Below are positions 1-52,743 of a DNA stretch of 52,743 nt, one piece after another. Positions within the stretch are counted from its first letter, which is position 1, and every line of letters starts with the position of its first letter. This stretch comes from Nitrososphaeraceae archaeon (GTDB lineage: Archaea; Thermoproteota; Nitrososphaeria; Nitrososphaerales; Nitrososphaeraceae), in the NCBI GenBank assembly GCA_013114725.1, contig QCWD01000001.1, forward strand, positions 1-52,743. The letters run 5' to 3'. Under the pieces are notes generated by a model that was given only the letters and a program-made list of their open reading frames with translations, was not told the origin of the DNA and did no database searches. A program made the translations under genes and the position numbers.

Positions 1-1451
1 GCAAAAAATACGGTTTTTGTTGAAGGTTCGTTGCAATAAACACAGGTTTTCATGTCAAGTGAATCATCAAATGGAATTACTCTAATATCTGCACCGGTTT
101 CTTCTTTTATTTTTTCTTCACAACCTAATTTTCCACACCAAGAACTCTTAACGAATCCATTTGATTCTGTGTTAAAAATTTTTTTCAAATGGGCATAATC
201 ATTGGCAACTACCACACCATTGTCAAGTACGGACTTTGCACGAACGAAGAGATTGAGTTGTATCTCTTCCAGATAACTTGTTATTTTTTTCAAAATATCA
301 TCATCACTTGCCACAGTTAATTTTTGAAAATTATCACGTCTTACTAATTCAATCTGTTTATTTTCAATATCTCGAGAACCTATGTTTATGCGAAGTGGAA
401 CGCCTTTAAGTTCCCAATCATGAAACTTCCATCCTGACGTATATTCGTCCCTTGTGTCGATATAAACCCTAATACCGCCTTTTTCCAAAACCTCAAATAT
501 TTTTCGAGATTGGATTAATACAGATTCTTTGTCCTTGCTCTTATATATTGGGACTATAACTACCTGTATTGGAGATATTTTTGGTGGTAGTATCAAGCCT
601 TTATCGTCACCATGAGTCATAACTATTGCACCGATTATTCTCCAAGATATTCCCCATGAAGTTTGCCATCCAAATTTTTGTTTTGAATTACTATCCAGAA
701 ATTTAATGTCAAATGGTTTAGAAAAATTCTGTCCCAGGTTGTGAGAAGTGGCCATCTGTAATGCTTTGCCGTCTGGCATTAATGATTCCAAAGTTGTTGT
801 ATATACAGCTCCAACAAATTTCTCTTTATCACTTTTGAATCCGGATATTGTCGGAATTGCAAGATATTGTTCTATCAAGAATTTATAAATTCCCAAAATT
901 GAATAGACCTCATCTTCTGCTTCTTTTCGTTCTGCATGAACGGTATGTCCTTCTTGCCATAGAAATTCCGAATTCCTGATAAAAGGTTTTGTGCTCTTTA
1001 TTTCAGCACGCAAAGCAGAATTCCAGAAATTTAGTTTTAAAGGAAGATCTCTGTAACTCATAATCCATTTTGAAAATATCTGATAGGCCAGTGTTTCAGA
1101 GGTCGGCCTTATGGCCAATTTTTCAGACAATTTGTTATCTCCAGTTTGTGTAACCCAGAATACCTCTGGAGTAAAGCCAGAAAAATGATCCTCTTCGCGG
1201 GAGAGCAAACTCTCAGGGATAAGAATTGGCAAAAACCCATTTTCATGGCCGGTTGTTTTTAATTGTTTATCCAATTGCTCACGTAATAATTCCCAGATTT
1301 TGTAACCATATGGACGAAGTACAATGAATCCTTTTACAGGTGAATAATCGGCTAATTGGGCTTTTATCACTATTTGAGTATACCATTCGCTAAAATCATC
1401 ATTTTTTTTAACAGTTACACCTATATCCTTAACGTCTTTGTTTTCGTTCAA
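1..1451 (-). CDS. proS: Prolyl-tRNA synthetase, archaeal/eukaryotic type (3' end cut by window edge)
   Basis: Charges tRNA-Pro with proline in the cytosol. Translating the minus strand gives about 483 residues with class II synthetase features: an N-terminal FSEWYTQIVIKAQLADYSPV segment, RPTSE followed by RNSEFLWQEGHTVHAE (motif 2 region), the MATSHNLGQNF and SWGISWR segments, and a C-terminal anticodon-binding domain. It ends in the archaeal/eukaryotic zinc-type tail (SSWCGKLGC, then CVYCNEPS and VFFA), so only a few C-terminal residues lie outside the window. The likely start is TTG at 1451: no ATG, GTG or other TTG occurs in frame between it and the upstream stop, although the frame stays open for seven more codons. 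Identity is very secure; only the start codon is uncertain. Confidence 0.95.
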   Translation of the reverse strand, partial: MNENKDVKDIGVTVKKNDDFSEWYTQIVIKAQLADYSPVKGFIVLRPYGYKIWELLREQLDKQLKTTGHENGFLPILIPESLLSREEDHFSGFTPEVFWVTQTGDNKLSEKLAIRPTSETLAYQIFSKWIMSYRDLPLKLNFWNSALRAEIKSTKPFIRNSEFLWQEGHTVHAERKEAEDEVYSILGIYKFLIEQYLAIPTISGFKSDKEKFVGAVYTTTLESLMPDGKALQMATSHNLGQNFSKPFDIKFLDSNSKQKFGWQTSWGISWRIIGAIVMTHGDDKGLILPPKISPIQVVIVPIYKSKDKESVLIQSRKIFEVLEKGGIRVYIDTRDEYTSGWKFHDWELKGVPLRINIGSRDIENKQIELVRRDNFQKLTVASDDDILKKITSYLEEIQLNLFVRAKSVLDNGVVVANDYAHLKKIFNTESNGFVKSSWCGKLGCEEKIKEETGADIRVIPFDDSLDMKTCVYCNEPSTKTVFF

Positions 1452-1489
1452 TATTGAAATCTGGAAATTAATTTAGTTTAAATGTTATT

Positions 1490-1804
1490 TTAAGTATTTA
1501 CTGACAATGGTTCCCCTTTACAATTTACTTTTCCAGTAATTCTGCTATAGAAATTCTTGCAAACATAGCATTGAATAAACGCAATTTCATTGGCCAATAC
1601 AGGACAGTCTACCGATTCTAACTTCATTCTTTTTAACATTTTTGGACTAACACCTTTGAGTTTGATTTTTCCCTTATCGTCCATCATACCAATACTTTTT
1701 AATTCCATTTTTGCAAATTCGGATAGCTTTAGTGGTCTTTCTACTGTTTTAATAGGTACAACAAATTTTATGGAAGAATCCATAGGTAGATCAGAATCAG
1801 TCAT
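1490..1804 (-). CDS. Small conserved-type protein with Cys pairs, unknown function
   Basis: 104 residues, 38 bases upstream of proS on the same strand, so probably co-transcribed with it. I do not recognise a named family. The C-terminal half has a possible metal-binding arrangement (DCPVL, then QCYVC about 25 residues on, then VNCKG). A central basic stretch (KGKIKLKGVSPKMLKRMKLE) could contact nucleic acid, but this is inference. The opposite-strand frame over the same bases looks like a shadow because it lacks such features. The ATG at 1804 is the only good start. Function is open; a zinc-binding accessory protein is the most that can be said. Confidence 0.6.
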   Translation of the reverse strand: MTDSDLPMDSSIKFVVPIKTVERPLKLSEFAKMELKSIGMMDDKGKIKLKGVSPKMLKRMKLESVDCPVLANEIAFIQCYVCKNFYSRITGKVNCKGEPLSVNT

Positions 1805-1904
1805 TTAACAGTAATAAAATTTATTACTATATCAGTATTGCTTTTTTTTAAAATTTAAATTAAATATTATTATATTATCTTAATTATAAATGTAAATTTG
1901 ATCA

Positions 1905-3116
1905 ATGATATCCAATGCTAATACAAAAACTATTCAGGATAGTGATAATGAGATAGTACCTGAAGAAATAAACAAATTTAGATACAAGGATTTAAAGATT
2001 AATGAATATTCTTATTTATTTAATAATTCGACTACAGAAGATTTACTAAAAATTGCTTATGCCTTAAAAACAAAACACAAATCTAAAAAAATAATTACAT
2101 ATTCAAGAAAAGTTTTTATCAATATAATTAATCTATGTAAGGATATCTGTTCTTATTGCACATATCGTAAAGAACCAGAGGAAATTGGAATATCATTATT
2201 GTCACCAGAACAGATTCTGAGTATTGTAGAGGTTGGAAGAAAATTTCGATGTACCGAGGCGTTATTTGTTGCAGGAGAAAGACCAGAATCAAAATACAAT
2301 GAGGCAAAAGAGTGGTTAAAAAAATATGGATATGTATCAACTGCAGAATATATAAGAGATGTTTCAGAAAAAGTGTTGAAAAAGACAGGGTTACTTCCTC
2401 ATTCCAATATTGGTAATATGACTAAAAAAGAAATGAGTTTATTAAAAGAGACCAATGTTAGCTTGGGATTGATGTTAGAATCAGCTAGCGAAAGATTATC
2501 AAATGTGGGAATGGCTCATGAAAATGCACCTAGCAAACATCCAAAAGTAAGAATTAAAACTATAGAAAATGCAGGTGAATTAAAAATTCCACTAACGACA
2601 GGATTACTGATAGGAATAGGTGAAACGCTGGAGGAAACCATAGTATCTTTACTTACATTAAAAAAACTGAATCAAAAATATGGACACATCCAAGAAATAA
2701 TCATTCAAAATTTTTCACCAAAAATAAACACAAAGATGGCCAATTTTTTACCACCCACCCATAAGTTTTTTTTAAAAGTAGTAGCACTGTCGAGAATTAT
2801 ATTACCAGAAATGAATATTCAAGTTCCACCAAATTTGACTCCAAATATTTATGGCAATTATCTTGACGCAGGAATTAATGATTGGGGAGGAATTTCTCCA
2901 GTTACTATTGACCATGTAAATCCAGAACACGCATGGCCTAAGATTTCAGAGGTTGAAAAAACAACAAGAGATAAGGGATTGACGCTACGTCCGCGATTAC
3001 CCATCTATCCAGAATTTATTTTTTCTGATAAGAGGTATTTATCAAAAGAAATTGAACAATATGTAATGGATTTAATTGACAGTGACGGATTAGTAAAAAA
3101 GAGGTATCTTGGTTGA
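1905..3116 (+). CDS. cofG: FO synthase subunit 1 (CofG), radical SAM
   Basis: With CofH it makes the deazaflavin chromophore FO of coenzyme F420. The 403-residue protein has the radical SAM cluster motif CX3CX2C at Cys78, Cys82 and Cys85 (NLCKDICSYCTYRK), typical of the CofG half, followed by a TIM-barrel-like region (GLLIGIGETLEE, then IQEIIIQNFSPK). Length is near the usual CofG size plus a short N-terminal extension of about 60 residues. ATG at 1905 opens the frame. Its stop overlaps the next start in a TTGA arrangement, so cofG and cofH are translationally coupled. MqnC/MqnE of menaquinone synthesis are relatives, but the side-by-side CofG/CofH pair favours F420. Confidence 0.92.
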   Translation: MISNANTKTIQDSDNEIVPEEINKFRYKDLKINEYSYLFNNSTTEDLLKIAYALKTKHKSKKIITYSRKVFINIINLCKDICSYCTYRKEPEEIGISLLSPEQILSIVEVGRKFRCTEALFVAGERPESKYNEAKEWLKKYGYVSTAEYIRDVSEKVLKKTGLLPHSNIGNMTKKEMSLLKETNVSLGLMLESASERLSNVGMAHENAPSKHPKVRIKTIENAGELKIPLTTGLLIGIGETLEETIVSLLTLKKLNQKYGHIQEIIIQNFSPKINTKMANFLPPTHKFFLKVVALSRIILPEMNIQVPPNLTPNIYGNYLDAGINDWGGISPVTIDHVNPEHAWPKISEVEKTTRDKGLTLRPRLPIYPEFIFSDKRYLSKEIEQYVMDLIDSDGLVKKRYLG

Positions 3117-4369
3117 ATTTCGAGAGTATTTTTAAAGATACGGATCCAGTTATTGTCTCGATTTTGGACAAGGCGTTGTCTGATAAAGAAATTTCTGTAA
3201 AAGAGGGTATTGAGCTTTTAGATATTAAAAAAAGTAACGAATTAAATTTATTGACTATAATAGCGGATCAGATTAGATCAAAAAGTGTAGGGAATGTAGT
3301 AACATATGTAGTTAATAGAAATATTAATTTTACGAATGTGTGTATTAAAGGATGTGGATTCTGTGCTTTTAGTAGAGACTTTAGACAGGATGAAGGTTAT
3401 TTCCTTCCAACCGAAGAAATAGTACGGAGAGCACAAGAGGCAAGAAGATTTGGAGCAACAGAAGTATGCATTCAGGCAGGACTACCACCAAAAATGGATG
3501 GATTTTTGTATGTAGACCTATGCAAAAAAATTAAAAAACAGATCCCAGATATTCATATTCATGCATTTTCTCCAGAAGAAATACTATATGGAGCTTCACG
3601 AGCAGAAATTTCAATTGAAGAATATCTGAAACTCTTAAAAGATGCAGGGATTGGAAGTCTACCAGGAACTTCCGCAGAAATACTAGATCAAAAAATAAGA
3701 GATATAATATCCCCCGGTAGAATAAGAGTGGATCAATGGATAAATGTAATAAAAACAGCACATAGATTAAAAATTCCGACCACATCGACCATTATGTATG
3801 GACATATAGAAACAAATGAACATATTTCAGAACATATTAATCTTATCAGAACGATTCAAAAAGAAACAAAAGGCTTTACAGAATTTGTACCTTTAAGTTT
3901 TGTACATTCAGAAGCTCCCATGTATAATGAAAAATTGGTAAAAAATATCAGGACGGGTCCTACTGGTTTTGAAGTGATAAAGATACATGCTATTGCTAGA
4001 TTAATGTTAAATAATCTAATAAATAACATTCAAGTATCATGGGTAAAAGAAGGTCCAAGGATGTCACAATTTCTATTATGCGCAGGGTCAAATGACCTTG
4101 GTGGAACTCTAATGAATGAAAGTATTTCAACTTCTGCAGGCGCCCGCTATGGACAATTAATGAGACCAAGTGAAATTACGAACATAATAAAATCATGTGG
4201 AAGAATTCCTATGCAGAGGACCTCAACATATAAATTAATTGATAAAAAGTCGGAAGATAAAACAGGATCATTAGATAGTCTTGATCACAATATATTTGGG
4301 TCCTATGATGAATTAATAAAGTTGGATAGGTTTAGATTCAAAGATTTATCTGCCAATCAAATAAAATAA
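3113..4369 (+). CDS. cofH: FO synthase subunit 2 (CofH), radical SAM
   Basis: Partner of CofG in joining tyrosine-derived hydroxybenzyl to the aminouracil precursor in F420 synthesis. The 418-residue protein carries the CofH-type radical SAM motif CX3CX2C at Cys77, Cys81 and Cys84 (NFTNVCIKGCGFCAFSRD), the IHAFSPEE segment and SLPGTSAEIL, all usual for CofH/MqnC-type enzymes. The start is TTG at 3113, whose last two bases form the TGA stop of cofG; a later start would remove conserved sequence. MqnC is the nearest alternative, but gene pairing with CofG makes CofH the better call. Confidence 0.92.
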   Translation: MNFESIFKDTDPVIVSILDKALSDKEISVKEGIELLDIKKSNELNLLTIIADQIRSKSVGNVVTYVVNRNINFTNVCIKGCGFCAFSRDFRQDEGYFLPTEEIVRRAQEARRFGATEVCIQAGLPPKMDGFLYVDLCKKIKKQIPDIHIHAFSPEEILYGASRAEISIEEYLKLLKDAGIGSLPGTSAEILDQKIRDIISPGRIRVDQWINVIKTAHRLKIPTTSTIMYGHIETNEHISEHINLIRTIQKETKGFTEFVPLSFVHSEAPMYNEKLVKNIRTGPTGFEVIKIHAIARLMLNNLINNIQVSWVKEGPRMSQFLLCAGSNDLGGTLMNESISTSAGARYGQLMRPSEITNIIKSCGRIPMQRTSTYKLIDKKSEDKTGSLDSLDHNIFGSYDELIKLDRFRFKDLSANQIK

Positions 4370-4449
4370 CATTTTTACTAGTTGTGATTGTATTCAAAAA
4401 ACGACGATAACATTTAAGAAGTGTAGGTGGTTGAAACTTACAATAATTA

Positions 4450-6159
4450 ATGCTTAACCATAACATGGAAAATGATAATAATGAAAATATAAAAAAATGG
4501 AAATGGAAAAGTTTACAGCATAATGGAGTTGCTTTTCCTCCAAAATATCAGTCAAAAGGACTAAAGATATGTATCAACAATCAGGTACTGTATTTGAATA
4601 ACGAACAGGAGGAATTAATTTATGCGTGGGCAAAAAAGAAGGATACACATTATGTACATGACGTCATTTTTCAATCAAATTTTTTGATAGATTTAAAACA
4701 AATACTTCCGGAAAAATTTCAAGATATTCAAAGTATTAAAGAAATAGATTTTACTGATGTTTATAAATTAGTAGATAACGAACAGTATCAAAAATTAAAA
4801 GAAAAAGAAAGGCTAAAGAACTTATCAAGAGAGGAAAAAAAGAAAAGTCAAATAGAAAAAAAAGAAGAAAAAGAAAAACTCAAAAAAATATACGGAATTG
4901 CCATAGTAGACGGAATAGAAGTAGAGGTTGCAAATTGGTTAGTTGAACCTCCTGGACTTTTTATGGGTAGGGGATTGCATCCTTTACGTGGAAGATGGAA
5001 GCCTCGTGTACTAGAAAGTGATGTTATTTTGAATTTAGGGGAGACGGCATCAGTGCCAGAAGGCCCCTGGGCAAAAATTGTACATGATCATTCCTCTACG
5101 TGGCTAGCCACATGGAATGAAAAATTGACCGATAAAAGAAAATATGTATGGTTGCATGATTCATCGTCATTAAGACAAAATAAAGACAAAGAGAAATATG
5201 ATAAAGCAAAAAATCTAGAAAAACATATTTTAAAAGTTGAAAAAGAAGTCCTCAAAAGGATGAGGACAGCAAAAGATATCAATCAAAAGAAAATTGCGAC
5301 TGTTTGCTACCTGATTTTAAAACTGGCGATGAGAGTGGGCGATGAGAAAGATCCGGATGAAGCAGATACCGTGGGTGCGACAACTTTAAGGATTGAACAT
5401 ATAAAATTTCCTACTGTTGATGGTCACAAATCAATAGAATTTAATTTTTTGGGTAAAGATAGTGTTCCATGGCAAAAACAATTACAAGTAAATACAGATG
5501 AGGATCACATATTATATGATAATTTGAGACAGTTTATGAAAGATAAAAATCAAGCAGATCAAATATTTGATAATATCAATTCATCAAAAGTAAATAACTT
5601 TTTAAGAAGTATAGATCCTCGAAATGTCCCAGGCCTGACAGCCAAGGTATTTAGAACGTACATAGCTACGAATATTGTCAAAAAATCCCTAATAAATCCC
5701 AATTTAAAAATAGATAAAAATTCTTCTGAATGGGAAAAAATGTATGTGGCAAAAATTGCAAACTTAAATGCCGCAATAACATGCAATCACAAAAAGGGGA
5801 TCGACCCTAGAAATCCAGCCAGTAAAAAAACCTTAGAAAGATTTGAAGAAGGAATAAGAAAGAAGGAAGAAACTATTGGAAAATTAAAAAATAGTATCTC
5901 AAAAAAAGAGTGGAAAACTGAAACTCAAAAAAGAAGATTGTATGAAAAACTGGAAAAAGTAGTGTTTCAGTTAAAATTACAGAAAGAAACCAGAGATTAT
6001 AATCTGGGAACATCTCTTAGAAATTATATTGACCCAAGAGTGATGAAATCGTGGTTAGACTATGTGGATTTGGATTGGAAAAAGATATACACGACTACCT
6101 TACAGAGAAAATTCAAGTGGATAGAATCGACGGATACAAAAGAGTTTTTCTTAAAGTAG
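4450..6159 (+). CDS. topIB: DNA topoisomerase IB (eukaryote-like)
   Basis: Relaxes supercoils by a 3'-phosphotyrosyl intermediate. At 569 residues it matches the core and C-terminal domains of eukaryotic Top1: an N-terminal KWKSLQHNGVAFPPKY block, GDEKDPDEADTVGATTLR, VFRTYIATN with a conserved catalytic Arg, and LGTSLRNYIDPR with catalytic Tyr526 close to the C-terminus. A Lys/Glu-rich coiled segment near residues 465-510 corresponds to the eukaryotic linker. TopoIB of this form is a defining gene of Thaumarchaeota among archaea, so it also identifies the host. ATG at 4450 is used; Met6 is an alternative. It stands alone between cofH and a tRNA. Confidence 0.96.
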   Translation: MLNHNMENDNNENIKKWKWKSLQHNGVAFPPKYQSKGLKICINNQVLYLNNEQEELIYAWAKKKDTHYVHDVIFQSNFLIDLKQILPEKFQDIQSIKEIDFTDVYKLVDNEQYQKLKEKERLKNLSREEKKKSQIEKKEEKEKLKKIYGIAIVDGIEVEVANWLVEPPGLFMGRGLHPLRGRWKPRVLESDVILNLGETASVPEGPWAKIVHDHSSTWLATWNEKLTDKRKYVWLHDSSSLRQNKDKEKYDKAKNLEKHILKVEKEVLKRMRTAKDINQKKIATVCYLILKLAMRVGDEKDPDEADTVGATTLRIEHIKFPTVDGHKSIEFNFLGKDSVPWQKQLQVNTDEDHILYDNLRQFMKDKNQADQIFDNINSSKVNNFLRSIDPRNVPGLTAKVFRTYIATNIVKKSLINPNLKIDKNSSEWEKMYVAKIANLNAAITCNHKKGIDPRNPASKKTLERFEEGIRKKEETIGKLKNSISKKEWKTETQKRRLYEKLEKVVFQLKLQKETRDYNLGTSLRNYIDPRVMKSWLDYVDLDWKKIYTTTLQRKFKWIESTDTKEFFLK

Positions 6160-6228
6160 GATCATTCAGAAAAATTTTAAAAATAAAACAATATACAATT
6201 TTTGATGAGAATAAAATTTTCTAATAGA

Positions 6229-6240
6229 ATATATATAATA
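6229..6240 (+). promoter_or_regulatory. TATA-like element for tRNA-Met
   Basis: An ATATATATAATA run lies about 35-45 bases before the tRNA, so transcription would begin roughly 10-15 bases upstream of the mature 5' end. This spacing fits archaeal promoters, but the surrounding DNA is AT-rich and the call rests on position only. Confidence 0.35.
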
Positions 6241-6273
6241 CAAAATTAAATTTCTAGGACGCTGCTGAGCTAT

Positions 6274-6348
6274 GCCGGAGTGGCTCAGCTTGGCTAGAGC
6301 GTTCGACTCATAATCGAAAGGTCGCGGGCTCGAATCCCGCCTCCGGCA
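6274..6348 (+). tRNA. tRNA-Met (anticodon CAT, elongator type)
   Basis: 75 bases fold as a full cloverleaf: acceptor GCCGGAG pairs with CTCCGGC, the anticodon arm TTCGA/TCGAA encloses loop CTCATAA with anticodon CAT at 6309-6311, and the T arm is GCGGG/CCCGC around CTCGAAT. Discriminator base is A; no CCA is encoded and there is no intron. G1-C72 and the overall sequence fit elongator tRNA-Met; the archaeal initiator usually starts AGCGGG. A tRNA-Ile2 with modified CAT cannot be fully excluded. Confidence 0.95.
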
Positions 6349-6372
6349 TTTTCAATCATCATAAATTATTAT

Positions 6373-6411
6373 TATAAAATATTACAATATATGATTACAT
6401 AATTTATATGT
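6373..6411 (+). promoter_or_regulatory. sufS promoter with imperfect inverted repeat
   Basis: A TATA-like TATAAAAT at about 6374-6381 is followed by ACATA (6397-6401) and its complement TATGT (6407-6411) with five bases between, about where transcription should start and 22 bases before the sufS ATG. The half-site resembles the stronger palindrome at the sufB promoter (37568-37584; both read TTACATAA), so a common regulator is possible but unproven. Confidence 0.35.
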
Positions 6412-6433
6412 GATTTTATGGAAATTATAGCAA

Positions 6434-7675
6434 ATGCAAAAAACTGCGCTTGATGTTTATCAGATCAGAGATGATTTTCCTATTTTAAAACGAAGAATTA
6501 ACGGTAAACCACTGGTTTATTTAGATAACGCAGCAACTACACAAAAACCTCTCTCAGTAATCAACGCTATTAGCGATTATTATTTGAATTATAATTCCAA
6601 TATTCATCGTGCTGTTCATCAATTAGCAGAAGAAGCCACATTTGCATTTGAAAATACGAGAGATAAACTTAAAGAATTCATTAATACGAAATTTTCTCAT
6701 GAAATAATATTTACAAGGAATGCTACGGAGGCAATAAATTTAGTTTCATATGCATGGGGGCGAGAAAATATTAAAAAGAATGATACAATAGTCATAAGTG
6801 AGTTAGAACATCACAGTAATATCGTCCCCTGGCAAATTTTAACTCAGGAAAAGTCGGCAAGATTAGAATACCTCACCGTTAATGATGATGGAAATGTTAG
6901 TTTAGAAGAATTACAGAGTTTAATTGAGAACCAAAATGTGAAATTAATATCACTCAGTCAGATGTCTAACGTTCTTGGAAGCATTCTTCCCGTTGAAAAA
7001 ATAATAAAAATAGCCCATCAGAAAAACATTCCTGTATTAATTGACGGAGCTCAGTCAGTGCCACATATGTTAGTTGATGTTCAAAAACTAAATTGTGAAT
7101 TCATGGTATTTTCTGCCCATAAAATGCTTGGTCCAACCGGAGTAGGTGTGCTATATGTAAGAAATGATATACTTGAAAAAATGCCTCCCTTTATAGGCGG
7201 TGGAGATATGATTAAAGAAGTTCACAAGTACAATACTGTTTTTAATGATTTACCCTATAAATTTGAAGGTGGAACCCCAAATATAGCAGATGTGATAGGA
7301 TTCGGTTCTGCAATAGACTATCTTAACAAAATAGGAATGCAAGTTATTAGAGACCATGAAATTGAATTATGTGACTATGCTTTAAAACGAATGTCAGAAA
7401 TGGAGGGAATTACCATCTACGGTCCTAAGGATCCTTTGAACAGAGGTGGAGTGATATCATTTAACATTGGAGATATTCATCCTCATGACCTAGCTACAAT
7501 TCTAAATGAGCATGGCGTTGCAATTAGATCAGGACATCATTGTGCCCAAGTATTGATGGAAAAAATGGGATTAGCTGCCACATCCAGGGTCAGTTTTTAT
7601 ATTTATAACACCGAAGAAGAAATAAATATATTTCTTGATGCATTGGAAGAAGCAAAGAGGTTATTTAGGATTTGA
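6434..7675 (+). CDS. sufS: Cysteine desulfurase SufS
   Basis: A PLP enzyme that takes sulfur from cysteine for Fe-S cluster assembly. The 413 residues show the group II (SufS/CsdA) pattern: YLDNAATTQKP near the N-terminus, PLP-binding Lys230 in FSAHKMLGPTG, and catalytic Cys370 in RSGHHCAQ, in the short loop typical of SufS rather than the longer loop of IscS/NifS. ATG at 6434 is well placed. It is followed by the scaffold gene in a TTGA overlap, so desulfurase and scaffold are made together. The SufB/SufD scaffold genes lie about 28 kb away on the other strand. Confidence 0.96.
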   Translation: MQKTALDVYQIRDDFPILKRRINGKPLVYLDNAATTQKPLSVINAISDYYLNYNSNIHRAVHQLAEEATFAFENTRDKLKEFINTKFSHEIIFTRNATEAINLVSYAWGRENIKKNDTIVISELEHHSNIVPWQILTQEKSARLEYLTVNDDGNVSLEELQSLIENQNVKLISLSQMSNVLGSILPVEKIIKIAHQKNIPVLIDGAQSVPHMLVDVQKLNCEFMVFSAHKMLGPTGVGVLYVRNDILEKMPPFIGGGDMIKEVHKYNTVFNDLPYKFEGGTPNIADVIGFGSAIDYLNKIGMQVIRDHEIELCDYALKRMSEMEGITIYGPKDPLNRGGVISFNIGDIHPHDLATILNEHGVAIRSGHHCAQVLMEKMGLAATSRVSFYIYNTEEEINIFLDALEEAKRLFRI

Positions 7676-8100
7676 GTGATGATATTTATCGTGAAATTAT
7701 ACTGGATCATTATCGTAATCCCAGAAACAAGGGGAAAATCGAAAACCCCGATGTATCAATTCACGATAGCAATCCACTATGTGGGGATGAAATAGATATG
7801 TTCTTGAAAGTGGATAATGACAATGTCAAGGATATCAAATTTGATGGAAAAGGTTGTGCAATATGCCTAGCTAGTGCCTCGATGTTAACGGAGATGGTGA
7901 TAAATAAACCGTTAACAAAGGCAAAGGAGATTTCTAAAGAAGATATTCTTGAAAATATAGGACTGACAAATTTGGGACCGACCAGAATAAAATGTGCATT
8001 ATTGTCTTTAAAAGTTTTAAAAATGGGAATGGTAAAATATTATTCCGATAAGGATCCCGACACTGCAGAAAAAATCCAAACAGATTCCAAACTATATTAG
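7672..8100 (+). CDS. sufU: Fe-S scaffold / sulfur acceptor, SufU/IscU family
   Basis: Receives sulfur from the desulfurase encoded immediately upstream. The 142 residues contain the three conserved cysteines: Cys37 followed by Asp39 (NPLCGDEID), Cys62 in GKGCAICLASASMLTE, and Cys108 in GPTRIKCALLSLK. The ASASMLTE segment is SufU-like, but the gap from Cys62 to Cys108 (46 residues) is close to that of IscU and lacks the roughly 20-residue insert typical of bacterial SufU. Start is TTG at 7672, overlapping the sufS stop. Whether it acts as a true scaffold or as a zinc-dependent sulfurtransferase cannot be read from the sequence. Confidence 0.9.
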   Translation: MSDDIYREIILDHYRNPRNKGKIENPDVSIHDSNPLCGDEIDMFLKVDNDNVKDIKFDGKGCAICLASASMLTEMVINKPLTKAKEISKEDILENIGLTNLGPTRIKCALLSLKVLKMGMVKYYSDKDPDTAEKIQTDSKLY

Positions 8101-8157
8101 ACATATAATATTTTTTTATGTTTTATAAAAATAAAATCGTAGACAAACAAATTAAAA

Positions 8158-8493
8158 ATGAGTGATGTAGGTTTTTATGTTAACTTGCAGGTTCTAGAAA
8201 CTATAGAAGTTACAGATTTCAAAGATGTTAAAAAAACAGTAGCAAGACTTATTGATTTGTATATTAACAATTATGGTAAAAACGATTTCAGTTTGAGGAT
8301 AATTCTACCCCGTGATGAAAAAAATTTAATCAAGACGAGACAGATAGGAATGGCAATTCAATCAGAGTTTGCTTTAGTATTAAAAAGGAAAAAAATTAGA
8401 GTGCAATTAAGAGAAATAAAATACATCCACGATAATAATCATTTTGGATGGTTATTGTTACATCCACAGATTTTTGAATCCCTAAAAAGATAG
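8158..8493 (+). CDS. Small protein of unknown function
   Basis: 111 residues, mixed alpha/beta in appearance, with no membrane segment or obvious motif. It contains VNLQVLETIEVTDFKDVKKT and a basic middle (ALVLKRKKIRVQLREIKYI) that might bind nucleic acid. An ATG at 8158 follows a short AT-rich gap of 57 bases after the scaffold gene, with a TTTTATAAAA element about 27-35 bases upstream, so it probably has its own start. I do not recognise the family; codon use matches its neighbours, so it looks like a resident gene. Confidence 0.6.
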   Translation: MSDVGFYVNLQVLETIEVTDFKDVKKTVARLIDLYINNYGKNDFSLRIILPRDEKNLIKTRQIGMAIQSEFALVLKRKKIRVQLREIKYIHDNNHFGWLLLHPQIFESLKR

Positions 8494-8760
8494 TAAACAG
8501 TAGAGGTATAATGACATGATCGGAATATATTCTTTAAAAGAAAAAAGCGTTGTAAAAAAATGAATTTTTGATTAAAGTTTTATAACAAAATTGCTGTATA
8601 TAGATATTGCTATACTTTACCAAAAGAAAAAATTGTGATCTATTTTACACATGTAATGAGATATTATTTTTTATCAATGTATAGAGCTATAAAAATGGCA
8701 ATTTTATGCTAAAAATAGTTGTTGAAAAAAATTTTAAATTCATATACACTTCTAGGATAT

Positions 8761-9420
8761 TTATTTGAAACGCGACATTGTAAATGGTTCATTTAATTTC
8801 ATTAATTTACTTAAAAGAAGAGTAATAATAAAACCGTATAGGAATCCTCCTACAATATCAGTAAAATAGTGTTGATGTAAATATATTCTTGAAATTCCTA
8901 TCAGCATCGGAAACAACCAAATTAAACCCACAGAACGAGTTTTATCCCAGAACAAATAAAAAATCAAGAATGCAAAAGACGTTGCCCTGGCCATATGATT
9001 TGAGGGAAAGGAATACGGTTGTGAAATGGGCATCATGCTATCATTTTCAATAGTGTAGTTTTCAGGAAGTACAAAATCCTGAGAAAATATTGATGAGGGT
9101 GATTCTTTCCCGATTATAGGTTTCATATACATAATTGTAATTGAAAGTATTACTATAGATATTAAAAAAATCATCCCAAGCTTTCTGGTTCTTCTAATAA
9201 TTGTTAAAATAATTGCAAGAATTACCATGGTAACTACATCTCCCATAGAGGTAATTGCTAGAATTACATTTGTTGTCAAAGAATTTTTTTCAATCAATGC
9301 GTCTAAAGAAATAGTAAGAAAATTATCGGTGTTTACTAGGAGTCCTAAATTGACAAATAAAGATAATAAAATAAATGAAAGAACAAGATATAAAAAGTTA
9401 AATGATCTGATTTTTAGCAT
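8761..9420 (-). CDS. PAP2-superfamily membrane phosphatase with altered motif 1
   Basis: Probably removes phosphate from a lipid or isoprenoid diphosphate at the membrane. The 219 residues hold five or six hydrophobic helices. Motif 2 reads PSNH (139-142; usual PSGH, catalytic His142) and motif 3 is intact as SRIYLHQHYFTD (Ser177, Arg178, His184, Asp188). Motif 1, normally KX6RP, reads Lys100-x6-Ser107-Pro108, so the phosphate-binding Arg is missing. Activity may therefore be changed or lost. It is monocistronic, with 267 bases of featureless AT-rich sequence on its 3' side. Undecaprenyl/polyprenyl diphosphate phosphatase is the usual role of relatives, but the substrate is not visible here. 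Confidence 0.85.
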   Translation of the reverse strand: MLKIRSFNFLYLVLSFILLSLFVNLGLLVNTDNFLTISLDALIEKNSLTTNVILAITSMGDVVTMVILAIILTIIRRTRKLGMIFLISIVILSITIMYMKPIIGKESPSSIFSQDFVLPENYTIENDSMMPISQPYSFPSNHMARATSFAFLIFYLFWDKTRSVGLIWLFPMLIGISRIYLHQHYFTDIVGGFLYGFIITLLLSKLMKLNEPFTMSRFK

Positions 9421-9491
9421 TCCTACATATTAAAATAAGATAAATTTATTTTATAACTATTACAGCATGAAAAAAATCTATTATAATAAGT

Positions 9492-9938
9492 TTATCGTCT
9501 ATATTTTGAGGACCAAAACGTTTCTTTGTTATAGAGCCATTTTAGATAATCAGATAAAATTGTGCAATGGTCGAATGCCATATCTATTTTATGTAAATCA
9601 TTAATATTTATCCATGCTATTTCCTTTGCGTCATCACCCGCTTTTGGAATCCCATCTATAATTGTACTCATAAACACTATAGATATTGCGTGTCCCCGAG
9701 GGTCACGTGATGGGTCCGAATAAACACCCAAAATATCTAATGGTTCTACATCTAAGGATGTTTCTTCAAGTGTTTCTCTTCTAACTGCATCTTCAACAGT
9801 TTCATCAAAATTAATAAACCCTCCTGGTAGAGCATAGTGGTTCTTGAAAGGCTCCTTTGATCTCTTAATCAACAAAATGGTTGAATTTTTTCTTATAATA
9901 TTATCTACAGTCAAGGAAGGTTTTGAATATATTTTCAT
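9492..9938 (-). CDS. Nudix hydrolase
   Basis: Hydrolyses a nucleoside diphosphate linked to another moiety (ADP-ribose or oxidised dNTP types are common for this architecture). The 148 residues begin with a beta-strand segment (NSTILLIKRSKEPFKNHYAL) followed by a full Nudix box: PGGFINFDETVEDAVRRETL then EETSL, which fits GX5EX7REUXEEXGU with Ser in place of the last Gly. ATG at 9938. The TYR/GFI context resembles archaeal ADP-ribose pyrophosphatases, but substrate cannot be assigned. It is separated by about 70 bases from the PAP2 gene on the same strand and may or may not share its transcript. Confidence 0.93.
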   Translation of the reverse strand: MKIYSKPSLTVDNIIRKNSTILLIKRSKEPFKNHYALPGGFINFDETVEDAVRRETLEETSLDVEPLDILGVYSDPSRDPRGHAISIVFMSTIIDGIPKAGDDAKEIAWININDLHKIDMAFDHCTILSDYLKWLYNKETFWSSKYRR

Positions 9939-10018
9939 AAATTACAAGCATAAAAATATTATTTTAATATGTCGTCAACAAATAAGATATTTATGAAATA
10001 AGATATTATAAAATCAAG

Positions 10019-10264
10019 TTGACATTAATACTATGGAGGGAACAATGGTTAAAACCGTTGAATGTGGAAGATTTGAATTTAGATGAGTGTCATTATTGCA
10101 AAAAAAAATTTAATGAATTTGATTTTGTTTCTTCGTGTGAGTTTTGCAATATAAATGTAGTTCATGATAGCTGTGCAAATGACCATTTATTAAAGATGCA
10201 TAAAAAAGAATTGAAGGAGAAAGCCAACGAACAGAAAGAAAAACAACTTCATGAATACCAATGA
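10019..10264 (+). CDS. Small zinc-finger-like protein
   Basis: 81 residues with a compact cysteine/histidine pattern: ECHYCKKKF, then SSCEFCNINVVHDSC and NDHLLKMHKKE. This is a cross-brace-like arrangement (C-x2-C, C-x2-C, H-x2-C, H-x4-H) able to bind two zinc ions, followed by a charged helix (KKELKEKANEQKEKQLHEYQ). Start is probably the TTG at 10019, with other TTG/GTG codons 13-15 residues later possible; no ATG lies in frame. Function is unknown. It converges on the OppD-type gene, whose stop is 12 bases away. Confidence 0.6.
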   Translation: MTLILWREQWLKPLNVEDLNLDECHYCKKKFNEFDFVSSCEFCNINVVHDSCANDHLLKMHKKELKEKANEQKEKQLHEYQ

Positions 10265-10275
10265 GGTATACACTA

Positions 10276-11229
10276 CTATTCATATAACCAACATTTTACA
10301 TATCCATTATTTATTTTAATTAATGGTGGATTTTGTTTACAAATTTCTTTTGCGTATGGACATCGTCCGTAATAGCGACAACCAGATTCCAGGTTTTTCG
10401 TTTCAATTTCATTTAATGAAGTTTGTTTAATTTCTGTAAAAGTAGAGCCAAATTTTGGTGAATTAGAAATCAACATTTGGGTATACGGATGATTTGGACT
10501 GGAATAGATGTCACCTAGACGATTGAATTCAACGATCTGTCCGGCATACATTACTGCGATCCAATCAGCTAATTCAGAAACAATTCCAAAATCATGTGTT
10601 ATTAGAATTATTGTTTTTTTCTCATTAGTTTTTAATTTTTTTAAAAGATTTATTATTTGTGCTTGAATAAGTACATCTAAAGCAGTTGTTGGTTCGTCTG
10701 CAATCAATATTTTGGGATTTAAAATTAATGCCATTGCGATAATTACTCTTTGTTTCATGCCTCCACTGAGTTCATGTGGATATTGTTTAAGAATCGATTT
10801 ATCTAAATTGACTTCTAAAAGGGAATTTTCGATGGATTCTTTGTCGTATTTGTTTTTTCCATAGTGTTGAATAAAAATTTCCTTAAATTGGTCCTCAATA
10901 GAGAAAACAGGGTCCAGTGAGTTCATTGCGCCCTGAAACACCATCGCAATTTTTTTCCACCTTATATTTTCATTAAAATCATTATCAGAAATTTTTGTGA
11001 TGTCTTGATCGTCTAAGAGAATTTTTCCGCTGGTTATTCTTCCAGGAGGTTCCAAACTACGTATAATTGCATTTCCAAGTGTACTTTTGCCGGACCCAGA
11101 TTCTCCCACCAATCCTACGGCTTCCCCTTCATTAAGTGAAAATGAAGCATTTTCAACTGCATTTTTTTCTTTTTTATTTTTTTCAGAATATGATACCGAA
11201 ATATTGTGAATGAATAACTTTGGTGTAAT
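10276..11229 (-). CDS. OppD/DppD-type ABC transporter ATP-binding protein, start codon problematic
   Basis: The ATPase of a peptide/nickel-type ABC importer. It shows GESGSGKST (Walker A), VFQGAMNSLDPV (Q-loop), LSGGMKQRV (signature), ILIADEPTTALD (Walker B), LITHDFG (H-loop) and the OppD C-terminal Cys-rich tail (CRYYGRCPYAKEIC). The first ATG/GTG/TTG codons in this frame lie just before the Walker A motif (about 11112-11115), yet homologous sequence (PKLFIHNISVSYS, then FSLNEGEAVGLV) continues in frame up to about 11229 with only ATT or CTG as possible starts. The full frame gives about 317 residues, normal for the family. No permease or substrate-binding gene is nearby. The promoter favours a GTG at 11242 in another frame; see findings. 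Confidence 0.85.
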   Translation of the reverse strand: MTPKLFIHNISVSYSEKNKKEKNAVENASFSLNEGEAVGLVGESGSGKSTLGNAIIRSLEPPGRITSGKILLDDQDITKISDNDFNENIRWKKIAMVFQGAMNSLDPVFSIEDQFKEIFIQHYGKNKYDKESIENSLLEVNLDKSILKQYPHELSGGMKQRVIIAMALILNPKILIADEPTTALDVLIQAQIINLLKKLKTNEKKTIILITHDFGIVSELADWIAVMYAGQIVEFNRLGDIYSSPNHPYTQMLISNSPKFGSTFTEIKQTSLNEIETKNLESGCRYYGRCPYAKEICKQNPPLIKINNGYVKCWLYE

Positions 11230-11260
11230 CAGAGAATGTCACATATAAAAAAGTCTTGCA

Positions 11261-11272
11261 ATTATATAAATT
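11261..11272 (-). promoter_or_regulatory. TATA box of the OppD-type gene
   Basis: On the minus strand this reads AATTTATATAAT, centred about 25 bases upstream of a GTG at 11242. Archaeal spacing would place transcription at or beside that GTG, which is one base out of frame with the ABC gene. Confidence 0.5.
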
Positions 11273-11395
11273 TGAATATTTCTGTATTTTTTTGAAAATA
11301 GAATTTCATTTTTAGATTATTTGATTAAAAGTCGAAATAGGAATATGAAAATACTAATATTCCTGCAAGAAATCATTTTTAATGTTTTATTATAA

Positions 11396-11905
11396 ATGAA
11401 GACACCGATTTGTAATTTTGATGCTAAAACTGGCACCTTATGTAATAAATGTGATTCCAGATTAAAGTTAGGTCATATAACTGACGGAGATGTTCAAGCA
11501 TCTATAAAAATGGCAAAATTGGCCCAGAAAAACCAAGATATTGATAAATTTACCTTAGTCGCTGCACATAATATCGACGATGAAATAATTCTTTTTTTGA
11601 AAAATTCAGATATTACACTTATAAGGTCAGATCAGAAAATATTGGATTTGATAAAAAAAGAATTTGATAATAAGGTTTGGTTTGTAGAATCTGGGGCTTC
11701 AGATAAGAGATTTTTAGAAAATATGCTTTTTCCTCTGAAAATTTCTTTAATGAACATGGTTTGGCTGCCAGATGGAAATAAACTAACTAAGATTATCGTA
11801 TCAAATCAAAGTAAATTAGAATTGCAAGCAAAAAAAATTCAAAATATAGCAAAAAAAATAAAAAATATCGAAGTAATAATTGAATTTGGAGATAATAATA
11901 GTTAA
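11396..11905 (+). CDS. NusA-like KH-domain protein (predicted transcription/translation factor)
   Basis: 169 residues. The N-terminus has a zinc-finger-like module (ICNFDAKTGTLCNKCDSRL) typical of an archaeal family annotated as NusA-like or KH-domain RNA-binding proteins, which commonly lies directly upstream of aspS, as here (16-base gap). The middle contains LVAAHNIDDEIILFLKNSDI and the C-terminal half (MNMVWLPDGNKLTKIIVSN) has the appearance of a degenerate KH fold. It probably binds RNA; a role in transcription elongation is an annotation tradition and is not shown by the sequence. ATG at 11396. Confidence 0.65.
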   Translation: MKTPICNFDAKTGTLCNKCDSRLKLGHITDGDVQASIKMAKLAQKNQDIDKFTLVAAHNIDDEIILFLKNSDITLIRSDQKILDLIKKEFDNKVWFVESGASDKRFLENMLFPLKISLMNMVWLPDGNKLTKIIVSNQSKLELQAKKIQNIAKKIKNIEVIIEFGDNNS

Positions 11906-11920
11906 AAGTAGTTGAGATAA

Positions 11921-13228
11921 ATGGAGGAAATTCATAGAACACATTACAATAATCAGATAAACGAATCTATAATTGGTAGTAATATAAGAATAGCTGGCTG
12001 GATTGAAGATATACGAGATATTGGAAATTTAGGGTTTATTATTTTACGGGACGTAACTGGAACAATACAAGTAGTTGTAGGCAAAGAAAATATTTCATTA
12101 CTAACAGATCTTCCAAGACAGAGTTCAATAGTCATTGATGGGATTGTTCAAATAAGTAAGGCAAAAGATTCTTCAGTTGAGGTAAAGTTAAAAAAAATTG
12201 AAACTATGACAAAGGCAGTACATCCGCTACCGATAGACCCCACAGGACGTGTAGAATCTGCAAGTGATAAAAGGTTAGATGCACGTTCACTTGATCTAAG
12301 AAATCCAAGTGTAGCTGCGATTTTTCATTTAAGATCTATAAGTTTGGATACAATACGTAATACACTAAAATTGGACAGATTTATAGAAGTGAATACTCCG
12401 AAGATAATTGGAAGTGCAAGCGAAGGGGGTGCAAATTTATTTGAATGTCAGTATTTTAAAAGAAAAGCGTATCTAGCACAGAGTCCTCAATTGTACAAAG
12501 AACAGTTAACACTAGGGTTGGATAAAATTTTTGAAATTGCTCAATATTACAGGGCTGAAAATTCAAATACAATTCGACATCTTACAGAATTCTTAAGTGT
12601 GGACATAGAAGCAGCATATCAAGATTATGAAGACATTATGAAAACAATAGAAATTGTCGTTAAAAATGTAATAAATACAGTTACCAGTTCTGAATATTTT
12701 TCAAAATGCGAGATGAGCGAAGAAAAGAGGAATAAAATAAGTCAAATTGACATAAATAAACCATTTAACAAATTAAGATATCAAGATTGTATTGATGAAT
12801 TAAACAGATCGGGAGAGAAGAAAGAATTTGGTGATGACCTAAGTGATCTGGATCTTCGAAAAATTGGAAAGAATCATCAAGAATTCTTTTTTATTACAGA
12901 TTGGCCGTTAAAGATTAAACCGTTTTATATTCATGAAAAAGCAAGTAACTATGAATTATCAGAATCGTTTGATTTGCAGTATGGATTCTTAGAGCTAGTA
13001 TCTGGTGGCAGAAGGCAACACGACCCAGTAAAGATCAAAAACAGATTGGAAGAACAGGGACTAAGTCCCTCTAGTTTTGTGGAGCATTTAAAGTCATTTA
13101 ATTGGGGAATGCCTCCTCATTCAGGTTGTGGCCTCGGATTTGATAGGTTAATCATGGTTCTAACAGGTGCGGAAAATATTAGAGATGTAGTATTATATCC
13201 AAGAGACCCAGATAGACTTAATCCTTAA
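11921..13228 (+). CDS. aspS: Aspartyl-tRNA synthetase, archaeal type
   Basis: Attaches aspartate to tRNA-Asp (and possibly tRNA-Asn if non-discriminating). The 435 residues start with an OB-fold anticodon-binding domain (IRIAGWIEDIRDIGNLGFII), then the class II core: motif 1 FIEVNTPKIIG, the LAQSPQLYKEQL segment, motif 2 YRAENSNTIRHLTEF, and motif 3 GCGLGFDRLIM near the C-terminus. Length and lack of a bacterial GAD insert are typical of archaeal AspRS. ATG at 11921. No gatCAB genes are in view, so discrimination of tRNA-Asn cannot be judged here. Confidence 0.96.
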   Translation: MEEIHRTHYNNQINESIIGSNIRIAGWIEDIRDIGNLGFIILRDVTGTIQVVVGKENISLLTDLPRQSSIVIDGIVQISKAKDSSVEVKLKKIETMTKAVHPLPIDPTGRVESASDKRLDARSLDLRNPSVAAIFHLRSISLDTIRNTLKLDRFIEVNTPKIIGSASEGGANLFECQYFKRKAYLAQSPQLYKEQLTLGLDKIFEIAQYYRAENSNTIRHLTEFLSVDIEAAYQDYEDIMKTIEIVVKNVINTVTSSEYFSKCEMSEEKRNKISQIDINKPFNKLRYQDCIDELNRSGEKKEFGDDLSDLDLRKIGKNHQEFFFITDWPLKIKPFYIHEKASNYELSESFDLQYGFLELVSGGRRQHDPVKIKNRLEEQGLSPSSFVEHLKSFNWGMPPHSGCGLGFDRLIMVLTGAENIRDVVLYPRDPDRLNP

Positions 13229-13270
13229 CAACAATGTCATATTCATTTTTAATTAGCACGTTAACAAATT

Positions 13271-13690
13271 TTATTCAACGAATTTATTTTTTATCGAAAT
13301 ATCAGAGAGTTGTTCATCTAACAAAAATGATTTTAATTCGTTAGAAGTTGTTGAATAAATCACCCAAGGAATTGGATTTATTTTCATATACATAATATCC
13401 GTACTAGAGGGGATTGGTGGTCCCGGATGAGAATGAAAAATGCCTACTATATTGAAGTTTGGGTATGAAAGGTCTTGATATTTTTTAAATAACTCATCTG
13501 GATCCATATTGAATTCAATAGAAGATTGTTTGGTGTTTTCCATCTGTTCAACAAATCGTACCGTTATTATATTTTTTGAAATAGATCCGAATAATAAAGC
13601 ACAAGACTCAAATGGTAATGAAGTGAGGGCAATTTGAATCAGCTTCTTTTGTAGATTAGAAGAAATGATTATGGAATTTAAAGTATTCAA
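13271..13690 (-). CDS. JAMM/MPN-domain metalloprotease
   Basis: A zinc isopeptidase-type protein (Mov34/MPN/PAD-1). The 139 residues have Glu28 in PFESCALLFG and a JAMM motif at 86-98 (HSHPGPPIPSSTD) with zinc ligands His86, His88 and Asp98. The loop between His88 and the conserved Ser is one residue shorter than the usual HxHx7Sx2D if Ser95 is the conserved one. Archaeal relatives remove ubiquitin-like SAMP proteins from targets or process such modifiers. No modifier gene is adjacent. ATG at 13690. It shares its strand with the blue copper gene upstream, with a 43-base gap. Confidence 0.85.
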   Translation of the reverse strand: MNTLNSIIISSNLQKKLIQIALTSLPFESCALLFGSISKNIITVRFVEQMENTKQSSIEFNMDPDELFKKYQDLSYPNFNIVGIFHSHPGPPIPSSTDIMYMKINPIPWVIYSTTSNELKSFLLDEQLSDISIKNKFVE

Positions 13691-13733
13691 AGTTTATAGA
13701 CACTAAAACAACATCCAATAATAAAAAATGTTT

Positions 13734-14594
13734 TTAATTTATAATAAAACTAGCTTTCATGTATGGATGAATAGTGCAGAAATATTCATAAGTACCTTTT
13801 GGAAATTTGGTTATATCCAAAGAATATTCTTTTTCTTTCATTATTAGTTGTGAATCAAATGTTTTACCGTCATCTTTTAAGCTCGTGACTGTATGAGGAA
13901 CGTTGTCAACATTTCGCCAGGTTATACCTGGTTCAGAATTAATTTGTAAAACATCTGGCCCATAGTCAGGGTTTCCTTGTGCAGAAGAGCCGGCAAGAAT
14001 ATCAACTTGAGCATATTTTGAGACATCAGTTGTGGGAGTGGAGGATACATCCGTTTTTACCTCACCAGCCTCTGAAGATGGGGATGACGCATCAGTAGAT
14101 TGTGTAAAACCTTGAAGCGAATAAAGAACTACAACACCAATGATAGTCATTCCAAGAAAGATTCCGTATAATATTTTCATCTTTTGGTAATTTCTATAAA
14201 AAGCAACAACTATTGCTGCAGCAGGAACTGATATCAAGGCCATAATAAAAATATATATAAAAATACTTGAGGCCATGCCGCTGACTGAAATAGCTCCTAA
14301 AAATCCACATCCAACCAATATTGTCAGACTTATTGCTGTAGCAACCTTTGATTTTTTTGAAGTTGGAAATCCATCTTTAAATAGACCTGCCACAAGAAAA
14401 ATGAGACCGATCGTCATAGTTAAAAATGTTAAAGCATGCATTCCATCAATGAATGTCTTTGCCAAACCAGATAACGAAATTCCCACACCTATAGCTCCTA
14501 TTGCACTAAGTCCTATCCCAGGTGTAAGCAAGTCCCAATCAGACATTTTGGATAATGTTACTGTTGGAAAATTTGTATAATTTAATCTTTTCAT
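13734..14594 (-). CDS. Membrane-anchored blue copper protein (amicyanin/plastocyanin-like)
   Basis: An electron carrier of the copper-rich respiratory system of ammonia-oxidising archaea. The N-terminal half has about five hydrophobic helices (GIGLSAIGAIGVGISLSGLA through ILYGIFLGMTIIGVVVLYSL). A Ser/Thr-rich linker (about 166-190) leads to a cupredoxin domain with type 1 copper ligands His234 (VPHTVTS), Cys273, His276 and Met279 in CTIHPYM, an amicyanin-type spacing. The long ORF starts at 14594, but the TATA-like AAATTATACAAA lies inside it and suggests the ATG at 14546 (Met17) as the true start. It is divergent from ctaB. Confidence 0.88.
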   Translation of the reverse strand: MKRLNYTNFPTVTLSKMSDWDLLTPGIGLSAIGAIGVGISLSGLAKTFIDGMHALTFLTMTIGLIFLVAGLFKDGFPTSKKSKVATAISLTILVGCGFLGAISVSGMASSIFIYIFIMALISVPAAAIVVAFYRNYQKMKILYGIFLGMTIIGVVVLYSLQGFTQSTDASSPSSEAGEVKTDVSSTPTTDVSKYAQVDILAGSSAQGNPDYGPDVLQINSEPGITWRNVDNVPHTVTSLKDDGKTFDSQLIMKEKEYSLDITKFPKGTYEYFCTIHPYMKASFIIN

Positions 14595-14647
14595 AACATA
14601 AATTATAAACTTATTGAAAAAAATCCGAATAAGTTAAATTCAGGACG

Positions 14648-15568
14648 GTGAAAAATGGAAAATGGAGAATTAATGGGGTGCTTTTGTTAAAAGATTATAT
14701 CGAGGTTTCTAAGCCAAGGATAGTAGTAGTTCTTGTAATTACGGCAGTTACTTCTTTTTTAGGTGCTACACGATTTGATTCGACCCCAACCGTTGCATGG
14801 GATATTAACATCTGGAAATTGTTATTTTTAATACTTTCTGGTACAATAGCATCGATGGGTTCTAGTGCATTAAATCACTACTATGACAGAGACATTGATA
14901 GAATTATGGAAAGGACTTCAAACAGACCAATTCCTGCAGGAAGATTGGCTGCAAGAAACGTATTGATTTATGGTTTAGCCTTATCTGTAATTTCAGTAAT
15001 TATATCATGGTTTACATTAAATCCAGTTGCAACCCTGATGATAGCCATTGGGATATTTTTTTATGTTATCATTTATACATCTTGGTTAAAACGTTCAAAT
15101 TCTTCCAATATTGTTATTGGTGGATTTGCAGGTAGTGCAGCATCTATGGCAGGATGGGCAACGACAACTGGAAGTATGGACATATTGGGATTTTTAGTAG
15201 GATGGATTGTTTTTATGTGGACTCCACCACATTTTTGGTGCCTTGCAATAAAAACAAGAGAAGAATACGAATCTGTTAAAGTTCCGATGTTGCCGGTAAT
15301 CATAGGAAATGAAAAGACCGCAAAATATATTTTGATAAATACTGCAATATTATTGCCTTATTCTTTATCGCTGTATTTTTTTGGGTTAGGACTTGTTTAT
15401 GTTGCTGTTGCTGCCATTTCTGGAACCTTAATGTTAATTTATCATTATAAATTGACTAAAAACCCTACACCGCAATTTGCTTGGAAGGCGTATAAAGTAA
15501 CAGCACCTTATTTGGTTATAATTTTTGTAGCAATTGCAGTTGACGTATTTTTTTATTTCAGACTATAG
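14648..15568 (+). CDS. ctaB: Protoheme IX farnesyltransferase (heme o synthase)
   Basis: A UbiA-superfamily membrane enzyme that adds a farnesyl-type tail to heme b for terminal oxidases. About 306 residues with seven to nine hydrophobic helices. The first Asp-rich motif is NHYYDRDIDRIMERT with SNRPIPAGRL, and the second region is PPHFWCLAIKTREEYESV then KVPMLPVIIG, both diagnostic of CtaB. GTG at 14648 gives the longest frame; GTG at 14678 (MLLLKDYIEVSKPRI) gives the usual family N-terminus and may be the true start. It diverges from the blue copper gene, consistent with shared use in respiration. Confidence 0.94.
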   Translation: MKNGKWRINGVLLLKDYIEVSKPRIVVVLVITAVTSFLGATRFDSTPTVAWDINIWKLLFLILSGTIASMGSSALNHYYDRDIDRIMERTSNRPIPAGRLAARNVLIYGLALSVISVIISWFTLNPVATLMIAIGIFFYVIIYTSWLKRSNSSNIVIGGFAGSAASMAGWATTTGSMDILGFLVGWIVFMWTPPHFWCLAIKTREEYESVKVPMLPVIIGNEKTAKYILINTAILLPYSLSLYFFGLGLVYVAVAAISGTLMLIYHYKLTKNPTPQFAWKAYKVTAPYLVIIFVAIAVDVFFYFRL

Positions 15569-15580
15569 AAAACTTGTTAG

Positions 15581-15799
15581 TTATTGGTTGGATTCAACAG
15601 CTTCGATGCGTCGTTTATCTTTAGTTATCCAAGATACGCGCAACAAGCCGTATATTTCTAAATCCAACAATATTTTATTAAGGTCAATCATACTCAAAGA
15701 TATTCCATCTTTTAATAAAGAGGACAACAGATCGGTATCGTTAATTTGTCCAAATTGTCGTACACGTTCATAAATTAAATTTCGCAGAGGATATTTCAT
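15581..15799 (-). CDS. Small winged-helix-like protein
   Basis: 72 residues, convergent with ctaB (12-base gap). The pattern LIYERVRQFGQINDTDLLSS then LDLEIYGLLRVSWITKDKRR looks like a single winged helix: a recognition-helix stretch followed by a basic wing. Such small single-domain proteins are common in Thaumarchaeota, but no role is known to me. ATG at 15799. The opposite-strand frame here is low in structure and is taken as a shadow. Confidence 0.6.
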   Translation of the reverse strand: MKYPLRNLIYERVRQFGQINDTDLLSSLLKDGISLSMIDLNKILLDLEIYGLLRVSWITKDKRRIEAVESNQ

Positions 15800-15928
15800 T
15801 TTAATACTTTGCCCAGATATATGGTATTTTTTAAATATATTAAGTAATAGTCTCTACATTTAGTTTAAAAAGTTGTGGAACATTGAATTTACTTTTTATT
15901 AAATAAAATTCCTTATGTTTATTAAACA

Positions 15929-16210
15929 CTATTGCATTTTTACGGATTCTCTGCTTACGTTGATTACTTCGATTTCTCCAACACCGCTGTGTGATTTAAT
16001 TGAATCCTCTAATTGGTCCATCTGTCCTTCTGAGTCTTCAAGTATAAAATCACCAATTATACAGAATAAACCAAAGGCTAGTGGTTCTTTTACAAATCCC
16101 TTCAATTGCATTCCTTCTGGCAAATTTTTTGATATTTCTTGGATGACATTATCTAGATTTTGTTCTGCATCGGAAGGAAGGATTTTGATTCTGGCTACTA
16201 ATCGTGTCAT
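15929..16210 (-). CDS. ef1b: Translation elongation factor 1-beta (aEF1B)
   Basis: Nucleotide-exchange factor for aEF1A. From ATG at 16210 the protein is 93 residues: MTRLVARIKILPSDAEQNLD, later LPEGMQLKGFVKEPLAFGL and VGEIEVINVSRES, the exact profile of archaeal EF-1 beta (about 90 residues). The frame is open 90 bases further upstream, but that part overlaps the zinc-ribbon gene and is not part of the protein. The start lies one base after the TAA of the zinc-ribbon gene, so the two are co-translated. Confidence 0.95.
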   Translation of the reverse strand: MTRLVARIKILPSDAEQNLDNVIQEISKNLPEGMQLKGFVKEPLAFGLFCIIGDFILEDSEGQMDQLEDSIKSHSGVGEIEVINVSRESVKMQ

Positions 16211-16211
16211 T

Positions 16212-16391
16212 TTATGGGCCCTCGAAACCACAACCAACACATTTATAAAATCTGGAGAATTCTCTACAACTTTCACATCGCCATAACAAGACAAATCCAC
16301 AATTTGGACAATAGTATTTTACACATTCGTCATTTGGCATTATTGGACGATTACATGAACTACATATTGGTAATTGTAATGGTTTTGACAT
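16212..16391 (-). CDS. Zinc-ribbon RNA-binding-type protein upstream of aEF1B (DUF1610-like)
   Basis: A 59-residue frame translated from the minus strand: MSKPLQLPICSSCNRPIMPN, then YYCPNCGFVLLWRCESC, then FYKCVGCGFEGP. It has four CxxC knuckles able to hold two zinc ions. A zinc-ribbon protein of this size directly upstream of aEF1B is a standard archaeal gene pair. ATG at 16391; TAA at 16212-16214, one base before the aEF1B ATG. Its presence shows that the longer in-frame opening of aEF1B is false. Confidence 0.9.
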   Translation of the reverse strand: MSKPLQLPICSSCNRPIMPNDECVKYYCPNCGFVLLWRCESCREFSRFYKCVGCGFEGP

Positions 16392-16450
16392 TTTTGTACT
16401 AAATATGATGAAAATTTTAACCGAATTTATATCTTTATCTTATAAAACAA

Positions 16451-17644
16451 TCAAAAGATTCTTCGTAATTCATTCCCGACCAAGGCATTAAGAATTTTGG
16501 TTATTCCTTTTATGCCCAAAATTTTTGATATGGCACTTGAATGAAAATCAAAATCTGTTGAATTTGATATTTCATCGAGGTTAGATTTTGATATTGTATC
16601 AAATATTTTATCAATGGCACGGTTATCAAGGCGTTCTATCAATTTTCTAAATAGTAACATCTTTTCAAATTCTGATCCAAATTTTGAAAACCAATTTTTT
16701 TCATAGTCAAACAATTTTTCTTCATGGCCGTGCAAGTATTGAGAAATCGATCGGCCTGCCAAGATACCCCCCATTCCACAAGAATAAATCCCACCTGCGG
16801 TGGTAGGTTTTGTTTGACCTGCTGCGTCTCCAACTATTACATACCTTCCTCTAATAAAGCTAGGTGTGGGACCTGCAACCCATATAGGAGCAAAGATTTT
16901 CCTTATGGTGGAATAAGAACTGCAAATTTCATCAAGATATCGTTTTATTGTAGGAACGACGTTAATTGCATTTCCGGCAACACCAACTTTTGCCTTTCCA
17001 TGGCCTGTTGGAATAACCCAAGCAAAAAATCCAGGGAACCTAACTGAGTCAAACTTTATTCTTATTTTATCAGATTCAAAGTTTTTTGAATATATCTCAT
17101 ATTGAGCAGAAAGTAGTACGCCTTTTCGATTTGTTTGGATCAAAGAAGATATTCCCCTCGCGTCAATAAAAAATTTCGAGGAAAAAATTTCATTGTTTGT
17201 TTTTATAATAAAGTTATGTTTATCATCACTACCTATATTCTGAGGATTATTTGATGAGATATTCTTATCATTATGATTAATAGAAATTACCCTACACATT
17301 GTTTTGATATCTGCACCATTTCTCTGAGCCTGAAAGGCAATTTGCTTATCAAATTCTCTTCTATCTATAATCAGAACTTTTTGGTTTTTTGCTGAAACTG
17401 TGAATTTGTGGTTTAAAGAAGAAATCTCTGCTTCTTTAATATCAGCATATGCCGATTTTATAGATGGTAAAATTCCCAATTCGTTTAATCCTGTCATACT
17501 TATAACGCCTCCACAATGCTCAGGGGTACCAATTTCGTGATCCTCTTCTAGGACACATACTTTAAAACCAGATATAGCGATTTCTCTGGCCGCAAAAAGA
17601 CCAGAAACACTTCCTCCAGCAACTACAACATCATAATTATGCAA
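16451..17644 (-). CDS. Geranylgeranyl reductase family flavoprotein (digeranylgeranylglycerophospholipid reductase-like)
   Basis: FAD enzyme expected to saturate the isoprenoid chains of archaeal membrane lipids (or the quinone tail). The 397 residues begin with an FAD-binding beta-alpha-beta unit (YDVVVAGGSVSGLFAAREIA), followed by EIGTPEHCGGVIS, a GGR-family signature. Later come GFFAWVIPTGHGKAKVGVAG and the second FAD motif YVIVGDAAGQTKPTTAGGI. The nucleotide loop reads GGSVSG rather than GGGPAG. ATG at 17644. Several paralogues are usual in Thaumarchaeota, so the exact substrate is not fixed. Confidence 0.9.
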   Translation of the reverse strand: MHNYDVVVAGGSVSGLFAAREIAISGFKVCVLEEDHEIGTPEHCGGVISMTGLNELGILPSIKSAYADIKEAEISSLNHKFTVSAKNQKVLIIDRREFDKQIAFQAQRNGADIKTMCRVISINHNDKNISSNNPQNIGSDDKHNFIIKTNNEIFSSKFFIDARGISSLIQTNRKGVLLSAQYEIYSKNFESDKIRIKFDSVRFPGFFAWVIPTGHGKAKVGVAGNAINVVPTIKRYLDEICSSYSTIRKIFAPIWVAGPTPSFIRGRYVIVGDAAGQTKPTTAGGIYSCGMGGILAGRSISQYLHGHEEKLFDYEKNWFSKFGSEFEKMLLFRKLIERLDNRAIDKIFDTISKSNLDEISNSTDFDFHSSAISKILGIKGITKILNALVGNELRRIF

Positions 17645-17670
17645 CGTGATATACTAATCTATTTTAATGA

Positions 17671-17680
17671 TTATAATTTA
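17671..17680 (+). promoter_or_regulatory. TATA box of pth2
   Basis: TTATAATTTA is centred about 21-25 bases before a TTG at 17696, the spacing expected for a leaderless or nearly leaderless archaeal transcript. Confidence 0.45.
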
Positions 17681-17695
17681 ATTATTATCAATATA

Positions 17696-18052
17696 TTGAC
17701 AGGTTACAAACAAGCTTTTATTGTCAGAAAAGACCTAGCAATGGGTGTGGGCAAGATTGCTGCACAAGTTGCCCATGCCGCAGTAATCGCTTGTGAAGAA
17801 GTAAAAAGATATAATCAGTCTTGGTTTAATGGTTGGATGAATACAGGACAGGCAAAAATAGTTTTAAAAGTTACAAATCAGACGGAATTAATGGAAATAA
17901 CCAAACTTGCATTTTCGTTTCACCTACCAGTTTCTAAAGTAATAGATAGTGGATTGACGCAAATTCCTCATGGAACTTGGACATGTATTGCAATCGGTCC
18001 TGCTCCAGCTGAGTTGATTGACAAAGTAACGAAAGGTTTAAAACTCTTATGA
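17696..18052 (+). CDS. pth2: Peptidyl-tRNA hydrolase 2
   Basis: Releases peptides from peptidyl-tRNA that has dropped off ribosomes. From TTG at 17696 the protein is 118 residues, the normal Pth2 length, and starts MTGYKQAFIVRKDLAMGVGK followed by IAAQVAHAAV, the conserved active-site region. TGYKQ, GQAKIVLKV and the C-terminal IPHGTWTCIAIGPAP are all family hallmarks. The frame is open back to an ATG at 17639, but that would overlap the divergent reductase gene and add a non-conserved 19-residue segment, and the TATA box at 17671-17680 supports the TTG. Confidence 0.93.
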   Translation: MTGYKQAFIVRKDLAMGVGKIAAQVAHAAVIACEEVKRYNQSWFNGWMNTGQAKIVLKVTNQTELMEITKLAFSFHLPVSKVIDSGLTQIPHGTWTCIAIGPAPAELIDKVTKGLKLL

Positions 18053-18140
18053 GAAAAACATCGGTATAATCTTTTAAAATATGGATGATATTCTTTGTAT
18101 AAAATATCTTGTCGAGTTATAAATAATTTTTAACATGTTA

Positions 18141-18149
18141 TTTTATATC
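18141..18149 (+). promoter_or_regulatory. TATA box for the following small gene
   Basis: TTTTATATC is centred about 26-27 bases before the TTG at 18172, supporting that codon as the translation start rather than the TTG at 18157. Confidence 0.45.
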
Positions 18150-18171
18150 CCTTTTATTGTATAATACTTGT

Positions 18172-18540
18172 TTGGCAAGGACTAGCAGAAAAATTAAGAC
18201 TGGTAAAGAGCAGATTACCCTAGATGGATGGGTGCTTGAAAAGTTCAAAGAAAAATTAAACAAAGTAGTGTTAACTAGTAATAAAATAAACCTGCCAATT
18301 GTGATTTACAAAAGAACTATAGAGGAAAAAGAAGATTGTATAGAAGAAGAGATAGCATCGATTTCTGAAAAGTTCGTTATAGTTCAAATTCTAACTTATG
18401 GTGGTTTTCTTCCCATCACATTCCATGAACAACATATTTTTAATACAGAAGAGTTTGCCCTATGGGTGACAAAGCGTGGAAAGACCATGATGACGTTATG
18501 TCTTGAGAATTTAGATGATGTTTTGGCTACAAAAAATTAA
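18172..18540 (+). CDS. Small protein of unknown function
   Basis: From TTG at 18172 the product is 122 residues and starts MARTSRKIKTGKEQITLDGW; five more residues are open upstream to a TTG at 18157, but the TATA position favours the shorter form. It is a soluble, mixed-charge protein with VLEKFKEKLNKVVLTSNKIN, an acidic stretch (EEKEDCIEEEIASISE) and a C-terminal beta-rich half. I do not recognise a family. It is convergent with pgk. Confidence 0.6.
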   Translation: MARTSRKIKTGKEQITLDGWVLEKFKEKLNKVVLTSNKINLPIVIYKRTIEEKEDCIEEEIASISEKFVIVQILTYGGFLPITFHEQHIFNTEEFALWVTKRGKTMMTLCLENLDDVLATKN

Positions 18541-18586
18541 TGACAAAAATAATAAAGATAAGTTGATTGAATAATCACGATAACAA

Positions 18587-19780
18587 TTATTCCCTGTCCA
18601 ACACTCCTAGTCCCGGCATTTCATCACCAGCCAAAAATCGTAATGTTGCCCCCCCTCCAGTTGATACGTGGGTTACCTCCTTTTCCGAAACTCCAGCTTT
18701 TTTCATAGCCTCCAAAGTATCACCACCACCAATTAAGGTATTTGAACCACGCCAGTAGGCCAATGCCATGCTTTTTGCAATATTAATTGTCCCGTTAGCA
18801 AATTTACTTACTTCGAAAAACCCCATTGGACCGTTCCAAAATAATGTTCCCGAAATATTTTCGCTGATCTCCTTTGAATATATGTTAATTGTCTCGGTTC
18901 CAATATCATATCCAGTCATATCATCAGGAATATTATTTGACACAATTTGGATAGAATGATTTTGTAATGAATTTGAAACAACGTGGTCTACAGGGAGAAT
19001 GATTTTATCGCCGTATTTACTAATAGATTTAGTAACCCAAGGTAAATGTTCCTCATCAACTGGAGACTTTCCGACCTTAAACCCTTTCGCCTTTAAAAAA
19101 GTATATGCTGCGGCTCCCCCCATTAATATCTTATCTGCCTTTGGAAGAAGATTCTCCAATGCTCCGATTTTATCCCTAATCTTTACACCTCCAATTATCA
19201 ATACAAAAGGTTTCTTTGGTTTTTCTTTAATCATAGTCAGATATTCTATTTCCTTTTTAAGGTTAAATCCGGCCAAACGAGTTTTAAATAATATTGCAGA
19301 ACCATATGTAGATGAATGTTTTCTATGAGAAGTGCTAAATCCATCGTTTACATAGACATCTGCAAGGGAGGCAAGTTCAGAGGAAAACTCAGGAGAGTTG
19401 GATTCTTCTTCTTTATAGAATCTCAGATTTTCAAGAAGTAACACATCTGTATTTTTCATTTCTGAGACTTTTTGCTTTACTTGCGGTCCTACACAATCAT
19501 CAACAAAACGCACATTGGTATTTTGTAGAATTTCAGATAATCTTTTAGATACAGGAGCTAATGAAAATGAAATATCACGATTTTTCGGTCTCCCCAAATG
19601 GGATACCAATATTACTTTAGCCATTCTTCTGGTTAGATATTCAATAGTAGGTATAGTCATTCTAATCCTATAGTCTTCGCCGATATTTCCATTTTGTATG
19701 TTTACATTAAAATCAACCCTAACTAGAACTTTTTTACCTTTATAAAATTCATCTGGCATTTTGGATATATCATTTATCAT
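18587..19780 (-). CDS. pgk: Phosphoglycerate kinase
   Basis: Interconverts 3-phosphoglycerate and 1,3-bisphosphoglycerate; in autotrophic thaumarchaea it serves gluconeogenesis. The 397 residues show the full family pattern: VLVRVDFNVNIQNG, IRMTIPTIEYL, VSHLGRPK, then the DVYVNDGFSTSHRKHSS loop and the ATP-binding tail GGGDTLEAMKKAG with HVSTGGGATLRFLAG. ATG at 19780. It diverges from the DUF929 gene with an 84-base gap. Length and motifs are normal. Confidence 0.97.
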   Translation of the reverse strand: MINDISKMPDEFYKGKKVLVRVDFNVNIQNGNIGEDYRIRMTIPTIEYLTRRMAKVILVSHLGRPKNRDISFSLAPVSKRLSEILQNTNVRFVDDCVGPQVKQKVSEMKNTDVLLLENLRFYKEEESNSPEFSSELASLADVYVNDGFSTSHRKHSSTYGSAILFKTRLAGFNLKKEIEYLTMIKEKPKKPFVLIIGGVKIRDKIGALENLLPKADKILMGGAAAYTFLKAKGFKVGKSPVDEEHLPWVTKSISKYGDKIILPVDHVVSNSLQNHSIQIVSNNIPDDMTGYDIGTETINIYSKEISENISGTLFWNGPMGFFEVSKFANGTINIAKSMALAYWRGSNTLIGGGDTLEAMKKAGVSEKEVTHVSTGGGATLRFLAGDEMPGLGVLDRE

Positions 19781-19864
19781 TGATATACATCGAAAATTTG
19801 AAAAGGGTATAATACTTTTTGATTGTTTGAACAGATTAAATAATCCTAAAAAACATCAATATCT

Positions 19865-20485
19865 ATGTCAGAAAATTTTATCCCTAAAAATGTTTTTGGA
19901 AAGTTTATGCATATTACAGATACTCAGTGGAAGTTACCAAGTAAAAAATCACTCGTTTTCTTTTTAGGTGCAGGTTTTTGTCCGTATTGTGCTACTCAAA
20001 GATGGGCGATTGTAGAAGCGTTAAAAAACTTTGGACAATGGAATAATCTTGTTGAAGAAAGAAGTGCTTCCGTGGAAGAAAAATTTGTAAATGTCCCTAC
20101 ATTTAGTTTTGCAAAGGCCACGTTTGAAAGTGAACTAATCGAATTTATTGGACGTGAAACGGCAGATAGAAATTTTGATCCGCTTCAGGAATTAAATATC
20201 GATGACCAGAATATTTTGGATGTATATAATCCAGACAACATGATACCTTTTTTATTGATTGATGGACAATATATGAGGTTTGGGAGCAGTATTAAACCAG
20301 AATTACTTCAAAATATTGGCCACGATACCGTAAGAAATGAGATAAGTTTGGAGAAGTCAGAGATTGGAAAGATGATAAGAGAGGAAACAAAAAACATTAC
20401 GACCCTGATATGCAAGTGCGTTAGCGATAAATCTGATATCTGTAAAAGTATGGAAATAATTGAAAAAAGAAATGAAATAAATTAA
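19865..20485 (+). CDS. DUF929 family thioredoxin-like protein (CPYC)
   Basis: 206 residues with a thioredoxin-fold look: SLVFFLGAGFCPYCATQRWA carries a glutaredoxin-type CPYC active site at Cys39-Cys42, followed by a long variable middle (VPTFSFAKATFESELIEFIG) and FLLIDGQYMRFGS, a cis-Pro-like strand region. DUF929 proteins of this kind are common in Thaumarchaeota and Crenarchaeota and are usually exported or membrane-linked; this copy has no signal peptide. It is probably a thiol-disulfide protein. A C-terminal CKCVSDKSDIC segment adds three more Cys. Its stop overlaps the rpl10e stop. Confidence 0.82.
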   Translation: MSENFIPKNVFGKFMHITDTQWKLPSKKSLVFFLGAGFCPYCATQRWAIVEALKNFGQWNNLVEERSASVEEKFVNVPTFSFAKATFESELIEFIGRETADRNFDPLQELNIDDQNILDVYNPDNMIPFLLIDGQYMRFGSSIKPELLQNIGHDTVRNEISLEKSEIGKMIREETKNITTLICKCVSDKSDICKSMEIIEKRNEIN

Positions 20486-20988
20486 TTTTTAAATTCACTT
20501 ATTCGCACATTGGTAGGACAGCCAAGTTTTGATGAGGCGACTTTGAATCCTTCCTTTGCGAGAGCTAAATTTGATTTGCTAACATGTGCTTCCAAAATGA
20601 CCTGTCCGGGCTTCACTCTTGCAGCAAGACCAGTAGCTTTACCAAAAGCCCTTCTCATACCTTCTTGCAAACGGTCTGCCCCGGCTGTTGCGATCATCTT
20701 ATTTTCACGGAGTAAGACGTGTGGATATACACGCAGGATAGAGAAAAAACTGGTGTCACCAGCTTGTGCCATCCTTTTGTTGGCAGCCAATCTTGCTGCT
20801 TCAAGAGCGTTATGTCGTATCTGGATATTTTCAGTAACTAACAACTCTAGTTTATAATCATAGTCCTGTTTGGCCTGTCCAGAAGCAAATTTTGCAATTT
20901 TGATTTGAGGTTTTCCTGCTATGTACTCTTTTCGTACATACGGCATTCCTTTTGGTTCTCTATAATTGACACCTTTCATCTTATTCAC
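20482..20988 (-). CDS. rpl10e: Ribosomal protein L10e (uL16)
   Basis: Large-subunit protein at the tRNA path. The 168 residues contain YREPKGMPYVRKEYIAGKPQ, LEAARLAANKRMA, FFSILRVYPHVLLRENK and GRAFGKATGLAARVKPGQVI-type sequence (here MRRAFGKATGLAARVKPGQ), typical of archaeal L10e. ATG at 20988 gives MNKMKGVNYR; the second ATG (20979) begins right after the predicted transcription start and may be used instead. Convergent with DUF929, with stop codons sharing two bases. Confidence 0.97.
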   Translation of the reverse strand: MNKMKGVNYREPKGMPYVRKEYIAGKPQIKIAKFASGQAKQDYDYKLELLVTENIQIRHNALEAARLAANKRMAQAGDTSFFSILRVYPHVLLRENKMIATAGADRLQEGMRRAFGKATGLAARVKPGQVILEAHVSKSNLALAKEGFKVASSKLGCPTNVRISEFKN

Positions 20989-21004
20989 AACTATTAAATT
21001 TAAT

Positions 21005-21012
21005 ATTTAAAT
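21005..21012. promoter_or_regulatory. Palindromic TATA element between rpl10e and endA
   Basis: ATTTAAAT reads the same on both strands and lies in the 51-base gap between two divergent genes. It is 28 bases before the endA ATG and 26 bases before the second rpl10e ATG (20979), measured to its near edge in each case, so one TATA could serve both. Position and symmetry are visible; use by both genes is inferred. Confidence 0.4.
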
Positions 21013-21039
21013 TGCTTAGTTTTCTCTGATTTAATCGTT

Positions 21040-21645
21040 ATGTCCCCAGATAAAAAGACGGACCTTGCAGAAAAAAAGCTTGACCTTATCGATTCTGAAT
21101 TTGAAAACATCGTCATTGAAGCAAGAATAGATAAAAAAAACAAGATGGTAAAAGTATCAGACAAAAAAAATCAGGACCAACTAAGAACTAAGGGATATGG
21201 TGAGAATTTCAAAAAAGAATATCTATTGTATTATTATGAGGCGTTATATCTTCTTTTTATTAAGAAACTTGTTATTAAAAATTCAAAGAATCTAGAGTTA
21301 TCGTTTACTGGACTGCTAAAGATTCTACTAAAATGGGATAAAAATATTTTTTCCAGATTTTTGATATATCGAGACCTTAGAAGTCGAGGATATGTTGTAA
21401 AAGATGGATTTGGATTTGGGATTGATTTTAGGGTGTATGATAGGGGAGAGCACAATTTAAGACCTGCAAAATATGTTGTATTTGGGATAAATGAAGGCAT
21501 TGAACTTTCTATATCTAGTTTATCCAACAACATCAAGGAAATTGAGAAAATGGGGAAAGAAGGTATTATCGCAGTGATTGAGCGTAGAGGTGAAATAATT
21601 TATTACAAAATAAATAAGGCTTGTTTTAGAGAACTTGAAAAATAA
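21040..21645 (+). CDS. endA: tRNA-splicing endonuclease
   Basis: Cuts introns from pre-tRNA at bulge-helix-bulge sites. The 201 residues have the catalytic-domain pattern: FLIYRDLRSRGYVVKDGFGF, then GIDFRVYDRGEHNLRPAKYV and the C-terminal VIERRGEIIYYKI. The conserved Tyr (in FRVY, residue 133), a His at 138 and Lys190 are candidates for the Tyr-His-Lys triad, although the His sits a few residues earlier than in the best-known archaeal enzymes. Size fits the single-domain archaeal class or a subunit of a heteromeric enzyme. ATG at 21040. Confidence 0.9.
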   Translation: MSPDKKTDLAEKKLDLIDSEFENIVIEARIDKKNKMVKVSDKKNQDQLRTKGYGENFKKEYLLYYYEALYLLFIKKLVIKNSKNLELSFTGLLKILLKWDKNIFSRFLIYRDLRSRGYVVKDGFGFGIDFRVYDRGEHNLRPAKYVVFGINEGIELSISSLSNNIKEIEKMGKEGIIAVIERRGEIIYYKINKACFRELEK

Positions 21646-21832
21646 ATATCATTTTAAAGTTAAAATTTTATATGTTCTTAAATTAAATTGAATTGATCTG
21701 CATGAAAATGAAGATTACGATAGTCCCCCTATTATAAGCACATTGATGCTTTAAAATGAAGAGAAACCGGACTACTGAATCATGCAGAAAAAAAAACAGA
21801 ATTTATCGGTACATTTTGTTGTGATTAGAAAT

Positions 21833-21908
21833 TGCTCCGACCGGGATTTGAACCCGGGATCGTCGCCTTGAGAGGGCGAAATGCTTAACCGAACTACACC
21901 ATCGGAGC
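21833..21908 (-). tRNA. tRNA-Glu (anticodon CTC)
   Basis: On the minus strand a 76-base cloverleaf: acceptor GCTCCGA pairs with TCGGAGC, anticodon stem TCGCC/GGCGA holds loop CTCTCAA with anticodon CTC (21870-21872), and T arm CCGGG/CCCGG surrounds TTCAAAT. Discriminator A, no encoded CCA, no intron. It stands alone between endA and a small zinc-ribbon gene. Confidence 0.95.
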
Positions 21909-22146
21909 TTGCCAGTATCAAAACCAAGGTTATCAGATTTATTTATATTAATCTTGTTGTTTAAAAATGGAAAAACCATAAATTTGAAAATCGTTATTAT
22001 TTTGCGGATATATTATTAATGCCTCAAATATCCATCAAACCTTTGTTTATGAGACTATGTTATAAAATTGGAAGTTCCAATCGTATAAAGATTTGAATTT
22101 TATAGTTTAATACAGAAGTTTTATCAAAATATGTGATTAAAGGTGG

Positions 22147-22398
22147 TCAAACTGCAATCACTGCAGGTTGCTCTATTGTTTCTACAATTCCACCTTTCTT
22201 AGTTCTGGCACGTAATTTAGCTTTATATTTTAAATTACGTGGTTTAGTTCTCAAACGATAACCACAACACGGACACCATAGTCCGTCCCATTTGATGAAA
22301 ATCTCACATATTTGGCAGCGTTTTTGGCCGCTTGCATACCTGCCAGAGCCAACTGGTTTTTGGGCTTTATGGCGTATACATATACCTTTGCATGTCAT
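22147..22398 (-). CDS. Small Cys-rich zinc-ribbon protein (thaumarchaeal type)
   Basis: 83 residues with several Cys: TCKGICIRH, then KRCQICEIFIKWDGLWCPCC followed by GYRLRTKPRNLKYKAKLRAR. The CxxC pair plus CPCC make a zinc ribbon, and the strongly basic tail would suit RNA or DNA binding. The sequence looks like the small ribbon proteins found widely in Thaumarchaeota, often in several copies; no function is established to my knowledge. ATG at 22398. It has its own AT-rich upstream region. Confidence 0.75.
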   Translation of the reverse strand: MTCKGICIRHKAQKPVGSGRYASGQKRCQICEIFIKWDGLWCPCCGYRLRTKPRNLKYKAKLRARTKKGGIVETIEQPAVIAV

Positions 22399-22507
22399 AG
22401 CATATATATTTTGGAATTGCTAGTATTTAAATATGTACAAATATCGATTATTATTTTATCATTATGACATATTAATTATAATATAAAAGAAAAAAAATAG
22501 TAAAATT

Positions 22508-22762
22508 CTATTGAACTGTTATATTATTTGCATGAAACGGTTCGTTCATTGCTAGATATTCTTCGACTTTCATTTTAATATCATCAGGTTCAGTGTCTTC
22601 CATTCCAGAAAAGCCACTGCTAAATGATATTTTATTCCCAGAAATGGATACGTTAGTAACTTCCATATCAGCGTAAACATTTGCAAGTTCTGTTACCCAA
22701 TCCTGAGCTTCTTGTTGATCGAATCCATTTGTTTCAATTGTTACATTATACATCTTGGTCAT
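22508..22762 (-). CDS. Small acidic protein of unknown function
   Basis: 84 residues, acidic, alpha/beta in appearance: MYNVTIETNGFDQQEAQDWV at the start and a C-terminal EDTEPDDIKMKVEEYLAMNE. No Cys motif, no membrane segment. ATG at 22762 or Met4 may be the start. It lies upstream of the zinc-ribbon gene with a 109-base gap. I do not recognise the family. Confidence 0.6.
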   Translation of the reverse strand: MTKMYNVTIETNGFDQQEAQDWVTELANVYADMEVTNVSISGNKISFSSGFSGMEDTEPDDIKMKVEEYLAMNEPFHANNITVQ

Positions 22763-22842
22763 TCGAATACACCAAAATATTCTTCCTGATAGTTATTAAT
22801 AAATCTGCCTAATATAATAGAAATCGAATTATTTGCTAAAAA

Positions 22843-23007
22843 TTAATCTTTTTCATCAAAACCCCAATGTTTTACAAGTTCCTTTTCAAACTTTGAAAAC
22901 TGTTCATCACTTAGCGATTCTCCACAATTTTTGCATGTAGGAACAACAGTCATTCCTTGTAATTTAAAAGATACATCGTAGAAATGAACTGAACCACAGT
23001 TACACAT
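22843..23007 (-). CDS. Very small zinc-ribbon-type protein (54 residues)
   Basis: A short minus-strand frame from ATG at 23007 to TAA at 22843: MCNCGSVHFYDVSFKLQGMT, then VVPTCKNCGESLSDEQFSKF and EKELVKHWGFDEKD. The CxC near the N-terminus and the CxxC 23 residues later form one likely zinc site. Clean start, clean stop and protein-like composition in an AT-rich gap argue that it is a real gene. Function unknown. It lies 80 bases upstream of the 84-residue gene on the same strand. Confidence 0.65.
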   Translation of the reverse strand: MCNCGSVHFYDVSFKLQGMTVVPTCKNCGESLSDEQFSKFEKELVKHWGFDEKD

Positions 23008-23088
23008 TTTATAATGAAAATAATTTTACCTTCATATATTAAGTTTTTATTTTATGTTCCATGCTTGTTCTTTATGATAATATGATGT

Positions 23089-24210
23089 TTGACCTACAAA
23101 CATTTATCAAATACATCGTATTTAAAAAAAATAATGTATAATATAAGAATCTATGAAGGTGTAAACAATACTGACTTTTCATTATTAGTAATGATGTTAA
23201 TTTCGATTGCTGGATTAACAATGACATATCAATTCAATGATGCATTTGGTGAGGATAATAACTGGTATGTTGGCGAAGGGGTAAAACAAGGAATGTGGGT
23301 TAAATACGGAGTCAGTTATTTTGAAACAAATGATGGAAGACAATTTGATTTGTTAATACATTTTAAAGAACAGGATGCGAATGGAAATTGGATAGCTCCA
23401 GTATGGGTTCAAGACCAAGGTCGTGTATATAACGGAACATTTATCCTAAGTACTTTGGATTTGACAGCACTAGGGACTTCTTCAGTATCAAAAGACCTGG
23501 CACCGTATAGAAATGCTTATAAAAGTTCCCTTCAGTGGCTTTCTGCATTTGTTGCGAAACCAGGACTTTCTTTAGGTGCTGGTTCATGGGGTAAAATTGC
23601 ATCAATTGGAGGTTCAGAAATTAAACCTTCTGGAACGCAAGAGATTCAAGTGCCTGGATTTCCAGAGAAAATAAAAACAACGCTAATTAGTTATTACAAA
23701 GGTGTTGAAAATAAAATATGGATATTAAATGAATTTCCATATCCTGTTATGGCATCTACATTTTCAGATGTAACCACCGGTTCTCCGCCTTCACAATTTC
23801 AGTTTATTTTACAAGGTACTGGTGTTGGAGAACCTCCAATTCCAGTTGAGACGGAATTTACCGTCAAACCACCTGTTATTCAAAGAACCGAAAGAGGATC
23901 ATACTTTATTAAATTGGAATGGAGTCCAGAAACAATATTAAAAGATATACCAACTGATTTTACTGTAACCGTAACTGACAGTACTCAATTTCCATTAACA
24001 AATGTTGGATATAACTTTAAAATTACAAACAAAAACAATACAGTAATATCTAACCTAGTCAATCAATTTGCACCCAATGGAATAGATACAATACCAATAT
24101 CATTTAATGCGACCGGACCGATTAAAGTTGATGTTTTGATAAATAGTGTAAACGGTGTGACCACTGGACCTTTCTTGGAACAGTCAAAAATTGACCTATA
24201 TGTAAAATAG
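23089..24210 (+). CDS. Exported or membrane-anchored protein of unknown function
   Basis: Up to 373 residues. A hydrophobic helix (FSLLVMMLISIAGLTMTYQF, about 30-50) is a signal or anchor, followed by an extracellular-looking, beta-rich body: WYVGEGVKQGMWVKYGVSYF, then a Gly/Ser-rich middle and a C-terminal beta-sandwich-like part (YFIKLEWSPETILKDIPTDF) with several N-glycosylation-type sites. Proteins of this layout are frequent in Thaumarchaeota, but I know no function. TTG at 23089 gives the longest frame; ATG at 23134 (MYNIRIYEG) is an equally good start. Confidence 0.7.
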   Translation: MTYKHLSNTSYLKKIMYNIRIYEGVNNTDFSLLVMMLISIAGLTMTYQFNDAFGEDNNWYVGEGVKQGMWVKYGVSYFETNDGRQFDLLIHFKEQDANGNWIAPVWVQDQGRVYNGTFILSTLDLTALGTSSVSKDLAPYRNAYKSSLQWLSAFVAKPGLSLGAGSWGKIASIGGSEIKPSGTQEIQVPGFPEKIKTTLISYYKGVENKIWILNEFPYPVMASTFSDVTTGSPPSQFQFILQGTGVGEPPIPVETEFTVKPPVIQRTERGSYFIKLEWSPETILKDIPTDFTVTVTDSTQFPLTNVGYNFKITNKNNTVISNLVNQFAPNGIDTIPISFNATGPIKVDVLINSVNGVTTGPFLEQSKIDLYVK

Positions 24211-24245
24211 GAATTGAATGGATTGTAAAAACAAACAAATACTTT

Positions 24246-24761
24246 TTATTTATTTTTTTCAAAATAAAATATATCTCTGATAATCCAATTCATCAAGGAA
24301 ACTATTTCGGGATTTATTTTACACCAGATATGAACAGACCCAGGCATTATTTCTATTCTTCCGTCTTTTAGAACAATACGAATTCCCTCCTTTCCTTCAT
24401 ACATATAGGCATCTGTAATGGAGACATTTCCAATGATTTGAGATATTCTTTCCTTTATTAGGTCTCTCTGGATTGGAAACTTTTTTCTAAATTTATCGTA
24501 AATGATTCCCATATTTTCAGTTCCATAACTATTTAAATTGAAAATTTTTTGAGAATCTGGAAAATGCAATTGCAGGTCAAGCCCATGTCTTTTTCCCACA
24601 AACGAGGTAATCTCATTAATTTTATTAAAAACAAGATAGATATTTTTGTTAAGCAACGACCGTATAACATTTTCGTTAAGGTCGAAATTTACTTTCAAGT
24701 CAGAAAGAACACTGGAAAAAACAGAATCCTGATAACTTGCTTGATTGTCCTCAGATGCCAT
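24246..24761 (-). CDS. Protein of unknown function
   Basis: 171 residues, soluble, with no motif I recognise. Segments include FDLNENVIRSLLNKNIYLVF, a basic middle around KFRKKFPIQRDLIKERI, and a C-terminal GIRIVLKDGRIEIMPGSVHI that resembles a small beta-sheet domain. ATG at 24761. Convergent with the exported-protein gene (35-base gap). Codon use is as AT-rich as its neighbours. It begins a run of unrecognised genes. Confidence 0.6.
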   Translation of the reverse strand: MASEDNQASYQDSVFSSVLSDLKVNFDLNENVIRSLLNKNIYLVFNKINEITSFVGKRHGLDLQLHFPDSQKIFNLNSYGTENMGIIYDKFRKKFPIQRDLIKERISQIIGNVSITDAYMYEGKEGIRIVLKDGRIEIMPGSVHIWCKINPEIVSLMNWIIRDIFYFEKNK

Positions 24762-24882
24762 AATTTTAATAAAAAAAATGGTTAATTTAATATATATCTA
24801 TTAATAATTTGAAAATAGAAAATATACAATAAAAATTTTGATTTTTATAATGCTTAAAAAGATCATAAAACACCGTATTATT

Positions 24883-25518
24883 ATGTTCAAGGAAGACATA
24901 TTCGAAGAAAAAACCGATAATATTTTAGATTATCAAAATACGTGTTCAGAATTTATAACGGATATAAGCAAGGATTACAAAGACTGGGTTGATAGATATA
25001 ATCTTGAGAATAAGGAATCTGAAAGGAGAAAAAATATTATCAACACAACAATACATAATACTAATGAATGGATACATAAATATGGAAACGATATCAAAAA
25101 GATTGACGTCATAATGAATGACGGAATCAACAAAATGGCCGAAAATACTGCAGGTTATCCTTTTAGTTTTAAAATATCAATTGATCAATCAACAAGATAT
25201 ATTTTTCACATGGCAGGAAAAATAAAATTTAATATTAAAGCAATTCCAAGGGAAGGAAGAAGTATTCAAATTGGAAGATATGACAAAGAAAACGTAGTAC
25301 TTTTTAATTCCAATACGAATAAAGCCACATACAGTATTCCAGAAGAAAGTTTTAGACCAGCAGACCTTTTAGATGATTATATAGTCATAGATACTTCAGA
25401 GTGTGATGTTGGTGATATTATTTCGTTTACAGTAGTAGCAGAAGAAATTAAAGATAATACTCATGTTACTGAAAGAAGAGGTATTTCTACAATTATTTTA
25501 ATTGTAAATAAAAGATAA
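24883..25518 (+). CDS. Protein of unknown function
   Basis: 211 residues from ATG at 24883 (MFKEDIFEEKTDNILDYQNT); the frame is open to a TTG at 24838, adding 15 mainly basic and hydrophobic residues that look less like a true N-terminus. The first 100 residues are helical and charged; the rest is beta-rich (FSFKISIDQSTRYIFHMAGK, then SIQIGRYDKENVVLFNSN), suggesting a helical domain plus a beta-sandwich. No catalytic motif is visible. Divergent from the 171-residue gene. Confidence 0.55.
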   Translation: MFKEDIFEEKTDNILDYQNTCSEFITDISKDYKDWVDRYNLENKESERRKNIINTTIHNTNEWIHKYGNDIKKIDVIMNDGINKMAENTAGYPFSFKISIDQSTRYIFHMAGKIKFNIKAIPREGRSIQIGRYDKENVVLFNSNTNKATYSIPEESFRPADLLDDYIVIDTSECDVGDIISFTVVAEEIKDNTHVTERRGISTIILIVNKR

Positions 25519-25612
25519 CGAAATGATAATAAAATGATGGAAAATTAGATTCAAAAATTTAAATAATTTCTTATTTTTTATCAAAATTTTATCAATAATG
25601 TAATCATATTAA

Positions 25613-25620
25613 TTTAAATA
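25613..25620 (+). promoter_or_regulatory. TATA box for tRNA-Gly
   Basis: TTTAAATA is centred about 34 bases before the mature 5' end, so a primary transcript would carry roughly 8 leader bases. Consistent with archaeal tRNA promoters. Confidence 0.4.
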
Positions 25621-25650
25621 TAGTCATCTTGTGAAATTGTTTTATATAAT

Positions 25651-25725
25651 GCGACGGTCGTCCAGTTTGGTCTAGGACATCAGATTGCCAATCTGGTAAC
25701 CCGGGTTCAAATCCCGGCCGTCGCA
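25651..25725 (+). tRNA. tRNA-Gly (anticodon GCC)
   Basis: 75-base cloverleaf: acceptor GCGACGG pairs with CCGTCGC, anticodon stem CAGA/TCTG holds loop TTGCCAA with anticodon GCC (25687-25689), T arm CCGGG/CCCGG around TTCAAAT. Discriminator A, no encoded CCA, no intron. It lies inside a block of unrecognised genes; I see no second copy of its 3' end in the window that would mark an integrated element. Confidence 0.95.
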
Positions 25726-25757
25726 GATCTACTTTAAAATACAGTGTAGAGAACTAG

Positions 25758-25997
25758 TCATTCGCTTCCAGAGCCACAAGCACAAAACCCATATTCATCA
25801 ATACGTTTCTCACAAACTAGACATTTATATTTGTACTCAACTTCCCAAGCATGTTTTCCATACAATTGTAGATGAATATCGATTTCCCAAGGAATAATGT
25901 TATCAAAAGTAGAGATATCCACTAAATCATGACTATGACTGGGGGTTTCATTATTTTCACCATTTATATTTGTTTTATGACGAATTTTTTTAGTCAT
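25758..25997 (-). CDS. Small protein with C-terminal Cys cluster
   Basis: 79 residues, His- and Cys-containing: a polar N-terminus (ETPSHSHDLVDISTFDN), IDIHLQLYGKHAWEVEYKYK, then KCLVCEKRIDEYGFCACGSG, a CxxC...CxC zinc-knuckle-like tail. Reads toward tRNA-Gly from the opposite strand. ATG at 25997. Unknown function. Confidence 0.55.
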   Translation of the reverse strand: MTKKIRHKTNINGENNETPSHSHDLVDISTFDNIIPWEIDIHLQLYGKHAWEVEYKYKCLVCEKRIDEYGFCACGSGSE

Positions 25998-26021
25998 TTT
26001 TTGTTTCGCAATGCCTATAAT

Positions 26022-26468
26022 TTAATGATTTTGAATATAAACATTTTTTCGTATAAGGTCAATTGCTTGTCTAATCCTATCTTTATTTGGTAATTGAATC
26101 ACAAAGATATTAGATTCAGTATTAGATGATAATGAATGGTCTGCAGGTAACAGTCCCAACATACCTACCTCATAAAGTGAATTAAAAAAATCTAATGATT
26201 TATTTGCATGAAAAAGATAATTTTCTTCGATATCCAGATCAGAAAATTTTAAAACAATGTCTACAAAACAATCTCGCCCATCATAAAAAATATCAAGTAA
26301 GGAATCAATTACATATTTTTTGCCAGATATTTTTGATAAAATTTCATTGTATTTTGCAGGAGTTATAAATATACATGGTAATGGTTTGCCATCGTAATTA
26401 AAGATGATGAAACCTTTATCATGTAAATTTCTCTCAAACTCGTCCAATGTTTTATAATTTCGTTTCAA
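26022..26468 (-). CDS. Protein of unknown function
   Basis: 148 residues, soluble. It opens YKTLDEFERNLHDKGFIIFN, with a middle of DCFVDIVLKFSDLDIEENYL and a leucine-rich segment, and ends PNKDRIRQAIDLIRKNVYIQ. No motif I recognise. ATG at 26468. It is 24 bases upstream of the 79-residue Cys-tail gene, so the two are probably co-transcribed. It lies just downstream of the ATPase gene (150-base gap) on the same strand. Confidence 0.55.
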   Translation of the reverse strand: MKRNYKTLDEFERNLHDKGFIIFNYDGKPLPCIFITPAKYNEILSKISGKKYVIDSLLDIFYDGRDCFVDIVLKFSDLDIEENYLFHANKSLDFFNSLYEVGMLGLLPADHSLSSNTESNIFVIQLPNKDRIRQAIDLIRKNVYIQNH

Positions 26469-26618
26469 ATATTTCTAAGGTCAAATTCAACGTATTTATT
26501 TTTATTTGCCTAAATTATAAAGATATGAGATTTATGTTGAATGTGTTTTTATGTTTACAAAAAGATTTTGTTTTATACATGAAATATCTTTAAATTTTCT
26601 TATGGCAATTAAAAAAAA

Positions 26619-28415
26619 TTAATTAAGATTTATTGATTTTCCCAATAGTAACATTCTGTTTGTATCATCTAGATCAAAGTTATCCATGACGCTTATTTTG
26701 CTATTAAAATACAAAAGGTCAATTAATTTTTGCCTGTCTATATGAACATTGATGGTCCCAATATTGTCAAAGATCTTGCCGTGGTTCATATTAGTGTCAT
26801 TTTCAATTTTATCGTCAATTCCATCTGATTTTCCTATATTCTGAGCAAAAATCATAACCTCCTCTTTAATGTCCTGAGATTTGTTTAGATCAGATAGTTT
26901 TTCTATTTTTTTCATTGTTACCTCCTGATTATTGGACATATTGATAACAATATACGAACTGGGATTTTCTTCATAGATAAAATTGATTTTTTGATTATTA
27001 TAAGATTTACTGTCATTTAGTTGTGTCTTATCAGAATCAGCTAATCTCTCTGTTTTTTTCCTATCCACATAATTTTTTAAATTTAGAATCGAATCTTTTA
27101 GATTATATTCAAGATTAACAGAATTATGGATGTTATTTTTTATTTTAATAAATTCAGAAATAGGAATATTCATCAAACTTCCCTTTATTCGTAATCCCGG
27201 ATAAATCGTCCTCAGAGTGTTATCAAAAGCATCTTCATCCAAATAATCAATTCCTCTTTTATTTGCATCCTCCATCGAATGATACAATATATTTAACATG
27301 GACCTAATATTTCGGAAATCTTGGAATTCATCGAAGATAATTCGTAGTTTTGATGTTAACGCTTTTGCATCAGAAACTTTAAAGTTAAATTTACCTTCAT
27401 CATGGGATCGGATATACTCCAGTCCAATGTCCATAATCTCATCAAACGTGTTTGAACCTGCCAGATCAATTTTGTAATTAGCTTTTTCCAGCCTATCGAA
27501 AACAGAGATATCGCTACCGCTGATTTCTTTGTATGATGATGGAGTGAGAATGAGTATTACTACGGTGTTTGGAAGATGTGAATTAATTATTGCTTTAATA
27601 AATGCTAGTGACTGATTATTGGAATCAAATTCATCTATTTGTAACATTGTAATTTTTTCGTAAAACATATTATTCAATTTAGACAGAATAGAAAATCGGT
27701 GTATTACATCTTGTATGTTGAAATTTTCATATAGTTCTGAGGAATGATCATCGCTATTTTGATGTGTGTTATTAGAAGTTTCAGTATTTGAAAAATTGTT
27801 AATTGAAGTTTGATTTATTGTATCTTCCAAAATTGATTTGATAAATTGTATCTCAGATTCTGAAAAGTCGTTGTAGAATAGAGTGTTGAGATATTTTGAT
27901 TCAATTGACATTTTATTGGTCATGATATCAGCGATTTTATTTTCAATTCCCTTGCCTCCGAATTTTTCAAAAAATCCAAGTTTAAATGTTTTTGTTACCT
28001 CTTTTTTATTTGTATCGTATTTTGATTTGATAAAATAAAGTAAATTTCTTTTAAGGTCTGTAAAATAAGTTTCAGGAAAACCATGAATTAATCCCAAAAA
28101 CACGTTTTGTATCGTTCTTGGAAATATCTGTGACAGGTCTAGGTAGGAAACAATACTTTTATCAATAAATTCAGGTGAAATGCCTATGTTTAGAGCTAGA
28201 TGAGTTTTGCCAGAACCTACGTCCTGAATCATAGTTATCATTCTAAACTGATTGTTTTGTTGAATAGACATTTTAGAATGAATATCATTTATACATGAAA
28301 AAATGGCGTTTCTAGCATCTTTGTGTCTCTGTCCTCCTAAAATACAAATATCATCCTTTCCAGGAGTTGGGCTGCTTGGATAGGGATTCTTTTCCAGTCC
28401 GTATGGGTATGTCAA
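26619..28415 (-). CDS. P-loop ATPase (AAA+/STAND-like), second gene of a two-gene module
   Basis: 598 residues. The N-terminus MTYPYGLEKNPYPSSPTPGK leads to a P-loop at 64-71 (QDVGSGKT; the first Gly of the Walker A consensus is Gln), Walker B at about 255-264 (ITMLQIDEFD), a sensor-1-like strand (VVILILTPSS) and an Arg-containing DRLEKANYKIDL. A helical region resembling the lid and winged part of Orc1/Cdc6-like ATPases follows. The last 180 residues are polar and variable. Start is TTG at 28415, one base after the stop of the upstream gene, so the two proteins are made together. It is not a replication initiator in any obvious way. The role is unknown; DNA-associated work is inferred from the partner. 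Confidence 0.75.
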   Translation of the reverse strand: MTYPYGLEKNPYPSSPTPGKDDICILGGQRHKDARNAIFSCINDIHSKMSIQQNNQFRMITMIQDVGSGKTHLALNIGISPEFIDKSIVSYLDLSQIFPRTIQNVFLGLIHGFPETYFTDLKRNLLYFIKSKYDTNKKEVTKTFKLGFFEKFGGKGIENKIADIMTNKMSIESKYLNTLFYNDFSESEIQFIKSILEDTINQTSINNFSNTETSNNTHQNSDDHSSELYENFNIQDVIHRFSILSKLNNMFYEKITMLQIDEFDSNNQSLAFIKAIINSHLPNTVVILILTPSSYKEISGSDISVFDRLEKANYKIDLAGSNTFDEIMDIGLEYIRSHDEGKFNFKVSDAKALTSKLRIIFDEFQDFRNIRSMLNILYHSMEDANKRGIDYLDEDAFDNTLRTIYPGLRIKGSLMNIPISEFIKIKNNIHNSVNLEYNLKDSILNLKNYVDRKKTERLADSDKTQLNDSKSYNNQKINFIYEENPSSYIVINMSNNQEVTMKKIEKLSDLNKSQDIKEEVMIFAQNIGKSDGIDDKIENDTNMNHGKIFDNIGTINVHIDRQKLIDLLYFNSKISVMDNFDLDDTNRMLLLGKSINLN

Positions 28416-28416
28416 G

Positions 28417-29106
28417 TTATATGCACCTCACAAATCCGTGAATTAAACCGCGAACTACAATGCCTTCGTTACCACCAGTTGATAATTCATAATGAGTTTC
28501 ATTATGTTGAATCAATTGCTTAACGTAAGAGTAAAATTCTTTTTCAGTTATCTCATATTTTTCACATAGTTCGGTTTTAATTTTGGATAGTTCAACCCAA
28601 CCAATGGAAGTGCCATTATTTATAATGGATAGATCAAAATCGTCCTTAAATGATTCTAGACTGAATGTGGGTTCATATGTGCTATAAGAAAGAGTATCAT
28701 AATTGGTATCATTTTCAGCAGCATATTTTGATTGCTCTAAAGTATTAATTTTTTCACTGCTATTGATAACGGAGTCGGTCAAGTTAGAAATGTTGCTTTC
28801 AATATTTTGTAATTGCAAGTTCACTGATTCAGTAATGGCATTAAGTGATTTATTCATGTTGAGAATCTTATCATATAAATATTTGAATTTCGGGTCAATG
28901 TTCATTAGATTTTGGAAGTAATGATTTTTATGCCAGAAATAGTGTGCAACTCCTTTCCTGTCAAGAATTATTTCTCCTTTTTCCACAAGGTCCTTTGTTA
29001 CTTTATCAAAATTAATTCCAGAGAACTCTTTTTTTAACTCTATTTTTTTAACTCCGTTTTGACCTGCTGAGTATATTTTCTCGACTATTTGTTCCTCTGC
29101 AGACAT
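28417..29106 (-). CDS. Winged-helix / coiled-coil protein, first gene of the ATPase module
   Basis: 229 residues. Residues 1-60 look like a winged helix (EEQIVEKIYSAGQNGVKKIE then FDKVTKDLVEKGEIILDRKG). Residues about 80-125 form a coiled coil (LNAITESVNLQLQNIESNIS), and the C-terminal part (VELSKIKTELCEKYEITEKE, then HYELSTGGNEGIVVRG) looks like a second winged helix. Such layout suits a DNA-binding adaptor for the ATPase encoded next, separated by one base. ATG at 29106. The family is not one I can name. Upstream lies a 2.4-kb region without intact genes. Confidence 0.65.
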   Translation of the reverse strand: MSAEEQIVEKIYSAGQNGVKKIELKKEFSGINFDKVTKDLVEKGEIILDRKGVAHYFWHKNHYFQNLMNIDPKFKYLYDKILNMNKSLNAITESVNLQLQNIESNISNLTDSVINSSEKINTLEQSKYAAENDTNYDTLSYSTYEPTFSLESFKDDFDLSIINNGTSIGWVELSKIKTELCEKYEITEKEFYSYVKQLIQHNETHYELSTGGNEGIVVRGLIHGFVRCI

Positions 29107-30399
29107 GCTAAGAAATAATTTTTTTCTTATAAAAATTGCGGGGTGATCATTAACAATACTATTAGTTAATTTAATTTTACACTAGAAAAATTTTATAGAA
29201 AATGACGTTTGAAAACATACGGAACATGTGTAATATTTATCAAAAAATATTGAATATGCAGTTATAAAAATAATTACGTTAGATTTGTTTACAAAGATTC
29301 TTCTGACATTATTATCTGGGTGTGTCATTTCTATCAATGGAAATAGTGTGGTATCAAACTAAGTGTAATGAATGATTTACCTTATTTTTATTTAATAACA
29401 ATATAGGATTGGTGGTAAAATAATTATTGTGTGTATATATTCAATTTCAGTTTGCAAAGTATCAAAGTTATTTTTATATCATATATTCGGTTTTCAATCC
29501 TATCATACATCTAAAAAATTGACAATATAATAGAGATTGATACATACACCAAATAAATTGGAAATTCTAATGTTTAAATCAGATATTCAATATTTAGACC
29601 TGTTAGATTGTAGAATGAATATGTAAAAGTGTATACATCTTTTCAATACCTGTCAAATAAAAGAATTCAATGACATAGGGACTGTAACTATTAATTACTA
29701 AAATATGAATAAATAGGAAGGTATGATGAAAAACTTTGCTGAAATAATGATGAAAGCACTAGGGTATCTGACCATTAGTAATACTAAAATTCTAATATAT
29801 TTTTTAACAAAAATATGAAAATGAGATGGGAATAAGAATAATTTTCGAATTAGGCAGGATTGTAAAATATAATGTGGTAATAATGATATTGATGTAGAAT
29901 TTGATAAAATGAGTCAATCCTATTTTGGCCTGTACTTACAGCGAATAATCTAACGAAGCATCATGCGATTCTTGTGATAATTCTGATTTACCAAAAGATC
30001 CATATGAGAAAATATCCTATTTACAAAATATGTAAAGGACATTTGAATGAATTAGAACTTACCGATATTGTAATAAACGTACTGTATTGTTATTCTTTGA
30101 ATAGATTTGCCGGAATAACTGGGCATTATCCATATTTAAGAAAATTATTTTATGTGTCTTTTAGATATGGATATTATTTTTTGTATCAATATATAACAGC
30201 GTACAAAAAGATAAATCAGGATTAGAAAAAGAAAGAAAATTATCCAAGCTAATGGTCAGAATTTGTAGTTAACCAAATCAGATTTTGCTTTTTTTATCTA
30301 TTGTACACATCAACTGATTATTATTTTCAACTTTACATGAATGAACAATACAAAATGCTCAATATTAAAAATGAGTGATGTTTTACCGATAGTATATAT
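29107..30399. other. AT-rich region without a convincing gene
   Basis: About 1.3 kb with frequent stops in all frames. The longest open frame (29974-30225, 83 residues, plus strand) has no recognisable motif and starts within low-complexity sequence; it may be a decayed gene remnant. The first 60 bases probably hold the promoter of the winged-helix/ATPase pair. No tRNA or GC-rich structured RNA is apparent. Confidence 0.6.
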
Positions 30400-31260
30400 A
30401 TTTTTACTTGCGAGAGATCTGTAGAAACCATCGACAATATCAAAAGATTTACCATTCTATGAACATTATATGCAATACATCTGAAAATTAATTCTCTATT
30501 CTGCATTTTTATCAACCGTGATGAGATATTTTCAACAAACGGTCTTTTTATGAAAGATATGATAGTTTTATTCTTGTTTCTCTAAAGATATAGCAATTTT
30601 CTGTACTCTTGTTTCATCTTCTTTCTATATCTACCAAAAATCTTCCAGACAGGTACCTCTTCATTCCGTGCAGGTATAATGCTGTACCCACACAATTTCT
30701 ACAGTACCAATAAATGATTGTCCTAAGTATCATATCCTCGGTCTGCAACAGCTGCAAATAATTTTTTTATTTCTTACATTTTTGTTACAATTGGTTTAAA
30801 ATCAACATTATCTTGTTTGGTTGGACCACGTCTTGCCTTTACTGCACAGACAATCTGTGCTATATATCATCTCCGATAGATAGTTTGGCATGTTTGCGTC
30901 TCAATTTAGCCCTAGGAGCATGGTATTTGATGCACATGTCATTTTGAGACCAGTCGAATCTATACAGGCAAATATGTGTCTAGTATTCGTGTTGACAAAG
31001 AAGATGAATGATGAAATTATTCTTTCAAGCACTGCTGTGCTGGTCCGAGCTGCAAATTTATGCAATATTGTATAATGCGGTATTTTTGATAATAGCAAAA
31101 ACAACCTCAGATAGTATACTTCAACAAGCCATTCAGTAAACAACCTATAACTTTTTCCTTCATACTGTCTTATGGTAACAAGGACAATGTGTTACCATAC
31201 TGTATAGATATGGTTGCGATTTCTGTATAGATCTATTGGCATTCTACAGTGTTTTAAAAT
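30400..31260 (-). pseudogene. Decayed IS5-family DDE transposase
   Basis: Reading the minus strand and allowing frameshifts and stops gives a recognisable transposase in order: YEGKSYRLFTEWLVEVYYLR, KIPHYTILHKFAARTSTAVL, then FACIDSTGLKMTCASNTM with the first catalytic Asp. After several breaks come RRGPTKQDNVDFKPIV-like and ADRGYD-like fragments (second Asp region), PARNEEVPVWKIFGRYRKKM-like sequence, and a C-terminal ELIFRCIAYNVHRMVNLL, the Y-N-x-H-R type end of these enzymes. At least four frame breaks or stops separate the parts, so it cannot make an active protein. Terminal inverted repeats were not found, so the element's limits are approximate. Confidence 0.75.
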
Positions 31261-31534
31261 ACCAAACAACTGTAGTGCCAGTCTGACGTACCTGGATTGT
31301 TTTTGATAGTTCGATAATTAACTGTAGTATGTTGTTAGCTATGATAGTTTCTTTACAGCACTTACAAGAAAGTATGTGTATTAAGAAGGTATCATATCAA
31401 AATTTATCTATTTACATGCTAGATAAGTTATTGTTAGAATGTAATAAATGATTGTTATTATTTTATTTTTTCCATCAGGTTAACAAGACTAACAATACCA
31501 ATAATTATATAGATAACTTGAAAAAACGTAAAAT

Positions 31535-31954
31535 ATGGATAGTGTCAATGCAGAAATCAAAGGAAAAGACAACAGTAATGAAAATACAATTAATAACAAA
31601 GCAGAAGAGATGAAAAATAACAACGAGGTGATAACCATGGATGATTTTTTAAAGATCAAAATGAAATTGGGAAAAATCATTGAAGCAGAAAAAATAGAAG
31701 GGATGAAAAAAATTCTCAAGATCAGAGTAGATATTGGAAATGAAATACGCGAGATAGGAGCGGGAATTGCACTATTCTATAATCCTGAAGACATCATCGG
31801 TAAGACTGTTGTAGTGTTGACAAATCTTCAGCCTAGAAAGTTGGGTAACTTGATATCCAATGGAATGATTTTAGCTGCGGACGGCCCTGATGGAAAACCG
31901 TTGTTATTGACAGTGGAAGATAAAGACCCTATTCTTGGATCAGAAATACATTAA
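31535..31954 (+). CDS. Stand-alone tRNA-binding (EMAP/MetRS C-terminal type) protein
   Basis: 139 residues. A charged N-terminal tail (about 35 residues) leads to an OB-fold: MDDFLKIKMKLGKIIEAEKI, VDIGNEIREIGAGIALFYNP, VVVLTNLQPRKLGNLISNGM and ILAADGPDGKPLLL. This is the domain found at the C-terminus of MetRS or as free Trbp111/CsaA-like dimers; in archaea it is often annotated as a MetRS beta subunit. A TATA-like AATTATAT at 31503-31510 sits about 26-28 bases before the ATG at 31535, supporting this start over Met35. Confidence 0.88.
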   Translation: MDSVNAEIKGKDNSNENTINNKAEEMKNNNEVITMDDFLKIKMKLGKIIEAEKIEGMKKILKIRVDIGNEIREIGAGIALFYNPEDIIGKTVVVLTNLQPRKLGNLISNGMILAADGPDGKPLLLTVEDKDPILGSEIH

Positions 31955-32007
31955 CTTTATCGATTGGAAAAAACAATACCTCAATTTATGAAAATGTTTC
32001 TATTTTA

Positions 32008-32721
32008 TTAGCCTCCAAATTTGGATGATTCTTTTTCTTTATACCGACTTTCTAAAACCTTCTCGTATTCTTTATCAAGCGATTTTGTATCTAGATCTAT
32101 TTTTTCTAAATTTGCCAGTGCATGAAGAATACTTTTTGCGGCTAACGGTTGTGGAAGATTGGATTCAGGAATTTCACCAAATAAGCCGATTCCGTCAATA
32201 CCATATTCTAAGGCAGTTCCCAAGATCACCCCATTAAACCAAGTAATTGTTGTAATTTCGTTTCCTACAAATTCAATTCCAGCATTCTTTAAAACGTATT
32301 TCAATTTTTCATTATTTACCACACCGCAAACCTTTGGCGCTCCTGTTAGGTTAGTTTTAAGATACCCTCCTGAACTGTACAGTAATCGGATATCAGAAAT
32401 TTTATGTATATAATCTAAAAAAGTATAACATAATTCTTTTAGTTCTAACGATTCTTGTGGCTGCGTAGTCCCGGTCAATATAATCATGTTGTATTTTTCG
32501 TTATAATGAATCTTGTAAGTATCAATGATATTTTTAACAATTCCATCAGAATAAGATGCCCATGGTTTTTCATTTGACAGTATACTGGCTACATGAACCG
32601 TTGAAAGTGAATTGCAAAGAAAGGAAGATACAAGACCGCCAACACTTCCCATGTCAGGCAATGAAGCGATGATCAGTGTTTTTTTATCAAGTGTGAGTTC
32701 TTTTTTAATATCTAAATTCAT
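32008..32721 (-). CDS. PAC2 family protein (proteasome-assembly chaperone-like)
   Basis: 237 residues of the PAC2 fold: TLIIASLPDMGSVGGLVSSF, ILTGTTQPQESLELKELCYT, LLYSSGGYLKTNLTGAPKVC, and GVILGTALEYGIDGIGLFGE all match archaeal PAC2-like proteins (relatives of eukaryotic PSMG2). Its work in archaea is not settled; a role as ATP-grasp-associated or proteasome-linked chaperone is inferred only. ATG at 32721, one base after the stop of the dehydrogenase gene, so they form an operon. C-terminal 30 residues are a charged helix. Confidence 0.88.
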   Translation of the reverse strand: MNLDIKKELTLDKKTLIIASLPDMGSVGGLVSSFLCNSLSTVHVASILSNEKPWASYSDGIVKNIIDTYKIHYNEKYNMIILTGTTQPQESLELKELCYTFLDYIHKISDIRLLYSSGGYLKTNLTGAPKVCGVVNNEKLKYVLKNAGIEFVGNEITTITWFNGVILGTALEYGIDGIGLFGEIPESNLPQPLAAKSILHALANLEKIDLDTKSLDKEYEKVLESRYKEKESSKFGG

Positions 32722-32722
32722 G

Positions 32723-33607
32723 TTATTCTTTCATCTCATTTATCTTCTTGTAATATGAGATAATACCTGTATAATCTAATTCAGAGTATCCTTGATTATT
32801 CGCCTGTCTGTAAAGTTGTCGTGACATCTCAGAAACTGGTAATGATAGACCAAGAGTTTTTGCTGTATCTTGCACCAAGTCCATATCCTTTAAGAGATTT
32901 TTGAGGTAAAAAGATGGTTCAAAATTTTTATTTATCATTTTAGGTCCTTTAAATTCACTCATTCCGGTTTTAAAATACGTGGAATTTAGTATGTCAAGAA
33001 AGATTTTAGGATCTGCACCGTATTTATGGGTTAGTAGAATTCCTTCAGAAAGGGCGCATGCAATCAATCCAATGTTTAAATTTAAGGCAAGTTTTATTGC
33101 ATTTGCAGACCCTTCAGTATCTCCAACATAAAATATGATTTTTCCTAGTTTTTCGATATATGTTTTTATCTTTTCGTAGGTAGTTTTGTTACCAGAAACA
33201 ATTGGAACCATTTCTCCTTTTAATGCAGAAGAAGGGCCACCCATAACAGGCATCGATAACATTTCAATATTATGTTCTTTAAATGTTCTATGACATATGG
33301 CTGATTCAAATGGTGAAATTGTGCTGGCATCTGCAACTATCAGATTAGAATTTTCTGCTGCAATAATCCCATTTTCTTTATTAAAATTTAACGGATAAAT
33401 TGAATTGTAATCTAATATACAGGAGATAATAAGATCTGAATTTGCTGCCAGTTGTTGTGGAGTTTGATATAATATCGCACCGTTACTCTCAAGGTCCTTT
33501 CCTTTTACCATATTTCTGTTATATACACCAATAATTTTTTCAGTTTCTAAAAATCTTGTTGCGATACTGTGTCCTAAAAGACCAAGTCCCATTATTCCTA
33601 TTCGCAT
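32723..33607 (-). CDS. Beta-hydroxyacid dehydrogenase (3-hydroxyisobutyrate dehydrogenase family)
   Basis: NAD(P)-dependent oxidoreductase. The 294 residues start with a Rossmann dinucleotide motif (RIGIMGLGLLGHSIATRFLE), followed by the substrate-binding signature MPVMGGPSSALKGEMVPIVS and catalytic Lys in NAIKLALNLNIGLIACALSE. Length fits 3-hydroxyisobutyrate, tartronate semialdehyde or glyoxylate/succinic semialdehyde reductases. The substrate is not fixed by these motifs. ATG at 33607. In an operon with the PAC2 gene (1-base gap). Confidence 0.92.
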   Translation of the reverse strand: MRIGIMGLGLLGHSIATRFLETEKIIGVYNRNMVKGKDLESNGAILYQTPQQLAANSDLIISCILDYNSIYPLNFNKENGIIAAENSNLIVADASTISPFESAICHRTFKEHNIEMLSMPVMGGPSSALKGEMVPIVSGNKTTYEKIKTYIEKLGKIIFYVGDTEGSANAIKLALNLNIGLIACALSEGILLTHKYGADPKIFLDILNSTYFKTGMSEFKGPKMINKNFEPSFYLKNLLKDMDLVQDTAKTLGLSLPVSEMSRQLYRQANNQGYSELDYTGIISYYKKINEMKE

Positions 33608-34254
33608 ATCTTCACAAACTTTGTAATGATATCAACTAAATTTCTTTCTTTTATGAGTGAAATTGTTTTATTTTCTCATGAACATAATTTCGTATGCCTA
33701 TGTTTTCTAGAACATCAAGATCTTCGCCACAAAAAACATACTCAATTGTAAATAATTTATAATCGAATGTATGTTAGTATAATCATAGAAAAATTTTTCT
33801 GGATTAAAATAAACGATTGAAAAATTGTATAAATAAACGCTTTGTGGTAAATAACAGAAAATTCGTGTTACCATCTATTACCAGTCAAATATTTGTTATT
33901 TATTTTAGTCTTATTTTAGTACAGTTAAACGGAATTTTAAAAACGATATAGATGTTTTATGTAAAAAGGTAAGTTGGATTTATTCTTTTTTATCTTTAAT
34001 TTTTCAATAATCAATAACGAAAAATTATATCATTTATCTTATTGTGAGCAAAGGTTCCTAAATAAGATTTATTTTCATTCAACTATATCTGATATTTAAA
34101 ATTGATTTATTCTAGTATTATCAATTTTGATAACATTGTAAAATTTGGTTTAGTTAAATTTGTTCCCTTTTTATTATTTATTATAATAATTTTAATGGCA
34201 GATAAATACACAATATTTATGGTAAAAAAATCAAACTAAAAATTTAGTTTCGAT
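33608..34254. other. Long AT-rich intergenic region with a possible gene remnant
   Basis: 647 bases between the dehydrogenase start and the Rieske stop. Most is low-complexity AT-rich DNA. On the minus strand at 33651-33773 a 40-codon open frame reads protein-like (TIEYVFCGEDLDVLENIGIR then NYVHEKIKQFHS) but has no ATG, GTG or TTG near its beginning; it may be the tail of a lost gene. Nothing else is recognisable. Confidence 0.5.
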
Positions 34255-34581
34255 TTATAAAAATACATGTATCCAATTATTTTCCACCTTTACTTCATAA
34301 ACTGAAAGTGGATCTTTTGCGGGCAAATTCTGTGGTTTTCCGTCGTCTAGTTTAAATGCAGAAAGATGAAGTGGGCATGTCAAAGTTTTATCGCCTTCAT
34401 TTAGAATACCAATAGACAGGTCAGCATATGCATGCGTACAGATTCGGTCTGTTGCATACAGATCATCTTTTATCTTTACAATTACTATTTTTTTATCCTG
34501 ATGATCAAACTCAAACATATCTCCAGATTTTAGAGATTTTGCCTCACAAACCTTAACCCATCGCGCAATCATAACAAACAA
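34255..34581 (-). CDS. Rieske [2Fe-2S] ferredoxin
   Basis: Small soluble electron carrier, 108 residues. The two Rieske cluster boxes are complete: CTHAYADL (Cys48, His50) and CPLHLSAF (Cys69, His72), spaced as in Rieske-type ferredoxins of dioxygenase systems and NirD. There is no membrane anchor. It lies 42 bases downstream of sufD on the same strand, suggesting it is made with, and perhaps used with, the Fe-S assembly genes. ATG at 34581. A link to a specific oxygenase is not visible here. Confidence 0.93.
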   Translation of the reverse strand: MFVMIARWVKVCEAKSLKSGDMFEFDHQDKKIVIVKIKDDLYATDRICTHAYADLSIGILNEGDKTLTCPLHLSAFKLDDGKPQNLPAKDPLSVYEVKVENNWIHVFL

Positions 34582-34623
34582 TCAATACTTATTCCTAACA
34601 GTATTATAAAAATTTAAAAAAAG

Positions 34624-36099
34624 TTACCGGTACTTGTAGTGTTTTTCAAACAGGTCCTGTGTCTCCCTGTATCGACTCTTTTCTACCTCAAGTATACGTT
34701 CCATTACATCATCTGTTTTTATCCTCAAAGATTTTCCGGCCCATTTATTTTCTATAAGATAGTTTACCCATGCCCTAAGTGTTGGCCCCATCCTTCGTGA
34801 CAGTGGCTCTAAAAATCCATTGACGATTTCTCTTTTGGCTTCCTCTCTACTTAATCCTCTGCACATAAGGTAGAAAATTTGTGATTCATCAATCTGAGCT
34901 ACGGATGCAGAATGTGTTGCCTTTACCTCGTTTGTAAGAATTTCAAGGCCCGGTATGGCATCGGATTTTGCACCTTTGTCCAGCAAAATTGCATGGCCTG
35001 CAAGAAACGATTCAGAAGCCTTTGCATCATGTCCTATTTTTATCATTCCTTTGAAAAGTGATTGAGAAGTATCTTTCATTACGGATTTTACCTGAACACG
35101 TCCCTTACTGTGTGGTCCTTCATGATGTAAATTAGAGGTAATATCAAAAGATTGGGTATCCATTCCAAGAACGATCTCAACGTCCTCACCATATGCTCCT
35201 GAACCGTTCATGATATTATCTACTTTGTATCTTGTTAACTTGCCTCCAAAAAGCCCAGCATACCAAGACATTTTTCCATCCTTTTCAATGAATCCTTTTT
35301 TATTTGAAAAATGGACACCGTTTTCTGAAAATGCTTGAAGAGTAACCATCTCCAACGCGGCCTCAGCGTTAACATGACATTCCACTAGCTCAAATAATGA
35401 TTGCTGTTGTTTATGCAGATCTTTTGTTGCCAGTCCTTCAATATCTGTAGTTATTTCATCTTTTTTATGATCCGGGTTTGTTAATGATGAATACAATTCC
35501 TGAACTATGGTTGCCTTTGAATTTGTATCTGCAATTATTATATTTCGCGATATCAAAGAGGAACCAGATTTAGATAGCGAACTTATTAGCCTGATTGGTT
35601 CAGATATTACCACATTTTTTGGAATGTAGACAAAAATGCCTGACTGAAAATATGCGTTTTCTAAAGCTAGGTATTTATCTTCTTGTAAATTAATCTTGTT
35701 TTTTGTCCAATTTTTTTTTATCAAATCACCATGTGACAGAAAAGCATCAGATAAACTTGAAATAACAACGCCTTGTTTTTTTAAATCATCTGAAATAAAA
35801 ATTCTTTTAATAGTATTCCCAATAGTAAACACACCAGTTTCTGATTCAAGTTCTTTAATGCGTTCATCAAATTCATGTGATGATTCATTTTCTAAATAAT
35901 CGGATTCAAAAAATATTTCATCATAATTCAAGCGATTTGCATTTGTGTATTTAGAATAAAGTGGAGAGACCTCGTCGGGTAATTTAGAATATTGTTCAAA
36001 TGAATTTTTTCTTATAACTTTTACCCAGTCTGGCTCGGTAACTTTGACTTTACCAGATATTGATTGAAAATCCATGGCTAAATCCAACAATTTCTTCAT
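34624..36099 (-). CDS. sufD: Fe-S cluster assembly protein SufD
   Basis: Component of the SufBCD scaffold. The 491 residues follow the SufB/SufD core pattern: VFVYIPKNVVISEPIRLISS-like segment (here GIFVYIPKNVVISEPIRLIS), NVEIVLG-type repeats of a right-handed beta helix, and a C-terminal helical part (ATHSASVAQIDESQIFYLMC then RGLSREEAKREIVNGFLEPL). It lacks the SufB-specific elements found in the neighbour and is called SufD by position and length. ATG at 36099, 61 bases after sufB. SufC, the ATPase partner, is not in the window. Confidence 0.93.
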   Translation of the reverse strand: MKKLLDLAMDFQSISGKVKVTEPDWVKVIRKNSFEQYSKLPDEVSPLYSKYTNANRLNYDEIFFESDYLENESSHEFDERIKELESETGVFTIGNTIKRIFISDDLKKQGVVISSLSDAFLSHGDLIKKNWTKNKINLQEDKYLALENAYFQSGIFVYIPKNVVISEPIRLISSLSKSGSSLISRNIIIADTNSKATIVQELYSSLTNPDHKKDEITTDIEGLATKDLHKQQQSLFELVECHVNAEAALEMVTLQAFSENGVHFSNKKGFIEKDGKMSWYAGLFGGKLTRYKVDNIMNGSGAYGEDVEIVLGMDTQSFDITSNLHHEGPHSKGRVQVKSVMKDTSQSLFKGMIKIGHDAKASESFLAGHAILLDKGAKSDAIPGLEILTNEVKATHSASVAQIDESQIFYLMCRGLSREEAKREIVNGFLEPLSRRMGPTLRAWVNYLIENKWAGKSLRIKTDDVMERILEVEKSRYRETQDLFEKHYKYR

Positions 36100-36160
36100 T
36101 TCTTTTGATCTCCGTCAAATAATATTTTTAGTGAAAATGACTAAATAAAAGAGAGAGGCA

Positions 36161-37561
36161 CTAACCTACTGAGCCTTCCATTTCCAACTTTACAAGCCTA
36201 TTAAGTTCTACTGCATATTCCATCGGCAATTCCTTTGTAAATGGTTCTAAAAATCCACCGACTATCAGAGATAAGGCATCGGATTCAGAAAAGCCTCTGC
36301 TCATTAGGTAAAATATCTGATCTTCACCAATTTTTCCAACAGTTGCTTCGTGTGTTATAGTTGCATCGTCTTCGTTTACTTCCACGTATGGATAGGTATC
36401 CGTTCTTGAATTCTCGTCAAGTAGTAATGCATCGCATCTGACATTGGATTTAACACCGGTGGCACCTTTTGCAACGTGTAATAATCCCCTATAGGTTGTT
36501 CTTCCACTATCTTTGCTAACAGATTTACTTGTAATCCTTGAGGTAGTATTTGATGCCAGATGAACTGCTTTTGCACCGGCATCTTGATGTTGGCCTGACC
36601 CGGCAAAAGCAATTGAAACTACTTCTGCGTGTGCATTTGGTCCAAGCAGGTAAACGCCAGGATATTTCATTGTTAATCCACTTCCCAAGTTTCCGTCTAT
36701 CCACTCCACGGTAGATCCTTCATATGCATATGCCCGTTTAGTAACAAGATTGTAAACGTCTTTACTCCAATTTTGAATAGTAGTATATCTGATCTTTGCT
36801 CCTTTTTTTGCAACCAATTCTACTACTGCAGAGTGAAGTGATTCGGTAGAATATACTGGAGCGGTACATCCTTCGATATAATGGACTTCTGAACCTTCAT
36901 CGGCAATGATTAATGTTCTTTCAAACTGTCCAATATTTTCTGCATTAATTCTAAAATAAGCTTGTAGTGGAAGATCAACTTTCACGTTTGGTGGAATGTA
37001 TATAAAAGAACCACCAGACCAGACTGCACTGTTGAGTGCTGCGAATTTATTGTCTTCTGGAGGTATTATCTTACCGAAGTATTTTTTCATCAAGTCAGGA
37101 TGTGCGTTTACCGCACCATCTGTATCCATAAAAATAACTCCCTTTTTAGATAAATCTTCTCTTAGATTATGATATACTACCTCTGATTCATATTGAGCGC
37201 CAACCCCTGCCAGAAACTTTTTTTCCGCTTCGGGAATCCCAAGTTTATCAAATGTTTTTCTTACCGATTCTGGTACATCGTCCCAGCTCTTGCTTTGATT
37301 TTCCGAAGCCTTTGCATAATAATAGATATTTTGGAAATCAATTTTTGATAAATCTCCTCCCCATTTGGGCATCGGTTTACTCATGAAAATATCGTAAGAC
37401 CTTAAACGGAACTCCCTCATCCAATCCGGTTCCCCTTTCATTTTGCTAATTTCTTCGACAGTACCACGGGACAAACCCTTTTTACTAAGATAGATATACT
37501 TGTCTATAGAATCCTTAAAATCATATTTACTATAATCCATATTTAGCTCTTCTGTAGTCAT
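36161..37561 (-). CDS. sufB: Fe-S cluster assembly protein SufB
   Basis: Main scaffold of the SUF system. The 466 residues match SufB over the full length: [20 protein letters not shown] near the N-terminus, [60 protein letters not shown] (containing a conserved Cys), and [20 protein letters not shown], then [23 protein letters not shown] at 37561. First gene of sufB-sufD-Rieske. A TATA box and a strong inverted repeat lie immediately upstream (37568-37594), so the operon is probably regulated. Confidence 0.96.
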
Positions 37562-37567
37562 TCAATT

Positions 37568-37584
37568 ACATAACGGCGTTATGT
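37568..37584 (-). promoter_or_regulatory. Operator-like inverted repeat at the sufB promoter
   Basis: ACATAACGGCGTTATGT: perfect 7-base arms around GGC. It sits between the TATA box and the sufB ATG, exactly where a bound repressor would block polymerase. The regulator is not known; Fe-S or iron sensors are natural candidates (inference). Confidence 0.6.
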
Positions 37585-37594
37585 TTTATATAAA
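37585..37594 (-). promoter_or_regulatory. TATA box of the sufB operon
   Basis: TTTATATAAA on the minus strand, centred about 28 bases before the sufB ATG, implying a very short leader. It abuts the inverted repeat at 37568-37584. Confidence 0.6.
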
Positions 37595-37737
37595 TATTCC
37601 ACCCCCCGTGAGAATATTATTGGTATTATCGACAATACAATGAATTTATCATTTTTGTTTTAAATCATTGTTTTGATAATAACTTTGTAATAGGCAGACG
37701 AATGATTCTCCAAATATTCTACAATTGCTAAACTCAT

Positions 37738-38550
37738 TCAATGATTTTTATATAAAACAGCAAAAATTCCGTCTAAAGAATGCTGTTCTGGTTCAATTAT
37801 TGAATGTATCCCGTATTTTTTCAGGGTTTTGCTGGTTAGCGGTCCTATAGATATAACAGAATTTATTGTGTTTACATAATTCTTAAAATCAATGTCAAGT
37901 CTTTCTGAAAGCTCAAAAAAAGACTGGACTGAAGACGGACTGGTGAAGATAACAGAATATATCTTACCTCTTTTTAAATGCGTCAAATAATCATTCCAGA
38001 TATCAACAACCTCGCCTGTGACTACAGTATATAAAAAAAATTCGTTGACATGATATCCAAGGTCAGACAAGTTTTTCTTTAAAAAATCATCACCTCTTTC
38101 ACTTCTTGGAATTATGATACTGTTTTTCCTATCGTCATTTTTTGTGCGAAATAGTGAAAATAACTGAAAAATGCCGTATGATGAAAAAGTATCAGGAGTC
38201 ATTGTAACATGAATTCCGTAATCCTCCAAGGTAGCGGATGTTTTTGGACCCACGCTAATTATCTCTATGGTATTAAGATAGTCTACCAGTACTTTGAATT
38301 TGTTCAGTTTTTTTGCAGAAAGAACTAAAATATCAACTGCTTTTGGACTTAAAAAAATGCAGTATTGATATTTGTTTTTGGTAGTTAATTCTGAAATAAA
38401 ATAATTGATCTCGTCATCAGATTTTGTAACTACAATAGTGGTAGGTAATTTTAACAGAGTTCCACCCAGTTTGGATATTTTTTCTTCAAATGAATCAACA
38501 TGTTTATCTGTTTTAGTTATTACAATTATTTTGTTTCTAATGTCGGTCAT
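37738..38550 (-). CDS. hemD: Uroporphyrinogen-III synthase
   Basis: Closes and flips ring D of hydroxymethylbilane to uroporphyrinogen III. The 270 residues show the two-domain HemD pattern: IIVITKTDKHVDSFEEKISK, YCIFLSPKAVDILV, IEIISVGPKTSATLEDYGIH and, in the second half, YSVIFTSPSSVQSFFELSER with VISIGPLTSKTLKKYGIHSI. Sequence is poorly conserved in this family, but motifs and position after hemC and the methyltransferase are convincing. ATG at 38550, four bases after the stop of the upstream half-gene. Last gene of the cluster. Confidence 0.9.
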   Translation of the reverse strand: MTDIRNKIIVITKTDKHVDSFEEKISKLGGTLLKLPTTIVVTKSDDEINYFISELTTKNKYQYCIFLSPKAVDILVLSAKKLNKFKVLVDYLNTIEIISVGPKTSATLEDYGIHVTMTPDTFSSYGIFQLFSLFRTKNDDRKNSIIIPRSERGDDFLKKNLSDLGYHVNEFFLYTVVTGEVVDIWNDYLTHLKRGKIYSVIFTSPSSVQSFFELSERLDIDFKNYVNTINSVISIGPLTSKTLKKYGIHSIIEPEQHSLDGIFAVLYKNH

Positions 38551-38554
38551 AGTT

Positions 38555-38995
38555 TCAACATACTTGAGATTTAAACCATGATAATTTATTTGACAGAAGG
38601 ACCACTTTTCCGATAATAATTACAGATGGAGGTTTGACATTGTTTTCTTTTATTTTTTTAATAATATTTCCAATATTTCCAATTATTATTTTTTGGTCTT
38701 CTCTGGTGCCTCTTTCAATTATTGCTACAGGTGTTTTCTTTGATAATCCGCCTTCTTCCAACTGTATCAGTATTTTACTCAGGTTTTCCAAACCCATCAG
38801 GATGACTATGGTATCGACTGTATTTGATATGTTTTTCCAATTAACAGATAATTTTTTTTTTAATGGGTCTTCATGTCCAGTTGCGATTAAAACAGATGAG
38901 GAATATCTACGATGAGTTAACGGAATTCCAGAATAAATCGCAGAACCAATTGCGGATGTGATTCCAGGAATTATCTCATAATCGATATCATTCAT
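38555..38995 (-). CDS. cobA: Uroporphyrinogen-III C-methyltransferase, C-terminal part (split gene)
   Basis: The second half of SUMT: DYEIIPGITSAIGSAIYSGI, PLTHRRYSSSVLIATGHEDP, a TIVILMGLENLSKILIQLEE segment and PVAIIERGTREDQKIIIGNI. These are the residues that should directly continue the upstream frame after RGGEEAEYLLKN. The frames are offset at a 4-base tandem repeat (TCATTCAT at 38988-38995 on the plus strand). ATG at 38995 lies inside the end of the first half, giving an 8-base overlap, so this part could be made by re-initiation. Whether the two pieces form a working enzyme is not known. Confidence 0.88.
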   Translation of the reverse strand: MNDIDYEIIPGITSAIGSAIYSGIPLTHRRYSSSVLIATGHEDPLKKKLSVNWKNISNTVDTIVILMGLENLSKILIQLEEGGLSKKTPVAIIERGTREDQKIIIGNIGNIIKKIKENNVKPPSVIIIGKVVLLSNKLSWFKSQVC

Positions 38996-39464
38996 TTTTC
39001 AACAGATATTCTGCTTCCTCACCTCCCCTGCCAAAAATAAAAGGGTCCCCCCCCTTCAATCTTAGAACATTTTTTCCCTGATTTGCGTATTTTACCATCA
39101 AGACATTTGTATTATCCTGATTTGTGGTCGGTTCGCCTGCTGTCCTTCCAACATATATTTTTTCAATTTGATCAGGGATTAGGGAAATTATCTCCTTTCC
39201 AACAAGACGGTCATAAAGAACGATATCAGAACCTTTCAAAAGTTCCAAGCATCTAACTGTAATAAGTCCAGGGTCGCCCGGCCCAGCACCGCATATGAAT
39301 ACTTTACCCTTATTCTTTGCTAATGATGTTTTAGACTGTGTTTGTATCTTTGTTTTTTTATGTGCTTTCTTGTCATTATTTTTAACATGTTGTTTTGATT
39401 TTCTATTTCTTTTCAAGACGTCATCTAAAATTGGTTTGCTATTTTCTTTTACCATTCCACTCAC
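38988..39464 (-). CDS. cobA: Uroporphyrinogen-III C-methyltransferase, N-terminal part (split gene)
   Basis: First half of SUMT, which methylates uroporphyrinogen III to precorrin-2 using SAM. After a basic, low-complexity N-terminal tail of about 50 residues it shows KVFICGAGPGDPGLITVRCL, DIVLYDRLVG and NVLRLKGGDPFIFGRGGEEA, the diagnostic tetrapyrrole-methylase blocks. It then stops early at RGGEEAEYLLKNE. Start is GTG at 39464, overlapping hemC by 26 bases; ATG at 39455 is also possible. Continuation is in the next frame (see the C-terminal part). Confidence 0.88.
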   Translation of the reverse strand: MSGMVKENSKPILDDVLKRNRKSKQHVKNNDKKAHKKTKIQTQSKTSLAKNKGKVFICGAGPGDPGLITVRCLELLKGSDIVLYDRLVGKEIISLIPDQIEKIYVGRTAGEPTTNQDNTNVLMVKYANQGKNVLRLKGGDPFIFGRGGEEAEYLLKNE

Positions 39465-40443
39465 TTAATGCATCCTCCCAACCATTTGACAATTCCAATG
39501 CACCGTGTTTGATTAAAAGATTTGCCATTTTTTTGCCAATTTGTTTTGGTTTTGAGATATCACCGTCTAACTTTAGCTCAATTGATTTAGTTCCGTCCGA
39601 TGAAAACAATTTTGCGTATAGGATCAATCGGTCTTTTTCATAATCGCTAACAGATAGAAGGTCTTTTTCGGTTTTTGTACTTTTATTTTTAGTAATGTAT
39701 GCAATTGCACCTATAGGAAATCTGCAGCCGGATTCGATTTTATCAAGTAGAGACCTTTCTGCGGTTATCGAGATTCTAGAAGATTTATCATCTATTTTTG
39801 ATAAAATTTTTCTTAAACCTAAATTTTTCCTCTTGCATACAACTGCAATAGCTCCCTGTCCGGGAGCAGGAACAAATTCATGTATCCTAAATTTCTCTGA
39901 GATCATATCTGAAATTTTTAGTCGTTTCAAACCGGCCTCTGCCAAAACGATTGCATCAAATTCTCCATTTTTTACCTTGTTTATCCTTGTTTCAACATTA
40001 CCGCGTATGGGAATAACGTTAATGTCATTGCGAAGTATCTTCAACTGTACCGCCCTACGCAAACTGCTAGTTCCTATAACCGAACCGGATGGAAGTAGAT
40101 TTAAAGTTAGGTTATCTTTGCTAATTAGAACATCGTTTGGTTTTTCTCTTTTCAGTATTGCCGCGATTACAAGTTCTGGAGGTAGTTCAGATGGAACATC
40201 CTTTATGCTATGAATAGCAAAATCGATCCTGTTATGGATAACTGCTTCATTGATTTCCCTTTCGAATATACCCTTTCTGTCCATCATAAAAAGAGGTTTT
40301 TTATCAAGGTCTCCTTTGGTTTTGATAGTACATATTTCAAATTGAATATTTTTATAAAACTTTGAAAGTGATTTTGTCACAATTGCAGTTTGAGCCAGTG
40401 CCAATTTACTGCCACGGGTGCCGATTTGATATTTTTTTATCAT
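39439..40443 (-). CDS. hemC: Porphobilinogen deaminase (hydroxymethylbilane synthase)
   Basis: Joins four porphobilinogens into a linear tetrapyrrole. The 334 residues begin KKYQIGTRGSKLALAQTAIV and contain FAIHSIKDVPSELPPELVIA, IGTSSLRRAVQL, IPIRGNVETRINK and FVPAPGQGAIAVVCK. The dipyrromethane cofactor Cys lies in IESGCRFPIGAIAY. Slightly longer than typical (about 310), with the C-terminus overlapping the start of the methyltransferase. ATG at 40443, 23 bases after the hemL stop. Confidence 0.97.
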   Translation of the reverse strand: MIKKYQIGTRGSKLALAQTAIVTKSLSKFYKNIQFEICTIKTKGDLDKKPLFMMDRKGIFEREINEAVIHNRIDFAIHSIKDVPSELPPELVIAAILKREKPNDVLISKDNLTLNLLPSGSVIGTSSLRRAVQLKILRNDINVIPIRGNVETRINKVKNGEFDAIVLAEAGLKRLKISDMISEKFRIHEFVPAPGQGAIAVVCKRKNLGLRKILSKIDDKSSRISITAERSLLDKIESGCRFPIGAIAYITKNKSTKTEKDLLSVSDYEKDRLILYAKLFSSDGTKSIELKLDGDISKPKQIGKKMANLLIKHGALELSNGWEDALSEWNGKRK

Positions 40444-40466
40444 TGTAATATGACTGCCCCATGAGA

Positions 40467-41747
40467 TTATTTTTTTAATATTGAGATGGCTTCACCGTAT
40501 GCATCTATTGTTTTATCTACATCTTCCTCAGTATGTGAAAATGATAGAAAACATGTTTCAAATTGAGATGGTGGTATAAAAATATCTTTTTTTAATAACT
40601 CAAAATATAATTTTTTAAACATGTCAAGATCGGATTTTAATGCGTCCTGATAGTTAACAACTTTGTTTTTTGAAAAGAATATCTGATACATGGATCCTAT
40701 GGCGTTGACTGTCGCGTCAATTCCTTTTTCTTTTATAAAATCTTTTATCGCGTCTACGATACGATCGCAATTTTTACCTAGTTTTGGGTAGAGTGTATTT
40801 TTTGCCTCAATCAACGTGTCAATTGTCGCAAGCGATGCAGTGACTGAAACAGGATTTCCCGCGTAGGTGCTGGCCTGATATACACTACCAGAAGGAGCAA
40901 GTTGTGACATTATTTCCTTTTTTCCACATATGGCAGATATTGGAAAACCATTTCCAAGTGCTTTTGCAAAAGTTGCGATATCAGGTTTTATACCAAAAAA
41001 TTCACTGGCACCTCCAAGCGCAAGTCTAAATCCTGTGATGACTTCATCAAATATCAAAACAATATTGTGTTTTTTTGTAAGTTTCCTTATCTCATACAAA
41101 AAATTTGTTTCGGGCAATATTACACCAACATTGGCGCATATTGGTTCCATGATAATACATGCAACATCCTCGCCTTTTTTTTCATCTTCAATTTTCTCCT
41201 TCAAAATTTCAATGTTATTGAATGGTAACACTTCAGTGTTACGAGATTCTGGCATGGATTCGCCAGAGGTAGAAAGAGTGGCCCCAGAACCTGCTTTAAC
41301 CAAAACTTCATCATAGGCGCCATGATAACTACCGTCAAATTTGACGATGGTTTTTTTTTGTGTATATGCTCTGGCCAGTCTTATTGCATGCATAGTGGCC
41401 TCTGAACCAGTATTTACTATTCTGGCCATTTCACAACAAGGAACGATTTTGGATAATACTTCTGCAAGTTGTACTTCCTTTTCAGTAGGTATACAAAATA
41501 ACGAACCACGGTCTAATTGTTCCTTGATGCGACCCATAACACCTTTGTATGAATGTCCTAAAATCAGAGCCCCATAACCCAAACAGTAATCAATCAATGT
41601 TTGATGGTCTTGTGTGATAATTTTGCTACCAATTCCAGATGAAACAAAGAAAGGATGTGGTTCGTAATATCTGACTGGACTGTTAACTCCTTTAGGAAGT
41701 ACCTTTTCGGCTCGTGAAAATAAAGAACGTGAATAATCGAAATTCAA
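40467..41747 (-). CDS. hemL: Glutamate-1-semialdehyde 2,1-aminomutase
   Basis: Makes 5-aminolevulinate from glutamate-1-semialdehyde, the second step of the C5 pathway. The 426 residues show LPKGVNSPVRYYEPHPFFVS, IDYCLGYGALILGHSYKGVM, FDGSYHGAYDEVLVKAGSGA, LIFDEVITGFRLALGGASEF and PLP-binding Lys in FAKALGNGFPISAICG, all typical of HemL. Start is TTG at 41747. It is the first gene of the second part of the heme cluster and would follow hemB directly if the intervening block were absent. Confidence 0.96.
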   Translation of the reverse strand: MNFDYSRSLFSRAEKVLPKGVNSPVRYYEPHPFFVSSGIGSKIITQDHQTLIDYCLGYGALILGHSYKGVMGRIKEQLDRGSLFCIPTEKEVQLAEVLSKIVPCCEMARIVNTGSEATMHAIRLARAYTQKKTIVKFDGSYHGAYDEVLVKAGSGATLSTSGESMPESRNTEVLPFNNIEILKEKIEDEKKGEDVACIIMEPICANVGVILPETNFLYEIRKLTKKHNIVLIFDEVITGFRLALGGASEFFGIKPDIATFAKALGNGFPISAICGKKEIMSQLAPSGSVYQASTYAGNPVSVTASLATIDTLIEAKNTLYPKLGKNCDRIVDAIKDFIKEKGIDATVNAIGSMYQIFFSKNKVVNYQDALKSDLDMFKKLYFELLKKDIFIPPSQFETCFLSFSHTEEDVDKTIDAYGEAISILKK

Positions 41748-41944
41748 CTATCATTTTATTATTTTAGAGAAATATAAATAATAATTGAAAAGATCGGCAT
41801 TCTTGCACAAATGTGGTAAAGAATGATAAAAAATAATAAATCATAATCGGCAATACAAAAATAAAAATCAGAAATTTATTGATGTACTGTCAATGCAGGT
41901 ATATCCATGCAACACACAATTACGAGTTTTCAAAAAAGTCGGGG

Positions 41945-42877
41945 TTAGTTACCAGATTTAAATAAAAACCGCTGTCCATGTAATTCATTTAGAATCAAAG
42001 TAGGAAAAACGTTACACGTGCTCTTTATGTATTCATTTATTTTCCAAATCAAATCAGATGATCTTCCCTCTATTATCTTATTCCAATCTGAAAGTCTGTA
42101 CCGTGAAAAAAAATTTAGACTGAAGATAAAAAGAATCTCTCGGGTTAACTCATGAACAGAATATTGATTTCTCGTGGTTTGTTCTGGAATATCTACAAAG
42201 TAATTATCATTTTTAAAATAGATATCGTATTCTGATATAGGCAGGTTAATAAAAAGGTCCGTCCAGTCGAATCTATATTCATGTAGATATATTCGTGGGT
42301 CGGAAAAATAACAATCAAGAGACCTTGCAAAAGATCCGGTTATTTTGCAGACAACGGTATTATTTTCCATATATAATCCAGATGCCGAACCTTTACTAAT
42401 CTGACTTTTCCGAAATGTGGACAGAAATAAAATTTTTAACAGTCTGGCATAACAATTATACAATAAAATTGGTTTTGTTATCAATGAGACGATCTTGGAT
42501 GTATTAAAAAAGTCTATTGCTTGTTTTGCCAACAATACTATTTCTTCGGCATTAGTTACCAAATTGTTGGAGGTAAGTCTCTCATGGATTTCAGGAAGAT
42601 TTTTATCATTTTTACCTTCAGTTTTATTTAGGTTCATAAATTCTTTCTTTAATTTATTTGTTTTAGAAATATCGATATCAAAAAAATTTTCTTTAATTCG
42701 TTCGTTTAAAAGATTATAAACATATGAAAAACTGGTTAGTCGGTCAATAAAATTCCATATATCGGCTTCTCGTTGATATGTGTTTATTATTTTTTGACCT
42801 CTATAATTTATCGTATTTGAGGTTTTACTTGCTTGTTCTTTCATTTTTCTATAATAATATATTGATATAGACAGCAT
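41945..42877 (-). CDS. YaaC-like protein, function unknown
   Basis: 310 residues resembling the YaaC family (known mainly from Firmicutes): an N-terminal helical part with ADIWNFIDRLTSFSYVYNLL, then SLITKPILLYNCYARLLKIL, a KPxLLYY-like block, FRKSQISKGSASGLYMENNT and KITGSFARSLDCYF, matching the HG...G-F positions. Relatives have no established activity. Start is ATG at 42877 (MLSISIYYYRK); Met12 is an alternative. It lies between hemB and hemL, divergent from the methyltransferase gene with a 113-base gap, so it belongs to an inserted block rather than to heme synthesis. Confidence 0.55.
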   Translation of the reverse strand: MLSISIYYYRKMKEQASKTSNTINYRGQKIINTYQREADIWNFIDRLTSFSYVYNLLNERIKENFFDIDISKTNKLKKEFMNLNKTEGKNDKNLPEIHERLTSNNLVTNAEEIVLLAKQAIDFFNTSKIVSLITKPILLYNCYARLLKILFLSTFRKSQISKGSASGLYMENNTVVCKITGSFARSLDCYFSDPRIYLHEYRFDWTDLFINLPISEYDIYFKNDNYFVDIPEQTTRNQYSVHELTREILFIFSLNFFSRYRLSDWNKIIEGRSSDLIWKINEYIKSTCNVFPTLILNELHGQRFLFKSGN

Positions 42878-42990
42878 AAAAATATAACATTATTTTCAAT
42901 AAACAGGCACTTTTAATTTTCATGTCAATCGAAAATACCGTTTAACATGATTGTATAATAGATAATAGCAACGTAGTATGTATATATATA

Positions 42991-43674
42991 ATGATTACCG
43001 AGGGTCAAATTCTGGCACGAAAATATTTTGCACCGACAAATGCTCAGAGTTATGATAAAATTGTAAAATATACAACTTTTGGTAGAGATTCGGTATGGAA
43101 AAAATGTATAGCAAAAAAACTTAAAGATCATAAATCTATCCTAGATCTGGCATGTGGAACAGGAATATGTTCGTCATATATTTCATTAAATAGAGATATC
43201 AAAATCACTGGGGTGGATCTTACATTTGATTATATTTTAATGGCAAAGGATAAAAAAAGGTATTCATTTTTAGCAAATTCTATTGCTGAGTGTCTACCTT
43301 TTAAAGATGCATCATTTGATGCAACAATATCATCATACTTGGCCAAATATGCAGACCTGTCTTCCCTAACCAAAGAGATATGGAGAGTATTGGATAATAA
43401 TGGAACCGTTGTCTTTCATGATTTTATTTATCCAAGAAAAGAATACATGAAAATAGGCTGGAATTGCTATTTTATTATATTAAACCAGATAATAGGCAGG
43501 ATTGTAAAATCATGGTCACATGTATTTTCTGACCTTGACAAGGTAATTAAAAATAGTAGATGGGAAAAAGATTTGGTAAAGGAACTTGAAAAAACTGGAT
43601 TCGAGAATATAAACACAATTTACCAAACTGGAGAAACTTCAGCTATTATAACTGCAAATAAAACTAAGAGATAG
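42991..43674 (+). CDS. UbiE/MenG-like SAM methyltransferase
   Basis: 227 residues with a class I methyltransferase core: SILDLACGTGICSSYISLNR (motif I), ITGVDLTFDYILMAKDKKRY, LANSIAECLPFKDASFDATI, then YLAKYADLSSLTKEIWRVLD and NGTVVFHDFIYPRKEY. The pattern resembles quinone C-methyltransferases (UbiE/MenG), including the FKDASFD segment and HDFIYP, but many small-molecule methyltransferases share it. First of three same-strand genes with gaps of 3-4 bases. ATG at 42991. Product and pathway are inferred from the neighbours. Confidence 0.8.
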   Translation: MITEGQILARKYFAPTNAQSYDKIVKYTTFGRDSVWKKCIAKKLKDHKSILDLACGTGICSSYISLNRDIKITGVDLTFDYILMAKDKKRYSFLANSIAECLPFKDASFDATISSYLAKYADLSSLTKEIWRVLDNNGTVVFHDFIYPRKEYMKIGWNCYFIILNQIIGRIVKSWSHVFSDLDKVIKNSRWEKDLVKELEKTGFENINTIYQTGETSAIITANKTKR

Positions 43675-43677
43675 AAC

Positions 43678-44394
43678 ATGAAAGAAATGGACACAACACG
43701 TATTAATGAATGGTTTGTTCCAAAATTTGGGCCTATAAAATTTAGGATTTTCATTGGAATGCTTTTTCTTCCATATACTGGAATGTGTGTCTCATTTACG
43801 ATTATTGGTTGTATGCTGGCAGATGTTATATATTGGGACCGGGTGTTGGCTATTTCAATCATTTATTTTTTGGCTCTGGGAATATCCGCGCATATAGCAG
43901 ATAATTTAGGTTCAAAAAAAATAAAACCATGGGGAAACTACTGGACAAAATCACATTTAAAGGCGATATTGATTGTAAGTATTCTAATTGCTTATTCTAT
44001 AGGTATTTATTATATAGTCACATCAACTTTTTTACTAATAATCATAGCCATATTAGAAGGATTTTTCTTGTTCGCCTACAACTATGAACTTTTTAATGGA
44101 AGATTCCACAATAGTTTTTGGTTTGCAATCTCGTGGGGATCGTTGCCACTGTTAGCCGGATACATTATTCAAACCAATTCAATTTCGGTATTAGTTCTAG
44201 TTTTGTCATCGATAACTTTTTCAATATCACTTTTGGAAATTCGCATATCAAAAAGGTACAAGAGTTTTAAACAAGAATCAAAAGACCGGAACGATAAGAC
44301 AATAAAAAAATTAGAAAATATTTTAAGGGTTATCAGCATCTGTACTATTCTATTTACAAGTATATTAGTAATTTTAAGATATTATATTAATTAA
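43678..44394 (+). CDS. UbiA-like integral membrane protein (putative prenyltransferase)
   Basis: 238 residues with about seven hydrophobic helices. LALGISAHIADNLGSKKIKP and FLFAYNYELFNGRFHNSFWF occupy the places of the two Asp-rich regions of UbiA prenyltransferases, but the NDxxDxxxD signature is not intact, so this is a divergent member or a look-alike. Other parts are WGSLPLLAGYIIQT and a basic C-terminal loop. It starts three bases after the methyltransferase stop (ATG at 43678) and is followed after four bases by a chorismate-lyase-like gene, which supports attachment of an isoprenoid to an aromatic head. Confidence in the fold is moderate, in the reaction low. Confidence 0.5.
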   Translation: MKEMDTTRINEWFVPKFGPIKFRIFIGMLFLPYTGMCVSFTIIGCMLADVIYWDRVLAISIIYFLALGISAHIADNLGSKKIKPWGNYWTKSHLKAILIVSILIAYSIGIYYIVTSTFLLIIIAILEGFFLFAYNYELFNGRFHNSFWFAISWGSLPLLAGYIIQTNSISVLVLVLSSITFSISLLEIRISKRYKSFKQESKDRNDKTIKKLENILRVISICTILFTSILVILRYYIN

Positions 44395-44398
44395 TAAA

Positions 44399-44932
44399 AT
44401 GGAAAGTGATTGTAGAAAACATTTTGTTTTCAGAAAATACACCAGCAGATTATCTTTTGGTATCAGAGAAATTTCTGATTTTGAAAAAATAGTTCGTGTA
44501 AAATTAAAACCATATGAAAAAATATTATTAATTAACACAGGAATGACAGAAAACATTCTTCGAATAATTGTAGGTTCGCCTGTAAAAATAAATGTGTTGT
44601 ATCAGAAGGCACAAAAGAATATCATTTTGCGCAAAGTCCAAATAGAGTTGGAGGAAAATCCAGAACTAGTTCTGTTAATAGCTTATTCAAAAATAAATGT
44701 AAAATGTGTGCCAATAAAAATTTTAAATAAAATAAAAAAAATGGAAAGTGGAATAGGAATGATTATTGAGTCCGCACGATTAGAAACATATAAAAAAATT
44801 ATAGAAGTTGGATACAATCCCAGAGATTTCAAATTATATCGAGAATATTATATACTATACGAAAAACAGAAAATGATGAAAATAAAAGAAATTTTTCTAT
44901 TAAATAATTTAAAAAAGTGTAAAATTCATTAA
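44399..44932 (+). CDS. Chorismate pyruvate-lyase-like protein (UbiC/DUF98 family)
   Basis: 177 residues with the layout of the DUF98 chorismate lyase group: KLKPYEKILLINTGMTENIL, IIVGSPVKINVLYQ, an ILRKVQIELE block with the conserved Arg, LVLLIAYSKINVKCVPIKIL, and GIGMIIESARLETYKKIIEV with the conserved Glu and the final helix. Members split chorismate to 4-hydroxybenzoate, a precursor for quinones, for methanopterin and for mycobacterial glycolipids. Sequence is divergent and the call rests on pattern. ATG at 44399. Context with UbiE- and UbiA-like genes makes 4-hydroxybenzoate-based synthesis the leading idea. Confidence 0.55.
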   Translation: MESDCRKHFVFRKYTSRLSFGIREISDFEKIVRVKLKPYEKILLINTGMTENILRIIVGSPVKINVLYQKAQKNIILRKVQIELEENPELVLLIAYSKINVKCVPIKILNKIKKMESGIGMIIESARLETYKKIIEVGYNPRDFKLYREYYILYEKQKMMKIKEIFLLNNLKKCKIH

Positions 44933-45118
44933 AACGTGAAATCCGCTGTGTTGTAATTATAATATGATAAAACTGACAAGCAAATAATGTAAAAATATAC
45001 TTATGAAAAGACTAAAAATCCACTTAAAAATAGGATAGCAAAACTGGTTCATGTTATCGTGGGTTCAACAGATAATATGGACCAACAAGCAATTTGTTTT
45101 TAATGATATTAAATTTTT

Positions 45119-46126
45119 TTATTCGTCTAATAACTGTGCCATTCTTTTTGCGTGATATGTAATTATCATGTCTGCTCCCGCCCTCTTTATGGATACCAAA
45201 AGTTCGGTCATTACATTGTCTTCGCTTAACCATCCTTCCAACGCAGCAGCTTTTATCATTGCGTATTCACCTGAAACACTATATGCACAAACGGGGGTAG
45301 TGGTCATTTCTCTTATCTGGTAGATTAAATCCAAGTAAGGAATTGCCGGTTTTACCATAACAATATCCGCACCTTCATTTATATCAGTCTCCACCTCTTT
45401 TAATGCCTCATTACGATTTGTAAATGGCATTTGATATGATTTTCTATCACCAAATTCGGGATATGAATTTGCGGCATCCCTAAAAGGCCCGTAAAGAGGA
45501 GATGCAAGCTTTGCAGAATATCCTATAATGCCAGTATCGGTAAAACCATTACTATCAAGATTTTCTCTGATGGCATGAACCTGTCCATCCATCATAGCCG
45601 AAGGAGCAATCATATCCGCCCCTGCACGTGCATGGCTTGTTGCAATTTTTCCCAAAATCTGTAAACTTGAATCATTGTCGACGGTCTTGTTTTTTACAAT
45701 TCCACAATGGCCTGTTGATGTATACTGACACATACATGCATCAGTAATAATAGCCAATTTTTCACCATAGTTTTTCCGAATATGTCTGACTGTTCGTTGT
45801 ACTATCCCATCATCATCAAATGCAGATGTCGCATTATCATCTTTATTTGATGGAATACCAAACAATATAATAGCTTTTATGCCCAGATCAATAATGGACT
45901 CTATCTCGTTATCGATATTTTTTAATGGAAATCGTTTGATTTCGCCCATGGATTTAATTTTTACAGGTTTTGAAATTCCTTCCTGTACAAAAATTGGGCA
46001 GATTAAATCTTTTTTGGAAAGATGTATTTCTTGCATCAGATCTCGGATTGCCTGATTTTTTCTAAGACGTCTAAGTCTTACTTTAGGATAGGCAACAAGT
46101 GAGCTATTAAACATTGTGTCTATCAT
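45119..46126 (-). CDS. hemB: Porphobilinogen synthase (ALA dehydratase)
   Basis: Condenses two 5-aminolevulinates to porphobilinogen. The 335 residues show the zinc-type metal site CMCQYTSTGHCG (Cys131, Cys133, Cys141), active-site Lys206 in GYSAKLASPLYGPFRDAA and Lys259 in MVKPAIPYLDLI, plus IAPSAMMDGQVHAIRENL. Length is normal. ATG at 46126, overlapping the end of hemA by 20 bases. In many relatives hemL would come next; here it is 3.4 kb away past an inserted block. Confidence 0.97.
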   Translation of the reverse strand: MIDTMFNSSLVAYPKVRLRRLRKNQAIRDLMQEIHLSKKDLICPIFVQEGISKPVKIKSMGEIKRFPLKNIDNEIESIIDLGIKAIILFGIPSNKDDNATSAFDDDGIVQRTVRHIRKNYGEKLAIITDACMCQYTSTGHCGIVKNKTVDNDSSLQILGKIATSHARAGADMIAPSAMMDGQVHAIRENLDSNGFTDTGIIGYSAKLASPLYGPFRDAANSYPEFGDRKSYQMPFTNRNEALKEVETDINEGADIVMVKPAIPYLDLIYQIREMTTTPVCAYSVSGEYAMIKAAALEGWLSEDNVMTELLVSIKRAGADMIITYHAKRMAQLLDE

Positions 46127-47405
46127 TTTCGTAATTAAATATTTTTTCCATAATTTTCATTATTTCATGTTCTTTACCAAATAGATCCCCATCTTGAACT
46201 TCTCTACGAAGATTGTTCATTGGGGTTGACATTATTCCTTCAAGAAGTGCGTGTGAGAATTGTTCCAATATTTTCAATTCTCTATCACCTAGATCTTTAC
46301 CCAATATGGATAAAGCCTTTTTTAATTCACGTTCCCTTATTTTATCTACATTTCTAAAAACAGAAACAACAAATGGTTCTGCAAGCTTCCTTTTTATCAT
46401 TAGATCCATGTTTACCATTTCATCTTCGATTATTTTTTCTGCAGAATTAATCTCATTTACACGAAATTTAATATTTTTATCAACAATAGATGAAAGTTTA
46501 TCGATATTTATTAAAAGAACATTTTCAATAGATTCTACCGACTCTTCTACCGTTCTAGGATTTGAAAGATCGAATATAATTAGTGGTTTATGTCTATTGG
46601 ACATAGTTTTTTGTATCCGTTCAAAAGTTAATAAATAATAAGGAGCTGTGCTACTCACAAAAATAATATCGATATTGGATAAATTTTCTAAGGCTTTATC
46701 AAACAAAACTGGTGTTCCGGCCATCGTTTCTGAAAATGATTTCGCTCGTTCAAATGTTCTGCTTGTAACCATAAAAGGAATGTTTCTTTTGTGAAGTGGT
46801 TTTGCAACAAGACTAGCTCCTTCACCCGAACCTATCAGCAATATGTTTTGGTTTTCCAAGGTGGTGGAATACTCTTCAGCAAGATTAACGGCCACAGAAC
46901 CTACAGAAACGCTTCCTTTATTTATCCCAGTAACGTTTCTCACTTTACTTCCAACCTTGATTGCTTTATCAAAAATAAAAGATAAATTGGAACCGATATG
47001 AAGGTTTTTCTTTGAAAATTCAAAGGCTCTTTTAACCTGACCTAAAATTTGATCCTCTCCCACTACTAGAGAGTCAAGACCAGAAACTAATCGTAAAATA
47101 TGTCTAATGACGCCATCTCCACGTTCTATTTCGATAACTTCGTTTAATTCATTACCGGATATTTTTGACAAAAATGACCATCCGTTTATGATAGAGTGGT
47201 GATTGATATTATCACCTACTGCAAAGACCTCGATTCTGTTGCATGTTTGTAGGATCATACATTCATCGATTTCGCCCTGCTGTTTGAAGATCATATAAGC
47301 AGTATCAATATCTTTAAAGGTAAATTTTTCCAAGATATGAATTGGAGCTTTTCTAAAAGTTACTCGAAGATTGACAATCTCAGGAAATTTTACAACAGTA
47401 GTCAA
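46107..47405 (-). CDS. hemA: Glutamyl-tRNA reductase
   Basis: First committed step of the C5 pathway: reduces glutamyl-tRNA to glutamate-1-semialdehyde. The 432 residues have catalytic Cys55 in LQTCNRIEVFAVG, the SGLDSLVVGEDQILGQVKRA block, a NADPH-binding domain (NILLIGSGEGASLVAKPLHK) and the C-terminal dimerisation helices. Start is TTG at 47405, overlapping the TGA stop of the upstream gene (TTGA). Confidence 0.97.
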   Translation of the reverse strand: MTTVVKFPEIVNLRVTFRKAPIHILEKFTFKDIDTAYMIFKQQGEIDECMILQTCNRIEVFAVGDNINHHSIINGWSFLSKISGNELNEVIEIERGDGVIRHILRLVSGLDSLVVGEDQILGQVKRAFEFSKKNLHIGSNLSFIFDKAIKVGSKVRNVTGINKGSVSVGSVAVNLAEEYSTTLENQNILLIGSGEGASLVAKPLHKRNIPFMVTSRTFERAKSFSETMAGTPVLFDKALENLSNIDIIFVSSTAPYYLLTFERIQKTMSNRHKPLIIFDLSNPRTVEESVESIENVLLINIDKLSSIVDKNIKFRVNEINSAEKIIEDEMVNMDLMIKRKLAEPFVVSVFRNVDKIRERELKKALSILGKDLGDRELKILEQFSHALLEGIMSTPMNNLRREVQDGDLFGKEHEIMKIMEKIFNYENDRHNV

Positions 47406-48076
47406 GGGATATCATTCCCCCATCTTCTTAATAGATCAAGAGTTGCCAACCTTGCTTCCTCCACTTTATTCTCCCTAATTAATGATTGAATATTTTTATC
47501 ATTAATAATAGAATATAAGAATGCTTTTCTTTCTTTAACCGTTTTTATGATAAGCCTTGCTTCATATCTAGCAAATTCTTGTAACTTGGCATTCTCAATA
47601 TCTGATGGAGTGATTATTTTTCGGATTATTCTTTCGGCTTTCATTCTAATTTTTCTTGCCATAATCGGACTTTTACCTTCAGTCGATATAGCTACTTGCA
47701 TCACACCCTCTATATTTATGATTGATGCATAGGAAAAATCACTATACTGCGGATCATCTACAGAATAAACAAAAGCTCCAAATGTCCGTCCCTTATTGAC
47801 CATAGCGCGATTTAGTTTTCTGTCATCTGTAGATGCTAACAATAGAAAGGAATCCTTATAATTATCCAAAAAATCTAGATTTGAATTATCTATCTTTTTT
47901 TTGATGATTTCTATCTTGCCTTCGTTAGCTAAATTTTTAAAATAAGAATTTAATCGGTTGCTGATGACAGTAATTTTACAATTTTGTCCTAAAAGACCGT
48001 TAACCTTTCTCATACCTTCCGTTCCGCCTCCGATAACTAGGACTTTTTTTCCTCTAAGGTTAAGGTCAACAATCAC
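47402..48076 (-). CDS. Precorrin-2 dehydrogenase / sirohydrochlorin ferrochelatase-type protein (CysG N-terminal/Met8-like)
   Basis: NAD-dependent oxidation of precorrin-2 to sirohydrochlorin, toward siroheme (sulfite or nitrite reductase) or heme via the siroheme branch. The 224 residues start MIVDLNLRGKKVLVIGGGTE with a Rossmann GxGxxx motif, followed by a long EIIKKKIDNSNLDFLDNYKD and FLLLASTDDRKLNRAMVNKG, then a helical C-terminal dimer domain. GTG at 48076. First gene of the cluster. Confidence 0.92.
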   Translation of the reverse strand: MIVDLNLRGKKVLVIGGGTEGMRKVNGLLGQNCKITVISNRLNSYFKNLANEGKIEIIKKKIDNSNLDFLDNYKDSFLLLASTDDRKLNRAMVNKGRTFGAFVYSVDDPQYSDFSYASIINIEGVMQVAISTEGKSPIMARKIRMKAERIIRKIITPSDIENAKLQEFARYEARLIIKTVKERKAFLYSIINDKNIQSLIRENKVEEARLATLDLLRRWGNDIP

Positions 48077-48216
48077 TTCGCAGCACCGTAATTGAGTATA
48101 AAAAATTAGATAATAATATTTAAAGTATTACGTTTTTTTGATTTTCAATAAATGTAAGTATTCAATGCCTTTTAATCAATTTTATAATGTATCAACAATG
48201 ATAGTAACATCAATAT

Positions 48217-49254
48217 TTGATCAAAAAGAAAAGTAACGATGCGTATAATAATAAAGTAGATAAACTTGAAAATACAGATATCAAAAAAATAAACAAAGAA
48301 TTATTGCTACTGGACTCTATAGAAGATATCGGTCCTGCAACAAAAAAACATTTGCAGGAGGTTGGAATCAATTCTATTAAGGATCTTGTAGTAAGAGGCC
48401 CGTTTGATGTAGCCGATGCAACAGGAATGGAGATGGAAAAATCAGTTACAATATGTAATAAAGCTCGTGTCAAACTTGAGGAATTGGATATATTAGACAA
48501 GACATTTACAACTGCAACTGAACTTTATAAAAAAAGGAAAAAAACTGAGAAAATTTCCACAGGTTCAGAAAATTTAGATTCGCTTTTTGGTGGAGGTATT
48601 GAAGTTGGAGCGATTACCGAAATATTTGGTGAATTTGGATCGGGGAAAACACAGATTTGTCACACCCTTTGCGCCATAGTTCAATTGGATAAGAGTAGAG
48701 GAGGGTTAGAAGGCAAAGTTATCTATATTGATACCGAAAACACCTTCAGGCCTGAACGAATTGTTTCGATATGTGATGCACGTAATTTGGATTACGAAAA
48801 AATTTTAGAAAATATTATTGTAGCAAAAGCCTTCAATAGTTCCCATCAAGAACTGATTATTCAGGAATGTGGAAAAATTATTGAAGAAAATAATGTGAGG
48901 TTACTGATAGTTGATTCAGCCATAGCACATTTTAGAGCAGAATTTCTTGGAAGAGGATTTCTTTCTGAACGTCAACAGAGATTAAATCGTTTGATGCATA
49001 TGTTAGTAAGACTAGCTGAGACGTATAAAATAGCAATAGTTGCAACAAATCAGATACAGTCATCGCCAGATGCCGTATTTGGTGATCCGTTTAAACCGAC
49101 CGGAGGAAATGTGGTTGCACATACCAGTACCTATAGGATCTATTTAAAAAAGTCAGGTAAAAATAGAATAGCTAGGATGGTAGATAGTCCATATCATGCA
49201 GAAAGGGAAGTATTATTTTCATTAAGCGATAGAGGTGTTTCTGACCCCGTGTAA
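48217..49254 (+). CDS. radA: DNA repair and recombination protein RadA
   Basis: Archaeal RecA/Rad51 recombinase. The 345 residues have an N-terminal helix-hairpin-helix region (LDSIEDIGPATKKHLQEVGI), an FTTA polymerisation motif (97-100), Walker A GEFGSGKT (138-145), Walker B VRLLIVDSAIAHFRAEFLGR, and loop 2 TNQIQSSPDAVFGDPFKPTG. Normal size for RadA. Start is TTG at 48217; a 140-base gap separates it from the divergent siroheme gene. Confidence 0.97.
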   Translation: MIKKKSNDAYNNKVDKLENTDIKKINKELLLLDSIEDIGPATKKHLQEVGINSIKDLVVRGPFDVADATGMEMEKSVTICNKARVKLEELDILDKTFTTATELYKKRKKTEKISTGSENLDSLFGGGIEVGAITEIFGEFGSGKTQICHTLCAIVQLDKSRGGLEGKVIYIDTENTFRPERIVSICDARNLDYEKILENIIVAKAFNSSHQELIIQECGKIIEENNVRLLIVDSAIAHFRAEFLGRGFLSERQQRLNRLMHMLVRLAETYKIAIVATNQIQSSPDAVFGDPFKPTGGNVVAHTSTYRIYLKKSGKNRIARMVDSPYHAEREVLFSLSDRGVSDPV

Positions 49255-49349
49255 TAAAATATGTGCAATGAAATTATTCAGAATTTGTATTGTTAACTAA
49301 GAATGATAAAGATAATGTTAAATTAAGGCTTTTTTCCTAAAGATATAGT

Positions 49350-49676
49350 ATGCCAAAATCTCACGGTAATCGTAGAAAATCTAGATCCATTCTAACCAAA
49401 GATAATGTAGTTAGAGGTATTTCTTATCTATTAATCAACTATCAAGCAGGAGATAAAGTAATAATTGATGTTGACCCAAGCGAGCACAATACAATTCCTC
49501 ATAGAAGATTTCAGGGCAAAATAGGAATCGTTAAAGATGTGGGTAAAAGAATTGTTAAAGTTGTAGTAAAAATAGGAAATAAAGAGAAGATTCTTCAAAC
49601 AAAAAGGAATCACATAAAACCGTTTGTTACCGCTAACAAAGAAAATATAGATTTAGAACAAAAGGTATCTCCATAG
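49350..49676 (+). CDS. rpl21e: Ribosomal protein L21e
   Basis: 108 residues: MPKSHGNRRKSRSILTKDNV, VIIDVDPSEHNTIPHRRFQG, KIGIVKDVGKRIVKVVVKIG, the whole length of archaeal L21e. ATG at 49350. First of three adjacent genes (rpl21e, rpoF, DUF655) that form the usual archaeal information operon. The rpoF start directly follows the stop. Confidence 0.97.
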   Translation: MPKSHGNRRKSRSILTKDNVVRGISYLLINYQAGDKVIIDVDPSEHNTIPHRRFQGKIGIVKDVGKRIVKVVVKIGNKEKILQTKRNHIKPFVTANKENIDLEQKVSP

Positions 49677-50009
49677 ATGACAGATATAGTAAATAAAAAG
49701 ATCATATCACTTCCACAGGTAAAGGAAATTTTAGATAAGATAAAACTGGAAGATATGGACCAGATTCAGAGATGGACTTTTGATTATGTAAGCAAATTTG
49801 CAAAAACTGATTCTGATAATGCAGAAAGGATTCTAAAAGATTTGGTTGAAAAGTGTGAATTAAAAGAAGAAGAAGCAGTAGAATTAATAAATGCTATGCC
49901 AAATTCCATAGAAGAACTAAGAGCTTTTACTTTTGGTTGGAAAAAATTGATTTTAACTGATACATTGGATAAGATTTTAGAAATATTAAAAAGCGTAAGG
50001 AAAGAGTAA
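49677..50009 (+). CDS. rpoF: RNA polymerase subunit F (Rpo4/Rpb4)
   Basis: 110 residues forming the Rpb4-like part of the polymerase stalk: SLPQVKEILDKIKLEDMDQI, DLVEKCELKEEEAVELINAM and PNSIEELRAFTFGWKKLILT, typical of RpoF. It pairs with RpoE (not in view). ATG at 49677 immediately after the rpl21e stop. Confidence 0.95.
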   Translation: MTDIVNKKIISLPQVKEILDKIKLEDMDQIQRWTFDYVSKFAKTDSDNAERILKDLVEKCELKEEEAVELINAMPNSIEELRAFTFGWKKLILTDTLDKILEILKSVRKE

Positions 50010-50049
50010 ATTAAAAGTTAATCAATATCATTTATGGAGTATATAGATA

Positions 50050-50658
50050 TTGTCTTCGATTCCTTCAGACCAGTACAGTAGGGGCAGTTACCATGATAGA
50101 AGAAACATCCCTCCAAGAAAATATGAAGAATATGCGCACGTACTAGATTTCATGATAAGAGGCAAATCCTTAACAGTTAGAAACAAAGAGGGGATAATCA
50201 TTCAAGCTATTGGCGAAGAAAGATTAACACTACTGGAATTGCTTGGGGAACAGGGAAAAAATTTTCAGATAGGTGAAAGATTGTATATAGGAAAAGATAG
50301 TAGAGAAAAGATAACAAGCGTATTAGGTAGAATGGAATATAACAATATATCACAATCTGCAAAAAATGAACTCCCATCGGTAGTGGAAAAGATTGTTAAG
50401 ATAAATGAAAAAAGATTTGTAGATTATATAAACATCTCACAACCCATTACCCCAAGAATTCATGCATTAGAACTGATCCCCGGTATTGGAAAAACGTACA
50501 TGATGTCAATAATAAAAGAAAGGGAGAAAAAAAAATTTGAAACGTTTGATGAGATACAAGAAAGAGTAGGACTGAAAGATATTACAAAACTAATTGCCAA
50601 AAGAATAGTTGAAGAGATAACTGGCGAGGCAAGAATGAATCTATTTGTCAGGAAATGA
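50050..50658 (+). CDS. DUF655 protein, nucleic-acid-binding HhH type
   Basis: 202 residues matching DUF655: YEEYAHVLDFMIRGKSLTVR, EERLTLLELLGEQGKNFQIG and a helix-hairpin-helix tail (LIPGIGKTYMMSIIKEREKK). In archaea the gene follows rpl21e and rpoF, with ksgA usually next; here ksgA is not found and a metallophosphoesterase converges instead. Probably RNA-binding and tied to ribosome or polymerase work. Start is TTG at 50050. Confidence 0.93.
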   Translation: MSSIPSDQYSRGSYHDRRNIPPRKYEEYAHVLDFMIRGKSLTVRNKEGIIIQAIGEERLTLLELLGEQGKNFQIGERLYIGKDSREKITSVLGRMEYNNISQSAKNELPSVVEKIVKINEKRFVDYINISQPITPRIHALELIPGIGKTYMMSIIKEREKKKFETFDEIQERVGLKDITKLIAKRIVEEITGEARMNLFVRK

Positions 50659-50698
50659 ATCAGATATCTTATAAGTATAAATTACAAAAATCACATTT

Positions 50699-52743
50699 TT
50701 ATTGCGGTCTTATCGCTACCATCCATGCAGGATGAATTTCACTCCATCCCTTGGTGGCGTCTTCAACCCATGCACCCCATAGTTGTATTTTATCTCCCGG
50801 TTTGGGTAATGTAATGTTAGTGGAGTTTTTATCCTTTGAGAGGATTTCAACTACTACAAGTCCTTCCGTTTCAGTTTGATTACCCTTTTGTAGTAAATGC
50901 GTATAATTTTGGTCTAGTGCCATTGTGAATCGATAGTTTCCGTCATTCATGCTTTTTACATGATAGACCTGTCCTTTTACTTCCTCGCATTCAGAATGAA
51001 TTTTGAATCTTTGTGGATCTTTTACACCTTCAAAAATATTACCCAGATTGCAATTATTTTTATCCAGGTTGGTTTTATTATATAAAATATCTTCCGAGCT
51101 GATTTTATCCTTTACCTCAATATTTATTGTTCCAGTATCACTACTGAGATTCTCATCAGAAATTGTATAATTAAACGAGTCAACTCCGGTGAAATTTTCG
51201 TGTGGATAGTAGGTAATTAATTTCTTGTTTGTATTTAGAACCGCCAATCCTTGATTGTCCGTAATTGATTGAATTGAACTTATGAATAGTGCATCGTTTG
51301 GATTGGGGTCAATATCATTGTCTATTGCGGTACGTATGGTTATTTTCTCATTTGCGAAAGTTGAATAATGGTCATCTTCTGCTGTTGGAGGTTTATTCTC
51401 TTCCGCCTTTCCTACCTCTTTAGATATACTGAATCTATCTAAAACAACACCTGAATTTGAATAAAATTTACCCTCCAAATTAGTACCATTGGCATTAAGA
51501 TTAACATTTAAAAATCCAAAATCAGAATTTTGTTGGTAAACTACATATGGTTCTTGGTTTTTAAGGCTGTGTGTATTGACCCCACCGGTTCCCACTATCA
51601 GAAAAATTGGTCCGTTTGGATTAAAATATGTGTTTTTGTTGACATCAGAAACAAGTGGATTTACTGGCGCGTTTGGATTATACGTTAACGGATAAGTTCT
51701 CTGATAATTATGTAGGTGTCCTTGAAGAACTAAATCTACTCCATATTGATCCATCAAATCATGATATGTGTCTCTCATACTTGAGTCGGCAGAAACTGAT
51801 GATAATGAAGTATACGCTGGGGTATGTTGTGATACTATTATCCAGTCGATATCAGGATTAGTTGATGCTTTTTTGAGGTCGTTAATAACAAAATTGTATT
51901 GTTCTGAACCCTGTTTATGAAATATTTCTGACGACAATATTAAGAAGTGAATATTTTTATAATCAAAACTATAGTATTGTTTACTGAGATTGAAACTAGT
52001 TACATATTGATTCAACAAATTTGGAGGCTCAGTATCATGATTTCCAACTATAACTTTTGTTTTTTCTTTTAAAGGATTAATTGTATCCAACCAGCAGGCT
52101 GAATCTGTAGTGTATGAGAAATCGCCAAGAGCTAACAAAAGATCGATGTCTTTTCCCTCTATATTTTTAATTGTACTTTTTGTATTGGAATTGCATCCAA
52201 AATCTCCGACTGCTGCAAAATTAAACCCGGTGTAAGGTTCTGTGTAATTAATGGATTTATAATAATCACCGTTTTTGGATGACTTTTCTTCTTCCTTTTC
52301 ATCTTTTGAGATTTTTTTATCTTTATCTTCATCTTCTATAAATTTTTTATAAAACTTGGATTTCTCAATCAGGGACTTTATATCTTTGAAATCAAGGTCA
52401 TCTAGATTTAGAAAATCTCTAGTTTGGACCTTCTTTACATCAAAGTTGTTCCTGTCCTTTAAATCCTTGATCTTGGACTTCACATCAAAGTTGTTCCTGT
52501 CCTTGGTTGTGAATTTCTTTACATCAAAGTTGTTCCTGTCCTTGAAATCCTTGATCTTGGACTTCACATCAAAGTTGTTCCTGTCCTTGGTTGTGAATTT
52601 CTTTACATCAAAGTTGTTCCTGTCCTTGAAATCCTTGATCTTGGACTTCACATCAAAGTTGTTCCTGTCCTTGAAATCCTTGATCTTGGACTTCACATCA
52701 AAGTTGTTCCTGTCCTTGAAATCCTTGATCTTGGACTTCACAT
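50699..52743 (-). CDS. Large secreted-type metallophosphoesterase with N-terminal repeats (5' end outside window)
   Basis: At least 680 residues. The first visible part (residues 1-102) is seven tandem KDRNNFDV-ending repeats. After a charged linker comes a purple acid phosphatase-like domain: GDFG (179-182), GDFSY, GNHD (233-236), VSQHTP and GHLHNYQRTY (His342, His344). Next is a cadherin-like/Big_9 domain (ENKPPTAEDDHYSTFANEKI, then YYPHENFTGVDSFNYTISDE), and last a beta-barrel-like end (LPKPGDKIQLWGAWVEDATK). The apparent GTG at 52741 is just the Val codon of a repeat, so the true start lies past the edge. Likely cell-surface or extracellular; substrate unknown. Confidence 0.88.
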   Translation of the reverse strand, partial: VKSKIKDFKDRNNFDVKSKIKDFKDRNNFDVKSKIKDFKDRNNFDVKKFTTKDRNNFDVKSKIKDFKDRNNFDVKKFTTKDRNNFDVKSKIKDLKDRNNFDVKKVQTRDFLNLDDLDFKDIKSLIEKSKFYKKFIEDEDKDKKISKDEKEEEKSSKNGDYYKSINYTEPYTGFNFAAVGDFGCNSNTKSTIKNIEGKDIDLLLALGDFSYTTDSACWLDTINPLKEKTKVIVGNHDTEPPNLLNQYVTSFNLSKQYYSFDYKNIHFLILSSEIFHKQGSEQYNFVINDLKKASTNPDIDWIIVSQHTPAYTSLSSVSADSSMRDTYHDLMDQYGVDLVLQGHLHNYQRTYPLTYNPNAPVNPLVSDVNKNTYFNPNGPIFLIVGTGGVNTHSLKNQEPYVVYQQNSDFGFLNVNLNANGTNLEGKFYSNSGVVLDRFSISKEVGKAEENKPPTAEDDHYSTFANEKITIRTAIDNDIDPNPNDALFISSIQSITDNQGLAVLNTNKKLITYYPHENFTGVDSFNYTISDENLSSDTGTINIEVKDKISSEDILYNKTNLDKNNCNLGNIFEGVKDPQRFKIHSECEEVKGQVYHVKSMNDGNYRFTMALDQNYTHLLQKGNQTETEGLVVVEILSKDKNSTNITLPKPGDKIQLWGAWVEDATKGWSEIHPAWMVAIRPQ
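52436..52743 (-). repeat. In-frame tandem repeats of 45 and 39 bp
   Basis: Inside the metallophosphoesterase gene two unit types alternate: A (KSKIKDFKDRNNFDV, 45 bp) and B (KKFTTKDRNNFDV, 39 bp) in the order A-A-A-B-A-B-A', running off the window edge. The DNA copies are nearly identical, including third codon positions, showing recent expansion or homogenisation. Copy number is likely to differ between strains. Confidence 0.93.

Follow-up and report, generated by a model that had tools for sequence, protein, structure and literature searches.

A conserved three-gene cassette of ammonia-oxidising archaea, with a predicted role in prenyl-lipid synthesis, and its partial counterpart in bacteria

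Few microbes of soil and sea are as common as ammonia-oxidising archaea. In the literature searched, the isoprenoid quinones reported for them are menaquinones only, and Nitrosopumilus maritimus is a menaquinone producer (PMC8674956). Archaeal menaquinones with saturated tails exist, with Archaeoglobus as the named example (PMC13386864). The ubiquinone pathway of Pseudomonadota has steps analogous to those considered here, with UbiC as chorismate lyase, UbiA prenylating 4-hydroxybenzoate and UbiE acting in C-methylation. Among nitrifiers, the methyl-plastoquinone (Mpq) pathway of Nitrospirota likewise has UbiA-E-like enzymes (PMC13386864). The cargo of the element ICE-2 of Ca. Nitrosocaldus cavascurensis was annotated as CHLP, GGPS, UbiC, UbiA, RmlB and UbiE, as given in the legend of Figure 8 of PMC5797428. 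Judging from the available portion of that paper, what is already known is the annotation of this gene set at one locus.

Gene layout and protein families

The window, the whole stretch of DNA analysed here, comprises 52,743 nucleotides, and its contig belongs to a 1.9-Mb Nitrososphaeraceae genome. Three consecutive genes on the + strand encode a UbiE/COQ5-type SAM methyltransferase of 227 aa (P0001, 42991..43674), a small UbiA-superfamily membrane protein of 238 aa with about 8 helices (P0002, 43678..44394), and a predicted chorismate pyruvate-lyase of the Rv2949c-like/DUF98 family of 177 aa (P0003, 44399..44932). They are separated by gaps of 3 bp and then 4 bp. The sequence-only reading had described three genes on one strand with gaps of 3–4 bases, encoding a UbiE-like, a divergent UbiA-like and a UbiC/DUF98-like protein, and the coordinates and family evidence agree with it.

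The heme genes hemL, hemB and hemA and a siroheme-type dehydrogenase flank the cassette (window 40467-48076, −). These flanks were not found next to the trio in related loci, so the heme neighbourhood was dropped as functional context, and the linkage of the trio is more than shared background. Adjoining the heme genes of this archaeon is a YaaC-like protein (window 41945-42877, −; PF14175, 1.9e-14); the YaaC family takes its name from a Bacillus protein of unknown function. A canonical UbiA protein resembling heme O synthase (CtaB) is encoded elsewhere in the window (14648-15568, +), near a plastocyanin-like ORF (13734-14594).

P0001 matched PF01209 with an E-value of 6.7e-18 (65.3 bits, cut-off 20.1). 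Its match to TIGR01934 (4.6e-29) was under the NCBIfam cut-offs, and its scores fell short of the NCBIfam UbiE/MenG levels, with 101 bits against 158 for the subfamily model and 90 against 216 for the equivalog model. Relatives of P0001 occupy the same position in Nitrososphaeraceae with about 40–54% identity.

The profile search with P0002 alone gave no significant match. PF01040 (UbiA) was matched by 15 of its 28 relatives (best 6.4e-8). The AF2 (AlphaFold) model of P0002 had a pLDDT of 85, and its ten best PDB fold matches all belonged to the UbiA superfamily with a probability of 1.00, yet with weak E-values (0.02–0.12); the model is a helical membrane bundle as in AfUbiA, DGGGPS and UBIAD1. 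Among 95 archaeal and bacterial sequences, A71, H72, D75, E127, Y134, N135, E137, H144, W153, S191, Y194 and E213 were fully invariant. The motifs were mapped by sequence alignment, not structure superposition, taking as references the canonical UbiA proteins encoded in the same genome and in E. coli. The canonical Mg2+-diphosphate motifs NxxxDxxxD and DxxxD were not conserved. At most one canonical Asp of NxxxDxxxD is kept in the 95 sequences, and DxxxD is unrecognisable. The first motif position reads A71-H72-x-x-D75-x-x-G78-S79 and the second E/x-I-x-x-S191-R-x-Y194-K195. The active site thus appears to be rewired, with an invariant set of its own in place of most residues of the Asp-rich motifs. 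Conservation this strong speaks against decay and in favour of a working enzyme that binds metal or diphosphate in an altered way. If the enzyme is active, most of the canonical metal-binding motifs are dispensable for function in the UbiA superfamily.

P0003 alone scored 18.5 bits against PF01947 (E 0.002), under the 22-bit cut-off, and was not among the matches of the family search of its own genome at E ≤ 0.001. All 29 lyase relatives matched PF01947 (best 4.3e-9), and the lyase profile matched the DUF98 structure 2nwi (1.7e-11). The best matches of the predicted fold were 2nwi (1.1e-6) and E. coli UbiC 1g1b (8.3e-4), with UTRA-type GntR domains ranking lower. The Arg, Leu and Glu of UbiC that contact the product correspond to R78, I119 and E164. 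R78 and E164 are invariant and align with 2nwi and with R77 and E156 of E. coli UbiC in gene numbering, which we take to be R76 and E155 in crystal numbering; I119 aligns with L115 (gene numbering), Ile replacing Leu.

The third protein could instead be a ligand-binding or degenerate relative, with the three genes linked for another reason. The low single-sequence score of P0003 would fit this, as would the resemblance of the UbiC fold to UTRA regulator domains and the faster divergence of the lyase compared with the UbiA-like protein (26–40% vs 49–62% identity). We consider it improbable, given the invariant Arg and Glu at the product-contacting positions, the ranking of DUF98 and UbiC as best fold matches, and that no DNA-binding domain was found. 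From its sequence relatives and modelled fold, P0003 is predicted to be a PF01947-type chorismate lyase that would convert chorismate to 4-hydroxybenzoate. More distant PF01947-type genes (E ~1e-22) occur in G236, G241, G290, G295, G297, G298 and G304 (families f8 and f9), whose genomes are without the UbiA-like gene; they are possibly a separate lyase subfamily.

Distribution in archaea and bacteria

Every Nitrososphaeraceae locus of sufficient length to reveal it had the trio in this order. Searches over 300 genomes of the class, as tabulated, placed the UbiA-like gene in 139 genomes, the lyase in 91 and both in 80. The lyase lay directly downstream of the UbiA-like gene on the same strand in 71 of these 80; some of the remaining 9 were contig breaks or more distant PF01947 relatives. 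A set of named archaeal loci outside Nitrosocosmicus, chosen by UbiA-like sequence and not by linkage, had the lyase directly downstream in 37/37 and the methyltransferase upstream in 35/38. The sequence-only reading was to be given up if the second and third proteins failed to match their families or if the trio was not conserved together; the family matches and the joint conservation were both found. The three-gene observation is confirmed as real, and the evidence for linkage and family is strong.

Several lineages depart from the full trio. Nitrosocosmicus here includes the group G007-G009, placed with named Nitrosocosmicus loci. The lyase was absent from all 15 Nitrosocosmicus genomes, the UbiA-like gene was kept in 13 of the 14 sampled, and the methyltransferase was kept at the loci examined. 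Besides an intact UbiA-like gene, two Nitrosocosmicus-type genomes carry a fragment of it interrupted by stop codons (G009:C1:1196300-1196862 and G005:C6:50789-51175). Some other Nitrososphaeria families have the UbiA-like/UbiE pair only. Family f2 is probably Nitrosopumilaceae; its methyltransferase gene runs convergently to the UbiA-like and lyase genes.

The lyase is followed in Nitrosocaldus (L064) and family f5 (L066) by genes for a polyprenyl synthase (PF00348 shown for L064) and for a FAD protein of the GGR superfamily. A close homologue of this GGR-like protein is encoded in the genome of the window, unlinked to the cassette (G000:C178:2395-3423; L176, L182; E 2.4e-116). The same reductase family is unlinked in other Nitrososphaeraceae too (E <1e-100), and no lipid genes were recognised near it in this family. 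In f2 genomes, whether or not they carry the cassette, the only copy is more distant.

When bacterial and archaeal genomes were scanned, the UbiA-like protein turned up at about 47–55% identity in Nitrospirota, Geobacteraceae, Syntrophobacterales and a few Betaproteobacteria. The carriers include a complete Manganitrophus chromosome, so the bacterial occurrence is not simply contamination of draft MAGs. The same type of methyltransferase lay near the UbiA-like gene at 15 of 30 bacterial loci, always on the opposite strand. At several bacterial loci, genes for a polyprenyl synthase and for a protein homologous to the Nitrosocaldus reductase (25–30% identity, E ~1e-25 to 1e-36) are present as well. 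Geobacteraceae and relatives carry the UbiA-like gene, the PF00348 synthase, the GGR-like homologue and the same UbiE-type methyltransferase. In the tree, rooted at the midpoint and with long deepest archaeal branches, the 30 bacterial UbiA-like proteins formed a single group (99/98) within the archaeal ones. This distribution between the domains would fit one transfer.

At all 25 bacterial loci able to show it, no lyase was found beside the UbiA-like gene. PF01947 occurs elsewhere in 5 of 13 bacterial carrier genomes and PF04345 in 0 of 11, and several pair-bearing genomes have neither. A Troglogloeales gene of 171–191 aa adjoining the UbiA-like gene was considered as a candidate lyase and rejected, since it is MsrA. 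Since neither Nitrosocosmicus nor the bacteria have a lyase next to the UbiA-like/UbiE pair, the lyase is regarded as an archaeal add-on.

Predicted pathway and the menaquinone question

We rate at about even the chance that this conserved cassette serves as an accessory module whose product is an aromatic membrane lipid, prenylated and C-methylated, either a quinol or a phenolic lipid. From the observed gene families, folds, conserved lyase active-site residues, linkage, and synthase and reductase partners in two domains, we infer the reactions, their order and the product. The lyase would convert chorismate to 4-hydroxybenzoate and pyruvate. The UbiA-fold protein would then attach a polyprenyl group, probably C20 or longer, to the ring, and the UbiE-type enzyme would methylate the prenylated ring. 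The GGR-like enzyme, encoded next to the trio in Nitrosocaldus and elsewhere in the genome of the window, would saturate the tail. The UbiA-like step is the least certain, since the His/Asp/Glu set must serve instead of the usual Asp-rich motifs. The polyprenyl synthase and reductase join the cassette in Nitrosocaldus and the pair in Geobacteraceae and relatives, so the whole looks like saturated prenyl-lipid synthesis. On the best reading, 4-hydroxybenzoate forms the head group in genomes with the lyase, and the lipid tail is probably saturated.

The pair is wider than the lyase, extending to bacteria, Nitrosocosmicus and the pair-only Nitrososphaeria families. It persists there without the lyase, so 4-hydroxybenzoate would not be a universal substrate unless it has another source. 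The pair, synthase and reductase might thus perform prenyl-lipid chemistry without 4-hydroxybenzoate, either modifying some other acceptor or altering the isoprenoid, for instance by transferring, cyclising or C-methylating a polyprenyl chain. The lyase would then have been recruited to the archaeal operon, adding or feeding a different type of head group. The rewired UbiA-like active site and the absence of both lyase families from some bacterial carriers are in keeping with such chemistry. However, where the lyase occurs it is tightly linked to the UbiA-like gene (37/37 and 71/80). Such linkage suggests that the UbiA-like protein uses the lyase product as its substrate, and another source of 4-hydroxybenzoate is possible in bacteria and Nitrosocosmicus. 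We regard chemistry without 4-hydroxybenzoate as rather unlikely.

The sequence-only reading had proposed that the trio makes an aromatic head from chorismate, prenylates it and methylates it. Where all three genes are present, this is still the most economical account, with the families and the trio upheld. Against it, the Asp-rich motifs are mostly unconserved, the pair persists without the lyase, and no cassette-specific extra UbiD decarboxylase accompanies the cassette. Overall the pathway is partly supported, and its quinone framing is weaker. UbiD was uninformative as a co-travelling decarboxylase, since ammonia oxidisers have two copies whether or not they carry the cassette. No hydroxylase was recognised beside the cassette.

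Menaquinone synthesis requires a UbiE-type methyltransferase and a UbiA-fold protein, and the cassette might provide both for archaeal menaquinone, in line with the quinone link of the sequence-only reading, which had called an alternative or extra quinone or aromatic lipid route conceivable. Saturated-tail archaeal menaquinones (PMC13386864) and the reductase accompanying the cassette in some genomes would suit this role. The distribution of the genes argues otherwise. Nearly every ammonia-oxidising archaeon sampled has the futalosine marker PF02621 (MqnA/MqnD family), which the cassette does not track. The complete cassette-less genomes G072, G094, G111 and G128 have PF02621 and keep three canonical UbiA proteins, whereas family f4 has the UbiA-like gene and lacks PF02621. 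To our knowledge, chorismate lyase has no use in menaquinone synthesis. A menaquinone role was therefore rejected on the distribution of PF02621 and the canonical UbiA proteins, and we consider it highly improbable. Members of family f4 (e.g. G161, G221, G226) have a heme-copper oxidase and neither PF02621 nor MenB above the cut-off; the PF02621 and MenB searches gave no known route to their respiratory quinone. The cassette as the respiratory quinone pathway of f4 was unsupported, as the oxidase-bearing G161 and G221 were absent among the UbiA-like matches listed.

Comparison with known systems

An operon leading from chorismate to a methylated prenyl lipid predicts a searchable molecule, with a mass and a label. 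The lineages with the lyase, with the core pair only and with neither offer a natural contrast for study. More tentatively, and with somewhat less than even confidence, the module may make prenylated aromatic membrane lipids, possibly quinone-like, of a class not yet described, and be common to ammonia-oxidising archaea and to Nitrospirota, Geobacteraceae and relatives. It would then include a new UbiA subfamily, in which a conserved His/Asp/Glu constellation replaces the Asp motifs, and would probably have passed once between the domains. No description of how widely the cassette occurs, of its reduced version in Nitrosocosmicus and bacteria, of the rewired site or of the shared synthase and reductase partners was found in the literature searched, which included few subscription journals.

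Judged by its gene set, the L064 locus appears to correspond to ICE-2 of Ca. N. cavascurensis. As at L064, ICE-2 carries the trio with a polyprenyl synthase, a GGR-like protein and an epimerase (available portion of PMC5797428). In the same portion, these genes are annotated cargo of a single element, and no pathway, class-wide spread or bacterial counterpart is given. Compared with the Mpq pathway, the cassette methyltransferases matched the MpqE model weakly (61.9 bits for P0001, and 76.5 bits), far under the cut-off of 335. Unlike in the ubiquinone pathway, the lyase is of the PF01947 type and not PF04345, the UbiA-like protein is shorter with most Asp-rich motifs gone, and dedicated UbiD or hydroxylases were not seen. 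The cassette lyase is a divergent subfamily relative to Rv2949c/AF1396 (PF01947, DUF98), with the N-terminal part shortened in family f2; the fold and the active-site Arg and Glu are common to both.
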